From the NCBI GenBank assembly GCA_036268055.1, contig DATAUW010000017.1:434001-498000 (forward strand): 64,000 nucleotides of DNA, read 5' to 3'. This DNA is from Verrucomicrobiia bacterium (GTDB taxonomy: Bacteria > Verrucomicrobiota > Verrucomicrobiia > Limisphaerales > Pedosphaeraceae). Below the pieces are notes generated by a model, which saw only the letters and a program-made list of their open reading frames with translations, was not told the origin of the DNA and made no database searches. The translations under genes were made by a program, and so were the position numbers. Of the stretch, positions 1 to 64,000 are shown one piece after another. Each line of letters starts with the position of its first letter. The stretch's first letter is position 1.

Positions 1-2
1 GC

Positions 3-1010
3 CTCTCGTCGCTGGATATTCCCGTGCGCCAATTCCCGCTCGCGCCGCTGCTGAAAAATCTGGAGGAATTATTGCGCCGGGGCGTGCGGCAATTCAAATT
101 CGTTGACCGCACCTTCAATCTAAATCTCGCGACCAGCAAAGCTCTGCTGCAATTTTTTCTCGACCGTTATGAGCCCGGCCTGTTCGTGCATTTTGAAATG
201 ATACCCGACCGTCTGCCCGAAGCGTTGCGCGAAATCATCGCCAGGTTTCCGCCGGGCGCGCTGCAATTTGAAGTCGGCATCCAAACTTTCAATCCGCACG
301 TCTCGCAACTCATCAGCCGCCGGCAGGATTACGACCGGCTCGCGGATAATTTCAAATTCCTGCGCGAACACACCGGCGTGCATGTGCATGCCGATTTGAT
401 CGTCGGCCTTCCCGGCGAATCGCTGGAAAGTTTTGGCCAGGGCTTTGACCGTTTGCTGGCGCTCGGGCCGCAGGAAATCCAGGTGGGAATTTTGAAGCGG
501 CTGCGCGGCACCCCGATTGTGCGCCACGACGCCGAATGGGAAATGGTTTATCACGAGCATCCGCCTTACGAGATTTTGCAGACAAAGTTATTGAACTTTT
601 CCGAGTTACAACGGCTGCGCCGGTTCGCGCGATTCTGGGATTTGATCGGCAACAGCGGAAATTTTGTCACCGCCGCACCGCTGATTTGGCGGGATGCGCA
701 ATCGCCGTTCAAAGAGTTTTTGCGGCTTTGCGATTGGTTGCATGAAAAGTTCGGGCGGCGGCATGGCATTGCGCTGGCGCAACTTGGCGAAGCCTTATTT
801 GAATTTTTGGTGGAAGAGAAAAAAATGCCAGTGGACATCGTGGCATCGGCGATTTGGCAGGATTATCAGGCGGGTGGGCGAAGTGACAAGCCGTTGTTTT
901 TGCGGCCGCATTTGCCGGACGTGATCGTGTCACGAAGAGACAAGGCGCGGGTGAAAGTTCCCAAACGGCAGGAGCGGCATCTCGCGCAGAAAGTGGCAGT
1001 CGGCAGCTAG
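3..1010 (+). CDS. B12-binding/radical SAM protein, C-terminal part (5' end outside window)
   Basis: The reading frame is open to the left edge: the residues before the GTG at 24 read L-S-S-L-D-I-P, as found just after the CxxxCxxC cluster motif in DUF4080-type radical SAM proteins, so the [4Fe-4S] cysteines lie outside the window. About 335 residues are visible. They hold the rest of the radical SAM barrel (EVGIQTFNP and DLIVGLPGE are typical late-barrel motifs) and a C-terminal region of the DUF4080 kind. These proteins usually have an N-terminal cobalamin-binding domain, and their substrates are mostly unknown. The stop codon shares the bases CTAG with the convergent gene at 1007-2377. The family call is firm, the substrate unknown. 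Confidence 0.8.
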
Positions 1011-2377
1011 GATTTCGACTCGGCGTTTTTCCCCATCGGACGCACGGGACGCATTTTTGAATTCATGTTGATCAAATTGAGCCGGCGCTGGGCGGCAAAC
1101 GCCTGGGCGGAATGCGGAAATTCGTGGATCAATCGTTCCAAAGTTTTTTTGGCTTCCGGGCCTTCGCCAAACTGTTTTATTTGCCACGCAGCCAGAAGGG
1201 CAAGCCATTCGGCGACTTTACGCTCCGGCTGCTCCGGTATTCCCAGAAGCAATTCGACCTGCTCGATGGCGAGTTCGAATTTTTCGAGTTGGTCGGCAAA
1301 AAGTTTGGCGAGTTTCTCGCGGGCGGCGATGTCGTTGGGATCGGCGTTGAGTTTTTCAATCAGTTGATTGATCGAGGTCATCGCCGCTTCGCGCGTCTTG
1401 GCGCTGGCGTGCGGCGCATCCGGTTCATCAAGGCTGTCATTGAGCGCGGGCATGGCGATCTTTTGTGGTTTTGATTGCTCATCAAACTCGGCGCGCGATG
1501 CGGGAATTTGATTGATGCGCTGGCGCGCCATGAACGCCAGATGAGTTCCCGTAACACGCTCGCAAAGGTCTTCTAGCACCCGCCGCGCGGAAACGGGATC
1601 GCTGCCAAAATGCAAATACCAATCCGCCAACTTTTGAAGTGCCAGGGAAACTTGCGAAGGCGTGGTCGCCGAATCGCCGCAAATTTCGTAAATGGTTCTT
1701 TCGGCTTCCGACAAGTCGTGATATTGGCGCGCGTAAAGTTCGGCGAGCATCATCCAGCCATCAAAATCATTTTCAACTTTCTCCAATTCGCCGATGATCG
1801 CCATTTCCGCTTCCGCATATTTGCCGAATTTTATTTTGCCGATGGCGCGGGAGTAGGCAGGCGCGGGAACGCTCATATTCGCGGTGTTCAACAAATATTG
1901 AGTGAGTGGCCATGCCCAAAGCACCGCGCCGCAGCCGACACCGTACCAGCCGCTGACCGCCCAGAAGATCAACGCCAGCAGCAGCAGCACCGGCCCCCAC
2001 ACAATGAGCGCGATGATGAAGTCATCCGTATTTTTCGCGCGCTTGAACAGGCTGGTGAGAAACCAGCCGAAGCTCAGCGCGCCCCAATAAGAAACGATCG
2101 GCACCGCTGCGAACAAGGTTTGGAACACGAGAGCCTCGGCGTAAAAACCTTTTGCGCGCAGGTTCGCGACGAAGGGATTGAGCGGCGGGAGAAAAGGCAA
2201 TGGGCCCCAGTTTAACATCAGCCAGATTGCGACCGGCGCGCCAATGCCGCGCACGAACCAACCCAGGAACCAGCGGCGCGTATATTCCGCGGAGATTTCG
2301 TGAAACTCCCGGCAATAGAACGCCACCAGCGCCACGATGCCTCCCAACATCAGAGTTGTAATCAGGAGCAATGCCAT
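1007..2377 (-). CDS. TPR-repeat membrane protein
   Basis: A 456-residue protein with an N-terminal membrane segment, further hydrophobic segments at roughly residues 45-60, 85-110 and 120-160, and a long soluble C-terminal part with helical TPR-like repeats (for example the stretches around [19 protein letters not shown] and [12 protein letters not shown]). The middle, about residues 300-330, is acidic and low in complexity. It is the last gene of the minus-strand lipid run and starts 31 bp after the esterase gene. Proteins of this build, a membrane anchor plus TPR scaffold, are common in Verrucomicrobiota and have no defined role. A scaffold or assembly function is inference only. Confidence 0.7.
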
Positions 2378-2408
2378 TTCGACTTCCCGCGCGCGCGGGT
2401 GATTCTGC

Positions 2409-3299
2409 CTATCCGGTCTTGGGCGTCATCCCCAGGTGCGCTTGAAAAAATTTGTAAATTTCCATCGCGGGTTTGCGCGGCGCGATAATGCCATGTCCGC
2501 CGGGGACAATCGCCAGATGCGCCTCCACTCCCGCGTTGGTCAACGCGTCATACAATAGTTGACTCTGTGAAACTGGCACAAGTTTGTCCTGCGCGCCATG
2601 AAGAATATAAAATGGCGCCGAGTCCTTGGTCACATAACGAACCGGATTGGCCAGCGCGGCATTGGCAAGCTCGCTGTTCACCGGGCCGCCCAAAAATTTG
2701 GCCACGTCCGTATCCGGACTCACGCGCAGGCTTTCTTCCGTGACCAATTTGTCCAAATCCGTCGGCGGATAAAATGCGCACACCACTTGGACCTTGCTGG
2801 AATAATTTAAATTGCCGCCCACGTCGCCCTCCAATTCCTTCACCCCCGCCGTCGTGCCAAGCAGGGCCGCGAGATGCCCGCCGGCCGAAGCGCCGAACAC
2901 GCCGATGTGATCGGGATCGAGATCGTATTTATCGGCGTGCGCTCGCAGCCAGCGGATGACGCCCTTGCAGTCATAAATTTGCGCGGGATACGGAGCGACG
3001 CCACTCAAGCGGTAATTGATGCTGACAATCGCCAGATTTTGCGTTGCCATGAAACCGATGTAGCAGGGATCCTTGCTGCCCGATTTCCACGAACCGCCGT
3101 GGATCCACACCACCACCGGCAATTTTCCAATCGGTTGTTTCGGCGAATAGATGTCGAGCAAAAGCGAATTCGTGCCGACGCGGGCGTATTCAATATTCGC
3201 TTCGTGCTTTACCGAATCGGGCAAACGCGGAACGCAACCGGCCACCAGCGCCAGTGCGAATAGCATCAAAGCCAGCCGCGCGAAATATTTTTTAGCCAT
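2409..3299 (-). CDS. Alpha/beta hydrolase (esterase) lipoprotein
   Basis: A 296-residue hydrolase. The first 22 residues form a lipoprotein signal ending in the lipobox LVAGC, so the protein is probably lipid-anchored in the envelope. The fold markers are in order: the oxyanion HGGSW near residue 69, the nucleophile Ser in GASAGG, the acid Asp in HGAQDKLVP and the catalytic His in PGGHG near the C terminus. This is the carboxylesterase/BD-FAE-like group acting on acyl or acetyl esters; the exact substrate cannot be read from sequence. It follows the second CFA-like methyltransferase with a 59 bp gap on the same strand, so it may belong to the lipid operon. Confidence 0.85.
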   Translation of the reverse strand: MAKKYFARLALMLFALALVAGCVPRLPDSVKHEANIEYARVGTNSLLLDIYSPKQPIGKLPVVVWIHGGSWKSGSKDPCYIGFMATQNLAIVSINYRLSGVAPYPAQIYDCKGVIRWLRAHADKYDLDPDHIGVFGASAGGHLAALLGTTAGVKELEGDVGGNLNYSSKVQVVCAFYPPTDLDKLVTEESLRVSPDTDVAKFLGGPVNSELANAALANPVRYVTKDSAPFYILHGAQDKLVPVSQSQLLYDALTNAGVEAHLAIVPGGHGIIAPRKPAMEIYKFFQAHLGMTPKTG

Positions 3300-3358
3300 A
3301 TAATAAGTGCAACCGCCTTTCTTGAATTTCCAAAACCGCGGCCAAACGATGCGCGGTA

Positions 3359-4384
3359 TTATTTTTCAAATAAATAGTGAGAAACCAGCCACTCTTTACC
3401 GCCATTGTAACCCCATAATTCGGCGCAAGCCATGTAAAAGATGCGCCAGTAAGCCCACCACTTCGATTCCTGGTCCGCGCCGTAGGTTTCCGCAAAAATC
3501 GGGCGGATTTCGTCCTCGTTGCTGTCCATGTTGGTGAGCCACGCTTCGGCGGTTTTTTGATAATGCACGCCGCTGACGCGCCAGTGCTCGGCGATTTTCA
3601 AATCCTTTTGGAAATAGAGCAGCAGATCGTCGCTCGGCATGATGCCGCCGGTGAAAAAATATTTCGCCATCCAATCGGAATCGTCGCGCGCGATGAAATG
3701 ATAGGCAAAATCGCGATGCGTAAAGATATGAACAAATAATTTTCCATCCGGCTTCAGCCAGCGCGCGATGTTGCCCAGGAGCTTTTCGTAATTCTTCATG
3801 TGCTCGAACATCTCAACAGAAATCACGCGATCGAATTTTTCTTCGATGTCGAAACGATTCATGTCGCAGGTGAGGATGCGCAGGTTTTTCAGTCCGCGCC
3901 GTTTACATTCGGCATCAATGTGCAATTTTTGCGTCGCGGAATTCGAGACGCCGGTGATGCGGCTGTTGGGATAATTTTCTGCCAGCCACAACGACATCGA
4001 ACCCCAGCCGCAACCGAGTTCGAGCACGTCCTGGCCATCGGCGAAGCGGGCACGTTCGCAGGTAAGCTTGAGCATGGTTTCCTCGGCTTCGTCGAGCGTG
4101 TGGACACCGTCAGGATAATAAGCGCCGCTATATTTGAGGCGTTTGCCGAGACAGAGTTGATAGAAGCGCGTGGGGACTTCGTAATGTTGTTCGTTGGCGG
4201 CTTTGGTTTCGATGGCGATGGGACTGGATTTCAAATCCGCGATGAGCGCCAGCAGCCGCGCCTGCTGCGCCTCGACGCCGCCCTCGCTTTCTTCGCGCAG
4301 GCGTTCGGCAAGCAGGCGGCGAATGCCAACCCGGATCAAATAATCCGGAACCACGTCTTTTTCCAACAGAGCATCAAGCGCCAT
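3359..4384 (-). CDS. CFA-synthase-like SAM-dependent methyltransferase (second copy)
   Basis: A 341-residue class I methyltransferase of the cyclopropane-fatty-acyl-phospholipid synthase superfamily. The SAM-binding motif is LELGCGWGS, and the MFEHMKNY and HIFTHRDF segments match the branch that includes coclaurine N-methyltransferase-like proteins. The start is set at the ATG preceded by GGAG with 7 bases between, in place of a longer frame running into the upstream gene. It lies 26 bp after the DUF1295 gene. DUF1295 and this type of methyltransferase often sit side by side in bacterial genomes. The substrate is probably an unsaturated acyl chain or another lipid. Confidence 0.85.
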
Positions 4385-4410
4385 AAAACATCTCCAGTTT
4401 TGAATCCAAA

Positions 4411-5202
4411 TCAGCCTTTGCGAAACCACGGCACGAACGCGCTCGTGGTCTTTTGATATTGGCGATATTCATCGCCGCGATTTTTCACGGACAACTCCTC
4501 GGTCATCGGTATGCCGGTGACCTTGAGCAGAAAGAACAGCATGAGCGCGGGGCAATAAACGGTGATCCAACCCCACGGCGAACCGAGCGCGAAAATGAAA
4601 TAACCCATCCAGATCAACCACTCGAAAAAATAATTGGGATGCCGCGAGTAATGCCACAAGCCCGCCTGGCAGACATGGCCTTTGTTTTTTGGATCGGCCT
4701 TGAATTGCTTGAGCTGATGGTCGGACAAACTTTCGCCGCCGAGCGCAATCAACCAGACTGCGACCCCAACCATTTCAAACGCGGAAATTCCTGTGCGGGC
4801 ATTCATGCACGCCAGCAAAAATGGCACGGATAAAACGATCAGCAAAGCCGCTTGCACCTGAAAAAAGCCAAACATTTTTTGCGCTTCCTGCGCGCCCCAT
4901 TCCTCGCGCAGTTTGTGGTAACGCTCATCTTCCTTGGGATGCGAGTGTTTCACCCGAGCCGCGATATGCGCGGCCAGCCGCACCGACCAAAGTGTCGCCA
5001 TGCCGGCGATCAGCCAGCGCCGCGTAAGATCGCCATGCGAAAATGTCGCATAGAAAATAGCGACGGGCGCGAACCCAATGGACCACGCGACATCCACGAT
5101 CCCAGTATTTTTTATCCGGCGGCTGACGATAAAAGTCACCACCATGAACAACCCGGCAAACACCCAGCCGGTAAAAAATAATTTTAGAAACTCAGTCAGC
5201 AT
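4411..5202 (-). CDS. DUF1295 membrane protein, steroid 5-alpha-reductase-like
   Basis: A 263-residue membrane protein with about six hydrophobic segments. The C-terminal part has [19 protein letters not shown], the NAD(P)H/lipid-binding signature shared by DUF1295, isoprenylcysteine methyltransferases and steroid 5-alpha reductases. The start is placed at the ATG ([10 protein letters not shown]) because longer forms would lie inside the DUF2062 gene; even so the two genes overlap by 11 bp. The family is thought to reduce or modify lipid double bonds, and here it sits between two lipid methyltransferase genes. The reductase role is inference from family and context. Confidence 0.85.
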
Positions 5203-5707
5203 GCACAGGTTTGTTGAGGTTCGAAAGTTTCCGCATCGCCGGAAGCAAAATAAAATAAAGCGCCGCCGCAACGAACGGAGCGACCACCACCCAGCCGATA
5301 ATTCCATGCAAACCCGTCATGCCAAATTCCCGCATGAAATTGGCCGGCGATTCCTTGAATTTTTTCAACAGTTCGGGAATGGAAAACGGCACGCGCTGGG
5401 CGCGCGTGATCCATTCACCGATGCGCACATAAACCAGAATCGTCGAAAGCTGCACCGGATACATGAGCCAGTTGACGAGTTGGATGATAGGCTGATTGAG
5501 CTTGAGCGCGAAGGCAACCAGCCCGCACAGCAGGGTAGTGCTGCCCATGATGGGAAACATCGCCAGCGTCACGCCAAGGGCAATCGTAAGTGAAACTTTT
5601 TCCGGCGTGATGCCTTGTTTGAGTTGCCCAACGATAACATCCACAACCCGCCGCTGCCAGAATGACCTGGCGTCAGGAACTTTTGGTTCGGCGGTCGTCG
5701 CGGGCAT
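5192..5707 (-). CDS. DUF2062 domain membrane protein
   Basis: A 171-residue protein matching DUF2062: a short basic N terminus, then the conserved stretch GITPEKVSLTIALGV, TLAMFPIMGSTTLL, and paired hydrophobic helices with LNQPIIQLVNWLMYPVQL. The start is at MPATTAEPK; the frame is open further up but that part lies inside the CFA synthase gene. Function of the family is unknown. It is often found with lipid or glycan genes. It is 11 bp after the CFA synthase stop and overlaps the DUF1295 start, so co-transcription and translational coupling are likely. Confidence 0.8.
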   Translation of the reverse strand: MPATTAEPKVPDARSFWQRRVVDVIVGQLKQGITPEKVSLTIALGVTLAMFPIMGSTTLLCGLVAFALKLNQPIIQLVNWLMYPVQLSTILVYVRIGEWITRAQRVPFSIPELLKKFKESPANFMREFGMTGLHGIIGWVVVAPFVAAALYFILLPAMRKLSNLNKPVHAD

Positions 5708-5718
5708 GGCGTGAGCGA

Positions 5719-6993
5719 TTACATCAACGTGGCGTTGTTGGCGCGCGTGAAAATGGCCTGCACGACGCTGATGTTGCGCATCGCGAACGCCGCTTCGCAG
5801 TAACACAAATAATAATTCCATTTGCGGATGAAGCGTTCGTCGAAGCCAAGCTTGAGAACCTCTTCGCGGCGCTGATTGAAGGACGTATGCCAGCGCTTGA
5901 GCGTCTCGGCGTAGAACAATCCCATATCAGTGAGGTCGTGCATGAACATGCCGCCAGTGTGGCAGACAGCTTCATTCACGCGATTAATGGAAAGCAGGAG
6001 CGAGCCGGGAAAAATATGTTTCTGAATCCAATCCACATTTTTGCGCAGCGAGTCGTAACGCGCATCCGGGCACGTGATCATCTGCACTCCGAGCAGCCCA
6101 TCGCGTTTCAAAAGCCGCTGGCATTTGCCAAAATAAGTTTCGAGATAAGCGTCTCCAACGGCTTCGAGCATTTCAATGGACGCAATCTTATCAAACTGCC
6201 CTTCCAACAAACGATAATCCATCAACTTAATATCCACCCGGTCCGCGATGCCTTCGCGCTGAAACAATTCCCGCGCATATTTAAACTGCTCATCGGAAAT
6301 AGTAATAGTCGTCACGCGACAGCCATAATTTTTTACGGCGTGACGGCTGAACCCGCCCCAGCCGCTGCCGATTTCGAGAACATGTTCGCCGGGTTTGATG
6401 CGCAGCTTGCGGCAGAGCCGGTCATACTTGGCAGTCTGGGCCTCCGCAAGGCTTTGCCCCGGCGATTCAAAATACGCCGACGAATAAGTCATCGTGGAGT
6501 CGAGGAACAACTTATAAAATTCGTTGCCGAGATCGTAATGCTCCTGAATATTGCGCCGGCTGGTCGTGAGACTGTTGGGCCGGAGCAGGTGCAGCGCGCG
6601 ATTATATTTGCCCAGCAAATTGATGATAAATTTTTTGCTCTGCGACCCCGACATCGCTGGAGAATTTTCGACATTCAGCACAAACCACGAAATAACCTGC
6701 GTGATGTTGTCAGTGTCCCAATCCCCATCCACGTAAGCCTCGCCAAAACCAATGTCGCCGAACAACACGCAGCGTTTAAAAAAATCCCAGGTCAGAATGC
6801 GCACCTGCGCTTCAACCCTCGCGCCGGGCTGCCCGATAACGCGGCGCGAACCGTCGGGCAATTCAAGATGCAGGCAGCCAAGCGTCATGCGCTCAAGCGT
6901 TTGCATGATGATGCGCGCATAAAAAGGCAGCGGCATGCGCGCGGCAGAAGTCGCGATCGGCTGATTGAGCGTGGCGGTGGTGTGCTGGTTCAT
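5719..6993 (-). CDS. Cyclopropane-fatty-acyl-phospholipid synthase-type methyltransferase
   Basis: A 424-residue protein with the full two-domain build of CFA synthases: an N-terminal lipid-binding domain (about residues 25-140) and a SAM-binding domain (LEIGSGWGGF near residue 205). HYDLGNEFYKLFLD just before the methyltransferase core is diagnostic for the family. Two positions differ from E. coli Cfa: the MFEHVG segment reads MLEAVG, and the later catalytic His position reads Gln in VQMIT. Both are typical of the branch whose genes sit next to DUF1365 and FAD-oxidoreductase genes. It would transfer a methyl(ene) group from SAM to an unsaturated phospholipid acyl chain. Its start overlaps the DUF1365 stop by ATGA. 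Confidence 0.9.
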   Translation of the reverse strand: MNQHTTATLNQPIATSAARMPLPFYARIIMQTLERMTLGCLHLELPDGSRRVIGQPGARVEAQVRILTWDFFKRCVLFGDIGFGEAYVDGDWDTDNITQVISWFVLNVENSPAMSGSQSKKFIINLLGKYNRALHLLRPNSLTTSRRNIQEHYDLGNEFYKLFLDSTMTYSSAYFESPGQSLAEAQTAKYDRLCRKLRIKPGEHVLEIGSGWGGFSRHAVKNYGCRVTTITISDEQFKYARELFQREGIADRVDIKLMDYRLLEGQFDKIASIEMLEAVGDAYLETYFGKCQRLLKRDGLLGVQMITCPDARYDSLRKNVDWIQKHIFPGSLLLSINRVNEAVCHTGGMFMHDLTDMGLFYAETLKRWHTSFNQRREEVLKLGFDERFIRKWNYYLCYCEAAFAMRNISVVQAIFTRANNATLM

Positions 6994-7790
6994 TTGGCTC
7001 TCCCGGTTAAGGTTGGGTGCGGATTCAAGACGTCAGACTGCATCGCTGGATTTTCGGCTTTGCGATAGAACGGAATTTTTTTCAAGTAAAGCAACAGCGC
7101 GTGCCAGTGGATGAGAAAAATCACCTTGAGCGTGACCAGCGGGTATTTCACCGTGAACCACGCGAGCCGCGCGTTCGTCAACTCCGCGCGCTTGCCCGCA
7201 AGCGTGCTCAACAAAACCCGGTCCGCGCCATCGCGATCATCAATATGAATTTCCAAATTGTCGCCAGGAATTTTCAATTTGAAATCAAAGCTGAGATCAA
7301 GGCTTGAAAACGGCGAAACATAAAAAAGTTTTGTGGTAATTTTGCGGAACGTGCCTTTCGCATCCAACTCCGCGCCGCGAAGGAGAAAAAGTTTCTTTTC
7401 GCGAAATGTATTACCAACTTCCGCGACTGCACAAACCGGCGCGCCCGCAGTATCAAAACAAAAATAAAATGAAACCGGATTGAAAATATAGCCAAGTGTG
7501 CGCGGCAAAGTGAGAAGCATGATACGGCCATTAGGATCGAACTCGATACCGTTGCGGGAAAGATAATCGAGCACGCTTTGCCGAATAGGACCGGCGCTTT
7601 GCGGCATGTGATCGGCGTCGCGGAATTCGTAAAGGTTGCGGCGATTGCGGCTAAAGAAAAATATTTTTTTCGCCACGTGATCCACCTCGTTCAGGTCGAG
7701 ATAGAACATGAAAATAGTGTGATTGAAATAATGCTCCTTGGGCGCGAGGCGATGGTGCATCACCGAACATTCATAAAGGCAGGAGTTCAC
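6990..7790 (-). CDS. DUF1365 domain protein
   Basis: A 266-residue DUF1365 protein. The N terminus (NSCLYEC-VMHHRLAPKEHYF, FMFYLDLNE) and the central LTLPRTLGYIFNPVSFYFCF are family hallmarks. The start is the GTG at 7788-7790, because AAGGAG lies 7 bases upstream; the longer open frame runs inside the FAD oxidoreductase gene and is not needed. The start overlaps the stop of the upstream gene and the stop overlaps the next start, so three genes are coupled. DUF1365 has no proven activity, but it is strongly linked with CFA synthase and the FAD oxidoreductase, so a role in acyl-chain modification is the best guess. Confidence 0.88.
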   Translation of the reverse strand: MNSCLYECSVMHHRLAPKEHYFNHTIFMFYLDLNEVDHVAKKIFFFSRNRRNLYEFRDADHMPQSAGPIRQSVLDYLSRNGIEFDPNGRIMLLTLPRTLGYIFNPVSFYFCFDTAGAPVCAVAEVGNTFREKKLFLLRGAELDAKGTFRKITTKLFYVSPFSSLDLSFDFKLKIPGDNLEIHIDDRDGADRVLLSTLAGKRAELTNARLAWFTVKYPLVTLKVIFLIHWHALLLYLKKIPFYRKAENPAMQSDVLNPHPTLTGRAK

Positions 7791-9052
7791 GACCACACTC
7801 CTTGGGCGAGCAGACGCGACAGATCGAGCGACGACGTGAAGGCGTCCTCGTGGAAACCGTAGCGAAAATAACTGCCGCAAAAAAATGTATTGCTCATGCG
7901 CTGATTGAGCCGCGGCAATTCCGATTGCGCGCGAATCGCACCCAGGCTGAACACCGGGTGATCGTATGAGATACGCTTGAGCACACGATCTGGATGAATC
8001 TTTTCCGCCCCATTGATGGAAACGAAATAATTCTGCTTTTGAGAAACGCCTTGGAGGCTGTTCATCCAATAAATCGTCGAAGGTGAAACCCCTCCATCCG
8101 CGTTTTTATCAATGCGATAATTCCACGACGCCCAGCACATTTTGGTTTTGGGCATCACGCTCGCGTCGGTGTGAAGGGTCGCGATGTTTGGTTGATATTT
8201 GAATTCGCCCAACACGGCGCGTTCCTGCGCATCGGCATCGGAGAGCAGTTGCAACGCTTCGTCAGCGTGGCAGGCGAAGATAACTTTGTCGTACGTTTCT
8301 GAACGGCCATCGCGCGAAATGATTTTCACCTTGCCGCCTTCGCGGACGACCTTCGCTGCGCCGCTTTGCAACTTCAAACGATCGCGAAAAGGCGCGGTGA
8401 TTTTTTGCACGTAAGATTTTGCGCCGTTGACGACCGTGAGCCACGGGTGCTGCGTGTGCAGGCCGAGAAAACCATGATTGTGAAAAAAGCGCAGCAACGT
8501 CATCGCGGGAAACTCGAGCATCAAATCAGGCGGCGTGGACCAGACGGCAGCGCTCATCGGGACGAGATAAAGATGCAGAAAATCGTCGCCATATTTGCGC
8601 GTGCGGACGTAATCGCCGACGTTCATCGCGGCGTATTCGGATTGATTGAGCGCGGCGACGGCTTCCTCGTTGAAACGATTTATTTGCCGGATCATCCGCC
8701 AGAAGCGCGGGCTGAAAAGATTGCGGCGCTGGGCGAAAAGGTGGTTCAGGCTGGTGCCGCAGAACTCGAGGCCGGAAGACAAATGTTGCACGCTGAAGGA
8801 CATCGAAGTGGGTTTTACGGCCACGTTCAATTCCCGAAATAGGCGGGTCAGGTTCGGATAAGTGACTTCGTTATACACCATGAAACCGGTGTCAATCGGC
8901 ACGGCGATATTGCCTTCGTTGACCGTAATCGTGTTCGTATGGCCGCCGGCGTAATCATTTTTTTCGTAAAGCGACAGGTCGTAATGCGGATGCAAAAAAT
9001 ACGCGCAACCCAGCCCGGCAATGCCTGTCCCGATGATCGCAAGCTTCGTCAC
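7787..9052 (-). CDS. FAD-dependent oxidoreductase of the amine-oxidase fold
   Basis: A 421-residue protein. The N terminus holds the dinucleotide-binding motif IIGTGIAGLGCAYFL, followed by YEKNDYAGGHTNT, the second ADP-binding strand of the NAD(P)/FAD amine-oxidase superfamily. The C terminus (NTFFCGSYFRYGFHEDAF) carries the flavin-binding closing motif. This is the protein usually found next to DUF1365 and CFA synthase in bacterial singlet-oxygen or stationary-phase lipid operons. A desaturating or oxidising action on acyl chains is inferred, not shown. The gene begins 5 bp after the desaturase stop and overlaps the DUF1365 start. Confidence 0.88.
   Translation of the reverse strand: MTKLAIIGTGIAGLGCAYFLHPHYDLSLYEKNDYAGGHTNTITVNEGNIAVPIDTGFMVYNEVTYPNLTRLFRELNVAVKPTSMSFSVQHLSSGLEFCGTSLNHLFAQRRNLFSPRFWRMIRQINRFNEEAVAALNQSEYAAMNVGDYVRTRKYGDDFLHLYLVPMSAAVWSTPPDLMLEFPAMTLLRFFHNHGFLGLHTQHPWLTVVNGAKSYVQKITAPFRDRLKLQSGAAKVVREGGKVKIISRDGRSETYDKVIFACHADEALQLLSDADAQERAVLGEFKYQPNIATLHTDASVMPKTKMCWASWNYRIDKNADGGVSPSTIYWMNSLQGVSQKQNYFVSINGAEKIHPDRVLKRISYDHPVFSLGAIRAQSELPRLNQRMSNTFFCGSYFRYGFHEDAFTSSLDLSRLLAQGVWS
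7798..7803 (-). promoter_or_regulatory. Ribosome binding site deciding the DUF1365 start
   Basis: On the minus strand AAGGAG is followed by 7 bases and then GTG at 7788-7790. Another GTG at 7794-7796 is only 1 base away, too close to be used. The site lies inside the last codons of the FAD oxidoreductase gene. Confidence 0.6.
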
Positions 9053-9057
9053 AACCG

Positions 9058-10047
9058 TCAGGCACGGTGATTGGCCACGGACGCGGAACTATTCGGTTTC
9101 AACGCCGGTGCCTGATACGCCGAGATCGGCACGGGCTTCAAGTTCCAAATGATGCCCGTCCAGGAAATCGCCTTGAGCACGTAATAAGAAATATCCACTT
9201 CCCACCAATAGAAACCCTGGCGCGTGGAACTCATGTAGCGATGGTGATTATTGTGCCAGCCTTCGCCGAGCGTGATGAGCGCGAGGATCAAACTGTTGCG
9301 GCTGTTGTCGCTGGTTTCGTAGCGGCGTTTGCCGAGGAGATGCGCGAGGGAATTAATGGAAGACGTGGCGTGGAACAAGGCGGTCGTGCTGATAAAAAAG
9401 CCCCAGACCAAAAGCTGGTTGCCGGTCACACCGAGGCTCGGCTTGAAGACGTAGAGCAGATGGCCAACAAACGCGAGCAGCACCGCGAGCACGATGGGAA
9501 CGAGTGAGTCGAAGCGATTGAGGAAAACGAGTTCGGGATATTTTGCAAGGTCGCGGACCTGATTGTAATCGGTGGGAAAGTTGCGCGCGCTCGTGATCCA
9601 GCCGATGTGCGACCACCAGAACCCGCGCTGGTTCGGTGAATGAACATCGCATTCTTCGTCGGAGTGCTGATGATGATGACGGTGTTGATACGCCCACCAA
9701 AGCGGCCCGCGCTGGACAGCGGAAGCGCCCACCAGAGCGAAGAGGAATTGAACCAGCCGCGAGGTATGAAAAGTTTTGTGCGAAAAATAGCGGTGATAAA
9801 ATCCGGTGATGGCGAACATGCGCGCGAGGTATAAACCGATGGCCACGCAAACGGAAATCCAACTCCAATGAACCCAGATGACGCCGAGACAACCGAGATG
9901 CAAAATGACGAAGGGGATGGTCCGCACCCATTCCACGCGATCCGGTTTCGCCTTGATCGCGGCGGTATCTTCGTTTCCAAAATCGGAGTCCACCCACTGG
10001 ACCACGGAAATAAAGCTCGCCTTAAAAAATGGTTTTAAACGGTCCAT
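9058..10047 (-). CDS. Membrane acyl-CoA/acyl-lipid desaturase
   Basis: A 329-residue integral membrane desaturase of the stearoyl-CoA delta-9 type. The three histidine boxes that bind the di-iron centre are visible: HRYFSH, HRHHH in WWAYQHRHHHQHSDEE, and HNNHH in GEGWHNNHHRY. Four hydrophobic segments separate them. It would insert a double bond into a saturated acyl chain using O2 and electrons from a ferredoxin/cytochrome partner. As the first gene of the run it would make the unsaturated substrate needed by the two downstream CFA-type methyltransferases. A promoter is seen about 95 bp upstream. Confidence 0.92.
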   Translation of the reverse strand: MDRLKPFFKASFISVVQWVDSDFGNEDTAAIKAKPDRVEWVRTIPFVILHLGCLGVIWVHWSWISVCVAIGLYLARMFAITGFYHRYFSHKTFHTSRLVQFLFALVGASAVQRGPLWWAYQHRHHHQHSDEECDVHSPNQRGFWWSHIGWITSARNFPTDYNQVRDLAKYPELVFLNRFDSLVPIVLAVLLAFVGHLLYVFKPSLGVTGNQLLVWGFFISTTALFHATSSINSLAHLLGKRRYETSDNSRNSLILALITLGEGWHNNHHRYMSSTRQGFYWWEVDISYYVLKAISWTGIIWNLKPVPISAYQAPALKPNSSASVANHRA

Positions 10048-10140
10048 AATTTCAAATCCGCCCGAATCACCTCATAAAACACCAACCCGTCCGCAATGAA
10101 TTCGTTTGAAACCGGCTTTTGGATGCAATAATTGGACGGG

Positions 10141-10168
10141 AGTATAGGGTTGCCAAAAAATATAACAA
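10141..10168 (-). promoter_or_regulatory. Sigma70-like promoter of the lipid operon
   Basis: Read on the minus strand, TTGTTA (10163-10168) and TATACT (10141-10146) are separated by 16 bases. It lies about 94 bp upstream of the desaturase start, in an A+T-rich island between two operons. The match was found by eye. Confidence 0.5.
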
Positions 10169-10308
10169 GCACTACCGGCAATAACTTACGGAAGAAAATG
10201 AGTGCGCTGGGAAGACATTGCGGTGAAGCCAGGGAAGGCGAAAATCAGTCTATCCGCCCAGCCTTTTCACGGGCTGAACGGATGCTGACAACGATTGCAA
10301 GCCGTTGA

Positions 10309-11769
10309 TTAAAGCTGTTTTGGCGGGACTTGCCAGGTGCCGCCGAGGGATTTGATCAAAGCCACGGTCGTGACCAGTTGATCACCGTGAAGGCGGACAG
10401 CGGTGCGTTGGAGATCGAGCGCGGCGTTTTCCGCCGTGGCCACTTCGAGATAAGTCACCAAGCCGGCGCGGTAACGGTTGTTGGCGATGTCCAAAGTCTT
10501 TTCGGCAGATTGAAGTGCGGCGGCTTCAGCTTCGTTTTCCACAGCAAGCAAGCGCTGGCCGGCGAGGTTGTCTTCCACTTCGGCAAAGGCATTCAAAACA
10601 TTTTGACGATATTGCGCGACAACTTCGTCATAGACCGCTTGAGTCCGTTTTAATTCCGCGCGCAACTGTCCGCCTTCAAAAAGTGGAAACGTCACCGATG
10701 GGCCGAACGCCCAGATATGACTCGGCCAATCGAACGCCGTGCCCGCGCTGACACTTTGGTAACCCGCCAGCCCGCTCAACTGGATGCGCGGATAAAATGC
10801 CGCTTTCGCCACACCGATATTCGCGTTCGCCGAAGCCATGCGCCGTTCCGCCGAAGCGATGTCTGGACGGCGTTCGAGCAATTCCGAAGGCACACCGGCA
10901 GGCAAAATCGGCGGAGCGAGAGTCAGGGTTTTCTCCGGCAAATCAAACGAGGAAGCCGGACGGCCGGTAAGAACCGCCAAGGCATGTTCCACTTTCGTGC
11001 GTTCAAGCAAGGTCACAGGCAACTGCGCCTCGGTTGTTTTCAAAACCGTTTCCGCCTGTGCAACATCGAGGTCGGTCGCCACACCGCCCGCACGGCGATT
11101 GCGTGTGAGGTCGTACGATTTTTGAAACACCTCGACACTCGAGCGCAACAACGCCAACTCGGCATCCAGCGCGCGCAGCGTAAAATAATCCGTGGCCAAT
11201 TCCGCCTGGATGGAAAGCCGCGTGGCTTCGACATCGTCCGCGCTGGCTTGCGCCGCCGTGCGCGCGGCTTCCACCGTGCGCCGCACGCGTCCCCACACAT
11301 CCACTTCGTAGCTGGCATCCAGCGGCACAGTGAAATTGTTGTAAGTGTCCGGCAGACCATTGGAGATGCCGTTGATCGGGCGATTCGCGGAATCGCGTTC
11401 GCGTGTGTAGGAAGGCGCGAAGGCCACGTGCGGAAAAAGCCCCGACCGATTGATGTCCACGAACGCGCGCGCCTGCTCGAAGACCGCGACGGCTGCCTTC
11501 AAATCCTGGTTGGAAGTTGCGGCGTCCGCTTCGAGCCCATTTAACTGGGCGTCCTGAAAAATTTCCCACCACTTGCCCTTGGGAAGATTCGCGCGCGGCT
11601 CCGCGATTTTCCATTCGTTGGTGCCGAAAGAATTCGTGTCGCTGGCGTAAGCCGGGGGAACTGCCGCCGAAGGACGTTTGTAATCCGGTCCCACCGCGCA
11701 ACCCGCCAAACCCACGATCAATGCCGTCGCTGCCAGCGCGCCGGCCCGCCTGCCGTCATTGCTGTTCAT
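10309..11769 (-). CDS. RND efflux outer-membrane lipoprotein (NodT/OprM family)
   Basis: A 486-residue outer-membrane factor. The signal ends in the lipobox LAGC, followed by AVGPDYKRPSA, the standard N terminus of the NodT family. Two tandem TolC-like halves follow; LDVAQAETVLKTTEAQLP and LLERRPDIASAERRMASANANIGVAKAAFYPRIQLSG are highly conserved family segments. It would form the trimeric export duct for the two genes upstream. Its start overlaps the adaptor stop by 4 bp. No clear terminator is seen after it. Confidence 0.93.
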   Translation of the reverse strand: MNSNDGRRAGALAATALIVGLAGCAVGPDYKRPSAAVPPAYASDTNSFGTNEWKIAEPRANLPKGKWWEIFQDAQLNGLEADAATSNQDLKAAVAVFEQARAFVDINRSGLFPHVAFAPSYTRERDSANRPINGISNGLPDTYNNFTVPLDASYEVDVWGRVRRTVEAARTAAQASADDVEATRLSIQAELATDYFTLRALDAELALLRSSVEVFQKSYDLTRNRRAGGVATDLDVAQAETVLKTTEAQLPVTLLERTKVEHALAVLTGRPASSFDLPEKTLTLAPPILPAGVPSELLERRPDIASAERRMASANANIGVAKAAFYPRIQLSGLAGYQSVSAGTAFDWPSHIWAFGPSVTFPLFEGGQLRAELKRTQAVYDEVVAQYRQNVLNAFAEVEDNLAGQRLLAVENEAEAAALQSAEKTLDIANNRYRAGLVTYLEVATAENAALDLQRTAVRLHGDQLVTTVALIKSLGGTWQVPPKQL

Positions 11770-12983
11770 TGCGCCTTTTCCGCCACGGGTGTTTCCGCCA
11801 CGCGCACGGTGATGCCGGAAGTCAACGAGTCCACGGGGTTGATGATGATTTTGTCCTGCGCCGTGATGCCAGAAACAATTTCAACCGTTTTGCCAAAATC
11901 GCGGCCGATGCCCACGTTGCGCAATTCCACTTTGTTGTTCGCGCCGACGACGCCGACTTGCATCGCATCGCGAAAGAGCAGGGTGTTCGCGGGCAGCACC
12001 AGCGACGGCGCTTGTTTCACGTCAGGAAAACTGACTTCGGCGTAACTGCCGGCGAAGATTTCGTTCTTCGGATTGTTCACTTCGAGTTCGACGAGCAGCG
12101 TGCGCGAGGAGGCATCAATGGCCCCGGCGGTGCGAACCACTTTGGCGGTGAAGGTGCGGCCCGGCAATTCCGGCACGGTCAATTCCGCGTCCACGCCGGT
12201 GGCGATTCCAGGGGTGGCCGATTGCGGCACGCGAACGAACACGCGCAATTTGCTGGTCTCGGCGAGGCGAAACAATTCCTTGCCCGGCATGATAAGATCG
12301 CCGACGTCAATATCACGGGTGGTGATGGTTCCGTTGAACGGCGCGGTGACGTGGCTGAAAGATTGCAAATCCGCGAGCCGTTCCACATTGGCCTTGGCGG
12401 TGTCCACGGCGGCGATCTTGAGTTTCAAGTCGCCCTGTTTCTCGGCGTCTTCCTGCGCGCTCACGCTGGAAGTCTTCATTAATTCCGTCCAGCGATCGGC
12501 GGTGATCTGCGCGAGCGACTCGGCCGCCTGGGCCTGCACGAGTTCAGCCCGCGCGCCGGTCAACTGCTGATCCAACTCCGGCGTGTCAATATCCGCCAGC
12601 AATTTGCCCGCTTCAACCGCCGTGCCAATGTCCACGTACCAATGTTTCACGTAGCCATTGGCGCGCGCGTAAATCGGCGCGGCCACGAACGCCTGGACTT
12701 CGGCGGGAAGCTTAAGCGTGGACACAGCGGCACCCGGCGCGGCTGAGACAACCTGCACCGTCGGCGTGGCCAGTTCCACGGTTTCCTTGGCCAGCGCTTG
12801 CGTGTGCAGCCAGCGTGGGACGAGCCCGGCGACGACCAGCGCCAATAATAAAATGATGATGCCGATCATCCAGCGGCCAAGTTTTGGCGAAGACGATGGC
12901 GAATGCGCGGTGCGGTCACCATTCGACGGGGCGGGCAGGGGTGATTCCATGACAGGAGTTGCTTTGCGTTCCAGTGAGTTCAT
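11766..12983 (-). CDS. RND efflux periplasmic adaptor (membrane fusion protein)
   Basis: A 405-residue HlyD/AcrA-type adaptor. It has one N-terminal membrane anchor (about residues 35-60), a lipoyl half motif (VKHWYVDIGTAVEAGKLLADID), a helical hairpin, and the second lipoyl half VTAPFNGTITTRDIDVGDLI, then the beta-barrel domain. It bridges pump and outer-membrane duct. The gene lies 5 bp after the pump gene and overlaps the duct gene. No signal lipobox is seen, so it is anchored by its membrane segment. Confidence 0.93.
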   Translation of the reverse strand: MNSLERKATPVMESPLPAPSNGDRTAHSPSSSPKLGRWMIGIIILLLALVVAGLVPRWLHTQALAKETVELATPTVQVVSAAPGAAVSTLKLPAEVQAFVAAPIYARANGYVKHWYVDIGTAVEAGKLLADIDTPELDQQLTGARAELVQAQAAESLAQITADRWTELMKTSSVSAQEDAEKQGDLKLKIAAVDTAKANVERLADLQSFSHVTAPFNGTITTRDIDVGDLIMPGKELFRLAETSKLRVFVRVPQSATPGIATGVDAELTVPELPGRTFTAKVVRTAGAIDASSRTLLVELEVNNPKNEIFAGSYAEVSFPDVKQAPSLVLPANTLLFRDAMQVGVVGANNKVELRNVGIGRDFGKTVEIVSGITAQDKIIINPVDSLTSGITVRVAETPVAEKAQ

Positions 12984-12988
12984 TTAGT

Positions 12989-15900
12989 TTATGCAGAAAG
13001 AGGTTCGGCGTGTGGCAGCGCTTCGCCGTTCGGGCTGGTGACGGGTTGTTTCTTGTGGCGGTGGACCAGGCTGAAAACAACCGGCACGAAAAACAAGGTG
13101 GCAATCGTGGCCACGAACAAACCGCCGATGACCGCTCGGCCAAGCGGCGCATTTTGCTCGCCGCCTTCGCCAAGGCCAAGGCTCATGGGCAGCATGCCGA
13201 TGACCATCGCGAGCGCGGTCATGATGACGGGGCGCAGGCGGCCCGCGCCGGCGGTGAGCGCGGCTTGCACCGGGCTCATGCCCTGATCCAGATTATTTCG
13301 CGCGAACGTCACCACGAGCACGGCGTTGGCGGTGGCGACGCCGAGGCACATGATGGCGCCCATCAATGCGGGAACGCTCATCGTCGTGAAGGTGAGGAAC
13401 AATCCCCAGATAACGCCCGCCAGCGCGCCGGGCAATGCGCAAATGATGATGAACGGATCCAGCCAGCTTTGGAAATTCACCACCAGCAACAAATAGACCA
13501 GTCCGATCGCGCCGACCAAACCGACGCCCAGTCCGACGAAACTTGAGTGCATCGTCTCCGCCGCGCCGCGCAAAATTAATTGGCTGCCGCGCGGCAAACT
13601 CTTGCGCGTCTGGTCGAGCAGCGGTTGAAGGTCGCGCAATACGCCGCCCAAATCACGCCCACTCACGCCGCCGAAAATATCCACGACCGGCACGGCGTTG
13701 TAATGCGAGAATACGGGAGAATCATTTGTGCGTGTCATGGTGGCGACATTTGCCAGCACTTGTTCGCCTTTGCCACTGCCGCTGACGGGCAAAGAGTTTA
13801 GCGCGGTGAGAGAATTGAGCACCCGTTCCGGCGCGCGGGCATTGATCAAATATTGAATGCCATAGACGGTGTTCAGCCAGTAAGCGGGCGTGACCTGGCC
13901 GCTGCCGCTGACGGCCAGCAGCACCGCGTTCGCCACGTCGCCTTCCGAAAGGCCGATCTCCTGGGCCTTGGTGCGGTCAATGTCAAAGCGCAACTTGGGC
14001 AAGTCGCCGGGTTGCTGGATGCGGATGTCCACCGCTCCGGGAATCTTGCGCATTTTTTCGGCAAGGTCGGCGGCAATCTGCCGGCTCTTGGCGCGGTCCC
14101 AGCCGGTGATCTGCACATTCAACGGCGCGGGAATGCCGAAGCTCAACGTCTGGCTGACGATGTCTGCCGGAAGGAAATAAAACATCGTGCCGGGAAATTC
14201 GTCGTTCAGGTCATGCCGCAATTTTTCCACATAGCCATCGGTGGAATGATGATGACCCTGTTTCAAGGAAATCAGGATGTCGGAATCGCCCGCGCCGATG
14301 AGGCCGTTATTGCTGTAACTAAGCGCGATGGAGGAGTTGGGAATGCCGATGTTGTCGAGCATGCCGACCAGTTCATCCTTGGGAATGACTTTGCGGATGG
14401 CATCTTCGATGTCCGCCACGAGGCTGGCCGTTTCTTCGACGCGGGTTCCCGTGCGTGCTCGCAAGTGCAAACGAATTTGCCCAGCATCCACGTTCGGGAA
14501 AAAGTCCTGACCGAGAAACGGAACCAGCAAACCGGACGCAATGCACAATGCCAAAAACAAAATCATGAAACCCACGCGCCGCTCAAAGATCGCCTCGAGC
14601 AGGCTGCGATAACCTTGCTGAAAACGTGCATACCCGCGCTCGAAGCGGTCCTGAATGACCATGAACGGACGCTTCCACCCGGGTGCGTCTTCGACATGAT
14701 CGCCGTGCTGGGTATGATGTTCGTAATAGGAAAAATTCCGGTAGAAATACATCACCAGCGTCGGAATCAGCGTGCGGGAGAGAACGTAACTCGCAAGCAT
14801 CGCGAAAACCACCGCCTCGGCCAGCGGCACGAACAGATAGCGGCCCACGCCCGTGAGGAAAAACATCGGCACGAACACGATGCAAATACAAAGTGTGGAG
14901 ACGAAAGCCGGCAGCGCAATTTCCTGCGCGCCGTCAAGGATGGCCTGTTGCAGCGGCTTGCCGAGCGACATCTGGCGATGCACATTTTCGATTTCCACCG
15001 TGGCGTCGTCCACGAGAATACCCACCGCAAGCGCCAAACCGCCGAGGGTCATCAGATTGATCGTTTCACCGAGCGCGCCGAGGATGATCAGTGAACTGAT
15101 GACCGAAAGCGGAATCGAGAGCGCTATGATGAACGTGCTGCGCCACGAGCCGATGAACAATAGAATCATGACCGCCGTCAAGGCAGCGGCGACAATGCCT
15201 TCCTTCATCACGCCGCTGATGGCCGCGCGCACGAAGAGCGATTGATCGGCAAATTCCTGCACGTCCAGACCGAGTGGAAGCGTCTTCAACATAGTTGGCA
15301 TGGTCGCCTTGATACCCTTCACCACGTCGAGGGTTGAAGCAGACCCATTCTTGAGAATCGTCAGCAACGCGCCGCGCACACCATCCATGTGAACGATATT
15401 TTGTTGCGGGGCAAAACCGTCGCGCACGTGGGCGACGTCATGGATATAGATCGTTGCGCCATTCACCGTCTTGATCGGCAGGTCATTCAGTTCGTCCAGT
15501 TGGCGCGTGGTGGAATTCAATTCGATGTCATATTCCGTCGGCCCGATTTTCGCGGTGCCACTGGGCAGAATCAAATTCTGCGCGCTGATGGCATTAACGA
15601 CATCCTGCGGCGAAAGCCCCTTCGACTTGAGCGCGGACAAATCCAAGTCCACCGAAACCTGCCGCGCACGACCGCCATACGGCCAGGGAATCGCCGCGCC
15701 GCGAACCGTGGACAAACCGACGCGCACCTGGTTCTGCGTCATGTCGTAAAGTTCCTGCTCGGAAAGTGTCTTGCTGGTGATGCTGTATTGCAGGATTGGC
15801 ACAGTCGAGGCGTTATAGCGAATGATCAGTGGCGGCGTGGCGCCCGGCGGCATCTGCTTGAGAATGGTTTGCGCGACGGCGGTGATTTGCGCGACGCCGG

Positions 15901-16210
15901 CATCCACGGACGAACCCGGCTGCAAAAAGACCTTGATGATGCCCACGCCGTTGTAGGAAGTGGATTCGACGTGTTCGATGTCATTGACCGTCGTGGTCAG
16001 CGTGCGCTCGTGATTGTAGATGATGCGCTTTTCAATTTCGCCGGCGTCGAGGCCGACGTATTGCCAGATGATGCTGACGACCGGGATATCAATCGCGGGG
16101 AAAATATCGGTGGGCGTGCGCAACAACACGAACGGGGTCAGCAACACCAGGACCAATGCTGCCACCACAAACGTATAAGGCCGCCGCAAGGCTAATCGGA
16201 CAATCCACAT
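12989..16210 (-). CDS. RND efflux pump, inner-membrane permease
   Basis: A 1073-residue RND permease with twelve membrane segments and two periplasmic porter domains (AcrB/MdtB-like hydrophobic-efflux class). The TM4 proton-relay pair is present as GILVDDATVE near residue 400. In TM10 the segment aligned to the AcrB AKNAIL motif reads ATANAV, so the relay lysine (Lys940 in AcrB) is replaced by a non-charged residue. The substrate cannot be read from sequence. It is the first gene of a three-gene operon, divergent from a LysR gene that probably controls it. Confidence 0.93.
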   Translation of the reverse strand: MWIVRLALRRPYTFVVAALVLVLLTPFVLLRTPTDIFPAIDIPVVSIIWQYVGLDAGEIEKRIIYNHERTLTTTVNDIEHVESTSYNGVGIIKVFLQPGSSVDAGVAQITAVAQTILKQMPPGATPPLIIRYNASTVPILQYSITSKTLSEQELYDMTQNQVRVGLSTVRGAAIPWPYGGRARQVSVDLDLSALKSKGLSPQDVVNAISAQNLILPSGTAKIGPTEYDIELNSTTRQLDELNDLPIKTVNGATIYIHDVAHVRDGFAPQQNIVHMDGVRGALLTILKNGSASTLDVVKGIKATMPTMLKTLPLGLDVQEFADQSLFVRAAISGVMKEGIVAAALTAVMILLFIGSWRSTFIIALSIPLSVISSLIILGALGETINLMTLGGLALAVGILVDDATVEIENVHRQMSLGKPLQQAILDGAQEIALPAFVSTLCICIVFVPMFFLTGVGRYLFVPLAEAVVFAMLASYVLSRTLIPTLVMYFYRNFSYYEHHTQHGDHVEDAPGWKRPFMVIQDRFERGYARFQQGYRSLLEAIFERRVGFMILFLALCIASGLLVPFLGQDFFPNVDAGQIRLHLRARTGTRVEETASLVADIEDAIRKVIPKDELVGMLDNIGIPNSSIALSYSNNGLIGAGDSDILISLKQGHHHSTDGYVEKLRHDLNDEFPGTMFYFLPADIVSQTLSFGIPAPLNVQITGWDRAKSRQIAADLAEKMRKIPGAVDIRIQQPGDLPKLRFDIDRTKAQEIGLSEGDVANAVLLAVSGSGQVTPAYWLNTVYGIQYLINARAPERVLNSLTALNSLPVSGSGKGEQVLANVATMTRTNDSPVFSHYNAVPVVDIFGGVSGRDLGGVLRDLQPLLDQTRKSLPRGSQLILRGAAETMHSSFVGLGVGLVGAIGLVYLLLVVNFQSWLDPFIIICALPGALAGVIWGLFLTFTTMSVPALMGAIMCLGVATANAVLVVTFARNNLDQGMSPVQAALTAGAGRLRPVIMTALAMVIGMLPMSLGLGEGGEQNAPLGRAVIGGLFVATIATLFFVPVVFSLVHRHKKQPVTSPNGEALPHAEPLSA

Positions 16211-16275
16211 AGCTTTCTCTCAATTTAACGACACCACCGCATTATCCAATAATGAAACGGGGGTGGCCGCAGACC

Positions 16276-16294
16276 GTTGTCAGGTTTCGACAAC
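16276..16294. promoter_or_regulatory. Likely LysR-type operator, RND side
   Basis: Perfect dyad GTTGTC-N7-GACAAC. It contains the LysR-box pattern T-N11-A (T at 16280, A at 16292) and lies 66 bp upstream of the RND permease start. The match in geometry with the second dyad at 16361-16383 supports a common protein binding both. Confidence 0.5.
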
Positions 16295-16360
16295 TTACAT
16301 CCGCGACACACTATTAATCGTCTTATTGACCCCGCTTGGCCAATATATGTTTACAATAAG

Positions 16361-16383
16361 ATTGATACTTTGTATGTATCAAT
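16361..16383. promoter_or_regulatory. Likely LysR-type autoregulatory operator
   Basis: Perfect dyad ATTGATAC-N7-GTATCAAT, ending one base before the ATG of the LysR gene. It also holds T-N11-A (T at 16366, A at 16378) with the same 7-base centre as the dyad at 16276-16294. Its position over the translation start fits repression of the regulator's own gene. Confidence 0.55.
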
Positions 16384-16384
16384 C

Positions 16385-17266
16385 ATGGAATTACGGCATT
16401 TGCGTTATTTCGTGGCGGTGGCGGAGGAATTGAGTTTTCGCCGCGCCGCCGAGCGTTTGCACCTCGCCCAGCCGCCGCTGAGTTCGCAAATCAAGGCGTT
16501 GGAGGATGAATTGGGGATGAGGCTGTTCGATCGTTCTACGCGCACAGTCAAATTAACTCCGGCAGGAAATGTTTTTCTCACGGAGGCGCGCGCGGTGCTC
16601 ATGGCGGCGGAACGCGCGCAGCAAAATGTCCGCAAGGCCCACCAGGGTTTGCTGGGGCCGTTGCGCATCGGCATCCTCGCGCCTACGGCCACGCCGCGGC
16701 TGGCGCGCACGCTCAGTTCGTATCGCCAAAAATATCCCGCCGTGCAATTCTCGCTGTTTGAGTTGACGTCCATCGAGCAATTACATCGCCTGCGCGAAGA
16801 CCAGCTCGACGTGGGATTGTTGCGGCCACCGGTGGAATTTCCCGAACTGGATTGGATTTTCATGGAGGAATCGCCGATGGTGCTGGCGGCGCCGGCGGGG
16901 CATCGCCTGACGAAATTGCGGAAGATAAAATGGATGGATTTTAACAGCGAACCGATGGTCATGATTCATCCGACGTTGCAGCACGGCTATTACGACAAAT
17001 TTCTTGAGAACTGCGCCAAGGCGGGCGCGACGCCGCTGGTCGGGCAGTACGCGAACGATGTGCATTCCAAGATGTGGTTGATCTCCGCGGGCTTCGGCGT
17101 CGCGCCGACAACGAAAACCATCGCCGAAGTCAAGCGTCCGGGATTGGCGTTCCGCGAATTGCCGGACGGTTTGCCGCCGGTGCAGACCTTGGTTGTGTGG
17201 AAGCGCTCGAATACCTCGCCGGTGTTGCGCAATTTTCTCGATTGCTTTGCGACCCAGTCAAAATAA
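16385..17266 (+). CDS. LysR-family transcriptional regulator
   Basis: A 293-residue LysR regulator. The winged helix-turn-helix is at residues 1-60 (MELRHLRYFVAVAEELSF, RLHLAQPPLSSQIKALE) and the effector-binding periplasmic-protein-like domain covers residues 90-290. The start is the ATG at 16385, which begins the canonical LysR N terminus; the open frame extends 36 codons upstream through the intergenic operators and is not coding. It is divergent from the RND operon, which it most likely regulates. The effector is unknown. Confidence 0.93.
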   Translation: MELRHLRYFVAVAEELSFRRAAERLHLAQPPLSSQIKALEDELGMRLFDRSTRTVKLTPAGNVFLTEARAVLMAAERAQQNVRKAHQGLLGPLRIGILAPTATPRLARTLSSYRQKYPAVQFSLFELTSIEQLHRLREDQLDVGLLRPPVEFPELDWIFMEESPMVLAAPAGHRLTKLRKIKWMDFNSEPMVMIHPTLQHGYYDKFLENCAKAGATPLVGQYANDVHSKMWLISAGFGVAPTTKTIAEVKRPGLAFRELPDGLPPVQTLVVWKRSNTSPVLRNFLDCFATQSK

Positions 17267-17304
17267 CTGCGTGCCAACGGAAATTTTCTGCGGTAAGTGA
17301 AAGC

Positions 17305-17844
17305 ATGAACAGCTCGCGGCAAATCCATAACCTTGCGCTGATCGGCTTCATGGGCACGGGCAAGTCCACCGTTGGTCGGCTGGTCGCGGACCAATTACGT
17401 TTCGAATTTCTCGACACGGATGAATTGATCGAGTCGCGCGCGGGCAAAACCATCGCGGCGATTTTTGCGAACGACGGCGAACCGGCGTTTCGCGAACAGG
17501 AGCGAAAGATTGTGGAGGAATTAAATTCGCGGCGGCACCTGGTGATTTCCGCCGGCGGCGGCCTGGGCGCGAATCCTGCGAATATCGCCAATCTCAAGCA
17601 GCACGCGCTGGTGATTTGTTTATGGGCATCGCCGGAAAAAATCTGGGAACGCGTCCGCACGCAGACGCATCGTCCGCTGTTGCGCGAGGCCGATCCGCTC
17701 GCAAAAATCCGTTCGCTGCTGCTGGTGCGCGAGCCGGTTTATAAGCAGGCCGATGTGCTGTTGAACACGGAGTCACGGCCGCTCAAGGAAGTGGCGGCCC
17801 AGGTGCTGCATCAATTTCAATCCGCGCGCTCGCGGGTGCCGTGA
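17305..17844 (+). CDS. aroK: Shikimate kinase
   Basis: A 179-residue P-loop kinase. It has the Walker A motif GFMGTGKSTVG, the shikimate-binding DTDELIE, and AGGGLGANPAN, and a lid region with RPLL. It phosphorylates shikimate at O3 in the aromatic amino acid pathway. The ATG at 17305 gives the usual length; the longer open frame would lie within the LysR gene. It is 38 bp after LysR and overlaps queG by 4 bp (GTGA), so the two are translationally coupled. Other shikimate pathway genes in this window are the DAHP synthase at 40.2 kb and aroQ at 61.1 kb. Confidence 0.92.
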   Translation: MNSSRQIHNLALIGFMGTGKSTVGRLVADQLRFEFLDTDELIESRAGKTIAAIFANDGEPAFREQERKIVEELNSRRHLVISAGGGLGANPANIANLKQHALVICLWASPEKIWERVRTQTHRPLLREADPLAKIRSLLLVREPVYKQADVLLNTESRPLKEVAAQVLHQFQSARSRVP

Positions 17845-18860
17845 AGACCGCCATTCAACAGCGCGCTCTCGAGCTTGGCTTCGATGATTGCCGTTTCGCC
17901 GCGGCGTCACCGCCCGCGACGGCTCCACACTTTGCCGATTGGCTCGCGAAAAAGCAGCATGGCGAAATGGCATATCTCGAGCGCAACGCGCACAAACGCA
18001 TGGATCCTCAACAAGTTCTCGCCGGAGCGAAGACGATTATTTCGCTGGCGGTTTCGTATGATGCGGCGGAGGCGAAGAAAGTTGCCACCTCGTGTGAAGG
18101 AGTCGTGGCGCGGTACGCGCGGTTTGGGGATTACCATGACATCATGGGCGAGCGGTTGAAGACGCTGGTGGACTTTGTGACGCAACTCGGCGGCAAAGGT
18201 GCGCGGTCGCTTTGGTATGTGGACACGGGGCCGTTATTGGAGCGCGATATTGCGCAACGCGCGGGTGTGGGATTTGTCGGCAAGCACACGAACGTCATTA
18301 GCCGGCGTCTAGGCAACTGGATTTTTTTGGCGGAAATCTTGACGACGCTTGAGTTGGCGCCGGACGCGGCGGAGAAAAATCGTTGCGGCTCGTGCGAGCG
18401 TTGCATCAGCGCGTGTCCCACGGAAGCGATCACCGCACCGTTTCAACTCGACGCGCGGCGGTGTATTTCGTATCTCACGATCGAATTGAAAGGCGCGATT
18501 CCCGTGGAGCTTCGGCCCGCGATTGGGCAACGGATTTATGGGTGCGATGATTGCCTGGCGGCGTGTCCGTGGAATCGTTTTGCGCAGGAGGGGCGGCTGA
18601 TGCGTGAACACGCGCGCGCGGATTTGGCCACACCGGATTTGCTGGAATTGTTGTCGCTCGATGACGCGGCGTTCAAGGAGCGTTTTCGTGGCACGCCGAT
18701 GTTGCGGACGAAACGGCGCGGACTGTTAAGAAATGTTTGTGTCGCTTTGGGAAACAGCGGGGATAAATCCGCTTTGCCGGCGTTGAAGCGGGCGTCTGAA
18801 GATGCGGAGCCGTTGATTGCCGAGCACGCGCGCTGGGCGGTTGAACAAATCGAGGATTAA
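17841..18860 (+). CDS. queG: Epoxyqueuosine reductase
   Basis: A 339-residue QueG. It has the N-terminal cobalamin-binding domain (SWYVDTGPLLERD-like segment, here SLWYVDTGPLLERDIAQRAG), two [4Fe-4S] motifs CGSCERCISACP and CDDCLAACPWN, and a C-terminal HEAT-like repeat. It reduces epoxyqueuosine to queuosine in tRNA in the last biosynthetic step. The start is a GTG overlapping the aroK stop. The end shares TTAA with the convergent cytochrome gene, so both stop codons use the same bases. Confidence 0.93.
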   Translation: MKTAIQQRALELGFDDCRFAAASPPATAPHFADWLAKKQHGEMAYLERNAHKRMDPQQVLAGAKTIISLAVSYDAAEAKKVATSCEGVVARYARFGDYHDIMGERLKTLVDFVTQLGGKGARSLWYVDTGPLLERDIAQRAGVGFVGKHTNVISRRLGNWIFLAEILTTLELAPDAAEKNRCGSCERCISACPTEAITAPFQLDARRCISYLTIELKGAIPVELRPAIGQRIYGCDDCLAACPWNRFAQEGRLMREHARADLATPDLLELLSLDDAAFKERFRGTPMLRTKRRGLLRNVCVALGNSGDKSALPALKRASEDAEPLIAEHARWAVEQIED

Positions 18861-19492
18861 TCCTTTTCAGGAATCTTCAACAATTCGTCCGAGGTGAAAG
18901 CGTCCTGGACCGAGCGGGTCTTGAGCTTCTCGCGCATGGCGTGGACTTGTTCCGTGGTGATGGGCGGTGCGTTATTACCCCAATCTTTATTGCCACGAAT
19001 GTAGCTGAGAATTTGGGCGAGTTGCTCGTCGGAGTAAGTTTCTTTCCACGCGGCCATCACGCCTGCGCCGAACTGCTGGCCTTTAACCGTGACGGGCCCT
19101 TTGAGACCATTCATCACGATACGCAATACACGATTGGGACCTTCCGCATTGACCCATTCGGAACCAGCCAGCGGCGGTGCATTAACAGCCGCAGAACCTG
19201 AACCGCTGGCCTGATGACACGCAGCGCAAGTGGACGAATAAATTCTACCGCCAGCAATGCGGAAATCCTCCAGCGGATCATGAATCTGATGGTCTTTCAC
19301 CTCTTGATAGGAGACGTAGGGGGTATAGACCTGGCTGTTGAATTCACCACCGTGATCTTCAAGGTAAGCCATGCCGATGAAGGTCATTAGCGCGAAGAGT
19401 GCGATCAATAATACCGGCGCAGCCGTATAGTTCGAGCGCGGTGGGGCGTCGTCCATCGTTTCCGCAAATGGTTTGTTAGGTTCGAGACTCAT
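18857..19492 (-). CDS. Membrane-anchored monoheme cytochrome c (CcoP-like position)
   Basis: A 211-residue protein with one membrane segment at about residues 25-45 and one heme-c motif, CAACH, near residue 91; a likely Met ligand is in GAGVMAAWK. In canonical cbb3 oxidases the third subunit CcoP has two c hemes, but this protein has one, so it is not a standard CcoP. It is the last gene of the respiratory operon and overlaps the CcoO-like gene by 4 bp. It probably takes electrons from the CcoO-like subunit or passes them to a soluble partner. Confidence 0.85.
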   Translation of the reverse strand: MSLEPNKPFAETMDDAPPRSNYTAAPVLLIALFALMTFIGMAYLEDHGGEFNSQVYTPYVSYQEVKDHQIHDPLEDFRIAGGRIYSSTCAACHQASGSGSAAVNAPPLAGSEWVNAEGPNRVLRIVMNGLKGPVTVKGQQFGAGVMAAWKETYSDEQLAQILSYIRGNKDWGNNAPPITTEQVHAMREKLKTRSVQDAFTSDELLKIPEKD

Positions 19493-20193
19493 TTGGCGGC
19501 GGAATTCGTTGTGGCCGCAGCAGCGGGCGCATTGGTCGAGGCACTTTTTGGCTTGGCCGGCGGCGGGAAAGGCGGTGTTTCAAACAACACCGCGTCAGAG
19601 CGCAGGCTCATCAAGTAAGCGACCAGTGCGTGCGCGTTTTCAGTCGGAATGATTTCGTAACCGGCCGGAGTGTTCTTATCCGCGGGCAAGGCATCGTCAG
19701 ACGGATGTTCGTTGAAGCCGAGCTTGTGTTTCTTGAACAAATATTGATAAGGCGGCATCAGCGAGCCGGGCATGGTCGAGCGCGGATCGTAAATATGTTG
19801 CAGGATGGGAGCCTCATTGGTTCCGATGCGCAAACCGACGTTTGCGAGGTCAGGGCCGATGCGTTGCGTGCCGAGCATCGCGGGTTCGTCGTAGAGATAA
19901 TCTTCGTCAACACTCTGGACGACACCGTGACGGCCACCCCATCCACGCTCAAAATCAGTGCCGTAACCTTTTGGGCGAACTTGCTGGCTGTGGCAATAGA
20001 AGCAGCCGTTGGCGCGATAAATTTGTTCGCCCTGGCGCGCAATGCCGGGGCGCATCGAGGGATATAAATCGCCGACCTTGGATTCTTCGCGGGCCTGATT
20101 GCCAAGCTGCAACTGCGGCGCGAGCACGAAGCCGAGCCACGAGGCGGACATCGCGAAAAAGGTTCCCAAAAACAAAAGCGGTCCCGAGTTCAC
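19489..20193 (-). CDS. CcoO-like cytochrome c subunit (cbb3 subunit II family)
   Basis: A 234-residue protein with an N-terminal membrane anchor (residues 5-27) and one c-type heme motif CFYCHSQQVRP, matching the CcoO signature CVGCHSQMIRP. The later RIGPDLANVGLR and SLMPPYQYLF (with Met ligand) are also CcoO-like. The C terminus is a Pro/Ala/Ser/Thr-rich tail of about 25 residues. Heme c appears intact, unlike the partner CcoN-like subunit, which has lost most metal ligands. Its start overlaps the CcoN-like stop by 4 bp. Confidence 0.9.
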   Translation of the reverse strand: MNSGPLLFLGTFFAMSASWLGFVLAPQLQLGNQAREESKVGDLYPSMRPGIARQGEQIYRANGCFYCHSQQVRPKGYGTDFERGWGGRHGVVQSVDEDYLYDEPAMLGTQRIGPDLANVGLRIGTNEAPILQHIYDPRSTMPGSLMPPYQYLFKKHKLGFNEHPSDDALPADKNTPAGYEIIPTENAHALVAYLMSLRSDAVLFETPPFPPPAKPKSASTNAPAAAATTNSAAK

Positions 20194-21656
20194 CAGATCA
20201 CCTCCACGTTTTTAACGCTGGTGGCAAATGCGGTGGTCGCAACTTTGCGTCCGACGCTCACAAGCAGACTGACGACGCTCAGGAGTATCATGAGATTGGC
20301 AAGGATCATCAGCAGTTCGCCAAGCGTGCTGCCGCGAAGGAAGAGCAACGTGGATTGTGTGACGTCAGGAAATGCTTTCGTCGAATCGTTCAACGCAAAA
20401 CCTTGAACTACGCCGCCGATTGCGAGCAGCACCGAATAAATGATGACGCCCAAACCGGCGATGGCGAATTGGCCGCAGATCATCCCCGGTTTTGAAAACT
20501 CCGCCTGCACCAATCGCGGCACGATATAAAACATCGCACCGAACATGGTCATCGCGAAAAATCCATACAGGAACAGCATCGTGATTCCCGGTGTGAACCA
20601 GGTGAAATTCGTGATGCGGCTGACCGATGCGAGCGAGGTCACGGCGTTGGCAAGCCCAGTCACGATATAAATTGAAGTGGCGAAAATAAAGAACTTGAAC
20701 CGGCGGTTTTCGCGGAGCGCGGACTTATCACCACAGATGGTGCCGAAGACGTTCATTCCGACGCCAAGAATCGGGGCGATGGTCATCAGCGCGCCCATCG
20801 TGCTCAACGCGGGCATCCACGAGGGCAACGGAGTCGCGGCGGGGATGTTGCCCCACGAACCGAACAGCGCGAGCGCAAAGAAAGTAAAGACGCCCAGATA
20901 ATGGCTGTGAAGCGGACGCTGGCTGATCTTGGGAACGAAATAAAAGATGGTGGCAATGCCGATGAAACCAAACCAGATGGTTGAGAGGTTGTTGATGTAC
21001 CAGGAATCAATGGCGGTTTGCAGCACGCCGCGCGCGGGATGAGCTACCAAGGTGAGGCTTGCCGTGGAATAGATCCAGGGGAACCAAAACAGCGCGCCGA
21101 GAATGAACCATTGCGAGATATAAAATTGGCGGTCAGTTCGCAGATGGAGAGTAACCATCGCGCCAAGGGCAATCAGCAGATAACCGAAAAACAAAGTCGC
21201 GGAAGCGTAGCGGGGCATTTCGAGCCATTCATAACCGGTGCTTTCGCCGTAGAAAATTCCCAGGATGCCCAGCGTGACGGCGCAATTCCAAAGTATGGTT
21301 CCGGTGAGGATGGCGGGAGTCATCGCCAAACGCACGCGGCTGAGATGCGCCGTGATCCAGAGCAGGACGCCCAATCCGGCTTGCGCGGCAAAGCCATAAA
21401 TGAGGGCGTTCAGGTGAGCCGGATGAACGCGGCCATAAGTCAATGCGGAACATTCCGCGAGCAGATTGGGCGCATGAAATTTGAGCGAGGCGATCAGGCC
21501 GAGCAGCGAACCAATCAGGAGCCAGCCGAGCGCGGACAGGAAAAGGAACAGCACCGGACCGCGGCAGGATGCGTCAATCTCCAACGATCCGGCTGGCGAA
21601 ACGGCTTGGGCGCCGCCAGTGGAAATCGTTTGCGATGGGGAGGAAATCGCGCTCAT
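20190..21656 (-). CDS. CcoN-like subunit I lacking catalytic metal ligands
   Basis: A 488-residue protein with about 12 membrane segments that aligns along its length with cbb3 oxidase subunit I. The first low-spin heme ligand is kept (His81 in GRVHPAHLNALIYGF, matching GRLRPLHTNAVIF). The Cu-B His of WYGHNAV is Asn222 in WYINNLS; the Cu-B pair of GPHHLH is absent (WGNIPAATP); and the HVH pair for the high-spin and low-spin hemes reads I358-T-M360. It therefore cannot build the O2-reducing heme-copper site. The start is the ATG at 21656, since 35 further codons upstream overlap the neighbouring gene. A single His/Met-ligated heme b remains possible. Confidence 0.88.
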   Translation of the reverse strand: MSAISSPSQTISTGGAQAVSPAGSLEIDASCRGPVLFLFLSALGWLLIGSLLGLIASLKFHAPNLLAECSALTYGRVHPAHLNALIYGFAAQAGLGVLLWITAHLSRVRLAMTPAILTGTILWNCAVTLGILGIFYGESTGYEWLEMPRYASATLFFGYLLIALGAMVTLHLRTDRQFYISQWFILGALFWFPWIYSTASLTLVAHPARGVLQTAIDSWYINNLSTIWFGFIGIATIFYFVPKISQRPLHSHYLGVFTFFALALFGSWGNIPAATPLPSWMPALSTMGALMTIAPILGVGMNVFGTICGDKSALRENRRFKFFIFATSIYIVTGLANAVTSLASVSRITNFTWFTPGITMLFLYGFFAMTMFGAMFYIVPRLVQAEFSKPGMICGQFAIAGLGVIIYSVLLAIGGVVQGFALNDSTKAFPDVTQSTLLFLRGSTLGELLMILANLMILLSVVSLLVSVGRKVATTAFATSVKNVEVIW

Positions 21657-21673
21657 CTTTATACAGCCACGGA

Positions 21674-22051
21674 TTACTCGAACGACTGGGGCGGCGGCAC
21701 AGCCGTCGCTTTTTCGACGCGGGCAACCAGATTGGAACGGGCTGACACCGGGTCCTGCCAAAGTTTGAGAGACAATGCCATGGCATCCTTGATCGGCATG
21801 CGAACGACGCCTTTATTTTGGTCCTGCCAGCCGTAGGAGTTCAGCACTTCCTCGTTATTGGCGCGCAACTCCCTCAAGGCCTTGATGCGGACAGCGGCGC
21901 GGTCTGCACCGAGCGGTATCGGACGAGTATAATAGCGCATGACCCAAACGAGTCCGGCGACGATGAGAAAAGCACCGATGATGGCGGCCACGTAGGCACA
22001 CCGACCACATGACTTGCATTCCGGGCAATCAGAATCAGGCTGCGAATTCAA
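21674..22051 (-). CDS. Small Cys-rich membrane protein of the respiratory operon
   Basis: A 125-residue protein of unknown function. The N terminus has four cysteines in CPECKSCGRC, followed by one membrane segment (about residues 18-38) and a soluble tail. The cysteine spacing could bind a metal or form disulfides, but it is not a CxxCH heme site. It overlaps the actF stop by ATGA and sits 17 bp before the CcoN-like gene, exactly at the join between the ACIII genes and the CcoN/CcoO-like genes. A linking or assembly role is only a suggestion from position. Confidence 0.75.
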   Translation of the reverse strand: MNSQPDSDCPECKSCGRCAYVAAIIGAFLIVAGLVWVMRYYTRPIPLGADRAAVRIKALRELRANNEEVLNSYGWQDQNKGVVRMPIKDAMALSLKLWQDPVSARSNLVARVEKATAVPPPQSFE

Positions 22052-23313
22052 TGGTGACCTCCGGTCTTGACCTCAACGACAGTGGTGGTGGCTGCCTCAA
22101 CATATTGATCTGGCTGACGCACATAGATGTCCTGCGATTCGGCGAACCGCGGGTCTTTCTGCGGAATCATGGGGCTGGAATAAAGTCGTTTGATAAAGAA
22201 ATGCGACAGGATGCCGCCGATCAACATGAAGCAGGCGACATCGCGCCAGTCGAGATGATAATTGTTCGGGTGCAGCACCGGGCCGATGTTGAAGGCCATA
22301 TCGTTGAAATGCATCAGCCACGCCCAGACGAACAGGAAACCCATCACCGGAAGTTTGAGTTTCCAGTCAATGCGCAGGAGCAACAGGAACGGCACGAAGA
22401 AATGGCCGAAGATAATGATCTGGCCGATGTCCCACCAAGTGCCTTTTTCGCGCAGGACATACCAGAAAGTTTCTTCCGGCATGTTGGCGTTCCAGATGAT
22501 GAAATATTGAGCGAAGGTCACGTAACCGTAGAACACAGTGAACGCGAAGAAAAGCGAGCCCATGAAGTAATAGGTTTTGTCGTGGACGTAAGGCTTGAGC
22601 GGCCCCTGGCGTTGCAGGAGCAGGACGATGACGTAAAGCGTGATCATCGTGAGCCACATGCTGCCCGCGAAATAATAGACGCCATACATCGTGGAGAACC
22701 ATTCGTGTTCCAGCGCCTTGACCCACATGATGGCGGCGGTGGTCAGGGAGAAGGCGAAGAGGAAAATGCCGAAAGCCGAGTAACGGCGCATCATGCGCGT
22801 GCATTCGACCGAGCCGGTTTCGTCCTGCTTAAGCGACCAGGCGCGCAGTTGGCTGGAGAGCCACCACCAAACCAGAAGGCAAATGATGGAGGAGATAAAG
22901 AAACCGGGCGTTGTGAAGAGAGGATGCTTGGCTTGCGTTGCCAAATCTGGCGTCGCTTGCGTCCAGCCGCCTTCCATCCATTTATACAACTTGGGAGCGA
23001 AAACTCCGATCGGGATCCACAGATAAACCATGTGCTTGAACGAGCAAGACATTTGCTCCAGCACGCGGCGCACGGGCACCGACCACGAGGCATCAAACAA
23101 GTGATGCAGCATGGTAAAGCCGAGCGAGCCGAGGCAAAGGCTCAGAAAAAACATGTAGGCCAGCAGCCAGGAGAAAGCAAATTGCTTTTGGTTGGTGGCC
23201 ACCCCGGCGATAGCGCCGATGCCGCCGATTACCATCAGCCACATGGGCACATTGCGCCACTTGGACAAGTCCAGCGGCGGCAGGATAGTTGGTGACTTGG
23301 TGTGCGAACTCAT
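22048..23313 (-). CDS. actF: Alternative complex III subunit ActF
   Basis: A 421-residue membrane protein with about ten hydrophobic segments, in the position and size of ActF, the smaller NrfD-like quinol:cytochrome c oxidoreductase membrane subunit. Family features include FAFSWLLAYMFFLSLCLGSLGFTMLHHLFDASWSVP near residues 45-80 (length exceeds a short motif; the key part is the GSLG-x5-HHL segment). It forms part of the membrane arm with ActC. It starts 3 bp after actE. Confidence 0.88.
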   Translation of the reverse strand: MSSHTKSPTILPPLDLSKWRNVPMWLMVIGGIGAIAGVATNQKQFAFSWLLAYMFFLSLCLGSLGFTMLHHLFDASWSVPVRRVLEQMSCSFKHMVYLWIPIGVFAPKLYKWMEGGWTQATPDLATQAKHPLFTTPGFFISSIICLLVWWWLSSQLRAWSLKQDETGSVECTRMMRRYSAFGIFLFAFSLTTAAIMWVKALEHEWFSTMYGVYYFAGSMWLTMITLYVIVLLLQRQGPLKPYVHDKTYYFMGSLFFAFTVFYGYVTFAQYFIIWNANMPEETFWYVLREKGTWWDIGQIIIFGHFFVPFLLLLRIDWKLKLPVMGFLFVWAWLMHFNDMAFNIGPVLHPNNYHLDWRDVACFMLIGGILSHFFIKRLYSSPMIPQKDPRFAESQDIYVRQPDQYVEAATTTVVEVKTGGHH

Positions 23314-23316
23314 AGG

Positions 23317-23937
23317 CTATTTCTTCAACGTCGAACGCATTTGTTCGGGCACGTCATCAATGGTTCCCAACTGGCTAAGCTGCAGCGCACGCACATACGC
23401 GACGATCGCCCAGCGGTCATCCACCGTCACGTTCGCGCCGTAAGGGCCCATGAGGCTCTTGCCGTAAGTGATGGTGTTGAAAATTTCGCCGTCGGCCAAT
23501 TCAACGATGCGTTTGTCGTGCAAGTTGGCGACCGTGGCCATCGCGCCGATGCGCTTGGTGATGCCGTTGCCATCGCCTTGCGCTCCGTGGCAGGGCGAGC
23601 AATTAATCAGAAACCGCTGCTGGCCGCGGGCCAGCAATGCTTCAGTTACCTGAACAGGAATGGTTGCGATGAAATTCGTCGTGCCAGGGACGTGGCCGGT
23701 ATTGACCGGCTGGTCTTCATAATGAGTATCTTCGCGGGCAATCGTCCCGGCGACGGGAACACGCGAGGCTTTGCCATCGGCAAAAAACATGTCCGGCGTT
23801 TGCGGACGCAGCTTGGGCTGGCGGTTCATGTCAGGGAAAATTTCGATGGGCTCGCGGCGCGAAAGGCTGCCACGCTTGCCGGCCACGACCACCACCAACC
23901 CGCAGCATATCACGAAAATGAGCAGAAAATAACGCAT
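23317..23937 (-). CDS. actE: Alternative complex III monoheme cytochrome ActE
   Basis: A 206-residue protein with an N-terminal hydrophobic segment containing Cys11 and Cys12, which could be a membrane anchor or lipid attachment site, and one c-heme motif CSPCH in the middle. The likely Met ligand is in GKSLMGPYG. ActE is the electron-output cytochrome of the complex. It lies 3 bp after actD on the same strand. Confidence 0.88.
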   Translation of the reverse strand: MRYFLLIFVICCGLVVVVAGKRGSLSRREPIEIFPDMNRQPKLRPQTPDMFFADGKASRVPVAGTIAREDTHYEDQPVNTGHVPGTTNFIATIPVQVTEALLARGQQRFLINCSPCHGAQGDGNGITKRIGAMATVANLHDKRIVELADGEIFNTITYGKSLMGPYGANVTVDDRWAIVAYVRALQLSQLGTIDDVPEQMRSTLKK

Positions 23938-23940
23938 CGC

Positions 23941-24480
23941 TTATTCCTCCACCATCTCGATATGCGAACTGCCGAGAGACTCGACCAGTTTGCGGGTTTC
24001 GATTTCGGAATATTTTGGGTCGCTGGTTTCAATCACAAGGAAAAAGCGGTCGTGCGTCGCCAAGCCGAAGCGGCGGTTCTTCAACAGCGGATGATGCAGG
24101 CGCGGGAGGCGATTCATGATGAGCATGCCGCCGAGCGCGCCGAACGCGCCGAAAAGAATCGTCAATTCATACGATGGCGGGAAAGCCGAGAACGGGCTGA
24201 ACATGGGCTTGCCGCCGATGAGGATCGGATAATTATAGGCATTCATCCACCAGATCATCAGCATGCCGGTCGTGTAACCGGTCACACCGCCGATGAACGA
24301 AAACCAGCCGACCGGCGAATTCTTCAAACCCATCGCTTGATCCAGTCCGTGGACTGGAAACGGCGTGAAGACATCCCATTTGCGGAAACCGGCGTCGCGG
24401 ACTTTTTCCGCGGCGTGCATGACATCCGCCGGAGTCAAAAACTCGGCGATGATGCCGTAAGGTTTGGGGGTGGCAGCCAT
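23941..24480 (-). CDS. actD: Alternative complex III subunit ActD (DUF3341)
   Basis: A 179-residue protein of the DUF3341 family: a soluble N-terminal ferredoxin-like part (PYGIIAEFLTPADVMHAAEKV, KWDVFTPFPVHGLD) and two membrane helices (about residues 60-80 and 95-120). The start is taken at MAATPKPYG. A longer version starting eight codons upstream would overlap the actC end and cannot be excluded. ActD is a structural subunit of the complex and has no cofactor. Confidence 0.88.
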   Translation of the reverse strand: MAATPKPYGIIAEFLTPADVMHAAEKVRDAGFRKWDVFTPFPVHGLDQAMGLKNSPVGWFSFIGGVTGYTTGMLMIWWMNAYNYPILIGGKPMFSPFSAFPPSYELTILFGAFGALGGMLIMNRLPRLHHPLLKNRRFGLATHDRFFLVIETSDPKYSEIETRKLVESLGSSHIEMVEE

Positions 24481-24481
24481 T

Positions 24482-25951
24482 TTAGTGATGCCCTCCTTTC
24501 GCACCGCCCAGCGGGTGATGCGGGTCGGCCTGCGGGGTCACGCCCTTGACTTCAGCGATGGCCACCAGCGGGACGAAGCGGATGAACAAAAGGAACAACG
24601 TAAAGAACAAGCCGAACGTGCCGAGATATTGCAGGATGTCCACGGCGGTCGGGCGGAAATAACCCCAGTTCGCGGGAATGAACTCGCGGGTCAGCGGCAT
24701 GATGATGATGACGAAGCGCTCGAACCACATGCCGATGTTCACGAAGATGGACAGGATGAACACCGTGAGCATGCTCGTGCGCACTTTCTTGAACCAGAAA
24801 AGTTGCGGGAAAATACAGTTGCAGGAAACCATCGTGATCCACGCCCAGTTATAAGGACCGAACACGCGTTGCAGGAACGTGAAGCGTTCGTAAGGATTGC
24901 CGCTATACCAGGCGATGAAAAATTCCATGCCGTAGGCGTAGGCGACGATGCAACTGGTCGCGAGTGTCACTTTGCACATCAATTCGACGTGGCGAACGGT
25001 GATGATTTCTTCGAGCCGCAGCAATTTGCGCAACGGCACAAGGAGCGAGAGCACCATGCCGAAGCCGGAGAACACCGCACCCGCGACAAAGTAGGGCGGA
25101 AAAATCGTGGTATGCCAGCCGGGGAGTTGTGACACTGAGAAGTCCAGGGACACGATGGAATGCACCGAGAGCACCAGCGGGGTCGAGAGGCCAGCGAGAA
25201 TCAAATACGCTTTTTCGTAATTGCTCCAATGGCGGTTCGAGCCGGTCCAGCCGAGCGCAAACAGACCGTAAGAGAATTTGCGGATCTTGTTGCGGGCGCG
25301 ATCACGCATGACCGCGAGATCAGGAATCAAGCCCATGTACCAGAACAGTACCGAGACCGTAAAGTAAGTCGAAACGGCGAAAACGTCCCACATCAGCGGC
25401 GAACGGAATTGCGGCCAGATGCCGAACGAATTTGGAATCGGGAACAACCACCAGCCGAACCAAATACGCCCGATGTGAATCAGCGGATAAATACCTGCGC
25501 ACATGACGGCGAAAATCGTCATGGCTTCTGCGGCGCGATTAATGGAGGTGCGCCACTTTTGACGGAGCAAAAAGAGAATCGCGGAAATCAGTGTGCCAGC
25601 GTGGCCGATACCGATCCACCACACGAAATTGACGATCGCCCAGCCCCACATGGCTGGATGGCCAGGACCCCACACGCCAACACCGGTGGAGAGCAACCAG
25701 AGAATCATCGAGAAACAAACCGTCATCAAAATGACGCTGGGCACGAAAGAAATCCACCACCAAAGCGGGGTTTTGTTTTCAGCGACGCCGGCGATGGCAT
25801 CGGAAATCCAGCCCGGCGAACGATAATTGGCAACGAGCGGCTCGCGGCGCAATTCCACGGGCGGCGGTTGGACGATCAAGCTGCCGACAACGATTTCAGG
25901 ATCGCCGGCTTTGGGCAGGCCATGAGGCTGGTGAGTGGTCGCGTCGGACAT
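24482..25951 (-). CDS. actC: Alternative complex III membrane subunit ActC (NrfD/PsrC family)
   Basis: A 489-residue polytopic protein with about ten membrane segments. The N-terminal soluble part has [18 protein letters not shown]; the membrane core has [22 protein letters not shown], the NrfD-family motif for quinol binding. It oxidises menaquinol/ubiquinol at the membrane and passes electrons to ActB. The C terminus is short and His-rich. The first base pair overlaps the actB end and the stop is 2 bp from the actD start. Confidence 0.92.
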
Positions 25952-28900
25952 TAGCGCGCTCCTTTCTCAGCTTCGTGCGCGGACTCGGCGTGTTCTGATT
26001 CGCCCTTGCTCTCGAAAGGATTTTGATGGTTCGCCGCGTCGAATTCCTCAGCGCTGTGAGGCGTGTCGAACGCGTCAGGCATTTCGGGATTCGGATTGCG
26101 GATGCGCGCCAGGTAAGTGGTGCGCGGCTTGGTGTTCAGGAAATCCAAAACTTTATAATCGCGTTCCTGCGCCTTGAGCTTGGCGACGCGGCTTTCGGGA
26201 TCGGCGATATTGCCGAACACGATGGCTTCCGCGGGGCAAGCCTGCTGGCAGGCGGTCTTGATCATGCCGTCGGGCACGAGAACATCCCCTGAGTCGCGGG
26301 CCTTGACCTTCTGCAAAATCTCCGCGCCCTGGATGCGCTGGATACAATAGCTGCATTTCTCCATGACACCGCGCATGCGCACTGTCACGTCCGGGTTCTT
26401 GAGCAGCTTGAGCAATTCCCACTCATCCGAAGGTTTGTTACCGCGGTCCGGGTCTTTCCACCAGCGGAACAGGTCCAGCTCGCCATCGGTCGTGTGAGTC
26501 AAAGGCGTCGAATACAAAGGCCCTTCCAACTGTTCGAGCGGACGGCGATTGTAATCGAAAAAGTTGAACCGGCGCACTTTATACGGGCAGTTATTTGAAC
26601 AATAACGTGTGCCAACGCACCGATTGTAAACCATCACGTTCAAGCCTTCCTGGTCATGCACGGTCGCATTGACGGGGCAGACGTTTTCGCAGGGAGCCGC
26701 TTCGCAGTGCTGGCAAAGCATGGGCTGGTTGACGACCTGGATGCTGTCTTCCTTGTCCGGATCGCCGGTATAATAACGGTCTATGCGGATCCAATGCATC
26801 TCGCGATTGTTCGCCACCTGATATTTGCCGACGATGGGAACATTGTTTTCGCTTTGGCAGGCAACCATGCACGACGAGCAGCCAACGCAGGCGCTCAAGT
26901 CAATGGACATGCCCCATTGATGGTGGCCGAGCTTTTTCGCCTCGTCGAAAGGATTCGGATACAGTGGCGCGAAAGCGGGCGGCTGTTCCATGTCATAACC
27001 GCGCGCGAATTGCGGATGCTGTTGATATTGCTTGAGCGTCGCTTCGCGAATGATCGGGCGGCCTTCCATCGCGCCGTGATCCTGTGTGACGGAAAGAGCG
27101 TGGGGTTTGCGGAGGTCGGTCAGCTTTCCGCCAAGAGCGATATGAGTATTCTTGAGCGTGCGAAGTTTATACGCGTCGAAACCGGAATTTTTTCCGACGC
27201 GACCCGTCTGCGTGCGGCCATAACCGAGCGCAAGGCCAACGGTGTTGTCTGCCTGGCCGGGTTGCACCCAAACCGGGCCTTCGACTTCGCGGCCATCCAG
27301 AGTCAGCTTCGCCCATGCAGCCTTGATACGATTGTTTTCCTGGTCGGCGCGGTAAAGACCGAGTTCCTTCGCCGTGTGGACGCTCATCAGGAACACGTTT
27401 TCCCAAGTCAGCTTTGTGAGGGGATCGGGAAGTTCCTGCATCCAGCCGTTATTGTTGAAACGGCCGTCGTCCATCTTGGCGTCGCGATGGAAAATCACTT
27501 CAAGACTGTCCTTCGTCGGCAGCGGCGCGGCGGTCAAGGCAGCCCCGGCAATCGCGGTGGTCACTGCGGCAAGATTGAATCCGACCTGCACCCGGGCGGC
27601 AGCGCTGTCTGCGAGAAAACCGTTGTATAAAAATTTCTTCCACTCTTCTTCACCGCTGCCGGTCGCGATGCCGTGGAAAGTTTCGCGGACGATTTCGTGC
27701 GCCGTATTCGTTTCAAGACCGGCGATGCGCGCGAGCACTTCGATTTCCGTCACGCCGCCGAACAAAGGTTCGATCAACGGCTGAATGGCCACGAGCGTGC
27801 CATCATAAGTGCGGGCATCGCCCCACGATTCGAGAAAATGCGCGAGCGGCAAACCCCAGCCGTTCTTGGGAAATGATTCGTCTTCGTAATAGCCGAGACG
27901 AACCACCGTCTTGGCCTTGGCCTGAGCATCCGCCCATTTCAAATCGGCGGGCGTATTGTAAACCGGATTTCCGCCGAGCACGACCAATGTATCTACCGAA
28001 CCGGCTTCGAGTTCTTTGGCGAGGTCAGCAACCACGCCAGCTTTGATTTCCGGCGCTTCGAGCAGAACGAGAGTCGTGCCGACATTGCTCAACGCGGCGT
28101 TCATCGCGTTCGCGAGCAAATGGACGATAAGCGGCTGGCGCTGACCCGCGACGACCAGGCATTTGCCGCGGTTCTTGAATAAATCTTTCGCGCATTCGAC
28201 GATCCATTTTTCCTGCGCGGCGATGGTTTTGGATTGCGCTAGTGTTTGGACGGACTCGCCCAAATCGCCCGAACCCGCCTGGTTGAAAATTTCCGTGGCC
28301 AAACGCGCCGCGATGGAGGCGACCGCACTGCTGGCGATGCGAAGGCGATGATCGGCATTTGCGCCGGTGAGCGTCATGAGCGCTTCGACCGCATACAACC
28401 GGTTCATCGGGCTCTTGGAATCTACCATGCGGCGGCCCTTGGCAAAGCCGCGAATATTGTTCGGCAGATTTTCTTCGTTGCCAATGAAATCGCAATCGAG
28501 CGAGACGATGACTTTCGCTTCGTCGAACTTGTAGTAAGGCGTGGCAGATTTGCCGAAGGCGAGCGTGGCGGCTTGTTGATGAATCGAAAAATCAACCGGC
28601 TCGTATTCGTACCACTTGGCCTTGGGCAGCTTGTCGGAGATCGCTTTTTGCAGGCGCGCGCGCGAAGGTGAACTGCTTTGTTCCGCGAGGAAACTCAGGC
28701 CTTGTCCGCCGCTGGCAAGCGCCGTCTTGGAAATTTGATTCAACGCGTCGAAAGCATCTTCGCGCGAGGCGTTATTGCCATTCTTTGCAAAGCGAACCGA
28801 GCGATCAGGATCGTAAAGATTCAGGATTGAAGCTTGGGTATAACGATCCGTGCTGCCGTTGCTGTCGGGATGCTGAGGATTGCCTTCCAATTTGGTTGGG

Positions 28901-29256
28901 CGGCCATCGTTCGACTTGGCGAGCAAGGCTACCGCGGTTCCGCGGGTAGGCATCGCCGTGGCATACCATTTTGCGACGCCGTGAACGTAACCTTCCGGCA
29001 TCTTGGAGAAAGGATAAATATTTTCCACCGGACGGCGGCAACCGCTTCCCGCCACGCCGAAACCGGCCAGCAGGAACGAAGCAGACATGAGCTTGACGAA
29101 ATTACGGCGCGTGACCGGATCCTTCATCTCACTGGCGCCGGCGGGAAATTCGCGCTCTGCCCATTGACGGAACTCGGGCGTGTCAGCGACTTGATCCAAA
29201 CTGCGCCAATACTTTTGGCCTTCGGGCTCTGGACAAGGTGGAGGGATGGTTTTCAT
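25951..29256 (-). CDS. actB: Alternative complex III iron-sulfur subunit ActB (molybdopterin-like plus ferredoxin fusion)
   Basis: A 1101-residue protein. The N terminus has a twin-arginine motif RRNFVK (residues 50-55) in front of a hydrophobic stretch, indicating Tat export. The first two thirds match the molybdopterin oxidoreductase fold (ActB1), which in ACIII carries no Mo cofactor. The last third is an ActB2 ferredoxin-like domain with cysteine groups [35 protein letters not shown] and CSYCIQR plus CQQACP, for 3 [4Fe-4S] and 1 [3Fe-4S] centres in the family. The start at 29256 (MKTIPPPCP) overlaps the actA stop by ATGA. Confidence 0.93.
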
Positions 29257-29921
29257 CGGTGACAAGCGGAGCAATTCTGCATGGATTCAACATTCCAATC
29301 GTGAACGAACTTTTTCCCGTTAGCCTTCTGCAAATCAGCAGCTTCCACGGGATTATCGCTCCATTTCCAATCGAGATCGGTGATTTTATCCAAGGGACGC
29401 AAATGCGCCGCCGGATTGCGATGGCAATCAAGGCAGAAGGACATGCTAAGTGCCTTGGCTTGATGCACTTCGTCCATGTGATTGATCTGACCGTGGCATT
29501 CCACGCAACTGACGCCACGGTTTACGTGAACGGAGTGGTTGAAATAGACGTAATCGGGCAGCTTATGGATTTGAATCCATTTGATGGGCTTGCCGCTGGC
29601 GTAACTGTCGCGCACCACCGCCAGCTTGGGATCGTCCTTGAGAACTTGATTGTGGCAGTTCATACAAACCGAACTGGCCGGGACATTGGAATACCAGGAT
29701 TTTTCGACCGCGTTGTGGCAATAGCGGCAATCCACGCCGAGTTCCCCGGCATGAATCTCGTGGGAGAAGGCGACCGGCTGCACGGGCATGAAGCCCGCGT
29801 TGGTATATTTATTGGTGAAGTAATACCAGACGCCCGCCGTGACCGCCGTGCTCACGAGCACAACGCCGACGATGATCATCAACGGCAACCGGTTTGTCCA
29901 CTTAGGGAAGATGTCAGACAT
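29253..29921 (-). CDS. actA: Alternative complex III pentaheme cytochrome ActA
   Basis: A 222-residue protein with one N-terminal membrane anchor (residues 12-33) and five CxxCH heme-c motifs: CRYCH, CMNCH, CVECH, CLDCH and CSACH, the last right at the C terminus. This is the ActA pattern of alternative complex III. It is the first gene of the ten-gene respiratory operon and all genes behind it overlap or are nearly adjacent, so expression is probably from the 500 bp region upstream. Confidence 0.93.
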   Translation of the reverse strand: MSDIFPKWTNRLPLMIIVGVVLVSTAVTAGVWYYFTNKYTNAGFMPVQPVAFSHEIHAGELGVDCRYCHNAVEKSWYSNVPASSVCMNCHNQVLKDDPKLAVVRDSYASGKPIKWIQIHKLPDYVYFNHSVHVNRGVSCVECHGQINHMDEVHQAKALSMSFCLDCHRNPAAHLRPLDKITDLDWKWSDNPVEAADLQKANGKKFVHDWNVESMQNCSACHR

Positions 29922-30152
29922 CTTTTCGTTTTGTTAAGCCAACGCCAAAATTTTCTTCAGGCTGATCAGCCCGGCACACTACCCGAGTCGCGAAAGGTGA
30001 ATTCTTGTCATTGCCGGGCAACCGTCAATCGTTTTTTTCCAAAATTATTTTCGGCGGCACGACCAGCCACCGCGCCCGGACGCCGGACAAAGAAATATTT
30101 CCTTGTCCGGGAAACAAAATAAAACGTCCGCCGCCCTCTCGGCAAGAAAGTT

Positions 30153-30168
30153 TGTGAAATATTTCACG
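30153..30168. promoter_or_regulatory. CRP/FNR-family-like operator
   Basis: The sequence TGTGA-N6-TCACG matches the CRP-family consensus TGTGA-N6-TCACA with one mismatch, and bases 30154-30167 form a perfect 14 bp palindrome (GTGAAATATTTCAC). It lies 232 bp upstream of actA and 255 bp upstream of the H1-like gene, so the target is open. Which regulator binds cannot be told. Confidence 0.4.
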
Positions 30169-30386
30169 AATTAGGGCTGCTTAATTCTGCTCATTATATT
30201 TACTAATTATTCTGCCTCAAAATCGTGAAAAATTAATAAAACTGTTTCGGGTGTTGGCGTCAGATTTTTTATCCCGGCGATAAATCAAACCACTGGAATA
30301 AGTATCAGGCTAATTGCTTTAGACTTTCTCTCTTACTAAAACTTGAGACCGCTAGTTACGATCTAACCCTGACCAATAAGAAACCA

Positions 30387-30416
30387 TTGACTTAATTGGC
30401 TTTGTGGCCATACTTT
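30387..30416 (+). promoter_or_regulatory. Promoter of the H1-like gene, possibly leaderless
   Basis: TTGACT (30387-30392) and TACTTT (30411-30416) are 18 bases apart. Transcription would start about 6-7 bases later, at or next to the ATG at 30423, so the message may have almost no leader. A GAAGG lies only 1 base from the ATG, too close to act as a normal ribosome site. Confidence 0.4.
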
Positions 30417-30422
30417 GAAGGT

Positions 30423-30785
30423 ATGTCAACTAACTTATCGAATATATCAGTGCAGCAATTAAAGCGGGCCTTGAGTGTCCGGGAACAGATAGACGAACTC
30501 GAGGCGGAATTGGTCGCCATCCTCGGCGCTTCTCAAGCCGCCGCTCTTTCAGGAGCCGGCGCTGGTGACGGACGCCGCCGCAAGATGAGCGCCGCCGCCC
30601 GCGCGAAAATCGCCGCCGCGCAACGCGCCCGCTGGGCCAAGCAAAAGAAGGGCGCCCCGGCCGAAGCGCCCAAAGCCGGCCGCCGCAAGATGAGCGCCGC
30701 CGCCCGCGCCAAGATCGCCGCCGCCGCCCGCGCCCGCTGGGCCAAGGCCAAAGCCGCCAATCGCAAGACCCTCGCGAACGGCTGA
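30423..30785 (+). CDS. Histone-H1-like/nucleoid-associated basic repeat protein
   Basis: A 120-residue protein with an acidic coiled-coil-like N-terminal part (residues 8-40, LKRALSVREQIDELEAEL) and a strongly basic Ala/Lys/Arg-rich C-terminal part. The basic part contains two near-identical copies of KMSAAARAKIAAA-x-RARWAK at about residues 54 and 89, joined by a Lys/Pro/Ala linker. Such repeats, common in Verrucomicrobiota and Acidobacteria, are thought to bind DNA nonspecifically. The start at 30423 is preferred to the upstream start at 30396, which lies in the promoter. A strong terminator follows. Confidence 0.75.
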   Translation: MSTNLSNISVQQLKRALSVREQIDELEAELVAILGASQAAALSGAGAGDGRRRKMSAAARAKIAAAQRARWAKQKKGAPAEAPKAGRRKMSAAARAKIAAAARARWAKAKAANRKTLANG

Positions 30786-30792
30786 TAGTATT

Positions 30793-30815
30793 GGGCGGTT
30801 AAGATCGCCCCATTT
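30793..30815 (+). terminator. Weak terminator-like hairpin after the H1-like gene
   Basis: GGGCG (30793-30797) pairs with CGCCC (30806-30810) and a run of T follows. It begins 8 bp after the stop codon. A stronger hairpin follows at 30823. Confidence 0.45.
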
Positions 30816-30822
30816 TTACCTG

Positions 30823-30867
30823 TGCGCCATCTGTGGTCCAAACCACGGGTGGCGCATAAAATTTTTT
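30823..30867 (+). terminator. Rho-independent terminator
   Basis: TGCGCCA (30823-30829) pairs with TGGCGCA (30850-30856), with an inner GTGG/CCAC stem, and a TTTTTT run follows at about 30861. Both terminators act after the H1-like gene. Confidence 0.7.
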
Positions 30868-31290
30868 CACGGCTGCCATTCTGTCTCCCCCTTAAAAGCG
30901 AAAATGTTTCGCTGGTTTTTATTGGTGGCATGAATCTTTTGGAGGTTGCGGTTTCATTTTTTCACGCGGCTTTATAGCGCAATACGTTTGGAATTCATTT
31001 CGTTGAAGTTTCTTTAGTCTCTAAAGATTTCCCTGAAAAAATTTCTTTAGACGACCTAGCCTGATTGGATTATTCAATAAATACCTGGAAATTCCAGCGG
31101 GCGGGTGTCATATCAAAGTCTTCTCTAAAAAAAGTAAGCGGTGTCACTCAAACTGAATCGCCGGGCAGCTTAAACCAGAATCTGAATTCTTTCGGGGATT
31201 ACTATTCCGGTATCGTCTTGAAGATGAAATGTAAGAACCTCGCGATTCAAACTTATCGGCAAAAGGCTCTGCCCAACATTTAAGCGCAAC
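30868..31290. other. Intergenic region with no supported gene
   Basis: About 420 bp. It holds a small palindrome CTTTAG-TCT-CTAAAG at 31012-31026 and an A+T-rich stretch. A 72-codon open frame at 31065-31283 has no recognisable composition or start site and is not called. Downstream is the stop of the endonuclease-family gene on the minus strand. Confidence 0.5.
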
Positions 31291-32109
31291 TTATTTAATG
31301 CGCAAATCGGCGACCAGTGGGCGGTGATCGGAGGCCTGGGTATCGGGAACCCAGGCCTTCAGCGGCTCGATAGATTTGTCCGGGGATAACCAAATATAAT
31401 CAATGCGGCGGTTCGGTTTGGGGCTGGGAAAAGTCCAGCCATTGCCTTGTCCGACCAGCGCCCAGGTATCGTCAAAGCTTTCGCGCATCGCATTATAGAC
31501 TGGCGTTTGCGGGAAGTCATTGAAGTCGCCGCATAGGATCATCGGCAGGCCGGGATATTGTTGGATGATGCGTTTTATCTCTCCGACATTGAGCAGCCGT
31601 TCTTCATTCTCCCGGCGATAATCAATGTGCGTGGTCATGAAGAGCACTTTATGGCCATGCACATCCAGGATGAGTTGAATGATGCCGCGCTGTTCCTTGG
31701 GGCGGATCATCACGTAATGTGTGTTGGTTTGTTGCAGGATTGGAAAGCGCGTCAATATCGCATTGCCATATTCGCCGCCCTGGAAGTTAAAATTATTGCT
31801 GAAGTAACCGGTCAATCCCGTCAAGGCCGCCAGTTCCGCCGTCAAGTCGCGCCGGTCGGTGCGTTGAACGCCCTTGTCCACTTCCTCCAGCGCCACGATG
31901 TCGGGATGCTCGGCATTGATCGCAGCCGCCGTGCGCGCGAAATCAATTTTATTGTCCGCTCCCGCGCCGTGCTGGATGTTGTAAGTCATCACGCGCAGAG
32001 TTACCGGCCCCGCAGCTTCGCTCGCGGTTTTACAGCCCGCGCCAGTTATTGAAATCAACACTCCGGCGACTATAGCGGACAAGGCGGATAACTTGAACTG
32101 CTTAATCAT
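31291..32109 (-). CDS. Endonuclease/exonuclease/phosphatase-family lipoprotein
   Basis: A 272-residue secreted hydrolase. The signal ends in ITGAGC, a lipoprotein-type site. The EEP fold motifs are visible: MTYNIQHG, DIVALEEVD (metal-binding Glu), GDFND and the terminal SDHRPL. The fold covers nucleases, inositol-phosphate and sphingomyelin-type phosphodiesterases, and substrate cannot be fixed. The start is at 32109, where GGAG lies 6 bases upstream; a start at 32130 would overlap mtnP. It is co-directional and 17 bp after mtnP. Confidence 0.85.
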   Translation of the reverse strand: MIKQFKLSALSAIVAGVLISITGAGCKTASEAAGPVTLRVMTYNIQHGAGADNKIDFARTAAAINAEHPDIVALEEVDKGVQRTDRRDLTAELAALTGLTGYFSNNFNFQGGEYGNAILTRFPILQQTNTHYVMIRPKEQRGIIQLILDVHGHKVLFMTTHIDYRRENEERLLNVGEIKRIIQQYPGLPMILCGDFNDFPQTPVYNAMRESFDDTWALVGQGNGWTFPSPKPNRRIDYIWLSPDKSIEPLKAWVPDTQASDHRPLVADLRIK

Positions 32110-32126
32110 GATAAACTCCGGTGCGC

Positions 32127-32990
32127 TCAAAGATATTTTGCGAGCAACAATTTCAATTCATTCGTCGTCTTCACCGGCCAGCATTTTTTATCGGTCATGA
32201 TCGCGTGGGCCAGCGCACTGTGGCAGGACCAGTTGGCTTCCTGCGGAATCTGTTCGATGGCGCGCGACACCACGGCCTTGGCCAGTGCGGCATTTTTTGT
32301 TAGGTTGGCGATGACAATCTCGACGGTGACGTGGGCTTCGTCCATTTTCCAGCAATCGTAGTCAGTGATCATGGCCATCGTGGCGTAGGCGATCTCGGCT
32401 TCGCGCGCGCATTTAGCTTCGCCGAGATTCGTCATGCCGATCACGTCATAGCCGAGCTTATGATTCGTCAACGATTCCGCGCGGGTGCTGAATGCCGGGC
32501 CTTCCATGTTGACATAAGTGCCGCCGTCGTGGACGCGGGCCTTGAGTGCTTTGGCACTTTTCAAAAGAATCTGCCGCAACTCTTCGCAGATCGGATCGGC
32601 GAACGCGATATGCCCGACGATGCCGCGCCCAAAAAATGTGTGGTTGAGCGATTGCTTGGTGCGATCGAGAAATTGGTCAACGAGGACGACATCACACGGT
32701 TTATATTTGGCCTGCAACGAACCGACGGCGCTGACGCTGATGATCCATTGCGCGCCGAGTTTTTTCATGCCCCAAATATTCGCGCGATGGTTCAACTCGG
32801 TCGGCAGGATGCGATGCCCGCGCCCGTGCCGCGGTAGAAACACGACGTCGCGGCCGCTCAAGGTGCCGGTGAGAAAATCGTCCGAGGCCGGGCCGAAAGG
32901 AGTTTTGACTTTGACCCATTTTTGGTTGGTGAAACCTTCAATGTGATAGAGGCCGCTGCCGCCGATGATTCCGATTCGATTTGCTGGCAT
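32127..32990 (-). CDS. mtnP: S-methyl-5'-thioadenosine phosphorylase
   Basis: A 287-residue purine nucleoside phosphorylase-type enzyme. The N-terminal IGIIGGSGLY, the phosphate-binding RHGRGH, NHRANIW, and the MEGPAFSTRAES substrate segment are typical of MtnP. The specificity loop MTNLGEAKCAREAEI has Leu-Gly where most MtnP have other residues, so related nucleoside use is possible. It would split methylthioadenosine from polyamine or SAM metabolism for methionine salvage. No other mtn genes are in the window. Confidence 0.88.
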   Translation of the reverse strand: MPANRIGIIGGSGLYHIEGFTNQKWVKVKTPFGPASDDFLTGTLSGRDVVFLPRHGRGHRILPTELNHRANIWGMKKLGAQWIISVSAVGSLQAKYKPCDVVLVDQFLDRTKQSLNHTFFGRGIVGHIAFADPICEELRQILLKSAKALKARVHDGGTYVNMEGPAFSTRAESLTNHKLGYDVIGMTNLGEAKCAREAEIAYATMAMITDYDCWKMDEAHVTVEIVIANLTKNAALAKAVVSRAIEQIPQEANWSCHSALAHAIMTDKKCWPVKTTNELKLLLAKYL

Positions 32991-33039
32991 AGTCGTTATT
33001 TAATATTGCGAGTCACTATACGCGGCAGGAACGTAAATG

Positions 33040-33060
33040 GAAGTGCGGAGTGCGGAATTG
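33040..33060 (+). repeat. Dispersed repeat family C, copy 1a
   Basis: A GTGCGGAGTGCGGAAT-type unit upstream of mtnP. The inverted partner is at 33180-33210. Other copies lie at 41285 and 59491. Confidence 0.6.
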
Positions 33061-33179
33061 AAGAACGTAATTCCCGCGCCGCAGTTTATTTTGTAATTTA
33101 TGGGAATGAGCGAAGCGCTTTGTATGGGGGAGTTACAAGCGGCTTCTTACTGAAAACTGAACACTTGAAACTTCCCCGA

Positions 33180-33210
33180 TTCCGCACTCCGCACTCTACA
33201 TTCCGCACTG
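33180..33210 (-). repeat. Dispersed repeat family C, copy 1b (inverted)
   Basis: Reverse-complement units of the same repeat (ATTCCGCACTCCGCACT-like), ending right before the stop codon of the prepilin-like gene. With copy 1a it flanks about 120 bp of otherwise featureless DNA. Confidence 0.6.
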
Positions 33211-34071
33211 CTAGGGGATTTGGTGTCCGTCGGCGGACCAACTGATATCGGGGCGTCCGGGGTCGGCGGCTTTGGAACCGGCGTTGAGGCAGACGTAATC
33301 GTAGCGATACCAGGTGGTATGGCCGTCGGCAAATGTGATGCTCGCGCCTTCTGAGTGGCGCGACGTGAAGGCGGTGGTATAAACCTGCGGTTTGCAGACA
33401 TCCTGCTGCTTCGTGATGTTGCCGTAAAAAGGAGTTTCGGTTGTGATCGTGCGGCCTTCGCAAAACATAACGAATTTTGAAGGGCTGGCGATCATGCTTG
33501 CCTTGAGGTGAGTGATGTTCGTAGGCACCTGGTCGAGGCCTTGCGAGTTCATGCCATATTTAAATGCGACTCGATTGTTGATCGCTACTTCGTCAGGATT
33601 GATCTTGGCGGTCGGGCACATGAAGAGGGTGTTGCCTGTATTAAAAAAATTCCGGCCGTCGAGACCATTTTCGATGTCGTAATAATAAAGCGGCTTGCTC
33701 GCGACGTAAGAGGGAAGTGCGTTGAACCAGGCATCATTTCCCTGGTTGGCGATGTAAAAGTTCCCCAAGTCATTCCAAGTGGGATTGTCTTCATTATAAC
33801 CCGGAGCTTCCCCCTGGGTTCCCATGGGAATCTTCGTCGTGGGATAGGTCTGGGAGTTATCATCCACGTACATGTTTTGGGCGAGCCCCCATTGCTTCAG
33901 GTTATTGGTGCAAACGACCCGCCGTCCTTTTTCCTTGGCCTTGGCGAGCGCGGGCAGCAATAGCCCCGCGAGAATGGCGATGATGGCGATGACCACGAGC
34001 AATTCAATGAGGGTAAACCCACGGAATTTTTTTGCCGCAAGCGCGCGGGTTAAGAAGCCATTTATCGTCAT
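33211..34071 (-). CDS. Prepilin-type protein with C-terminal H-x9-DG
   Basis: A 286-residue protein. The prepilin leader ends KKFRG before [20 protein letters not shown], the type IV pilin/pseudopilin methylation domain, and [15 protein letters not shown] follows. The C-terminal part holds [13 protein letters not shown], which matches the H-x9-DG motif of secreted proteins of Planctomycetota/Verrucomicrobiota. This family is large in these phyla and its role is unknown. It would be processed by a prepilin peptidase (not in this window). Confidence 0.88.
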
Positions 34072-34317
34072 GGCGCAGAAGGTGTCCGACCCAAGTTACA
34101 CGGAAATGTCGCAACTGTTACAATCGAGTGACGATTGAATGAAAGCAGATTAATGATTGGAGATCAAGCCTCTAGCTACAATGGTTTCCGCAAGGTGAAC
34201 AGCACTTCTGCGCTTTAGTTACAGAATCGTAACCTGTCCGTCATGTCTTTGTATCCTGCCTTTTTAAAATGGAGCACGCAGATTAACCAACGCCGTTTCC
34301 ATTATCGAAATTTGATC

Positions 34318-37300
34318 ATGAAAAAATCATTCGCAGCCCTTTTCACCGTTTTGCTCGCCTTTGGCGCGCAGGCGCAAACCACCGCACCCAGCCTGCCGCC
34401 GGGAAAACTCGCCATCTTTAAGGCAGGCGACAATACCGGCATTTATAACATCAGCGTGGCAAAATCACAACCATGCTTCGTGCAGGTTTTTGACACGGAT
34501 GCGACGAATCAAACCGCGCCGTTGCTGTCCGTGCCGTTGCCGACGAACGGGGCGAATGGAATTTTCATCAATGCGCACGCGGGTTCGGAAGGCGGCGGCA
34601 TTTCGCGCTCGGAGAACCGCGAGTTTCTCGCGCTTGAAGGTTACACCGGCAACCTTCCCGCCCCAACGGCGGCCAAGCCTTCCGCCGATCCCACCGTCAC
34701 GCGCGGTTTCGGAACGCTTGATGCCTTCGGCAATGAACAAGTGCTTTATTCCGATATCGCGAACTGGTTCGGCCTGCCACTCGGTGTGACGCAAAATAAT
34801 CCGACGGGTATCGCCACGTCTGACGGCACTAATTTTTGGGGGACGGGCAATGTGGCCGGGACAAGTTCCGAAGCAACCGGCACATTGTTTTTCAACGGCT
34901 CGTTTCCCGATTACGGCGGGATGCCGGTTGAACTGCAAAATTTCATTCAAGCGGCAGCGCAAGCGCGCATCATTGGTGGCACGCTCTATATCGTCGTGCC
35001 GGGCGCCGGTGTGTATAATTTCCTCGACCCGTTCAACAACGATACGGTGGTTCCATTGCCGTTCGATCCCAATGTGCCGAATCCGGTTGAACACATCGTG
35101 CTCACGAACCTGTTCATCAACTGGGGCAGCACCTTCAAGAACATCGCCAACTTCGACATGAATCCGCAGGGAACAATCGCCTACGGCGCGGACCAGACGT
35201 TCGGCATCGTCAAATTCGTGAATACCAACGGTGTTTGGACACAGGCTCCGTATTATTTCAGTTCGACCAATATTGGCACGGTCAAACAAAAAGCCGCGAA
35301 CCAGGGTTGCTTCGGCATCTGCGTGGATTTCAGCACCACGAACCCGGTCATCTACGCGACCACGATGGAAAACGGCACCACGCCCGCCGCCAACTCGCAA
35401 GGCAATGCCAACCAGAATCGCCTGATCCGCATCGTGGACATGGGCGTGAATCCCCTGACCAATCTGGTGGCAGATACGCTCGCGACGGCGACCACGACGA
35501 ACGAAAATTTTCGCGGAATTGATTTCACACCTGACTTGCGTCCGTTGATCACTTCGGCGCCTTCGGGTTACTCGACAACCAACGGCGGCACGGCGAGTTT
35601 CGCGGTGGCGGACGATTCGGTATTTGCCGTGGGTTATCAGTGGTTGCAAAATGGCATGAATTTGCTCGGCCAGACGAACGCCACCCTCACGCTTAACAAT
35701 CTCGACACCAGTTTCAACGACTTCACGTATCAATGCGTGGTGACCAATCAATATGGCAGTGTCACCAGCGCGCCGCCGGCAGTTTTGGTTGTCACGGAAT
35801 TTCCGGTGGCGCCGGTCATCGGCAACACTCCGACCAGTGTGGCGGGATTCATCGGCAGTTCGACGACGTTTGGAACCATCGCGCCAACGGGCACGCAGCC
35901 GTTTTCGTTTCAATGGTATTTCGGCACGACGCCGCTGGTGGACGACGGTGTAAAATATAGCGGCTCGACGACGGGCTCGCTTTCGATCTCGAATCTCTCG
36001 ACGATGGATATTGGCAATTATTATCTGGTCGCGACGAATGTTGCGGGTGTGGCGTCTAATCTCGTGGACATGTTGACCGTGCAATTCCACAAGGCGAGCA
36101 TCACCGCCGGGCAGCCGGCATCGGTGACGACCTTTGTGGGTTTGACCACCTCCCTCACGGCGACGCAAGGCGGCGGTTCGGCGCCGTTGACGAACCAATG
36201 GTTCAAGGGCAGCACCGCTTTGACGGACGGCAATGAATTCATGGGCACGGCAACCGGCACGCTTACCATCAGCCCCGTGAGCACGAACGACGCCGGCTCC
36301 TACAAACTCGTCATCAGCAATGGCGGTGGCAGTGTGACCAGTTCGGTCGCAACGGTGACGGTGCTTATCCCGCCGCCGCTGTCGTCGGTCGCTTACAGCA
36401 ACCAAGTCTATGTGCAGAACTTTGATTCGTTGCCCGATCCCGGAACCAATTCGGTGAACAGCTTTAACAATCCGCAGGACCCCGGCAGCATCAATGGCAT
36501 TAGCTATTCATTGGCGAACCCGTTTGATTTCAGCTTCCCGGTCATCAACAGCAGTTTTGTTGGCGGCCTTGGTTTGTCGAACACGATGCCCGGCTGGTAC
36601 GGCGCGGCGGATACGACGTTCCCCGGCGTGGATGGCATCACGCGTTTCGGTGCGCAGGACGGCGATCAAACGACGGGTGGCGTGCTTGACTTCGGCCCGA
36701 ACGACGGCCCCGATATCACGGGCACGAATCGCGCACTGGGTTTGCTCTCGACCGGGACGACCGGCGCGACGACTTATGCGCTCAAGTTGATCAATACTTC
36801 CGGCAAGACGCTTAATTATATCAACCTGAGTTTCCTCGGTGAACTCTGGCACAACGGCACGGGACATCGCCTAATGTCATTCGGTTACACGATAGATAAT
36901 ACAGCAACGAACTTTGTGCTTACTGCGCAGTCCATCTCCAATTCCACGCTGGTGCCGGGATTGTCATTCAGTTTCCAGACCAACATCGTGGTTGTGGCGA
37001 CGGATGGAACGCAGGCTGCAAATCAAATCGCCATTGCGACGAATAATCTCGCGCTCGCAACTGCCTGGCAGCCGAACGCGGCGTTGTGGCTGATCTGGGG
37101 ACTTGATTTCTACGGCAGCGGCAGCGGCAATGGTTACGCGATTGATAACCTGAGCTTTTCGGCCAGCGCCACAGCGGGTGTGGTGATCTCCAAACCCTCG
37201 CTCGGCAATGTAGCGTTTTCGGCGGCGACGGGTTTGAGCTTCAGCTTTACCAACGCGCCGGGACTCGGCTTCACGGTGTATGGGACGACGAGTCTGGCGG

Positions 37301-37428
37301 CGCCGATCGTGTGGACGCCGCTGGGCCCGCCGACGGAAGCCGCGTCGGGAAGTTTCAGCACTTATAGATTCACGGACGCGAGCGCGACCAACGGCGTGAA
37401 ACGCTTCTACAAAGTCACCAGCCCTTAG
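34318..37428 (+). CDS. Secreted Ig-like repeat protein, 1036 residues
   Basis: Signal peptide at residues 1-20 (MKKSFAALFTVLLAFGAQAQ). Residues of about 25-380 form an N-terminal domain of unknown fold (IYNISVAKSQP to PVIYATTMENG). Three Ig-like segments follow (about 410-680), marked by repeats of the YQWLQNG-LTLNNL and DAGSYKLVISN kind. The rest is a domain with an NFDSLPDPGTNS-like beginning and a C-terminal module (TTSLAAPIVWTPL to RFYKVTSP). No catalytic motif is seen. It is probably an adhesin or surface/extracellular matrix protein. The start is at 34318, a signal peptide start; a frame opening at 34243 was rejected. Confidence 0.8.
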   Translation: MKKSFAALFTVLLAFGAQAQTTAPSLPPGKLAIFKAGDNTGIYNISVAKSQPCFVQVFDTDATNQTAPLLSVPLPTNGANGIFINAHAGSEGGGISRSENREFLALEGYTGNLPAPTAAKPSADPTVTRGFGTLDAFGNEQVLYSDIANWFGLPLGVTQNNPTGIATSDGTNFWGTGNVAGTSSEATGTLFFNGSFPDYGGMPVELQNFIQAAAQARIIGGTLYIVVPGAGVYNFLDPFNNDTVVPLPFDPNVPNPVEHIVLTNLFINWGSTFKNIANFDMNPQGTIAYGADQTFGIVKFVNTNGVWTQAPYYFSSTNIGTVKQKAANQGCFGICVDFSTTNPVIYATTMENGTTPAANSQGNANQNRLIRIVDMGVNPLTNLVADTLATATTTNENFRGIDFTPDLRPLITSAPSGYSTTNGGTASFAVADDSVFAVGYQWLQNGMNLLGQTNATLTLNNLDTSFNDFTYQCVVTNQYGSVTSAPPAVLVVTEFPVAPVIGNTPTSVAGFIGSSTTFGTIAPTGTQPFSFQWYFGTTPLVDDGVKYSGSTTGSLSISNLSTMDIGNYYLVATNVAGVASNLVDMLTVQFHKASITAGQPASVTTFVGLTTSLTATQGGGSAPLTNQWFKGSTALTDGNEFMGTATGTLTISPVSTNDAGSYKLVISNGGGSVTSSVATVTVLIPPPLSSVAYSNQVYVQNFDSLPDPGTNSVNSFNNPQDPGSINGISYSLANPFDFSFPVINSSFVGGLGLSNTMPGWYGAADTTFPGVDGITRFGAQDGDQTTGGVLDFGPNDGPDITGTNRALGLLSTGTTGATTYALKLINTSGKTLNYINLSFLGELWHNGTGHRLMSFGYTIDNTATNFVLTAQSISNSTLVPGLSFSFQTNIVVVATDGTQAANQIAIATNNLALATAWQPNAALWLIWGLDFYGSGSGNGYAIDNLSFSASATAGVVISKPSLGNVAFSAATGLSFSFTNAPGLGFTVYGTTSLAAPIVWTPLGPPTEAASGSFSTYRFTDASATNGVKRFYKVTSP

Positions 37429-37464
37429 CCGATGACAGCATAGAGTAACGGCATAGCGCAACGA

Positions 37465-37495
37465 CCGGGCGGACGAAAGTTCGCCCGGTTTTTTA
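37465..37495 (+). terminator. Rho-independent terminator after the Ig-like gene
   Basis: CCGGGCG (37465-37471) pairs with CGCCCGG (37482-37488), followed by TTTTTTA. It ends transcription 37 bp after the stop codon. Confidence 0.8.
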
Positions 37496-37587
37496 TTGCT
37501 GGCTGTAGCGGAAGTCTATGACCGCTGAAGGCCGGATTGGAATCACGGCAAATATATTTCAACGCTGTCTTACGTTTTTGTGCGGGT

Positions 37588-37690
37588 CGCGGGTCTATGA
37601 CTCGCAGCAATTCACGATTAAGATTGCCGCTCTAGGCTGAGCCGGGAATGGCTTGACCGGATGAACCTTGCTGCGGGTCATAGACCCGCG
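37588..37690. repeat. Dispersed repeat family E, inverted pair
   Basis: The left unit (37588-37610) and the right unit (37668-37690) are inverted copies with 22 of 23 bases equal, separated by 57 bp. The core GCGGGTC-ATA-GACCCGC is itself nearly palindromic. A weaker related unit is GCGG-N10-CCGC at 37508-37525. Confidence 0.6.
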
Positions 37691-37816
37691 GTCCGTTAAA
37701 ATGAAGGGAGGGGAGGGTACTCGTGAGCCGTGGCCTTATGGTGTGTACAAAACCCAAATAAATATGGGGCTCGCGAGCACGCTCTCCCTCCCGGTGAGTG
37801 GGGCGTGTAAAATTTA

Positions 37817-39868
37817 TTACCAGATTATGGCGCGTTTTTCGGGGGCGCGCCATAGGGGTGCGCCTTCTTTGATATTGAAAGCATCGAAGAACGATTCGAC
37901 GTTCACACAGGGGCCGATGGCGCGGAATTGGCCGGGCGAATGCGGGTCAACGGTAATGGCCTGACGCAGGGCGGCTTCGCGCCAATTTACACGCCAGATT
38001 TGCGCGAAAGAGATGAAAAAGCGTTGTTCGGGTGTGAGGCCGTCAATTTTTTTACGCTTGGATGGGTCGCGCGCGAGGTCGCGCTGCAAAGCTTCATAGG
38101 CGATGGTCACGCCGCCGAGGTCGGCGATATTTTCCCCAAGAGTCAATTTGCCTTTGACGAACAGGCCGGGCAAGGCTTCGTAACCGCTATATTGGTCCAC
38201 GAGTTTTTGCGCGCGTTCCTCAAACGCCTTGGCGTCGGCTTCGGTCCACCAATCGGTGAGATTGCCGTTTTCGTCGAACTTGCGGCCTTCGTCGTCGTAG
38301 CTATGGGTCATCTCGTGACCGATGACCGCACCGATGGCACCATAATTCACCGCGTCGTCCATTTCGACGTCAAAGAAAGGCGGTTGCAAAATGCCGGCGG
38401 GAAAAACGATTTCGTTTCGCGGCGGGTTGAAGTAGGCGTTGACGGTCTGGGGAGTCATGTCCCACTCGGTCTTGTCCACGGGTTTGCCGACGCGGGCGAG
38501 TTCGCGTTTGGACTCGAAAAGATCGGAGCGCTGGACGTTTCCGAGATAATCGTCGCGGCGAATATCAATGGAGGAATAGTCGCGGAATTTGACCGGGTGG
38601 CCGATTTTTTTGGTGAGGGCGGCAAATTTAAGCAGGGCCTTTTTCTTCGTGGGCTCGGTCATCCAGGGAAGTTTTTCGAGGCGATCGTGGAGGACGGATT
38701 TCAAGTCCTCGATGAGCACGTCCATGCGCGCGCCGGCTTCGGGGGGATAATATTTATCCACGAACAATTCGCCGGAGGCTTCGCCGATGCAGCGGTCAAT
38801 CCGGCGGGAGGAAAGTTCCCAACGCGGTTCCTGGGCCGGCTGGCCGCTGAGAACCGTGCCATAGAAGTGGAAACTTTCGGTTTCGAAGGGCTCGCTGAGA
38901 TAATTCGCCGCGCTGTGGAGGACGTGCCAATGAAGATAAACTTTCCAGTCGTCGAGTGGGCGGGATTTTACGAGTTGATCCAAGGCGGTGAAAAATTCCG
39001 GCTGGCCGATGATGAGGTCGGAAATATTGGTGACTCCCAAAGCGGCAATGAACTTATCCAGATGCAGGTCGGGATAATTCGTCATCATTTCCGCGACGGT
39101 GAACTTATGATAATTCGCGACGGGGTCGCGCCGATCCGTGCGGGACTTGCTGGCCCGGGCGAGTTCGGTTTCGAGCGCCAGAATGCCGAGCGCGTGGCGC
39201 ATGGAAGAATTCACGTCCTGGCCGGCAAGATTCAACATCGTCGCAATGTGGACGAGATAAGCATTGCGCTGGGTCTTGAAAGCATCGGTCAAATAATAAT
39301 CGCGGTCGGGCAATGCAAGGCCGCCCTGGCTGAGATGAAGCGCGTAGATCTCGCTGTTTTTTTCATCGGCCTCCGCGCCGGCGTCGAACATGGCGCCGAC
39401 GCCGCGGGATTGGAGTTCGGCGAGGAATTGCATGAGTTCCTCGGTGGATTTAAGGGCATCAATGCGGGCAAAGTCGGCTTCGAGAGGTTTTGCGCCCAAT
39501 TCGTTGATGCGATTGGTATCCATGGCGGAGGCATAGAAATCACCGACTTCGCGAATGGGGGTGTGCGGCGCCGCGGTCGTATCGGCAGCGGCTTTCTCCA
39601 TGATGTCGCGGAGGAGATGCATGTTGCGCAGGTGCAACTGATCGAAGCTGGCCCAGCGGGATTTATCCGCGGGGACGGGGTTGTCCTTGAGCCAGGTGCC
39701 GGCGGCGTAATGAAAGAAATCCGCGCCGGGATCAACCGATTGGTCCATGTATTGGATGGAAAACCGGGGAATTTTCGGCGGCGGTTCGGCGGCGAAAGAT
39801 AAATAGTTGGTGAGAAGTATCGCGCCAGTGGCGAGGGCGAATCCGAGCAAGGGATAGGATCTTTTCAT
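37817..39868 (-). CDS. M13-family zinc metallopeptidase (neprilysin-like)
   Basis: A 683-residue secreted peptidase. A signal-like hydrophobic N terminus is seen. The catalytic VIGHEMTHSYDDEG holds the HExxH zinc motif; ENIADLGG gives the third zinc ligand and the Asp; near the C terminus there is HSPGQFRA and NVESFFDAFN, usual for M13. The YMDQSVDPGADFFHYAAGTW N-terminal motif also marks M13. It cleaves oligopeptides, here in the envelope. The start used is the ATG at 39868; the frame runs three codons further up to a TTG. Confidence 0.92.
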   Translation of the reverse strand: MKRSYPLLGFALATGAILLTNYLSFAAEPPPKIPRFSIQYMDQSVDPGADFFHYAAGTWLKDNPVPADKSRWASFDQLHLRNMHLLRDIMEKAAADTTAAPHTPIREVGDFYASAMDTNRINELGAKPLEADFARIDALKSTEELMQFLAELQSRGVGAMFDAGAEADEKNSEIYALHLSQGGLALPDRDYYLTDAFKTQRNAYLVHIATMLNLAGQDVNSSMRHALGILALETELARASKSRTDRRDPVANYHKFTVAEMMTNYPDLHLDKFIAALGVTNISDLIIGQPEFFTALDQLVKSRPLDDWKVYLHWHVLHSAANYLSEPFETESFHFYGTVLSGQPAQEPRWELSSRRIDRCIGEASGELFVDKYYPPEAGARMDVLIEDLKSVLHDRLEKLPWMTEPTKKKALLKFAALTKKIGHPVKFRDYSSIDIRRDDYLGNVQRSDLFESKRELARVGKPVDKTEWDMTPQTVNAYFNPPRNEIVFPAGILQPPFFDVEMDDAVNYGAIGAVIGHEMTHSYDDEGRKFDENGNLTDWWTEADAKAFEERAQKLVDQYSGYEALPGLFVKGKLTLGENIADLGGVTIAYEALQRDLARDPSKRKKIDGLTPEQRFFISFAQIWRVNWREAALRQAITVDPHSPGQFRAIGPCVNVESFFDAFNIKEGAPLWRAPEKRAIIW

Positions 39869-39983
39869 GTCATTCAATATGCTTCCATCTAATAATGAAA
39901 TAAAATTGTCCGGTTTACCAGCAACAATTCCGCGGAGGGGAGGTTTTGCAAGTTGGCGCTCACTGTACTTCGGGAAAGGAGTT

Positions 39984-40017
39984 TAACGCAGAGGCGCAGA
40001 GACGCAGAGGCGCAAAG
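39984..40017 (+). repeat. Dispersed repeat family A, copy 1a
   Basis: Tandem units of CGCAGAGGCGCAGAGA type. The inverted partner is at 40127-40146. Other copies lie at 43261 and 53578. Confidence 0.65.
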
Positions 40018-40083
40018 CGGGGAAGAAAAAATTGGTTAAAAATAAAATACGGATTTGAATGCAAAAAAATTCTTTCTCGTCGG

Positions 40084-40115
40084 CGTTTGATCCGTGTTTG
40101 ATCTGTGGCTTTGAT
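40084..40115 (-). repeat. Dispersed repeat family B, copy 1
   Basis: On the plus strand it reads TTGATCCGTGTTTGATCTG, a unit also present as reverse complement at 48760-48796. It lies within the family A inverted pair. Confidence 0.55.
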
Positions 40116-40126
40116 TTTTTGTTTTT

Positions 40127-40146
40127 CTCTGCGCCTCTGCGTCAAA
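40127..40146 (-). repeat. Dispersed repeat family A, copy 1b (inverted)
   Basis: Reverse complement gives TTTGACGCAGAGGCGCAGAG, the same as copy 1a. The two copies bracket about 110 bp that contains a family B unit. Confidence 0.6.
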
Positions 40147-40233
40147 ATAGATTTGGAACGACGATATGGTTGTTCCGAATGCGCTGGTTTGGTCAAACGA
40201 TTAGGACTTTCCTCACGAAGCGGGGGTGATATA

Positions 40234-41340
40234 ATGGGCGCGATGTTTCAGACACAAGATTTGCACGTTAAAGAATTGGTGCGGCTTTCGACGCCACGGG
40301 CGTTGAAGACGGAATTTCCGACGACCGAAGCCGCGAACGAAACGGTGGCGCGCAGCCGCCAGGCAATCGCGGGGATTTTGCAGCAGCGCGACCCGCGCCT
40401 GCTGGTGATCGTCGGGCCTTGCTCGATTCATGACGTGGATGGCGCGCTGGAATACGCAGGCCGCCTGAATAAGTTGCGCCGCGAATTTGCCGATGAAATG
40501 GAAATCGTGATGCGCGTTTATTTTGAGAAGCCGCGCACGACGATTGGCTGGAAGGGTTTGATCAACGACCCGTTTCTCGATGGCACACACGACATCGAAA
40601 CCGGACTCAAGAAGGCGCGGAAATTACTTTTGGACATCAACAGCATGGGGTTGCCGGCGGCAACGGAATTTCTGGACCCGATCATTCCGCAATACATCGC
40701 AGACCTCATCAGTTGGGCGGCGGTGGGCGCGCGCACGACGGAATCGCAGACGCACCGGGAAATGGCGAGCGGACTTTCCATGCCGGTCGGTTTCAAGAAC
40801 GGCACGGACGGCAGCTTGCAGGTGGCGATTGACGCGATGGGCGCGGCGATGCGTCCGCACAGTTTTCTCGGCATTGACCAGGACGGCATCACGAGCATTG
40901 TTCGCACGACGGGCAACACGGACGGCCACGTGGTGCTGCGCGGCGGCCGCGCGCGGACGAATTACGACGCGGAAAGCATTCGGGACGCGGCGGCAAAATT
41001 GGCGGGCGCGAAATTGCGTCCCGGGCTAATGGTGGATTGCAGCCATGCGAATTCGGAAAAACAACATGCGCGGCAGGAAGACGTGTGGCGCAGTGTGATC
41101 GAGCAGCGCGCGGCGGGGACGAAGGCTTTGACCGGAGTGATGGTGGAAAGCTATTTGCACGAGGGCAACCAGCCGTTTCCGCAGGAGCCGTCGAAGTTGA
41201 AGTATGGCGTTTCGATCACGGACGCGTGTTTGGGATGGGATGTTACGGAGCGGATGATTCGGTGGGGGCATAAGGAACTGGGGAAGTGCGGAGTGCGGAG
41301 TTTAGCCAGTGCGGAATGCGGAGTGCGGAGTGCGGAATAG
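40234..41340 (+). CDS. 3-deoxy-7-phosphoheptulonate synthase (class I DAHP synthase)
   Basis: A 368-residue class I DAHP synthase (AroF/G/H type) that condenses PEP and erythrose 4-phosphate in the first step of aromatic synthesis. Motifs are [28 protein letters not shown], and [11 protein letters not shown] near residue 290. The start at 40234 has a GGGGGTG site 5 bases upstream. The C terminus is unusual: after MIRWGHKEL the normal protein would end, but 20 more codons come from repeat family C ([14 protein letters not shown]). The extra tail is repeat-encoded and probably unfolded. Confidence 0.93.
41285..41339 (+). repeat. Dispersed repeat family C, copy 2, inside the DAHP synthase gene
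   Basis: Repeated GTGCGGAGTGCGGA units encoding the last 18-20 residues of the DAHP synthase. The unit length fits codon phase (the peptide AECGVRSAE is repeated in part), so it extends the protein without breaking it. Confidence 0.7.
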
Positions 41341-41385
41341 CAGAGGCGTTGGCATGGTGGTGGCGATTGTGGTTAAAGTTTTGCG

Positions 41386-43251
41386 GTGATTACTAATAAG
41401 AATGCTTCGCCGACGACGGCGCTGTTGCCGGCGTTGAAGCAGTACTTTGGGTTCACTTCATTTCGACCGTTGCAGGAGGAAATCATCCGGGATGCGCTCG
41501 CGGGGCGCGATGTGTTTGCGTTGCTGCCAACGGGTGGGGGAAAATCACTTTGTTTTCAACTGCCTGCGCTGGTTCGCACAGGGTTGACGGTGGTGGTATC
41601 GCCGTTGATCGCGCTGATGAAAGATCAGGTGGATGCCTTGCGCGCGAGCGGCGTGGCGGCGACATTTTTGAATTCCTCGATTGAAGCCGATGAATCGCGC
41701 GCGCGTTTGCGCGGCTTGCACAATGGCGAATACCAGTTGCTCTACGTTGCGCCGGAACGCCTGATGCTCTCGGGTTTTCTCAGCGACTTGCAGCGTTGGA
41801 ACGTGAATCTCTTCGCGGTGGACGAGGCGCATTGCATCAGCGAATGGGGGCACGATTTCCGGCCGGAGTATCGGCAGATCGCGGAGTTGCGCGAACATTT
41901 TCCCGAGGTGCCGGTCATGGCCTTGACCGCGACGGCGACCGAGCGGGTGCGTGAAGACATCGTCAAGCATTTGGGGTTGCGCGAACCGGCGCGATATGTG
42001 GCGAGCTTCAATCGGCCGAACCTGACTTACCGCGTGGTGGCGAAGTCATCGGCCTACGCGCAGACGTTGGAGTTCATTCGCGGGCGTTCGCGCGACAGCG
42101 GAATTGTTTATTGCCAGAGCCGCAAATCGGCGGAGTCGGTCGCGGAGAAGTTGAACGAGAACGGCGTGAAGGCGCGGGCGTATCACGCGGGCTTGACCGG
42201 CGACGAGCGTGCTAAAAACCAGGAATTATTTTTGCGCGATGAAGTGCGGGTGATTTGCGCGACGATCGCGTTCGGCATGGGCATCAACAAACCGAACGTG
42301 CGGTTCATCGTGCATTATGATTTGCCGAAGAACATCGAGGGTTACTATCAGGAGACGGGTCGCGCGGGGCGGGACGGTTTGCCGGGCGAATGCGTGCTGC
42401 TGTTCAGCGCGGGCGACGTGGTGAAGCAACAGCAATTCATCAACGAAAAGCCGAGCGAACAGGAACAGAAAATCGCGCGTGATCAACTACAACAGATGGT
42501 GCATTACGCGGAGTCGTCCGCGTGCCGGCGCCGAGAGTTGTTGAATTATTTTGCGGAGGAATTTCCAGCGGAAAGTTGCGGGGGGTGCGATAATTGCCTT
42601 TCACCGCGCGCGACCTTTGACGGCACGCTGGCCGCGCAGAAATTACTTTCGTGTGTGTATCGCATCCGGGAGAAAAGTGGTTTTGGCGTCGGACTCAATC
42701 ATGTGATTGAAGTGTTGACCGGCGCGGACACGGAAAAAATCCGGCGGTGGGGCCACGGGCAACTTTCGACTTACGGCATCGGCAAGGAACACGGACGGCC
42801 GGAGTGGGCATCCATCGGGCGCGAACTGGTGCGAATGGGTTTGCTGCGGCAGACGTCGGAGAAATTCAGCACGCTCGAATTGACGGCGGAAGGGCGTGCG
42901 ACTTTGACGCAGCGGCGCAAAGTGACGTTGACGAAACCGGTCGCCGTGCCGGTGAGCAAGAGCCGCAGTGCGGGAGAAATCAGTTGCGACGAGCTTTTGT
43001 TCGAGAAGCTTCGGCAATTACGCAAGCGGCTGGCGGATGAACGCGACGTGCCGGCGTATATCGTTTTTTCGGACGTGGCGCTGCGGCAGATGGCGCGGGA
43101 ATATCCGGAGAGCGAACGGGACTTTGCGCGCATCAGCGGCGTGGGGGAAAAGAAGCTGAAGGAGTTTGGGGAATTATTTTTGGGCGAGATAGGGGATCAT
43201 TTGCGGGCGAACGCGCGGCAGATTTTTGCGGAGGGGTCGTTTGGGAGGTGA
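41386..43251 (+). CDS. recQ: ATP-dependent DNA helicase RecQ
   Basis: A 621-residue RecQ helicase. Motifs: RPLQEEIIRDALAGRD (motif 0), LLPTGGGKSLCFQ (Walker A), DEAHCISEWGHDFRPEY (Walker B plus aromatic-rich loop), QETGRAGRDGLPG (motif VI). The RQC zinc part has CRRRELLNYF and CGGCDNC, and the HRDC-type helical domain is at residues 520-600 (LFEKLRQLRKRLADE). It unwinds branched DNA in recombination repair. The start is a GTG, which gives the usual N terminus. Confidence 0.95.
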   Translation: MITNKNASPTTALLPALKQYFGFTSFRPLQEEIIRDALAGRDVFALLPTGGGKSLCFQLPALVRTGLTVVVSPLIALMKDQVDALRASGVAATFLNSSIEADESRARLRGLHNGEYQLLYVAPERLMLSGFLSDLQRWNVNLFAVDEAHCISEWGHDFRPEYRQIAELREHFPEVPVMALTATATERVREDIVKHLGLREPARYVASFNRPNLTYRVVAKSSAYAQTLEFIRGRSRDSGIVYCQSRKSAESVAEKLNENGVKARAYHAGLTGDERAKNQELFLRDEVRVICATIAFGMGINKPNVRFIVHYDLPKNIEGYYQETGRAGRDGLPGECVLLFSAGDVVKQQQFINEKPSEQEQKIARDQLQQMVHYAESSACRRRELLNYFAEEFPAESCGGCDNCLSPRATFDGTLAAQKLLSCVYRIREKSGFGVGLNHVIEVLTGADTEKIRRWGHGQLSTYGIGKEHGRPEWASIGRELVRMGLLRQTSEKFSTLELTAEGRATLTQRRKVTLTKPVAVPVSKSRSAGEISCDELLFEKLRQLRKRLADERDVPAYIVFSDVALRQMAREYPESERDFARISGVGEKKLKEFGELFLGEIGDHLRANARQIFAEGSFGR

Positions 43252-43260
43252 AAGGCCAAT

Positions 43261-43290
43261 TAACCGCGGAGACGCGGAGGCGCGGAGGTT
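43261..43290 (+). repeat. Dispersed repeat family A, copy 2
   Basis: The variant GCGGAGACGCGGAGGCGCG in the gap after recQ, 9 bp behind the stop codon. It is a single short unit without an inverted partner. Confidence 0.5.
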
Positions 43291-43353
43291 GTAAAGAGAA
43301 ATGAGAGAGGGATTTCAATTTTTCTTGGGAGGAATTGGAGTTAGGGTTGGTGC

Positions 43354-43962
43354 ATGAGATCGTGGAGAAATGGGTTGGGACTGCCGGTGCTGGTTTGTGC
43401 GGGGTTGGGAATTGCGGGAGGGTATTGGCTGCATCGCGAGTTCAAATTGCCGGTGGTGCCGGCGTCCGATTTGCCGGTGGCGCGGTTTGGTGAGGGACTG
43501 GCCGTGGTGGCGTCTCCTGAACCTAAGGGTCCTGATCCGCGAGCGGAGATGGAATTGGCGGCGGTCATGGGACAGCAAAACCGGGTGGAAGATGCCAAGG
43601 AACATTATCACGAAGCGGTGCGGATTTACCGCGAGGAGTTGAAGCAAAAACCGAATTCGCCGGAGGTCATGAATGATTTGGCTTGGTTGCTGGCGTCCAA
43701 CCCTTACCCGGAGATCCGCGACGGCAAAGAGGCGGTGGAATTGGCCAAGCAGGCGTGTGAATTTTCAGATTGGCGGTCGGCGGTTGCCGTGGGAACGCTG
43801 GCGGCGGCGTACGCGGAGGCGGGGCAATTCGACGATGCCGTAAAAACCGCGGACCGGGCGCGGACGATTGCGCTGGCGACCCAAGTGCCGGACGTGGCGG
43901 CGCGCAATGAAAAGTTGAAAAAACTTTACGAGGCCAGGCAGCCGTATCACGAGGCTTACTGA
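43354..43962 (+). CDS. TPR-repeat protein with N-terminal membrane anchor
   Basis: A 202-residue protein with one hydrophobic segment (residues 8-28) and then two to three TPR-like motifs: AKEHYHEAVRIYREELKQKPNSPEVMNDLAWLLA is longer than a usual motif; the core is EVMNDLAWLLASNP. A second repeat is GTLAAAYAEAGQFDDAVKTA. It is close to TPR protein families found with secreted or surface systems. Function unknown. It lies 103 bp after recQ and is followed by a 97 bp gap. Confidence 0.7.
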   Translation: MRSWRNGLGLPVLVCAGLGIAGGYWLHREFKLPVVPASDLPVARFGEGLAVVASPEPKGPDPRAEMELAAVMGQQNRVEDAKEHYHEAVRIYREELKQKPNSPEVMNDLAWLLASNPYPEIRDGKEAVELAKQACEFSDWRSAVAVGTLAAAYAEAGQFDDAVKTADRARTIALATQVPDVAARNEKLKKLYEARQPYHEAY

Positions 43963-44058
43963 CGGATGATCGGAAAAAGCCGGCGGCGAAGAAAAAAAAT
44001 CGCGTTTTGATTTCTTTTCCGTTGATAAAGAAAAAGGGAGGCGTAGATTGAAATTATT

Positions 44059-44826
44059 ATGGCTACGCAAGACCATAACCTGATGGCGAGTATGCTGGTG
44101 TTGATGCTCTCCTTTGTGGTGGTGATGGGTATTTTCCTCGTTTACCTGGTGCTGCGCTGGCGGCATGTGCGCCTGACCACGCCCGCTGAATCCCGGTCGT
44201 TCGAGGAACTTGCAACGGCGCTGGCGATCAAGGGGCCGCGGCTCGGCTTGAAGCGTCCCAACTGCTGGCTGGCGATCCAAAATAGCGATCTGCTGGCGGT
44301 GCAATCGGCGCTGGCCTTGCACAATCCCAAACCGTGCTCGTGGAGTGAAGGGCTTTCGGGCGAAGGCGAATCGAAGTTGTTCGTGTCGCCGCCGGTATCG
44401 GGGTGGGTGCTGGTGATGGGACCGGCGTTGCCCGATCCGGGTGAAGATGTGGATGTGTGTTTCCGATTTTTGCTGGAACTGAGCCGCAAGGTTGGGCAGG
44501 TGCAATTTTTCAATGAGAACGGGATGTTGAACGAGCACGCGTGGGTGCGGGCGGAGTCAGGCCGCATTTTGCGCGGGTATGCCTGGGCGGGAAAGACGCT
44601 TTGGAACCAGGGCAGCGTCACGGCGGCGGAAGTCGAGTTGGGGATGAAATGCTATGATTATGCCGAACCGGAGCCGAAGGCGTTTGGCTTGGGCGAGCCC
44701 GGGGTGAACAACGCGGATAAGGTGCATCTGCTGGCTTCGCGGTGGAGCGTGGACCCTGATACGATTGATGAACGGTTGATCGAGCAGGAATTGGGAATTG
44801 TGGGGCAGCCTTCGCGGTGGTTTTGA
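44059..44826 (+). CDS. Conserved hypothetical membrane-anchored protein
   Basis: A 255-residue protein with one N-terminal membrane segment (residues 10-32, MLVLMLSFVVVMGIFLVYLVL) and a soluble rest. No known domain was recognised. The last 45 residues (VNNADKVHLLASRWSVDPDTID) are probably a helix-rich extension. The gene starts 97 bp after the TPR protein. Homologues of unknown function exist in Verrucomicrobiota, as far as can be judged. Confidence 0.6.
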   Translation: MATQDHNLMASMLVLMLSFVVVMGIFLVYLVLRWRHVRLTTPAESRSFEELATALAIKGPRLGLKRPNCWLAIQNSDLLAVQSALALHNPKPCSWSEGLSGEGESKLFVSPPVSGWVLVMGPALPDPGEDVDVCFRFLLELSRKVGQVQFFNENGMLNEHAWVRAESGRILRGYAWAGKTLWNQGSVTAAEVELGMKCYDYAEPEPKAFGLGEPGVNNADKVHLLASRWSVDPDTIDERLIEQELGIVGQPSRWF

Positions 44827-44918
44827 GTGAGCCGCGTGCGGGATTTATCAAATCCAACTTGCCTTTGGCAAGAGTTGGGCAGAGAGTCGGGCAACCTCGA
44901 ACCAGGAGTTGATTGTTT

Positions 44919-45500
44919 ATGTCAATTGAACTCGCGCTTCAAAAATTTCCAAAAGACATCAAATTAAAAGAAGGCTTCAAGTGCCGTTCGCGTCCGTTGC
45001 GGCGAGACGACGAGAAGGCGTTTCACGAATTTTTTCTCGGTGTGCCGGTGACCGAAAGGATGTTTATCAAGCATCGCGTGACGGAGCCGGAGACGATTCG
45101 GAATTGGTGCCAGACGATTGACTTGGGGCGGGTGCTGCCGTTGCTGGCGGTTTTGGACGGAAAAATCATCGGGAGCGCGACGCTGCATCAGCAACTGGGC
45201 GGGTGGAAACGGCACATCGGGCGTCTGAGCGTGCTGGTGCATCCGCAATTCCGCGGGCGCGGGCTGGCGCGGGCATTGGTGTCGGAGATACTTTCGATCG
45301 CGAGAAATTCGGGGTTGGAAAAGGCGGAGGCGGAGTTCATCGGCGAGCAGGAGGCGGCGATGAAGGTTTTTGCGTTGCTGGGATTTCGCGAGTTGATGCG
45401 GCTGGAGGATTACGTGAAGGACATGCAGGCGGTCACGCATGACTATGTGCTGATGGGCCTGGAGTTGAAAACGGATGAAGAATATGCGGCGGCAAATTAA
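44919..45500 (+). CDS. GNAT-family N-acetyltransferase
   Basis: A 193-residue GNAT enzyme. The acetyl-CoA binding motif is visible in VLVHPQFRGRGLARALVSEI (R-x-x-G-x-G/A as RGRGLA). A later FALLGFRE segment is motif B. The substrate is unknown. The start is ATG (MSIELALQ), with AGGAG 10 bases upstream; an alternative TTG at 44913 is 4 bases from that site. It is the gene before a zinc-ribbon protein. Confidence 0.85.
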   Translation: MSIELALQKFPKDIKLKEGFKCRSRPLRRDDEKAFHEFFLGVPVTERMFIKHRVTEPETIRNWCQTIDLGRVLPLLAVLDGKIIGSATLHQQLGGWKRHIGRLSVLVHPQFRGRGLARALVSEILSIARNSGLEKAEAEFIGEQEAAMKVFALLGFRELMRLEDYVKDMQAVTHDYVLMGLELKTDEEYAAAN

Positions 45501-45530
45501 CGAAGCGCACGGCGGGATTTTTTCATTCGC

Positions 45531-45800
45531 ATGACGCCGGTGATTTGTCCGGTTTGCGGGGCCGATGTGCCGCGCGGCGCGAAGGTATGCCCGGGGTGTG
45601 GTTCGGATGAGGAGACGGGCTGGTCGGAAGAGGCGGCGGCGAGTGGGCTGGATTTGCCGGACGAGGAATTCGATTACGAGGATTTCACTAAGCGCGAGTT
45701 TGGCGGCATAAAGCCAAAACCACGAGGGATTTCGTGGCTTTGGTGGGCGGTGGCGGTGGTGATTTTGGCGCTGGCGTTTTTGGGATGGGTGATCAGGTAA
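45531..45800 (+). CDS. Zinc-ribbon membrane protein
   Basis: An 89-residue protein with a four-cysteine zinc ribbon at the N terminus (CPVCGADVPRGAKVCPGCG), an acidic linker and one C-terminal membrane segment (WLWWAVAVVILALAFLGW). Proteins of this build are frequent and poorly characterised. It lies 30 bp behind the acetyltransferase, same strand. Confidence 0.75.
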   Translation: MTPVICPVCGADVPRGAKVCPGCGSDEETGWSEEAAASGLDLPDEEFDYEDFTKREFGGIKPKPRGISWLWWAVAVVILALAFLGWVIR

Positions 45801-46138
45801 GAAATATTTCGTTGGCAGGCAAGTGTGTGAGTTTTGGTTCCAAGTGAGAAGTTCTTTCGTCCCTGACCGGGACTTATCCTGGAAACGGATTTCAACCCAG
45901 CAATAAATTGCTGGGCTAAGATCGGTCGTCCCTGCGGGACTGCGGCGGCAAGGCAGTCTGAACGAAAATGAAACCGTTGAAACGGTTGAAGACCTCGCGG
46001 CAAAAAAATTCCCCGCGTTAAAACGCGGGGTTAATGAGAAGTTTTCGGTTATTAGTCTTGTCTTGATAGACGCCGAAAAGAAAAGGGGCCTTCCAATTCT
46101 ACAGTTGTGCGTTATTCGACGCGAGGCGCTCTTATTTT
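45801..46138. other. Convergent intergenic region with repeat family D
   Basis: The 338 bp gap lies between two convergent genes and is largely filled by the ~188 bp repeat at 45851-46038. The remainder shows nothing else. Confidence 0.6.
45851..46038 (+). repeat. Structured dispersed repeat family D, copy 1
   Basis: A ~188 bp element with ordered hairpins: GTCCC/GGGAC, CCCAGC/GCTGGG around an A+T loop, then GTCCCTGCGGGAC, and at the end CCCCGCGTT/AACGCGGGG (46011-46030). It aligns along its length with copy 2 at 56691-56878. It sits in a convergent gap. Confidence 0.75.
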
Positions 46139-47008
46139 TTACCAACCCTTGGCGGTTCCGTAGCCGCGGACGAAGCCGATGCATTGGGCGACTTCGGGGA
46201 GGGAATGGTCCCAGTCATATTCGTATTCGATGGAGATGTTGCCGGTGAAGCCTTGCGCTCTCAGTTCTTCGAGGATTGCGGGGACGTCGGAAACGCCGGT
46301 GCCATAGGGAAGATCGTGAGCGCCGGGGCCCATTTGATTGAGGTCTTTGAGGTGGCTGCTGATGATGTGGCCTTTGAGGATGCGCAGACAATCCACCGGG
46401 TTCAAATTCGAGCGCACCCAATGGCCGGTGTCCGCACACGCGCCGATGCGGGAATCGCGGCCCTGGACGACGGACAGGATGTAGTTCGGGTCCCACATGC
46501 GGTAGTTGGGGTCGTTGTTGCGCTTGGGATGGTCATGGAAGCCGACCATGATGTCGTATTCCTTTACGAGTGGTTCAAAGGTATCAATGGCGTCCACGGA
46601 TTCGGTGGTGACGGCGCGAAGGCCCATCGTCTTGGCGAATTCAAAAATCTTGCGCGCGCCGGCAGGGTCTTTGGGAATGCCCACGACGCCATAATTCACC
46701 GCTTTGACGTGATATTTCGCGAGTTGGTCTTTGACTTTCTGGATGGTGTCGGGCGAGGCATTGTGGTCCCATTTCACGTTAGGCTCGGCGGGGCTGAGGC
46801 TTTGGCCGGGATAAAATTCTATGACTTTGCCACCGGCGGCAGCGGTTTTTTCGATGGCTTCAAAAACGGTGAAGCGGTTGAAAGTGTAGGCCTGGCAGCC
46901 GATGAAGAAACCGCCGGATTTGCAATCGTCCGGGATTTTATTTTCGGCGTGGAGGGTGAAGGCGAGGGCCATGATAGAACAGAGGGCGAACAATGGTTTC
47001 AGGGTCAT
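46139..47008 (-). CDS. Secreted TIM-barrel sugar-phosphate isomerase/epimerase-like protein
   Basis: A 289-residue protein with a signal peptide (residues 1-20, LFALCSIMALAFTLHA). The fold is the xylose isomerase-like TIM barrel: metal-binding Glu in GGKVIEFYPG, GFHDHPKRN, GACADTGHW, and SSHLKD and EYEYDW near the end. In this phylum such proteins act on sugars or inositols, often in the periplasm. The product and the true reaction are unknown. It is 338 bp from the convergent zinc-ribbon gene. Confidence 0.85.
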   Translation of the reverse strand: MTLKPLFALCSIMALAFTLHAENKIPDDCKSGGFFIGCQAYTFNRFTVFEAIEKTAAAGGKVIEFYPGQSLSPAEPNVKWDHNASPDTIQKVKDQLAKYHVKAVNYGVVGIPKDPAGARKIFEFAKTMGLRAVTTESVDAIDTFEPLVKEYDIMVGFHDHPKRNNDPNYRMWDPNYILSVVQGRDSRIGACADTGHWVRSNLNPVDCLRILKGHIISSHLKDLNQMGPGAHDLPYGTGVSDVPAILEELRAQGFTGNISIEYEYDWDHSLPEVAQCIGFVRGYGTAKGW

Positions 47009-47056
47009 GTTGGTTTGGTATTTTAGTCTGAGTTTTTTTGACGCAAGAGAAGATAG

Positions 47057-48655
47057 TTAATTCAACTGCTCGTAAGCTTTCAGAGTCAAAAATTCCTCGA
47101 GGGTTTCGCTGGCGATAAGGTCGTCGAAAAGTTTGGTGGCGGCGGGGAAGTGGCCGTTTTTATAACGGGATTCGCCGCGCTCGGTTTGGATGCGCGCGAG
47201 TTCTTCCTGGATGAATTGGCGCACGAGCGGGAGCGTGACTTTGCGGCCGTCGTCGAGGATGCCTTTGGGATTATGAATCCATTGCCAGACCTGGGTGCGG
47301 GAAATCTCGGCGGTGGCGGCGTCTTCCATCAAATTATAGAGCGGCACGCAACCGAGGCCGCCGAGCCACGCTTCGATGTATTGGATGCCGACGCGGATAT
47401 TGGCGCGGACGCCTTCCTCGGTGATCGGGCCTTTGGGGACTTCGATGAGTTGCGCGGGCGTCGCGGAAACGTCGGGGCGCTGGCGATCCATTTGGTTGGG
47501 CTTGTCGCCGAGGACGCGGTCGAATTCTTCTTTGGCAATCGCCACCAAGCCGGGATGGGCGACCCAGGTGCCATCGTGGCCGTCGGTGGCTTCGCGGCGT
47601 TTATCTTCGCGAACTTTGGCCAGGGCTTTTTCGTTGGCGGCGGGGTCGTTCTTGATGGGGATCAGCGCGGACATGCCGCCCATGGCGAAGGCGCCGCGTT
47701 TGTGGCAGGCCTGAATGCACGCGAGCGCGTAGGCGCGCATGAAGGGCGTGGTCATGGTGACCTGGGCGCGGTCCGGCACAATGAAATCGGTGTTGCGCGC
47801 GAATTTTTTGATGTAGCTGAAAATATAATCCCAGCGACCGCAGTTGAGGCCGGCGCTGTGATGGCGGAGTTCGTAAAGAATTTCCTCCATCTGGAAGGTA
47901 GCGAGAATCGTCTCGATGAGCACGGTGGCCTTGACGGTTCCCTGCGGCACGCCGAGCAGATTTTGCGCGAGGACGAAGACGTCGTTCCAAAGGCGCGCTT
48001 CGAGATACGATTCCATTTTCGGCAAATAAAAATAAATACCGGAGCCGTGCTCGTGGCGGTATTTGGCGTTGTGAAAAAAGTAGAGCGCGAAATCGAACAG
48101 GCTCGCGGATGCCGGATGACCGTCCACGCGAAGGTGTTTTTCGTTGAGATGCCAGCCGCGCGGGCGGACGAGGATGGTGGCGACTTTTTCGTTGAGCTTG
48201 TAGCTTTTGCCTTCGGGATTTTGATACGTGATCGTGCCACGGATGGCGTCGCGCATATTGATCTGGCCATCGAGCGTGCCCGGCCAGGTGGGCGCGTGGG
48301 AATCCTCGAAGTCGGCCATGTAACAGTTCGCGCCGGAGTTGAGGGCGTTGATGACCATCTTGCGGTCAACGGGGCCGGTGATTTCAACGCGGCGATTTTG
48401 CAGATCGGCGGGGACGGCATCCACGCGCCAATCGCCTTCGCGAACGGATTTGGTCTCGGCGGGAAAATCGGGAAACTGGCCGGCATCGAGAGATTTTTGG
48501 CGGAGCTTGCGTTCCTCAAGGAGTTCGAGGCGGCGCGGGTTAAAGGCGCGCTGGAGTTCGCAGAAAAAATGAAGCGCGCCGGGCGTGAGGATTTCGGCGT
48601 GGGCGCCTTCGGCGGGCGTGAGGACTTCGAGGCCGTGGGGCAGTTTGGTTTGCAT
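47057..48655 (-). CDS. aceB: Malate synthase A
   Basis: A 532-residue malate synthase of the A type. Motifs: the [13 protein letters not shown] catalytic segment, [50 protein letters not shown] region (key GRWDY), and [11 protein letters not shown]. It condenses glyoxylate with acetyl-CoA into malate in the glyoxylate cycle. No isocitrate lyase is in this window. It is downstream in order from no other gene and is followed by the isomerase gene 48 bp away, same strand. Confidence 0.94.
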
Positions 48656-48759
48656 CGGGAAAAATTTACGATTTAGGATTTACGAGTTACGCGCTAAATG
48701 ATGGATTGTTTGTGGGATATTAATGGGAAAACGCGGTGGGAGGCAAAAGGAATAAATTC

Positions 48760-48796
48760 GGCCACAGATTGAACACGGACGAAACACGGATTTTTT
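48760..48796 (+). repeat. Dispersed repeat family B, copy 2
   Basis: Unit GGCCACAGATTGAACACGGA followed by ACACGGATTTTT. The reverse complement of copy 1 (40084-40115) is nearly the same. It lies in the divergent gap upstream of both malate synthase and the metzincin-type gene. Confidence 0.55.
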
Positions 48797-48836
48797 AGAA
48801 TTGACGCGTCATTGGCCGCTTGTTTGATAGTCGGCA

Positions 48837-50033
48837 ATGACGAGTGATAAGGATGAGCGGACGACTCAATTAAAGACGCATCGGGTGGGACTTCTGCTGG
48901 CGTTGCTTTTCCTGTCGTTGCCTGGGCTGACATCCGCCCAGAATGCTGAACCCAATGTAACGCGAGCCGAGGCGTCGCCTGAGACAAAAACTTCATCCCT
49001 GCCGACAATTCGAATGGTGTTCTTCACGCCGGCGGATATTTTCGTGCCGCCGAATGTTCAAGAGAGGTTGACCAGGATCGCAAAAGTTACCGAGACGTTT
49101 TTTTCCCGAGGGATGGAGCAATGGGGTTATCCGGCGGCGGTGACAAATATATTTCAACGCACGACCAACGGAATGGTCGAGGTCTTGAATGTGAAGGGAG
49201 AGCAGCCGGTGGCGAGCGGAAAATATTCCAAACCGAATTTTGCGCGGGAAGTCATTGCGTCGGCGGCCCGCCAATATGGCATCGCGGAGAAAGGGCAGGT
49301 ATGGTGGATTTTTGTGTGCTTGGGAGATCCGCCGGCGAACTTTGGAGACTTTCGCGGAATAGGCAATCCTCGCGATGGCGGTTGGGCGATGGTCAATTAC
49401 AACACCCGACCGGGCGAGGTTCGGGCGGACCTGGGATTGGCAGAGGGTTTCAATGGTAAAATTTTTATGAAGGGAGCTATCCACGAATTGGGCCACGCGC
49501 TGGGATTGCCTCACACCGGGCCGGATATTTCATTGGGCCGCGGAAATTCGTTGATGGGGCCGACGACCGCGCTTTACGCCGCCAGGAAATATCCCACGCC
49601 GGAAAAGATTTATCTGTCGGAGTCATCGGCGGCGATGCTGTGGAGGCATCCGATTTTTTCTGGAAATTCAATGGGCGATGCGAAATTGCCGAAAATCAAA
49701 TTGGTTGATTACAAGGCGTCGTTTAACCAGGCAGAGGACATGGTGACGATTTCCGGCAAGTTGGTTTCCGATCAAAAGGCGCATAGTATCGTCGTGATTG
49801 ATGACCAGGGAAAAGAATATTGGAACCGAAGTTACGTTGCTCGAATTGGCGAAGATGGGAGGTTCCAAATCCGGATCAACCAACCGGCTAAGGCCGACGG
49901 TTACCATCAGATCGTGTTTTGTTTTGACAACGGGATCGTGACGGGCGACGGGAACCATTTGGTCTTTCAAAGCCACTGGGAAATCAGGAAAGCCTACACC
50001 TGGCGGAACGACGCGTTTCAGTTTGATAATTAA
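48837..50033 (+). CDS. Secreted metzincin-type zinc metalloprotease
   Basis: A 398-residue protein with a signal peptide (residues 18-34, LLLALLFLSLPGLTSA). The active site HELGHALGLPH fits HExxHxxGxxH, the metzincin consensus, and the NSLMGP segment 20 residues later gives the Met-turn. The C-terminal part (residues about 270-398) is a beta-rich domain of unknown role. It most resembles matrixin/astacin-like secreted proteases. The first 17 residues before the hydrophobic part are polar. Confidence 0.75.
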   Translation: MTSDKDERTTQLKTHRVGLLLALLFLSLPGLTSAQNAEPNVTRAEASPETKTSSLPTIRMVFFTPADIFVPPNVQERLTRIAKVTETFFSRGMEQWGYPAAVTNIFQRTTNGMVEVLNVKGEQPVASGKYSKPNFAREVIASAARQYGIAEKGQVWWIFVCLGDPPANFGDFRGIGNPRDGGWAMVNYNTRPGEVRADLGLAEGFNGKIFMKGAIHELGHALGLPHTGPDISLGRGNSLMGPTTALYAARKYPTPEKIYLSESSAAMLWRHPIFSGNSMGDAKLPKIKLVDYKASFNQAEDMVTISGKLVSDQKAHSIVVIDDQGKEYWNRSYVARIGEDGRFQIRINQPAKADGYHQIVFCFDNGIVTGDGNHLVFQSHWEIRKAYTWRNDAFQFDN

Positions 50034-50044
50034 ACGAGGGGAAT

Positions 50045-51613
50045 TTATTGCGGGACGGTGCGGAAATATCTTTGGGGGGTGTTGGTGTAGATGAAATCCT
50101 GATAGGTGAAAGTGCCGCCCTGATTGGTGATGGTGGCGATGGTCAGCCAATCGGAAAGATTGGTGGAGGTTTGCAGATTGAAAAGACCATTGGACGTTAC
50201 GGGCGAATTCCAAGTAAAGCTGGCGACCGGCTGTAGGAATGACGACGGCCCGAATAAGAGAAAATGAAATTCAGAGGTGTTGGTCAGACTGGAATTGATC
50301 GGATAGACAACGGGTGCGTTAGTGGTTCCATCGAATGATGCCCATAACGGCAGAAAGGTCGTGGCATTTGCGGGGGAATAGTTGGGATCGTTATAGATGA
50401 GGCTGGGGCCGAGTTTGTTAAAATTGATGGTGATCGGCGGTTGGATGACGCCGGGGCCGTCCTGCAAGGGAGCGCCATTGTTTATCCAGTTAGAAGTGCC
50501 GGTGCGGGAGACATTGTTGTTTCCAATGTATTTTGCGGTGAAGAGAATGTCCGGCTGGGTCAGGGTGCGCTCGACGGTTTGATATTGGATCACGCCGTTC
50601 GTGATGTAGGCATCAATGTATATATTAGTAAAGGGCGGAAAGATGCTGGAGATGATTGAATCGAAATTTACGCGCTGGAAGGTGATCTTATTGACGCCAG
50701 GGCGAAGCGCCGTCCTCACGAAATTTGTGCCAAGGCCGTGAACATCGGGCAAGAGGCTTTCGAGCGCGAGGTTGTTTGTGCTGAGCAGATAGGCGAGGCC
50801 GCCGGCGTCGTCGGCGGTGAGGCTAGAAAAGTATGTTCCGGTGGAAAGGCCATCGCCATAAATAGCAGAACCACTTTCGTAATCTGCGACAGAAGAATTT
50901 GCGCTTTCGGCATCGGTAAGTGAAGTTGCGATCGCATCACCGACGGGCAGGAAGAATCCTAAATCACTATTGAGGTCTATAAACCCGTTTGACGCGCCTT
51001 CGTCATAGAAAATCACGTTGTTACCGTTATGAAATGCCACTTGAGGAGCGAAGATATCGGTATTGACAATTATTGAAGCATACAGCGCCTGGGGATCATA
51101 GTTCCGGTTTTCCAGCGAATAGGTAAAATCCAGATTGGTCGGATTATACGAAAAATTCCGCAGGGTATTAACAGAAGCAGATGGCTGGGCCAATCCCATT
51201 TGTTCCACCAGCATGACAAGGGCTTGCGATTTTAAATCCACAAGATTTCCACTCTGAGCAACGAAATTCACCCGGCTGGATTTCAATGGATACGTTGAAA
51301 GATCAACGTGCGAGGCGGGCGGGAAATCGTTGAGGACTTGGATGGCGCTTTCGACAGCGGCGACGCCGTTGGTGCCGAAGTAATCGAGGAAGGATTGGTC
51401 GAAGGCGTAGGTAATAAGGGGGACGTTCCAGCGATAGCCCTGGCCGATAAGCATTGGGCCGCCGATGGCGGTCGGAAGCTGATATGCGAGGGGCGTAGTC
51501 ATCCACGGCGCGAAGGGGCCGAGGAGGGCGAAGGCAAAGGCGGATTGCCCAGCGAACAGGGCAAGCGTGACGGTGAAAAATTGGCCGAGGCGGCGCATGG
51601 AGTTAATGATCAT
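50045..51613 (-). CDS. Secreted protein with Verrucomicrobiota C-terminal module
   Basis: A 522-residue protein with a signal peptide at residues 6-28 (RRLGQFFTVTLALFAGQSAFA). The N-terminal part (WNVPLITYAFDQSFLDYFG) resembles the propart of matrixin-like proteins, but no HExxH motif is present. The last 45 residues (STNLSDWLTIATI to RYFRTVPQ) match the C terminus of the Ig-like protein at 34318. The function is unknown. The start could also be the ATG at 51598. Confidence 0.75.
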   Translation of the reverse strand: MIINSMRRLGQFFTVTLALFAGQSAFAFALLGPFAPWMTTPLAYQLPTAIGGPMLIGQGYRWNVPLITYAFDQSFLDYFGTNGVAAVESAIQVLNDFPPASHVDLSTYPLKSSRVNFVAQSGNLVDLKSQALVMLVEQMGLAQPSASVNTLRNFSYNPTNLDFTYSLENRNYDPQALYASIIVNTDIFAPQVAFHNGNNVIFYDEGASNGFIDLNSDLGFFLPVGDAIATSLTDAESANSSVADYESGSAIYGDGLSTGTYFSSLTADDAGGLAYLLSTNNLALESLLPDVHGLGTNFVRTALRPGVNKITFQRVNFDSIISSIFPPFTNIYIDAYITNGVIQYQTVERTLTQPDILFTAKYIGNNNVSRTGTSNWINNGAPLQDGPGVIQPPITINFNKLGPSLIYNDPNYSPANATTFLPLWASFDGTTNAPVVYPINSSLTNTSEFHFLLFGPSSFLQPVASFTWNSPVTSNGLFNLQTSTNLSDWLTIATITNQGGTFTYQDFIYTNTPQRYFRTVPQ

Positions 51614-51659
51614 TCCTTAATTGAATGAAAAATTTAATACCATGCCGACGGGCCGAACC

Positions 51660-53450
51660 TCAATGATATTCCTGCACGGTGCGGACGGCGTAGCCGGATT
51701 TTTTGAGGGCGGCGATGCCGAGCGCGGCGGCTTTGGCACCGCTTAAGGTGGTCATGATGGGCGTGTTGGTATAGACGGCGGTGGTGCGGATTTTTACTTC
51801 GTCGGCGCGCGGGGTTTGGCCGGCGGGGGTGTTGATGACGAGTTGGATTTCGCGGTTTTTCAAGAGGTCGAGGGCGTTGGGGCGGCCTTCGGTGAGTTTG
51901 TAGATGCGCTGGACTTTGAGGCCGGCTTTTTCAAGCACGGCGGCGGTTCCACTGGTGGAAATAATTTCAAAGCCAAGGTCGGCGAATTGGCGGGCGACTT
52001 CGGCGACTTCGGATTTATGGGCGTCGCTCACGCTGATGAAGACGCGACCGCTGACGGGAAGGGGGGAATTCGCGGCCATCTGAGATTTGGCGTAGGCGAT
52101 GCCGAGGTCGGCGTCGAGACCCATGACTTCGCCGGTGGAACGCATTTCGGGCGAGAGCAAAATGTCCTGGCCATGAAAACGGTTGAAGGGGAAAACGGAT
52201 TCCTTTACGGCCCAATACTTTGTCCAGATTTCCCGGGTGAAATTAAGCTCGGTCAATTTTTTGCCGGCCATGACTTTGGCGGCGAGCTTGGCGAGGGGGA
52301 CGCCGATGGATTTGCTGACGAACGGCACGGTGCGGGACGCGCGCGGGTTGACTTCGAGGACGTAAACGGTTTCGCCTTTCACGGCGTATTGGACGTTCAT
52401 CAGGCCTATGACGCGCAACTCGCGCGCCATTGCGCGCGTATATTGGCGGATCGTCTCAATGACTTTCTGCGAGAGGGTGTGGGGGGGGAGAACCATCGCG
52501 GCATCGCCGGAATGGACGCCGGCGAATTCGATGTGTTCGAGCATGCCGCCGATGACGATGGTGCCTTGCGCGGGATCGGTGAAGTGGCCGACGTCGGCGA
52601 TGCAATCCACATCCACTTCGGTGGCGTCTTCGAGAAATTTATCCACGAGCACGGGGCGTTCGGGCGAGGCTTCGACGGCGAAGCGCATGTAGTGGGTCAA
52701 CTCGGAATCGGAATAGACGATTTGCATCGCGCGACCGCCAAGGACGAAGCTGGGGCGCACGAGGACGGGATAACTTAATTGGCGCGCGGCGGCGAGGGCT
52801 TCGGCTTCATTGGTGGCAAGGCCGTTGGGCGGTTGAGGGATGTCGAGCTTGCGCAACATCGCGGCAAAGAGTTTGCGATCCTCGGCGATCTCGATGCTTT
52901 GGGGCGAGGTGCCGATGATGTTGACGCCGTTTTTTTGCAGGCCGAGCGCGAGGTTGAGCGGGGTCTGGCCGCCGAATTGCGCGATGGCGCCCCAGCATTT
53001 TTCGCGTTCGTAAATGTGAAGGACGTCTTCGAGCGTGAGCGGCTCGAAGAAAAGTTTGTCGCTGGTGTCGTAATCGGTGGAGACGGTCTCGGGATTAGAA
53101 TTGACCATCAAAGTTTCAAAGCCGTCTTCCTTGAGCGCGAAGGCGGCATGCACGCAGCAGTAATCGAATTCGATGCCTTGGCCGATGCGGTTGGGGCCGC
53201 CGCCGAGGATCATGACTTTGCGGGTGTCGGTGGCTTTGATTTCGTCGTCGCCGCAATCGTAGGTGGAATAATAATAGGGCGTGTAAGCCTCGAACTCGGC
53301 GGCGCAGGTGTCCACGAGGCGGTAGCTGGGGATGAGGCCAAGTTTTTTGCGTTCAGCGCGGACGGCGTCCTCGGTCTGGCCGGTGAGATGGGCGATCTGG
53401 CGGTCGGAGAAACCGAGGGACTTGGCTTTGGCTAAAATATCGCGATTCAT
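51660..53450 (-). CDS. carB: Carbamoyl-phosphate synthase large chain, C-terminal half only
   Basis: A 596-residue protein equal to the second half of CarB (full length is about 1070). It begins in the oligomerisation domain (GFSDRQIAHLTG), continues with the second ATP-grasp carbamoyl-phosphate domain (GGGPNRIGQGIEFDYC, RPSFVLGGRAM, VEVNPRASRTVPF) and ends with the MGS-like allosteric domain (residues 470-596). The first half is not found on either strand in the next 1.5 kb. An in-frame TGA lies 5 codons upstream of the ATG, so the gene begins here. Split carB genes exist in some archaea and bacteria, so this may be a natural split. Confidence 0.85.
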   Translation of the reverse strand: MNRDILAKAKSLGFSDRQIAHLTGQTEDAVRAERKKLGLIPSYRLVDTCAAEFEAYTPYYYSTYDCGDDEIKATDTRKVMILGGGPNRIGQGIEFDYCCVHAAFALKEDGFETLMVNSNPETVSTDYDTSDKLFFEPLTLEDVLHIYEREKCWGAIAQFGGQTPLNLALGLQKNGVNIIGTSPQSIEIAEDRKLFAAMLRKLDIPQPPNGLATNEAEALAAARQLSYPVLVRPSFVLGGRAMQIVYSDSELTHYMRFAVEASPERPVLVDKFLEDATEVDVDCIADVGHFTDPAQGTIVIGGMLEHIEFAGVHSGDAAMVLPPHTLSQKVIETIRQYTRAMARELRVIGLMNVQYAVKGETVYVLEVNPRASRTVPFVSKSIGVPLAKLAAKVMAGKKLTELNFTREIWTKYWAVKESVFPFNRFHGQDILLSPEMRSTGEVMGLDADLGIAYAKSQMAANSPLPVSGRVFISVSDAHKSEVAEVARQFADLGFEIISTSGTAAVLEKAGLKVQRIYKLTEGRPNALDLLKNREIQLVINTPAGQTPRADEVKIRTTAVYTNTPIMTTLSGAKAAALGIAALKKSGYAVRTVQEYH

Positions 53451-53533
53451 TTTGGTGTTAAATCAAACCGGGGAAGTAAGCATGAAGGCGAGCGCGGTGG
53501 CAAGTCCGGGTTTGGGGGAATGGTGAGGGGTCG

Positions 53534-53746
53534 TTATTGGAGATGTCTGATGCGTGTGGTGGATTGGGAAACATTTTTTTGACGCAGAGGCGCAGAGACG
53601 CGGAGGCGCAGAGAGGAATGGATTTTGGGATGGGGAAGGAAACTAGGTATGAAGATATGACGGAGCATGGCGGAAACAGAATGACCTTTCGCCTGAAAAA
53701 CATCGCCGACGCGTTCTGGCACGTCGTGATCGAGAAGGAAGTTCAA
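53534..53746 (-). pseudogene. Truncated DUF5615 PIN-like toxin gene
   Basis: The TTG-started frame gives MNFLLDHDVPERVGDVFQA, the N terminus of DUF5615 PIN-like proteins, usually about 110 residues. After about 30 residues the similarity ends and the frame runs into a foreign tail (HPKIHSSLRLRVSAPLR) encoded by repeat family A. The remaining catalytic residues are lost. It overlaps the DUF433 gene, as is usual in such pairs. Confidence 0.65.
53578..53616 (+). repeat. Dispersed repeat family A, copy 3, at the break of the DUF5615 gene
   Basis: Unit TTTTGACGCAGAGGCGCAGA and a tandem copy GACGCGGAGGCGCAGAGAGG. It lies inside the tail of the broken DUF5615 gene on the opposite strand, so it probably entered together with the deletion of the gene's 3' end. 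Confidence 0.65.
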
Positions 53747-53990
53747 GGTTTATTTGGCCGGCAATCAAATGGTCAATTTCCGCATGATGATCTTCGTAAT
53801 AAGACAGGCATTCGTAAGCCTGGGCGCGCGTTGCGTCGGGGAAGCACTGGGATAGAGTGTCCACAGTTTCACCGTTTTGCAGAGAACTGATGATGTCATG
53901 GACGCCGATGCGAGTGTTCTCGATACGTGCATGACCGCCGCGTACGCCTTTTGTCCGGGTGATATAACGATACGTTTCTTTGACGCCTGC
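53643..53990 (-). CDS. DUF433 antitoxin-like protein
   Basis: A 115-residue DUF433 protein: RYITRTKGVRGGHARIENTR and VHDIISSLQNGETVDTLSQCF, then ARAQAYECLSYYEDHHAEID. DUF433 proteins are predicted antitoxins of a DUF5615 PIN-type toxin. The frame runs on past the usual end by about 35 residues rich in Arg, and overlaps the toxin start. The start used is the ATG at 53990; a longer frame starts at 54029. Confidence 0.75.
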   Translation of the reverse strand, partial: AGVKETYRYITRTKGVRGGHARIENTRIGVHDIISSLQNGETVDTLSQCFPDATRAQAYECLSYYEDHHAEIDHLIAGQINLELPSRSRRARTRRRCFSGERSFCFRHAPSYLHT

Positions 53991-54114
53991 CATGTTAATG
54001 AAGTTAGCCAATTTAAAGAGCCATCGCAAGTTTGGTTCTAAGGTCTAAGTTTGTAAGATTTAAATGACAGATGCGCCGCTTGCCAACAGTTTGGTGGTCA
54101 GTTAAATTTCGGTT

Positions 54115-54318
54115 ATGAAATTGCGGCTGCTCATCGAGTTGGATCCTAAAACCAAAAGGTGGTCGGCGGTTTTTCCTGAATTGCCGGGCTGCGCGAGCGC
54201 GGGAGACACCGAGGCGGAAGCGGTGGAAAATGCCAAGGAAGCGTTGACGCTTTGGTTTGAACCGTCACCGATGAAGTTAGGCAGAGGCGCCAAGTTGCTT
54301 GAGCTTTCTCTTCCTTGA
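54115..54318 (+). CDS. hicB: HicB-family antitoxin
   Basis: A 67-residue HicB-like protein with the core RWSAVFPELPGCASAGDTEAEAVENAKEAL, longer than a usual motif; the key is PELPGC-x-SAGDT. This is the partial RNase-H-like fold that covers the HicA toxin. The C-terminal DNA-binding part of full-length HicB is absent, typical of short forms. Its stop overlaps the start of a frameshifted hicA, so the antitoxin has no working toxin here. Confidence 0.8.
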   Translation: MKLRLLIELDPKTKRWSAVFPELPGCASAGDTEAEAVENAKEALTLWFEPSPMKLGRGAKLLELSLP

Positions 54319-54532
54319 GCCAGCACCATCCAGTTTGCAATGCAAAAGAAGTCGTTAAAGTTTTGCGTGCAAATGGTTTTCTTTTGGCAAGGCAATAGGC
54401 AGCCATCAAAAATGGCGTCATGCTGATGGGCGGCAGGTGATTGTGCCGATGCATGGCAGCAAACCAATTCCCATCGGAACTTTAAAGAGCATTATTCAAG
54501 GAAGCGGATTGAGCGCGGACGATTTTCGCTAA
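54315..54532 (+). pseudogene. hicA: Frameshifted HicA toxin gene
   Basis: Not found by simple ORF search. A TTG at 54315, overlapping the hicB stop, begins a frame reading AKEVVKVLRANGFLLARQ and then stops at TAG (54396-54398). In the next frame, from 54398, GSHQKWRHADGRQVIVPMHG and IGTLKSIIQGSGLS follow to a TAA at 54530. Joined, these match HicA, including the catalytic His of GSH. A single lost base at about 54396 explains the break. Confidence 0.75.
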
Positions 54533-54588
54533 GGGACAATTCGGAGTAATCCCGCATTATAGATCATCAATAAATTGCCGCTGGCTGA

Positions 54589-55182
54589 ATGCGAAATTCA
54601 AGATGGATATTGATCGGATTCGGCGGGGTGCTCGTAGCAATCATTGTTATGATTCTCTGCACGCGTGATGGGCAGAGGGCGCATCCGGTGTTTACTGCGG
54701 GGAACGGGAGTGTGGTATCGGTGGAGACGTGTTTGAGTCCGGATCAAACTTATTTTCACGTGTATGAGGGAAATCTTTTGCAGCGAGGGTTCAATCGGTT
54801 CGGCCACGGCAAGCTGCCGGCGTGGCTTGGGGGATGGATGTATTACGTGCCGATCTCGAGCAATCATTTCGCAGTGGTGATGCGGCATGGCATTCGCAAT
54901 ATGGCCAACCCGTCAGAAGTATTTTCGGGGTCGCAGGAATTTGTCGAGTTGGACGCACACGGGCGGGAGATTATCGGGTTGCATACGATGACGATTTTTC
55001 GAAGTGACTCGATCCAAAGTATGTTTGGTCGGAACCGGGTCAATGGGGAGCAAAACATTTGGGAGTTTCCACAATCGGCGGAGACGAATTTGCATTTTCG
55101 ATTTTGTTTGAAGGATCCCAGGACGGGCAAGGTTTCGACGAATGAGTTTGTGACGATCAATCCGGATTTTAAGGGGGAGTGA
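54589..55182 (+). CDS. Uncharacterised secreted/anchored protein, tandem paralogue 1
   Basis: A 197-residue protein with an N-terminal membrane segment (residues 6-24, LIGFGGVLVAIIVMIL). No known domain was seen. The C-terminal half (ETNLHFRFCLKDP, STNEFVTINPDF) matches the next gene (DKDLHFRLSS, STNEFILPNPNR), so the two are diverged duplicates. It starts 57 bp after the broken hicA. Confidence 0.65.
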   Translation: MRNSRWILIGFGGVLVAIIVMILCTRDGQRAHPVFTAGNGSVVSVETCLSPDQTYFHVYEGNLLQRGFNRFGHGKLPAWLGGWMYYVPISSNHFAVVMRHGIRNMANPSEVFSGSQEFVELDAHGREIIGLHTMTIFRSDSIQSMFGRNRVNGEQNIWEFPQSAETNLHFRFCLKDPRTGKVSTNEFVTINPDFKGE

Positions 55183-55188
55183 GTTTAA

Positions 55189-55791
55189 ATGACCGTCAGG
55201 CAAAAATGGATTCTGGTGATTGTGGTATTGGGACTTTGTTTTGTATGGGTGGGAATGCAGCGTCCAAAGGCGTCGTATGTTTTGCCGGATGGGACGACGG
55301 TCCATTTCGTGGCGATCAAGCAGGGGCATGTGGTGAGATTCTACGAAGGACAATTTTGGGAACGGGCGTTGTTCGCGATTTGCCGGACGAATAAAATTTT
55401 TAAATGGCATATCGCGGGGCAAACTTTTGCGTCTCGAAATATCGAGGGCAGTCTCATGGTGCATATAAAACAAACGATGACGAATGGTGTGAGGATTTCC
55501 TCGTCTGGAAACAATGTGCCGCAACCACCGATGGCCGGCCTTCGGAATTTTGGTTTTTTCACCGAACACCTGGGATTGATAGAATCCTCCGGCAAGGAAT
55601 GGAATGGAATAACCATTCGAAAAAATTTTAATGCGACGTTCAATCCAGTCCTCGAATTATCATCGGTGGACTATTATTTTGAATTTCCAATAGTGTCAGA
55701 TAAGGATCTGCATTTTCGATTGAGTTCTGCGACGGCGAAGGGTGCGGATTCGACGAATGAATTTATTCTGCCGAATCCAAATCGGTGGTAG
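55189..55791 (+). CDS. Uncharacterised secreted/anchored protein, tandem paralogue 2
   Basis: A 200-residue protein with an N-terminal membrane segment (residues 7-22, WILVIVVLGLCFVWVG) and a similar C-terminal region to the gene before it, which ends 6 bp upstream. It looks A+T-richer than the rest of the window. Function unknown. The pair are likely to be co-transcribed. Confidence 0.65.
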   Translation: MTVRQKWILVIVVLGLCFVWVGMQRPKASYVLPDGTTVHFVAIKQGHVVRFYEGQFWERALFAICRTNKIFKWHIAGQTFASRNIEGSLMVHIKQTMTNGVRISSSGNNVPQPPMAGLRNFGFFTEHLGLIESSGKEWNGITIRKNFNATFNPVLELSSVDYYFEFPIVSDKDLHFRLSSATAKGADSTNEFILPNPNRW

Positions 55792-56016
55792 GGGTTTTGT
55801 TAGGGATGGGGAGCCGAGACGCTCGCATGGGCTCGCCTCGCTGCGCACGAAAGTGTTTTTTTGAATGGGCGAATTTTTTTGCATCTTCGGACTTTGAAAT
55901 TTGTGAGAGCAGTCCTTCTCTGATGTCATTTACAGTCGTCGGGTCGTGGAAAAACACCACTTGTCGGTGGTAAATATCTGACGTACGGTGGAAGGTAATT
56001 CATTTAAGGCGAATTT

Positions 56017-56619
56017 ATGAACCAGACCTCCGCTTCGCTTCAGTGGAAGATGGCCGTTATAAGCATCGTGAGCCTGCTGGTGATGGCTTACGTGGATTAC
56101 GCTACCGGTTACGAACTCATTTTCTCGGCTGCCTACCTCGTTCCGGTTTCGCTGTGCGCCTGGTATTTTGGCCGGCGGTCCATCTGGCTTATGTCTATCG
56201 CGAGTGGGTTGGCATCGTGGCTGGTGGATATATTGTCAGGGCATTTTTATACCTATTCGATGGTTCGGTATTGGAATGCCTTTACTTGTTTTTTTATCTG
56301 TGTCGTGACCGGTTTGTTGCTGCATCGGCTCAAGCGGACGTTGGAGGAACGAACCCGCACGAACCGGGATTTGCAAAAGGCGCTGGAGGATTTAAAAAAT
56401 TCGACGGAGGAAATTCGCAAGCTGCAAAATGGGTTGCAGGTGGTTTGCGCCTGGACCAAACGCATCAAAGTGGGCGACAAATGGATGACGCCGGACGAGT
56501 TTTTAAGCACGCAGCTTCATCTCAAGCTTTCGCACGGGATGTCGCCCGAGGCCAGCCGTGAGTTTGAGAAGGAACTTCAGCGGACGACTGAACCGCATTC
56601 GCACGAAGAGCATGGTTAG
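56017..56619 (+). CDS. Membrane sensor-like protein with altered C-terminal Cys motif
   Basis: A 200-residue protein with three to four membrane segments in residues 12-105 (YATGYELIFSAAYLVPVSLCAWYFGRRS is a sensor-kinase type N-terminal region; the key is the AYLVPVSLCAWYFG segment), a coiled coil at about residues 108-140, and then VVCAWTKRIKVGDKWMTPDEF and KLSHGMSPE. This end resembles the domain found at the C terminus of many PAS and response-regulator proteins (C-x2-CK-x-IR with FSHG-x-CP-x-C), but the second, third and fourth Cys are missing. A kinase domain is absent. The signal sensed is not known. Confidence 0.7.
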   Translation: MNQTSASLQWKMAVISIVSLLVMAYVDYATGYELIFSAAYLVPVSLCAWYFGRRSIWLMSIASGLASWLVDILSGHFYTYSMVRYWNAFTCFFICVVTGLLLHRLKRTLEERTRTNRDLQKALEDLKNSTEEIRKLQNGLQVVCAWTKRIKVGDKWMTPDEFLSTQLHLKLSHGMSPEASREFEKELQRTTEPHSHEEHG

Positions 56620-56690
56620 AGCGTCTTGATAAAGGATATATCGGGCTAGCGAGAAGTTTTGGTGATGAGCGCGATGTTTCAAATGTGCAA

Positions 56691-56878
56691 ATTCTTTCGT
56701 CCCTTACGGGACTTGGATTGTAACGAGCGCAAACCCAGCCATAAATGGCTGGGCTAAGATCGGTCGTCCCTGCGGGACTGCGGCGAGGCTGCGTGCGCCG
56801 CCCACTATATCTTTCGTTCCCGCGATTTGGTAGAGGCAAAAAAATGCCGCGCGGACGAATCTCGCGCGGTAAGTGAAA
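56691..56878 (+). repeat. Structured dispersed repeat family D, copy 2
   Basis: A ~188 bp element, equal in length and layout to copy 1 (45851-46038). The shared segment from the CCCAGC hairpin through GTCCCTGCGGGACTGCGGCG is almost unchanged. The last hairpin is CCGCGCG/CGCGCGG (56847-56869). It fills the gap between two convergent genes (sensor-like protein and PFK), as copy 1 does. Confidence 0.75.
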
Positions 56879-56896
56879 GGATGATTTTTTATCGTC

Positions 56897-58168
56897 TTAG
56901 CTGCGCGGAGGGAGTTTCTTTTCCACCGGCACTTTTTCGAGCGAGACGAATTTGGGGAGGCCGCCTTCGGTGGGGACTTTGGTTTCGCCTTCGATGAGGG
57001 GGCGGCAATACTCGATGAATTTTTCGTTGGGCATGAAGCCGTCGGCGCTGATCCAATCGCGCGGAAGCAGATGCTCGACGTTGGCGATGTCACCCAAGGG
57101 TTGCAGGCCGGTGGTCCACTTGTAAGGGCTGCTGCTGGTGCGGACGATCTTGACCATCATGCCACTTTGGCCGGAGACGGCGGCGCGGACGGCGGCTTCA
57201 CCGCAGGCGGCGGCTTCGAGGGCGTCGGTCGCGCTGGCGTAATGGGCGGCGGCGCGCTGGGCGTAGCCGAGCTTGGCGGTGCGGGTCTTGGTGTTGAGTT
57301 TTTCCTGGATGATTTTGGCGAGGTTATCGGCGGCGCCCGACAGGACGGGGTGGCCGAAGGAATCCACGCGGGATTTGTCTGCGGCGATTTCTTCGCCAGC
57401 GGCGTTGCGGACGCCTTCGCCAACGACGACAATGCAATATTTATATTGCGCGACGGTTTCCTTGACCTTGGCGAGAAACGCGGCTTCGTCGAGATGAATT
57501 TCGGGCAGGAGAATGATGTGCGGAGCGTCGGCCGGGGAGCGCTTGGCGAGCACGGTCCCGGCGGTGATCCAACCGGCGGAACGGCCCATGACTTCGACGA
57601 GGCAGCAGAAACCGCCGTCGGTGGCCATGCTGCGAACGTCTTCGCCGATTTCCATGATGGTGGTGGCGTTGTATTTGACGACGGAACCGAAGCCGGGGCA
57701 GTGGTCGGTGTGCGGGAGGTCGTTGTCAATGGTCTTAGGCACACCGATGACGCGCATTTCATAGCCGCGTTTGACGGCTTCTTCATGGATTTTGTGGGCG
57801 GAATCCTGGGAATCGTTGCCACCAGCGTAAAAGAAGAAGCGGATGTCATGGGCTTGAAAGACCTCGAACAGACGGTTCATGTCCTTGGCCGCGGCTTCGG
57901 GCTTTTTCTTGAAATCAATTTTGTAACGGCAGGTGCCGAGGGCGGCGGCGGGGGTGTACTTGAGACCTTCGATAGTCCTGGCTTTTTCCTCATTGATGTC
58001 AATGAGTTCCTCGTTAAGCAGGCCGAGGACGCCATTGAGACCGCCATAAATCTCTTCGATACATTCGTGTTTGCCGGCTTCCTGGATGACGCCGGCGACG
58101 CTGGCGTTGATGACCGCGGTGGGACCGCCGGATTGCGCGACTAAAAGATTGCCAACTAATTCTGCCAT
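56897..58168 (-). CDS. pfp: 6-phosphofructokinase, PPi-dependent type
   Basis: A 423-residue PFK. The substrate loop reads GGNDSQD, with Asp where ATP-PFKs have the second Gly of GGDGS, and the later motif is PKTIDNDL with Lys where ATP-PFKs have Gly (PGTIDND). Both changes mark the PPi-using class. It would use pyrophosphate and act in both directions of glycolysis. The N terminus is AQSGGPTAVIN. It lies 19 bp from repeat D copy 2 and is a single gene. Confidence 0.9.
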   Translation of the reverse strand: MAELVGNLLVAQSGGPTAVINASVAGVIQEAGKHECIEEIYGGLNGVLGLLNEELIDINEEKARTIEGLKYTPAAALGTCRYKIDFKKKPEAAAKDMNRLFEVFQAHDIRFFFYAGGNDSQDSAHKIHEEAVKRGYEMRVIGVPKTIDNDLPHTDHCPGFGSVVKYNATTIMEIGEDVRSMATDGGFCCLVEVMGRSAGWITAGTVLAKRSPADAPHIILLPEIHLDEAAFLAKVKETVAQYKYCIVVVGEGVRNAAGEEIAADKSRVDSFGHPVLSGAADNLAKIIQEKLNTKTRTAKLGYAQRAAAHYASATDALEAAACGEAAVRAAVSGQSGMMVKIVRTSSSPYKWTTGLQPLGDIANVEHLLPRDWISADGFMPNEKFIEYCRPLIEGETKVPTEGGLPKFVSLEKVPVEKKLPPRS

Positions 58169-58650
58169 AATGTTCTTGGATTAAAGGGCTGACGCGGATT
58201 TTGCGAATCGCCCATTTTTACGATAACCGTTAAAATGAGGCGGAAACATGCCTTCTGGCGGGGCGGGTGTAAAGACGAATCGGCGGGAAAGGGGAGCCGC
58301 AGACGCCCGCAAAGTGTATATGCTCCATCGAATAACAGAACATTTGTATCCTATGGAAGGGTGGACGTATCCCGGAAATGCGGTATTGTGGGGCCAGTTC
58401 TTTGAAATACTTCAATAGGACAGGCAGGAGAAATAGGAGAAACCCGATGCCCAATGCCATTAGGCGAGCCAAAGGGTTCGGATAAGTTCGCCTGAGTTCG
58501 CCTTGGCTCGGATAAGTTCGGATAAGTTCGGGTATTTTTTTTGAGGGGGGTTAGATGGGGCTTGCGGGACGTTCCCGCTCTCATTGGGGACGCCCTTCAA
58601 AAAATTAATTGGTTCGTGACGGTTTGGGGTGAGGGGATTATATAAGCTTT
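58169..58650. other. Intergenic region with short tandem repeats
   Basis: About 480 bp between the divergent PFK and holB genes. The stretch 58475-58533 is a direct tandem array of TTCGGATAAG/TTCGCCT units in about 10-11 bp steps. It is followed by a T-rich run. Small frames here translate only the repeat. Confidence 0.55.
58475..58533 (+). repeat. Short tandem repeat
   Basis: Roughly five to six imperfect copies of a 10-11 bp unit such as TTCGGATAAG. It lies upstream of holB. On the minus strand it would encode NLSEP-like repeats, but no start supports a gene. Confidence 0.6.
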
Positions 58651-59688
58651 ATGGCATTTGTTGATTTTCCTGAGCAGAGGCAGGCGGTGGATTTGTTACA
58701 GCGCAGCCTGGAACGCGGGCGGCTGGGCCATGCGTATTTGTTCACAGGGCATGATTTGGGGGAGTTGGAAGCGCTGGCGCGGACGCTTGCGAAGACTTTG
58801 AATTGCCAGCAGCCGGTTCGCCGCGGGGCGAATGGCTCGGCGGTGGATTGTTGCGATGAATGCGCCAGTTGCCGTCGCATCAATGGCGATGGCCATGCGG
58901 ATGTGCATTGGGTACGTCCGGAATCGAAGTCGCGGATCGTCAAGGTCGAGCAGATGCGCGATTTGATGCAGGAGATCAATCTCAAGCCGAATGACGCGGA
59001 ATATAAAGTCGCGGTGATCGTGGCGGCGGACCGGTTGAATCCGCAGGCGGCCAACGCGTTTCTCAAGACGCTCGAAGAACCGCCGCCAAAATCCATCCTG
59101 ATTTTGCTTACGACCGAGCCGCAACGGATTTTGGAGACGATTCTTTCGCGTTGTCTGCGGTTGAATTTCGGCGGTGAAGGTGCACGGTTGCGGTCGCCGG
59201 CGCAACTGGAATGGCTCACGGGTTTTGCCGAGATGGCAGCGCAGGAGCAGAAAAGTTTGATGAGCCGGTATCGTTTGCTGGGCGCATTGCTGAAAAAGCT
59301 TGGTGAACTCAAGGCGGAGATTGAGAAGTCGGTGTCAGCGCGGTCGCCATTGGAGCGTTACGACGATGTGGACTCGCAGTTGCGCGATAAATGGGAGGTG
59401 GAATTGACAGCGGCGATCGAGGCGGAGTATCGGCTGCAACGGTCGGAGCTTTTAACAACGCTGCAATGGTGGCTGAGGGACGTGTGGGTCAATGCGGAGT
59501 GCGGAGTGCGGATTGCGGAATTGGGGAATTTTCCAGGCCTTGAGAGCGTTGGTAAAGTGGCGAAGCGGGTCTCGGCGGCGCAGGCGGCGGAGAATTTGCG
59601 GGTGATGGAGCGGACGCAAAGGTTGTTGCACTCGAACGTCCAAGAGGCGCTCGCGCTGGAAGTCGGCTTGCTCAAATTGAATTTGTGA
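58651..59688 (+). CDS. holB: DNA polymerase III delta' subunit
   Basis: A 345-residue AAA+ clamp-loader subunit. Residues 5-180 hold the nucleotide-binding-like fold: HAYLFTGHDLGELEALAR, where the P-loop is degenerate as usual in delta', the zinc-binding CCDECASCRR, and LNPQAANAFLKTLEEPPP with TTEPQRILETILSRC. At about residue 281-292 a repeat-derived segment (AECGVRIAEL) is inserted by repeat family C. The protein stays in frame. The stop overlaps the next gene. Confidence 0.88.
   Translation: MAFVDFPEQRQAVDLLQRSLERGRLGHAYLFTGHDLGELEALARTLAKTLNCQQPVRRGANGSAVDCCDECASCRRINGDGHADVHWVRPESKSRIVKVEQMRDLMQEINLKPNDAEYKVAVIVAADRLNPQAANAFLKTLEEPPPKSILILLTTEPQRILETILSRCLRLNFGGEGARLRSPAQLEWLTGFAEMAAQEQKSLMSRYRLLGALLKKLGELKAEIEKSVSARSPLERYDDVDSQLRDKWEVELTAAIEAEYRLQRSELLTTLQWWLRDVWVNAECGVRIAELGNFPGLESVGKVAKRVSAAQAAENLRVMERTQRLLHSNVQEALALEVGLLKLNL
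59491..59526 (+). repeat. Dispersed repeat family C, copy 3, inside holB
   Basis: GCGGAGTGCGGAGTGCGG-type units in the plus strand of holB, translating to AECGVRIAEL. It is the same repeat as in the DAHP synthase tail and in the same reading phase. Confidence 0.7.
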
Positions 59689-61073
59689 GTGTGAGCGCAA
59701 AAACCGAAGTTCGCACACCGTCTCCGGCGATGGGGGCGCGATCGTCTGACGATTCGATTTTGCAGGGCATGTTTGCAGGAGCATTTGGCGGGTTGCTTGC
59801 GCTGGCATTGCTGAAGTTGGGCAATCCTGCGATCCTGCAGAAGCTCGTCACGCAACCGACGAATATCTACGAATGGATTCTGGCGGGATGGCCGTCGGTG
59901 GTGGGTTACTGGCTGCTTGGGGTCGTAGCGGTTTTAGGAATCGCGGTGGCTCGATGGCGGACGAATGTCCCGTTATGGCTGGCGGGGTTGCCATTGGCCT
60001 GGCTTGCGTGGGAAGCAATCGCGGCGACACAAACCGAATGGCCACGCCTGACGGGGCCCACGATGGAACATTTCGTCACCTGCGTGGTGTGCTTTTATCT
60101 GGGGTTTTTTTCTCTAACCGGCGGAAAAAAATTAGCGTTCTTTTGGCTGGCGCTCTTCGCCGGATTTACTCTGGTGATGGTATCCGGTTTCAGTCAGCAC
60201 TTCGGCGGCTTGGAGGAGTCGCAAAAGTATTGGCTGACGTATGTCTATCCAAAGCTGGAGGTCATTCCGCCGGGATACATGGAAAAAATGTCGAGCCGGC
60301 GGATTTTCTCGACGCTGTTCTATCCCAACACTCTCGCCGAAGCGATCCTGTTAATTTATCCGGCGATGCTGGCGGTGATTTGGTCGTTGCGCGAACGATT
60401 TACCGCTGGCGCGCGCGGTTTGCTGATGGGAGTTGCGAGTGCGGGTGCGATGGGTTGTTTGTTTTGGTCCGGGTCGAAAGGCGGATGGCTGCTGATGCTG
60501 GTCATCGGTCTGGCGGGCACGATGTATTTTCCGATGAAGCGGCAAGTGAAGGTGATGTTGATCTATGTGGTGCTGGTGCTTGGGCTGGCGGGATTCTTCG
60601 TCAAGTATATGGGCTTCTTTAAGAAAGGGGCAACGAGCGTGGTGGCGCGTTTCGATTATTGGAAAGCGGCGGCGCAAACGGCCAGAGACAAGCCGGTGTT
60701 CGGCAGCGGACCGGGAACATTCGAGAAGTCCTACGAGCAGCGCAAACGCCCCGAATCGGAAATGGCGCGGATGGCGCACAACGATTATTTGCAGCAGGCG
60801 TCGGACTCCGGCGTGCCCGGCTTCGTACTTTACACGGCGATGGTCGTGGGTAGCTTGACATATATATGGCGCTACGGGCGTTTGGAGGATGATTGGATAC
60901 GACTGGCGGTTTGGCTGGGCTTGCTGGGATGGGCATTGCAAAATTTCATCGAGTTCGGGCTGTACATTCCGGCCGTGGCGTGGGTGGCGTTTGGCCTGTT
61001 GGGCTGGCTGTTGAGACAGACCGGAAATCAAATTTACAACCGGAAGACCGCTAGCTATAGTGGCGCAGCTTGA
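59685..61073 (+). CDS. O-antigen ligase/polymerase-like membrane protein
   Basis: A 462-residue protein with about ten to twelve membrane segments. The conserved loop with VFGSGPGTFEKSYEQRK, followed by MAHNDYLQQASDSGVPGFV, is the Wzy/WaaL (O-antigen ligase) family signature. It joins or polymerises glycans at the outer face of the inner membrane. The GTG start overlaps the holB stop by 4 bp. No other glycan genes are near, so the specific glycan is unknown. Confidence 0.85.
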   Translation: MSVSAKTEVRTPSPAMGARSSDDSILQGMFAGAFGGLLALALLKLGNPAILQKLVTQPTNIYEWILAGWPSVVGYWLLGVVAVLGIAVARWRTNVPLWLAGLPLAWLAWEAIAATQTEWPRLTGPTMEHFVTCVVCFYLGFFSLTGGKKLAFFWLALFAGFTLVMVSGFSQHFGGLEESQKYWLTYVYPKLEVIPPGYMEKMSSRRIFSTLFYPNTLAEAILLIYPAMLAVIWSLRERFTAGARGLLMGVASAGAMGCLFWSGSKGGWLLMLVIGLAGTMYFPMKRQVKVMLIYVVLVLGLAGFFVKYMGFFKKGATSVVARFDYWKAAAQTARDKPVFGSGPGTFEKSYEQRKRPESEMARMAHNDYLQQASDSGVPGFVLYTAMVVGSLTYIWRYGRLEDDWIRLAVWLGLLGWALQNFIEFGLYIPAVAWVAFGLLGWLLRQTGNQIYNRKTASYSGAA

Positions 61074-61510
61074 TGAAGATACTATTCTTGAACGGGCCGA
61101 ACTTGAACCTGCTGGGGCAGCGCGAGCCGGAGGTTTATGGGCGGCTGTCCCTCGCCGACATCGAGGCGAAAGTTCGGGAACGCGCGGCTAAGTTCAAGGT
61201 CGAGGTGGAATTCCGCCAGTCGAATATCGAGGGTGAGTTAGTCACTTGGATTCAGGAAGCAAAGGGCAAGTTTGAGGTGATCGTCCTGAACGCGGCGGCC
61301 TATACTCACACGAGCGTGGCCTTGCGAGATGCCATCGCCGCAGTGGGAATTCCGACCATCGAAATCCACCTATCCAATGTCCATGCGCGCGAAGAATTCC
61401 GTCATGTGTCATTGATCGCGCCGGTGTGCCGTGGTCAAATTGCAGGATTCGGACTCAACTCTTACGTTTTGGCAGTGGAAACTGCCATTATCGTTAACGC
61501 AAGTAAGTAA
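61073..61510 (+). CDS. aroQ: 3-dehydroquinate dehydratase, type II
   Basis: A 145-residue type II dehydroquinase. Motifs: LFLNGPNLNLLGQREPEVYG (N-terminal loop with the catalytic Arg and Tyr), NAAAYTHTSVALRDAI and EIHLSNVHAREEFRH (with the catalytic His). It dehydrates 3-dehydroquinate to 3-dehydroshikimate. The ATG overlaps the previous stop (TGATG). The order aroQ-accB-accC is common in bacteria. Confidence 0.93.
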   Translation: MKILFLNGPNLNLLGQREPEVYGRLSLADIEAKVRERAAKFKVEVEFRQSNIEGELVTWIQEAKGKFEVIVLNAAAYTHTSVALRDAIAAVGIPTIEIHLSNVHAREEFRHVSLIAPVCRGQIAGFGLNSYVLAVETAIIVNASK

Positions 61511-61583
61511 TTGCTCAAAAGCGCAAATTTATTGACATTTTTTACCTTAAAATTGAGATTTTTTAACCCTTAAATTTTCCTTC

Positions 61584-61612
61584 TTGACGCTTCCGGCCAA
61601 CCAAATTACTGT
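61584..61612 (+). promoter_or_regulatory. Sigma70-like promoter of accBC
   Basis: TTGACG (61584-61589) and TACTGT (61607-61612) are 17 bases apart. The 5' leader to accB would be about 110 bases. An upstream TTGACA at 61532 has no good partner at the right spacing. Confidence 0.5.
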
Positions 61613-61728
61613 CCCCAACACTGAATATCCAAAAGAGTCAAAACCGATGGTCGGCTGCGACTCCTGATGAATCGTCCGGCCGAATTGAGTTGGCATTTGG
61701 ACGCGAAGTTTAAAAACGAAAGCGCTCT

Positions 61729-62196
61729 GTGGATCTAAAAGATATTAAAGCCATCATTGACTTGATGAAAAAGAACTCCATCTCGGAGTTCGAACTCGAG
61801 CGGCAGGAATTTAAAATCAAACTCAAGCGCGGGGCCAATGGTGTGGTCGCGCCTGTCCAATACGAAGAAGCCCAAATGGTCACTTACGCGTCTGCGGCTC
61901 AGGTAGGCGCTCCCGGCGCTGGAGCCTCGGCTGCCGCAGCCCAGGCGGCTTCCGGAGAAGTCGAGATCAAGTCGCCGATGATTGGAACCTTTTATCGCGC
62001 CCCTTCGCCCGAAGCGGGCAACTATGTCGAGATCGGCACCGAAGTCGGTCCCGAGACGGTCGTCTGCATCATCGAAGCGATGAAAGTCATGAACGAGATC
62101 AAAGCCGAGGCGAGGGGTGTCATCACCCAACTGCTCGTCGAGAATGCCAAACCGGTCGAGTTCGGCCAGCCGCTGTTTAAGATTCGTCCCTTATGA
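61729..62196 (+). CDS. accB: Biotin carboxyl carrier protein of acetyl-CoA carboxylase
   Basis: A 155-residue AccB. The biotinylation site is EAMKVMNEI (the Lys) in the C-terminal biotinyl domain; the thumb region YRAPSPEAGNYVEIG is also present. An Ala-rich linker (residues 50-75) joins it to the N-terminal part. It carries the carboxyl group for malonyl-CoA formation. The start is GTG. accC follows 42 bp behind. Confidence 0.95.
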   Translation: MDLKDIKAIIDLMKKNSISEFELERQEFKIKLKRGANGVVAPVQYEEAQMVTYASAAQVGAPGAGASAAAAQAASGEVEIKSPMIGTFYRAPSPEAGNYVEIGTEVGPETVVCIIEAMKVMNEIKAEARGVITQLLVENAKPVEFGQPLFKIRPL

Positions 62197-62238
62197 GGCT
62201 CTGGTCGCGGCCGGGCTGCGATCCCTCACCATCAAGTC

Positions 62239-63615
62239 ATGTTTGAAAAAGTTTTGGTAGCCAATCGCGGAGAAATTGCCGTCCGCATCATCCGCGCTTG
62301 CAAGGAGCTGAATGTCCGTACGGTCGCGGTCTATTCCGATCAGGACGCCAATTCCATGCATGTCCAGCTTGCGGACGAGGCCATCTGCATCGGCAAAGGC
62401 CCGAGCAACGAAAGCTACCTGCGCATTGACCGCATCATCAGCGCGGCGGAAATCGCCGACGTGGATGCCATCCATCCCGGTTACGGTTTCCTTTCGGAGA
62501 ACGCTCACTTCGCCGACGTTTGCGAGAGTTGCAACATCCGGTTCATCGGGCCGAATTCGCGCGCCATGAATGCGCTCGAAGACAAGGCCGTCAGCCGCAA
62601 CCTCGCCAAGAAAGCCGGCGTGCCCATCCCGCCCGGTTCGGATGGCGTGGTCGAGCATGAGCAGGATGCGCTTGTCGTGGCTCGGCGCATCGGTTATCCG
62701 GTGATGATCAAGGCCGTCGCCGGCGGTGGCGGGCGCGGAATGCGCGTGGCGCATAATGATATTTCGTTGGTGAAAGGTTATCACACCGCGCGCACCGAAG
62801 CGGAAAAAGCGTTCGGCAACTCGGGCGTTTATATCGAGAAATTCATCGAGAATCCGCACCATATCGAATTTCAAATTCTCGGTGATCACAAAGGCCGCAT
62901 CATTCACTTGGGCGAACGTGATTGTTCCATTCAGCGACGCAACCAGAAAGTCGTCGAGGAAACGCCGTCGCCGATGCTCGACAGCAAATTCAAAAAGCTG
63001 CGCGACAAAATGGGCAAGGCGGCCGTGCGCATCGCCGAGCTGGCGCATTATACGAATGCGGGCACGGTGGAATTCATCGTGGACGACCACGGCAATTTTT
63101 ACTTTCTCGAAGTCAACAAGCGCATCCAGGTCGAGCATCCGATCACCGAGGAAGTTACGGGCATTGACCTCGTGCGTTACCAGATCATGATCGCGATGGG
63201 CGAGCCGTTGCGCCATTCGCAAAGCGATATTCAAATCAAGGGCCACGCCATCGAGTGCCGCATCAATGCGGAAGATCCCTTCGACGATTTTCGCCCGTGC
63301 CCGGGCCGCATCGAAATGTATTATTCCCCCGGCGGACGCGGCGTGCGCGTGGACAGCCACGCTTACGCGGGCTACACCATTCCGCCTTATTACGATTCCA
63401 TGATCGGCAAGCTCATCACCTACGGCAAAGACCGTCGTGAAGCGATGGACAAGATGAGTCGCGCATTGGGCGAGTACATGATCAACGGCATCAAGACCAC
63501 GATTTCCTTCCAGCAGGCGATTTTGCAAGACCCGAACTTCCGCCGCGGAGTCTATTCGACAAACTTCATCGAGCAGTTACTTAGCGGAGCAAGACGCGGG
63601 TTGATCGAAGAATAA
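62239..63615 (+). CDS. accC: Biotin carboxylase subunit of acetyl-CoA carboxylase
   Basis: A 458-residue ATP-grasp enzyme with the full AccC layout: [51 protein letters not shown] (the Gly-rich lid), [20 protein letters not shown] and the catalytic [18 protein letters not shown]. One position in the last motif reads Lys where EVNTRIQVEH is the rule. It carboxylates the biotin of AccB using ATP and bicarbonate. The carboxyltransferase subunits are not in the window. Confidence 0.95.
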
Positions 63616-63621
63616 TCCGGG

Positions 63622-64000
63622 TTATTTATCATCCGGAGCGGAGACCGGATGGAATTCCCGGTCTATCCTGACTTCGCCGGTCGTAGTATCAATGTTAGCT
63701 CTGAAAGTTTGCGCCAAGGTATCTATTGGATGCTGGATCGCTTTTTGCGAATATTTCCAGCTTAATTGTATAAGGATGAAAATATTGAATTCCCCATTCC
63801 GGCTCAGACGAACTGACCAGAACTCCATCATTATCCGGAGGCAAATCGGTGTCGCTTATCTTGAATTGGCCGGGTGTTTTTGAATCCTCGAATTCTGTTC
63901 GCAGCCGATATGTCTGGGTTATTTTCTGAAGCAGTTTGGCCTTCAAAAAATAATACGCTTTTGGCTTTCCCTCGCGCCGAAGAACTACGAAACCGGCTCG
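63622..64000 (-). pseudogene. Partial, frameshifted gene of unknown function (5' end outside window)
   Basis: The frame open to the right edge reads (from the edge) AGFVVLRREGKPKAYYF and onwards to HPYTIKLEIFAK, then runs into a stop at 63695. A second frame carries the continuation, AIQHPIDTLAQTFRAN to VSAPDDK, ending at 63622. Removing one A from the run GCAAAAAGC at about 63740 joins both into one product. It is either a real frameshift, a sequencing error at a homopolymer, or a slippage site. No domain was recognised. Confidence 0.5.

Follow-up and report, generated by a model that had tools for sequence, protein, structure and literature searches.

A 64,000-nucleotide stretch of DNA from a Verrucomicrobiia bacterium, hereafter the window, carries a compact run of genes whose predicted products act on acyl chains, which raises the question of what fatty acid the run would produce. 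Seven genes, all on the minus strand, extend from position 10047 down to 3359 with a spacing of -11 to +26 bp after refinement of the start codons. The first-pass annotation had named each of these tightly packed, same-direction genes; their coordinates were confirmed and Pfam matches backed every name. The seven genes and a neighbouring hydrolase are:

9058..10047, minus strand: acyl desaturase of the stearoyl-CoA (delta-9) type, 329 aa (PF00487, 1.9e-19)
7787..9052, minus strand: UfaD-like FAD protein, 421 aa, GTG start (PF01593, 5.2e-16; PF13450, 7.8e-13)
6990..7790, minus strand: UfaO-like DUF1365 protein, 266 aa, GTG start (PF07103, 1.6e-73)
5719..6993, minus strand: UfaM-like SAM methyltransferase of the CFA family, 424 aa (PF02353, 1e-86)
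5192..5707, minus strand: DUF2062 protein, 171 aa (PF09835, 6.3e-17)
4411..5202, minus strand: DUF1295 membrane protein, 263 aa (PF06966, 5.6e-72; Steroid_dh, 3.7e-10)
3359..4384, minus strand: FufM-like SAM methyltransferase, 341 aa (CMAS Pfam fold, 3.7e-43; 6gkv, 3e-88)
2409..3299, minus strand: BD-FAE alpha/beta hydrolase, 59 bp downstream of the FufM-like gene (PF20434, 6.1e-64)

The desaturase and FAD protein genes are separated by 5 bp, the latter overlaps the DUF1365 gene by 4 bp (GTGA), and this in turn overlaps the CFA-like gene by 4 bp (ATGA). An 11-bp gap precedes the DUF2062 gene, which overlaps that of DUF1295 by 11 bp, and a further 26 bp separate DUF1295 from the FufM-like gene. 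The arrangement exceeds chance, since 43 of 80 named loci, drawn from several phyla and often truncated by contig ends, share a five-gene core (ufaD, ufaO, ufaM, DUF1295 and fufM) in a single orientation no more than 10 kb from fufM. Restricting the count to loci flanked by 8 kb or more on each side (40 in all) left 27 with the core; with phyla assigned by hand according to record titles, these were distributed as 11/18 in Verrucomicrobiota, 15/18 in Bacteroidota, 0/2 in Pseudomonadota and 1/2 in others. The order desaturase-FAD-DUF1365-CFA-DUF1295-methyltransferase is found on an Acinetobacter plasmid. The proposal of a single acyl-chain modification operon in a little-studied phylum was upheld, and, as judged from sequence, we put the probability of a complete operon for dimethyl furan fatty acids at roughly three in four. 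The product had earlier been given as methyl-branched, cyclopropane or furan, a range that includes furan and is otherwise too loose, given that a dimethyl furan is favoured over the other options.

The families of UfaD, UfaO and UfaM are directly consecutive in the window by Pfam: the DUF1365 gene is adjoined by those of a flavoprotein and a CFA-family methyltransferase. In the portion of PMC7380195 drawn on here, the reactions of UfaM, UfaD, UfaO and FufM are described as demonstrated in Rhodobacter and Rhodopseudomonas, UfaD as an NAD/FAD-domain protein akin to phytoene dehydrogenases and UfaO as the carrier of a DUF1365 domain, whilst formation of the monomethyl furan by R. palustris is reported to have UfaD, UfaO and UfaM as its necessary and sufficient set (Lemke 2020). 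The window FAD protein, DUF1365 protein and first CFA-like enzyme probably correspond to these three, the first as a putative methyl-branched acyl desaturase and the second as a putative O2-dependent furan-ring former; family membership and published identities are the basis of this presumed orthology with R. palustris and R. sphaeroides. UfaO and UfaM were encoded in one open frame in all three genomes chosen for long frames.

It is unlikely that the locus is instead an ordinary cyclopropane operon, with the first methyltransferase acting as the CFA synthase of the genome and the flavoprotein, DUF1365 protein and second methyltransferase tailoring or regulating. The CFA-like gene (292.5 bits) is the sole strong CMAS match in the genome apart from the FufM-like gene (148.8 bits), two others scoring 27.7 and 21.6; its closest solved relative is E. 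coli CFA (8.4e-56), and NCBIfam CFA models come first among its matches, yet fall under their cut-offs. The authors of a Stenotrophomonas study also interpreted their cluster, 'Cfa9', as one for CFA synthesis with two CFA synthases (PMC11832516, in the part used here). However, the E. coli control matched CMAS without any DUF1365 match, whilst DUF1365 is tightly coupled to the FufM-like gene: in a sample of 387 Verrucomicrobiota it was present in 73 of 73 FufM-like genomes, spanning 46 genera, versus 16 of 314 others, and in Pseudomonadota in 30 of 33 versus 121 of 365.

In addition, every one of the 57 UfaM-like proteins in the fufM-bearing set, including that of the window, differs from three CFA structures at three shared columns; we take these to be H266, H240 and G236 of E. 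coli CFA, and they hold Q, A and E, respectively. At the bicarbonate site of CFA synthase, presumably C139, E239, H266, I268 and Y317, the window protein has S, E, Q, I and Y, a pattern other than that of a canonical CFA synthase. The UfaM-type motif is by itself insufficient to rule out cyclopropane, because plant cyclopropane synthases also have it and nonetheless form a cyclopropane product. A 10-methyl branched fatty acid operon of the Bfa/Tms type, in which the flavoprotein would reduce a methylene chain, is highly improbable. The window flavoprotein belongs to the amine-oxidase family (PF01593/PF13450) and probably not to the one presumed for BfaA, the FAD-binding family; the layout is similar in that a CFA homologue adjoins a FAD protein, but the pathway, as presented in the part of PMC7791843 consulted, comprises two genes and DUF1365 is not one of them.

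The description of the locus as having two CFA-type methyltransferases was borne out for the first; the second has the CMAS Pfam fold but falls in the coclaurine N-methyltransferase branch. Its best solved relatives are enzymes of that kind (6gkv at 3e-88, versus 1.4e-29 for E. coli CFA, 6bqc), with identities of 43.0% to 6gkv and 38.7% to 5kn4, and of 23.7% to the UfaM-like enzyme of the same operon. When UfaM served as the root of a tree, the bacterial FufM-like proteins separated from the plant pair, each group on a branch of its own. The E/E/H columns of the N-methyltransferases, presumably positions 204, 207 and 208, are largely retained in the bacterial relatives, window included (E and E in 148/148, H in 143/148). 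The plant coclaurine and pavine N-methyltransferases act on alkaloid nitrogen, whilst FufM and Arabidopsis FUFM1 are, we assume, also members of this branch. FUFM1 is 37.9% identical to FufM (PMC10940516), which is a furan methylase according to the part of PMC7380195 used here. By its sequence, the last gene of the operon would encode a furan-ring C-methylase.

The same N-methyltransferase kinship and the retained E/E/H columns lend something to another explanation, that of two co-inherited modules, with UfaD-UfaO-UfaM forming a monomethyl furan and DUF1295 plus the second methyltransferase modifying another molecule, such as an amine. Also in its favour, fufM and DUF1365 were not within 8 kb of each other in 18 of the 73 Verrucomicrobiota genomes, although in 13 of the 18 they were on different contigs, which may partly reflect assembly breaks, and the 3 of 33 Pseudomonadota with a FufM-like gene and no DUF1365 all belong to a single FufM-like clade of five members. 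Against it, the dependence of FufM on DUF1365 in all 73 Verrucomicrobiota opposes the notion that the genes act on different substrates, and FufM is a reported furan methylase with an Arabidopsis relative in the same family. Among 26 named genomes selected for the lack of a DUF1365 gene adjoining fufM, 21 carried one elsewhere; it was not found in the other five, for which completeness was not given. We regard two separate modules as distinctly unlikely and favour a single dimethyl furan pathway.

In 67 of the 80 named loci, and in 29/30 and 21/30 of two further sets, DUF1295 and fufM share a strand and are less than 400 bp apart, with DUF1295 upstream in all but 3. Of the remaining 13 named loci, two have it farther upstream, one is cut off by the end of its contig, and in ten it was not found in the stretch covered. 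This neighbourhood is kept from Verrucomicrobiota to Pseudomonadota. The predicted DUF1295 model (pLDDT 96.5) was closest to 4quv (Z 15.3, rmsd 3.9, 237 aligned), 7c83 (Z 14.8, rmsd 3.5, 203 aligned), 7bw1 (Z 13.8, rmsd 3.6, 194 aligned) and the ICMT 5vg9 (Z 12.4, rmsd 5.7, 184 aligned), with Z at most 5.3 from the eighth match onward; in helical models, Z values up to about 14 may come from helix arrangement alone. Foldseek gave an E-value of only 2.4e-3 against 4quv, and at the sequence level the Steroid_dh match backs a steroid-reductase fold. The model indicates that DUF1295 has the membrane fold common to steroid and sterol reductases. This fold occurs both in reductases, which use NADPH, and in ICMT, which uses SAM. 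Given its proximity to fufM and this fold, DUF1295 is therefore proposed as a probable, so far unrecognised partner in the furan pathway. A more specific and rather doubtful idea is that it is a fifth enzyme, one that uses a steroid-5-alpha-reductase-like fold to reduce the C=C of the ene-dione left when singlet oxygen consumes the furan, and that the bacterial and algal gene sets are one shared oxidant-defence lipid module; the operon would then both build a scavenger and disarm the scavenger's reactive waste.

The desaturase has the histidine boxes HRYFSH, HRHHH and HNNHH, and both solved relatives found for it are acyl-CoA desaturases (4ymk, 5.1e-30; 4zyo, 1.1e-25); it is the probable source of the monounsaturated chain. 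DUF2062 is a variable member of the operon: among loci with the full core, 14 of 20 in Verrucomicrobiota have it, versus 0 of 19 in Bacteroidota. The BD-FAE hydrolase is possibly an eighth operon gene; genes of its family are close to fufM and share its strand in 11/28 Bacteroidota and 1/41 Verrucomicrobiota named loci, and the family is also present in a Mesorhizobium terrae plasmid cluster.

In the proposed pathway, which would operate on chains of membrane phospholipid, the desaturase would introduce a cis double bond, probably at delta-9, beside which the UfaM-like enzyme would place a methyl group from SAM, shifting the double bond. The UfaD-like flavoprotein would introduce another double bond, conjugated with the first, after which the UfaO-like protein would close the furan ring using O2 and the FufM-like enzyme would add the second methyl to the ring, with DUF1295, most likely a membrane reductase, working alongside FufM. 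If the substrate were delta-9, 16:1 would give 7D5 and 18:1 would give 7D7, as opposed to 9D5, which is derived from cis-vaccenate. That the window's relatives carry out the same reactions, that they use this chain, and that the desaturase, DUF1295, DUF2062 and hydrolase play any part assigned to them are all presumptive.

The link of FAD-DUF1365-CFA sets to singlet oxygen, drawn in the first-pass annotation, holds in proteobacteria and does not transfer to the window as it stands: no match to the ChrR cupin (PF12973) was found in its own genome, which is 96% complete, and a singlet-oxygen role in this organism is therefore unproven. Dimethyl furan fatty acids are oxidant-trapping lipids, and reports of furan fatty acids cover certain plants, fish and microbes. 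If our reading holds, part of the Verrucomicrobiota (73 of 387 sampled genomes have both markers) and some Bacteroidota can make dimethyl forms, and the one-operon form would be a handy cassette for lipid production in a laboratory host.

The furan pathway of R. sphaeroides and R. palustris shares four enzyme families with the window operon, and RPA0924 is 26% identical to UfaM, comparable to the value for the window pair (PMC7380195, in the part used here, as for the locus numbers that follow). Judged by locus number, R. sphaeroides has its ufaM at a distance from ufaDO, and R. palustris has its fufM outside ufaDOM, whereas the window has one operon, to which a desaturase and DUF1295 are added. 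PMC7380195 makes no mention of DUF1295; RPA0923, numbered next to fufM, was deleted in the R. palustris study. The Stenotrophomonas maltophilia cluster smlt2375-smlt2367 corresponds to the window operon at every gene, as far as annotation and location show, in the order desaturase, FAD protein, cytosolic hypothetical, CfaS2, two inner-membrane hypotheticals and CfaS1, but has an extra periplasmic protein and a lipocalin (PMC11832516, in part). It is under sigma-Ec/ChrR control, with 165- to 697-fold higher expression in a chrR mutant in one RNA-seq run, whilst singlet-oxygen tolerance was unaffected by this system (same source and portion). The word 'furan' does not occur in PMC11832516, and on our reading clusters annotated as cyclopropane synthesis, this one included, would need reinterpretation.

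Chlamydomonas has the same families by listing (CFA1, CFA2/CPLD27, DUF1365 and DUF1295), but is a eukaryote with the genes scattered; their induction by singlet oxygen needs SAK1, and CFA2/CPLD27 is also listed as a coclaurine N-methyltransferase (PMC4067076, in part, in which 'furan' has 0 occurrences). In this green alga, a DUF1295 gene is thus induced together with the other families. The resemblance to 6gkv and 5kn4 raises whether furan lipid methylases and plant alkaloid N-methyltransferases have a common origin: the plant enzymes use alkaloid substrates, whereas the bacterial FufM-like gene is coupled to lipid genes.

The window carries seven consecutive genes on the minus strand, running from 10047 to 3359 with intergenic distances of -11 to +26 bp, and the Pfam names in operon order (FA desaturase, FAD amine-oxidase-type, DUF1365, CMAS, DUF2062, DUF1295 and CMAS) agree with the seven-gene, one-direction operon proposed in the first-pass annotation, which is thereby borne out. 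The product had been left there as a choice between a cyclopropane, a methyl-branched or a furan fatty acid; the furan option stood, whilst the open three-way choice gave way to a dimethyl furan fatty acid pathway, a reading to which we assign a probability of roughly three in four. The features of this region, in a genome of approximately 5.1 Mb and 41 contigs, are as follows.

3359-10047, minus strand: the operon (desaturase, UfaD-like, UfaO-like, UfaM-like, DUF2062, DUF1295 and FufM-like genes)
3359-4384, minus strand: FufM-like methyltransferase gene, last of the operon
2409-3299: BD-FAE alpha/beta hydrolase, lying 59 bp past the FufM-like gene on its downstream side, with a lipoprotein-like N-terminus by eye
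10309-16210, minus strand, upstream of the operon: NodT-type outer-membrane efflux protein, accompanied by genes that look by eye like a periplasmic adaptor and an RND pump
45896-45941 and 56734-56779: two matches to Acido-Lenti-1 RNA over the gathering score

According to Lemke 2020 (PMC7380195), the CFA-like UfaM, the flavoprotein UfaD and the DUF1365 protein UfaO make monomethyl furan fatty acids on phospholipids, with the ring oxygen derived from O2, and a second methyl group is added by FufM (RPA0924). As those three proteins were shown to make the monomethyl furan, the middle of the window operon corresponds to the known UfaD-UfaO-UfaM triple. In the alignment columns G236, H240 and H266 (E. 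coli CFA numbering), three CFA structures have G, H and H, and all 57 UfaM-like proteins from fufM-bearing loci, including that of the window, have E, A and Q; the C139 column is S in the window protein. Judged by these residues, the UfaM-like enzyme differs from a textbook CFA synthase. Plant cyclopropane synthases show the same E/A/Q-type pattern, hence the pattern is insufficient to prove the product. The rival reading as an ordinary cyclopropane fatty acid operon we regard as improbable.

UfaO and UfaM lay in one open frame, an apparent fusion, in all three genomes chosen for long frames (loci L181, L182 and L184). A triple fusion including UfaD, considered because DUF1365 sits in long open frames (1129 and 1179 aa) in two genomes (G095 and G113), was rejected as the flavoprotein sits in a different frame, and the shared frame is therefore limited to UfaO and UfaM. 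The UfaO structure model, built from an alignment of 46 of the 52 UfaO proteins and the window's own, was confident (pLDDT 94.6). No solved relative was found by sequence up to E 10, and the fold search gave no clear match, the top hit being the spirocyclase OlmO at Z 6.7, within the range of common arrangements, followed by fatty-acid-binding-like and nitrobindin barrels. A UfaO mechanism drawn from the predicted fold was set aside, and no cofactor is proposed.

The FufM-like protein matched coclaurine N-methyltransferase (6gkv) at 43.0% identity (E 3e-88), and E. coli CFA at 1.4e-29. Its nearest named loci, at 77% and 72% identity, came from two uncultured MAGs, one of Verrucomicrobia subdivision 3 and one of Pedosphaera, respectively, and on these the assignment of the window to Verrucomicrobiota is based. 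Arabidopsis AT4G33110 is presumably also a CNMT-like protein. It shares 37.9% identity with FufM and was named FUFM1 in a plant study (PMC10940516).

The DUF1295 model, derived from 60 of the 65 DUF1295 proteins and the window's own, was likewise confident (pLDDT 96.5). Its best fold matches were delta-14 sterol reductase (Z 15.3, rmsd 3.9, 237 aligned), the steroid 5-alpha-reductase PbSRD5A (Z 14.8, rmsd 3.5, 203 aligned) and steroid 5-alpha-reductase 2 (Z 13.8, rmsd 3.6, 194 aligned), scores to be read against the tool's warning that helical models may reach about 14 from arrangement alone. ICMT methyltransferases and plant AtTam46 came next (Z 12.4 to 11.2), with the remaining rows at Z 5.3 and lower; Foldseek with this model returned nothing at E 0.001 (best 2.4e-3). 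Independent sequence support came from Pfam Steroid_dh (3.7e-10). A carboxyl methyltransferase acting in an ICMT-esterase cycle was considered because the ICMT fold was next best and BD-FAE hydrolases are present in some clusters, and was placed below the reductase, which is favoured. Such a reductase might reduce the ene-dione remaining after furan oxidation. Among the literature matches listed, from which most subscription journals are missing, so that absence is not proven, neither DUF1295 as a furan pathway component nor furan fatty acids in Verrucomicrobiota were reported.

The operon desaturase belongs with the stearoyl-CoA type enzymes (4ymk, 5.1e-30), and a second desaturase is encoded on contig C21 of the same genome. 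Anaerobic supply of the double bond was set aside, the best FabA match in the genome scoring 32.2 bits against a cut-off of 238.15; the operon or C21 desaturase therefore probably supplies it. A delta-9 substrate would yield furans with a seven-carbon acid arm. The downstream hydrolase might free furan fatty acids from lipids; of the 28 named loci from Bacteroidota, 11 had a member of the BD-FAE family in the vicinity of fufM, as did a plasmid cluster of Mesorhizobium. A hairpin 3' of fufM was no more stable than its shuffles (z -0.44), and the hydrolase may share the operon transcript.

Across the 80 named loci, DUF1295 lay within 400 bp of fufM on the same strand in 67, as it did in 29 of 30 Verrucomicrobiota and 21 of 30 Pseudomonadota loci (the best-scoring 30 of 73 and of 33, respectively; L121 being the window's own locus, and L151 and L056 sharing a genome), and in three of the adjoining cases it was on the opposite side of fufM. 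In 43/80 named loci, the genes of the five-gene core (ufaD, ufaO, ufaM, DUF1295 and fufM) shared a strand and lay within 10 kb. Under one inclusion rule for all loci, at least 8 kb on each side, the core was present in 27/40 (Verrucomicrobiota 11/18, Bacteroidota 15/18, Pseudomonadota 0/2, others 1/2). Many Bacteroidota loci had the alternative order DUF1295-fufM-(hydrolase)-ufaD-ufaO-ufaM, and an Acinetobacter plasmid had the order of the window operon minus DUF2062. DUF1475, another common neighbour (43/80 named loci), was not seen among the window operon genes. The neighbour clustering omitted L035, a duplicate of L042. In nine Bacteroidota loci (L046, L052, L059, L060, L065, L067, L072, L094 and L096) an MFS_2-type transporter, identified by a Pfam scan of one member, lay past ufaM on the opposite strand.

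Among 387 Verrucomicrobiota genomes, FufM-like proteins were found in 73 (46 genera, the window's own genome included) and DUF1365 in 89, with all 73 FufM-like carriers among the 89. The two genes were within 8 kb in 55 of these genomes, farther apart on the same contig in five, and on different contigs in 13, some of which may represent assembly breaks; these distant and separate pairs indicate that the coupling exceeds operon hitch-hiking. Of 398 Pseudomonadota genomes, 33 carried FufM-like and 151 DUF1365, with both in 30/33. The three exceptions all fell within one five-member clade (L179, L180, L189, L190 and L191; support 0.997), in which neither DUF1295 nor Ufa genes neighboured the FufM-like gene over the sequence covered. 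As DUF1365 was absent from three of its five genomes, the FufM-like enzyme of this clade may have a different substrate. For the 26 named genomes without DUF1365 beside fufM, it was located elsewhere in 21 and not found in five.

Singlet-oxygen control of the window operon was not supported, the genome being without a ChrR cupin match. Promoter-like and terminator-like sites were at shuffle level (7 vs 5.0 and 12 vs 13.1, respectively). An ECF sigma factor, together with an anti-sigma factor of the RskA type, was situated directly upstream of a related operon, pointing away (L043:2336-3792), a possible regulator where ChrR is absent. Ensifer adhaerens and Mesorhizobium terrae each carry a plasmid on which DUF1295 and the FufM-like gene are preceded by a sigma factor and an anti-sigma-E factor of the ChrR family; in M. 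terrae an alpha/beta hydrolase lies in between.

The furan pathway is already known, and a similar cluster is already published under another reading; this analysis adds the arrangement of all these genes as one operon in Verrucomicrobiota, the coupling of FufM with DUF1365, and the DUF1295 pairing. That cluster, nine genes in Stenotrophomonas maltophilia with, by annotation, the layout of the window operon, was interpreted by its authors as CFA synthesis. According to that study (PMC11832516), it was up 165- to 697-fold without ChrR, its deletion undid the menadione (MD) tolerance and ceftazidime (CAZ) susceptibility of the chrR mutant, and singlet-oxygen tolerance was unaffected by the system. 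In Chlamydomonas, another study (PMC4067076) describes singlet-oxygen induction via SAK1 of CFA1, CFA2 (additionally entered as coclaurine N-methyltransferase), DUF1365, DUF1295, DUF2177, fasciclin-like and SOUL heme-binding genes. On the M. terrae plasmid, the sigma-E/ChrR, Ufa and FufM genes have fasciclin, DUF2177, heme-binding and MsrP genes as neighbours, a set that by annotation parallels that of Chlamydomonas.
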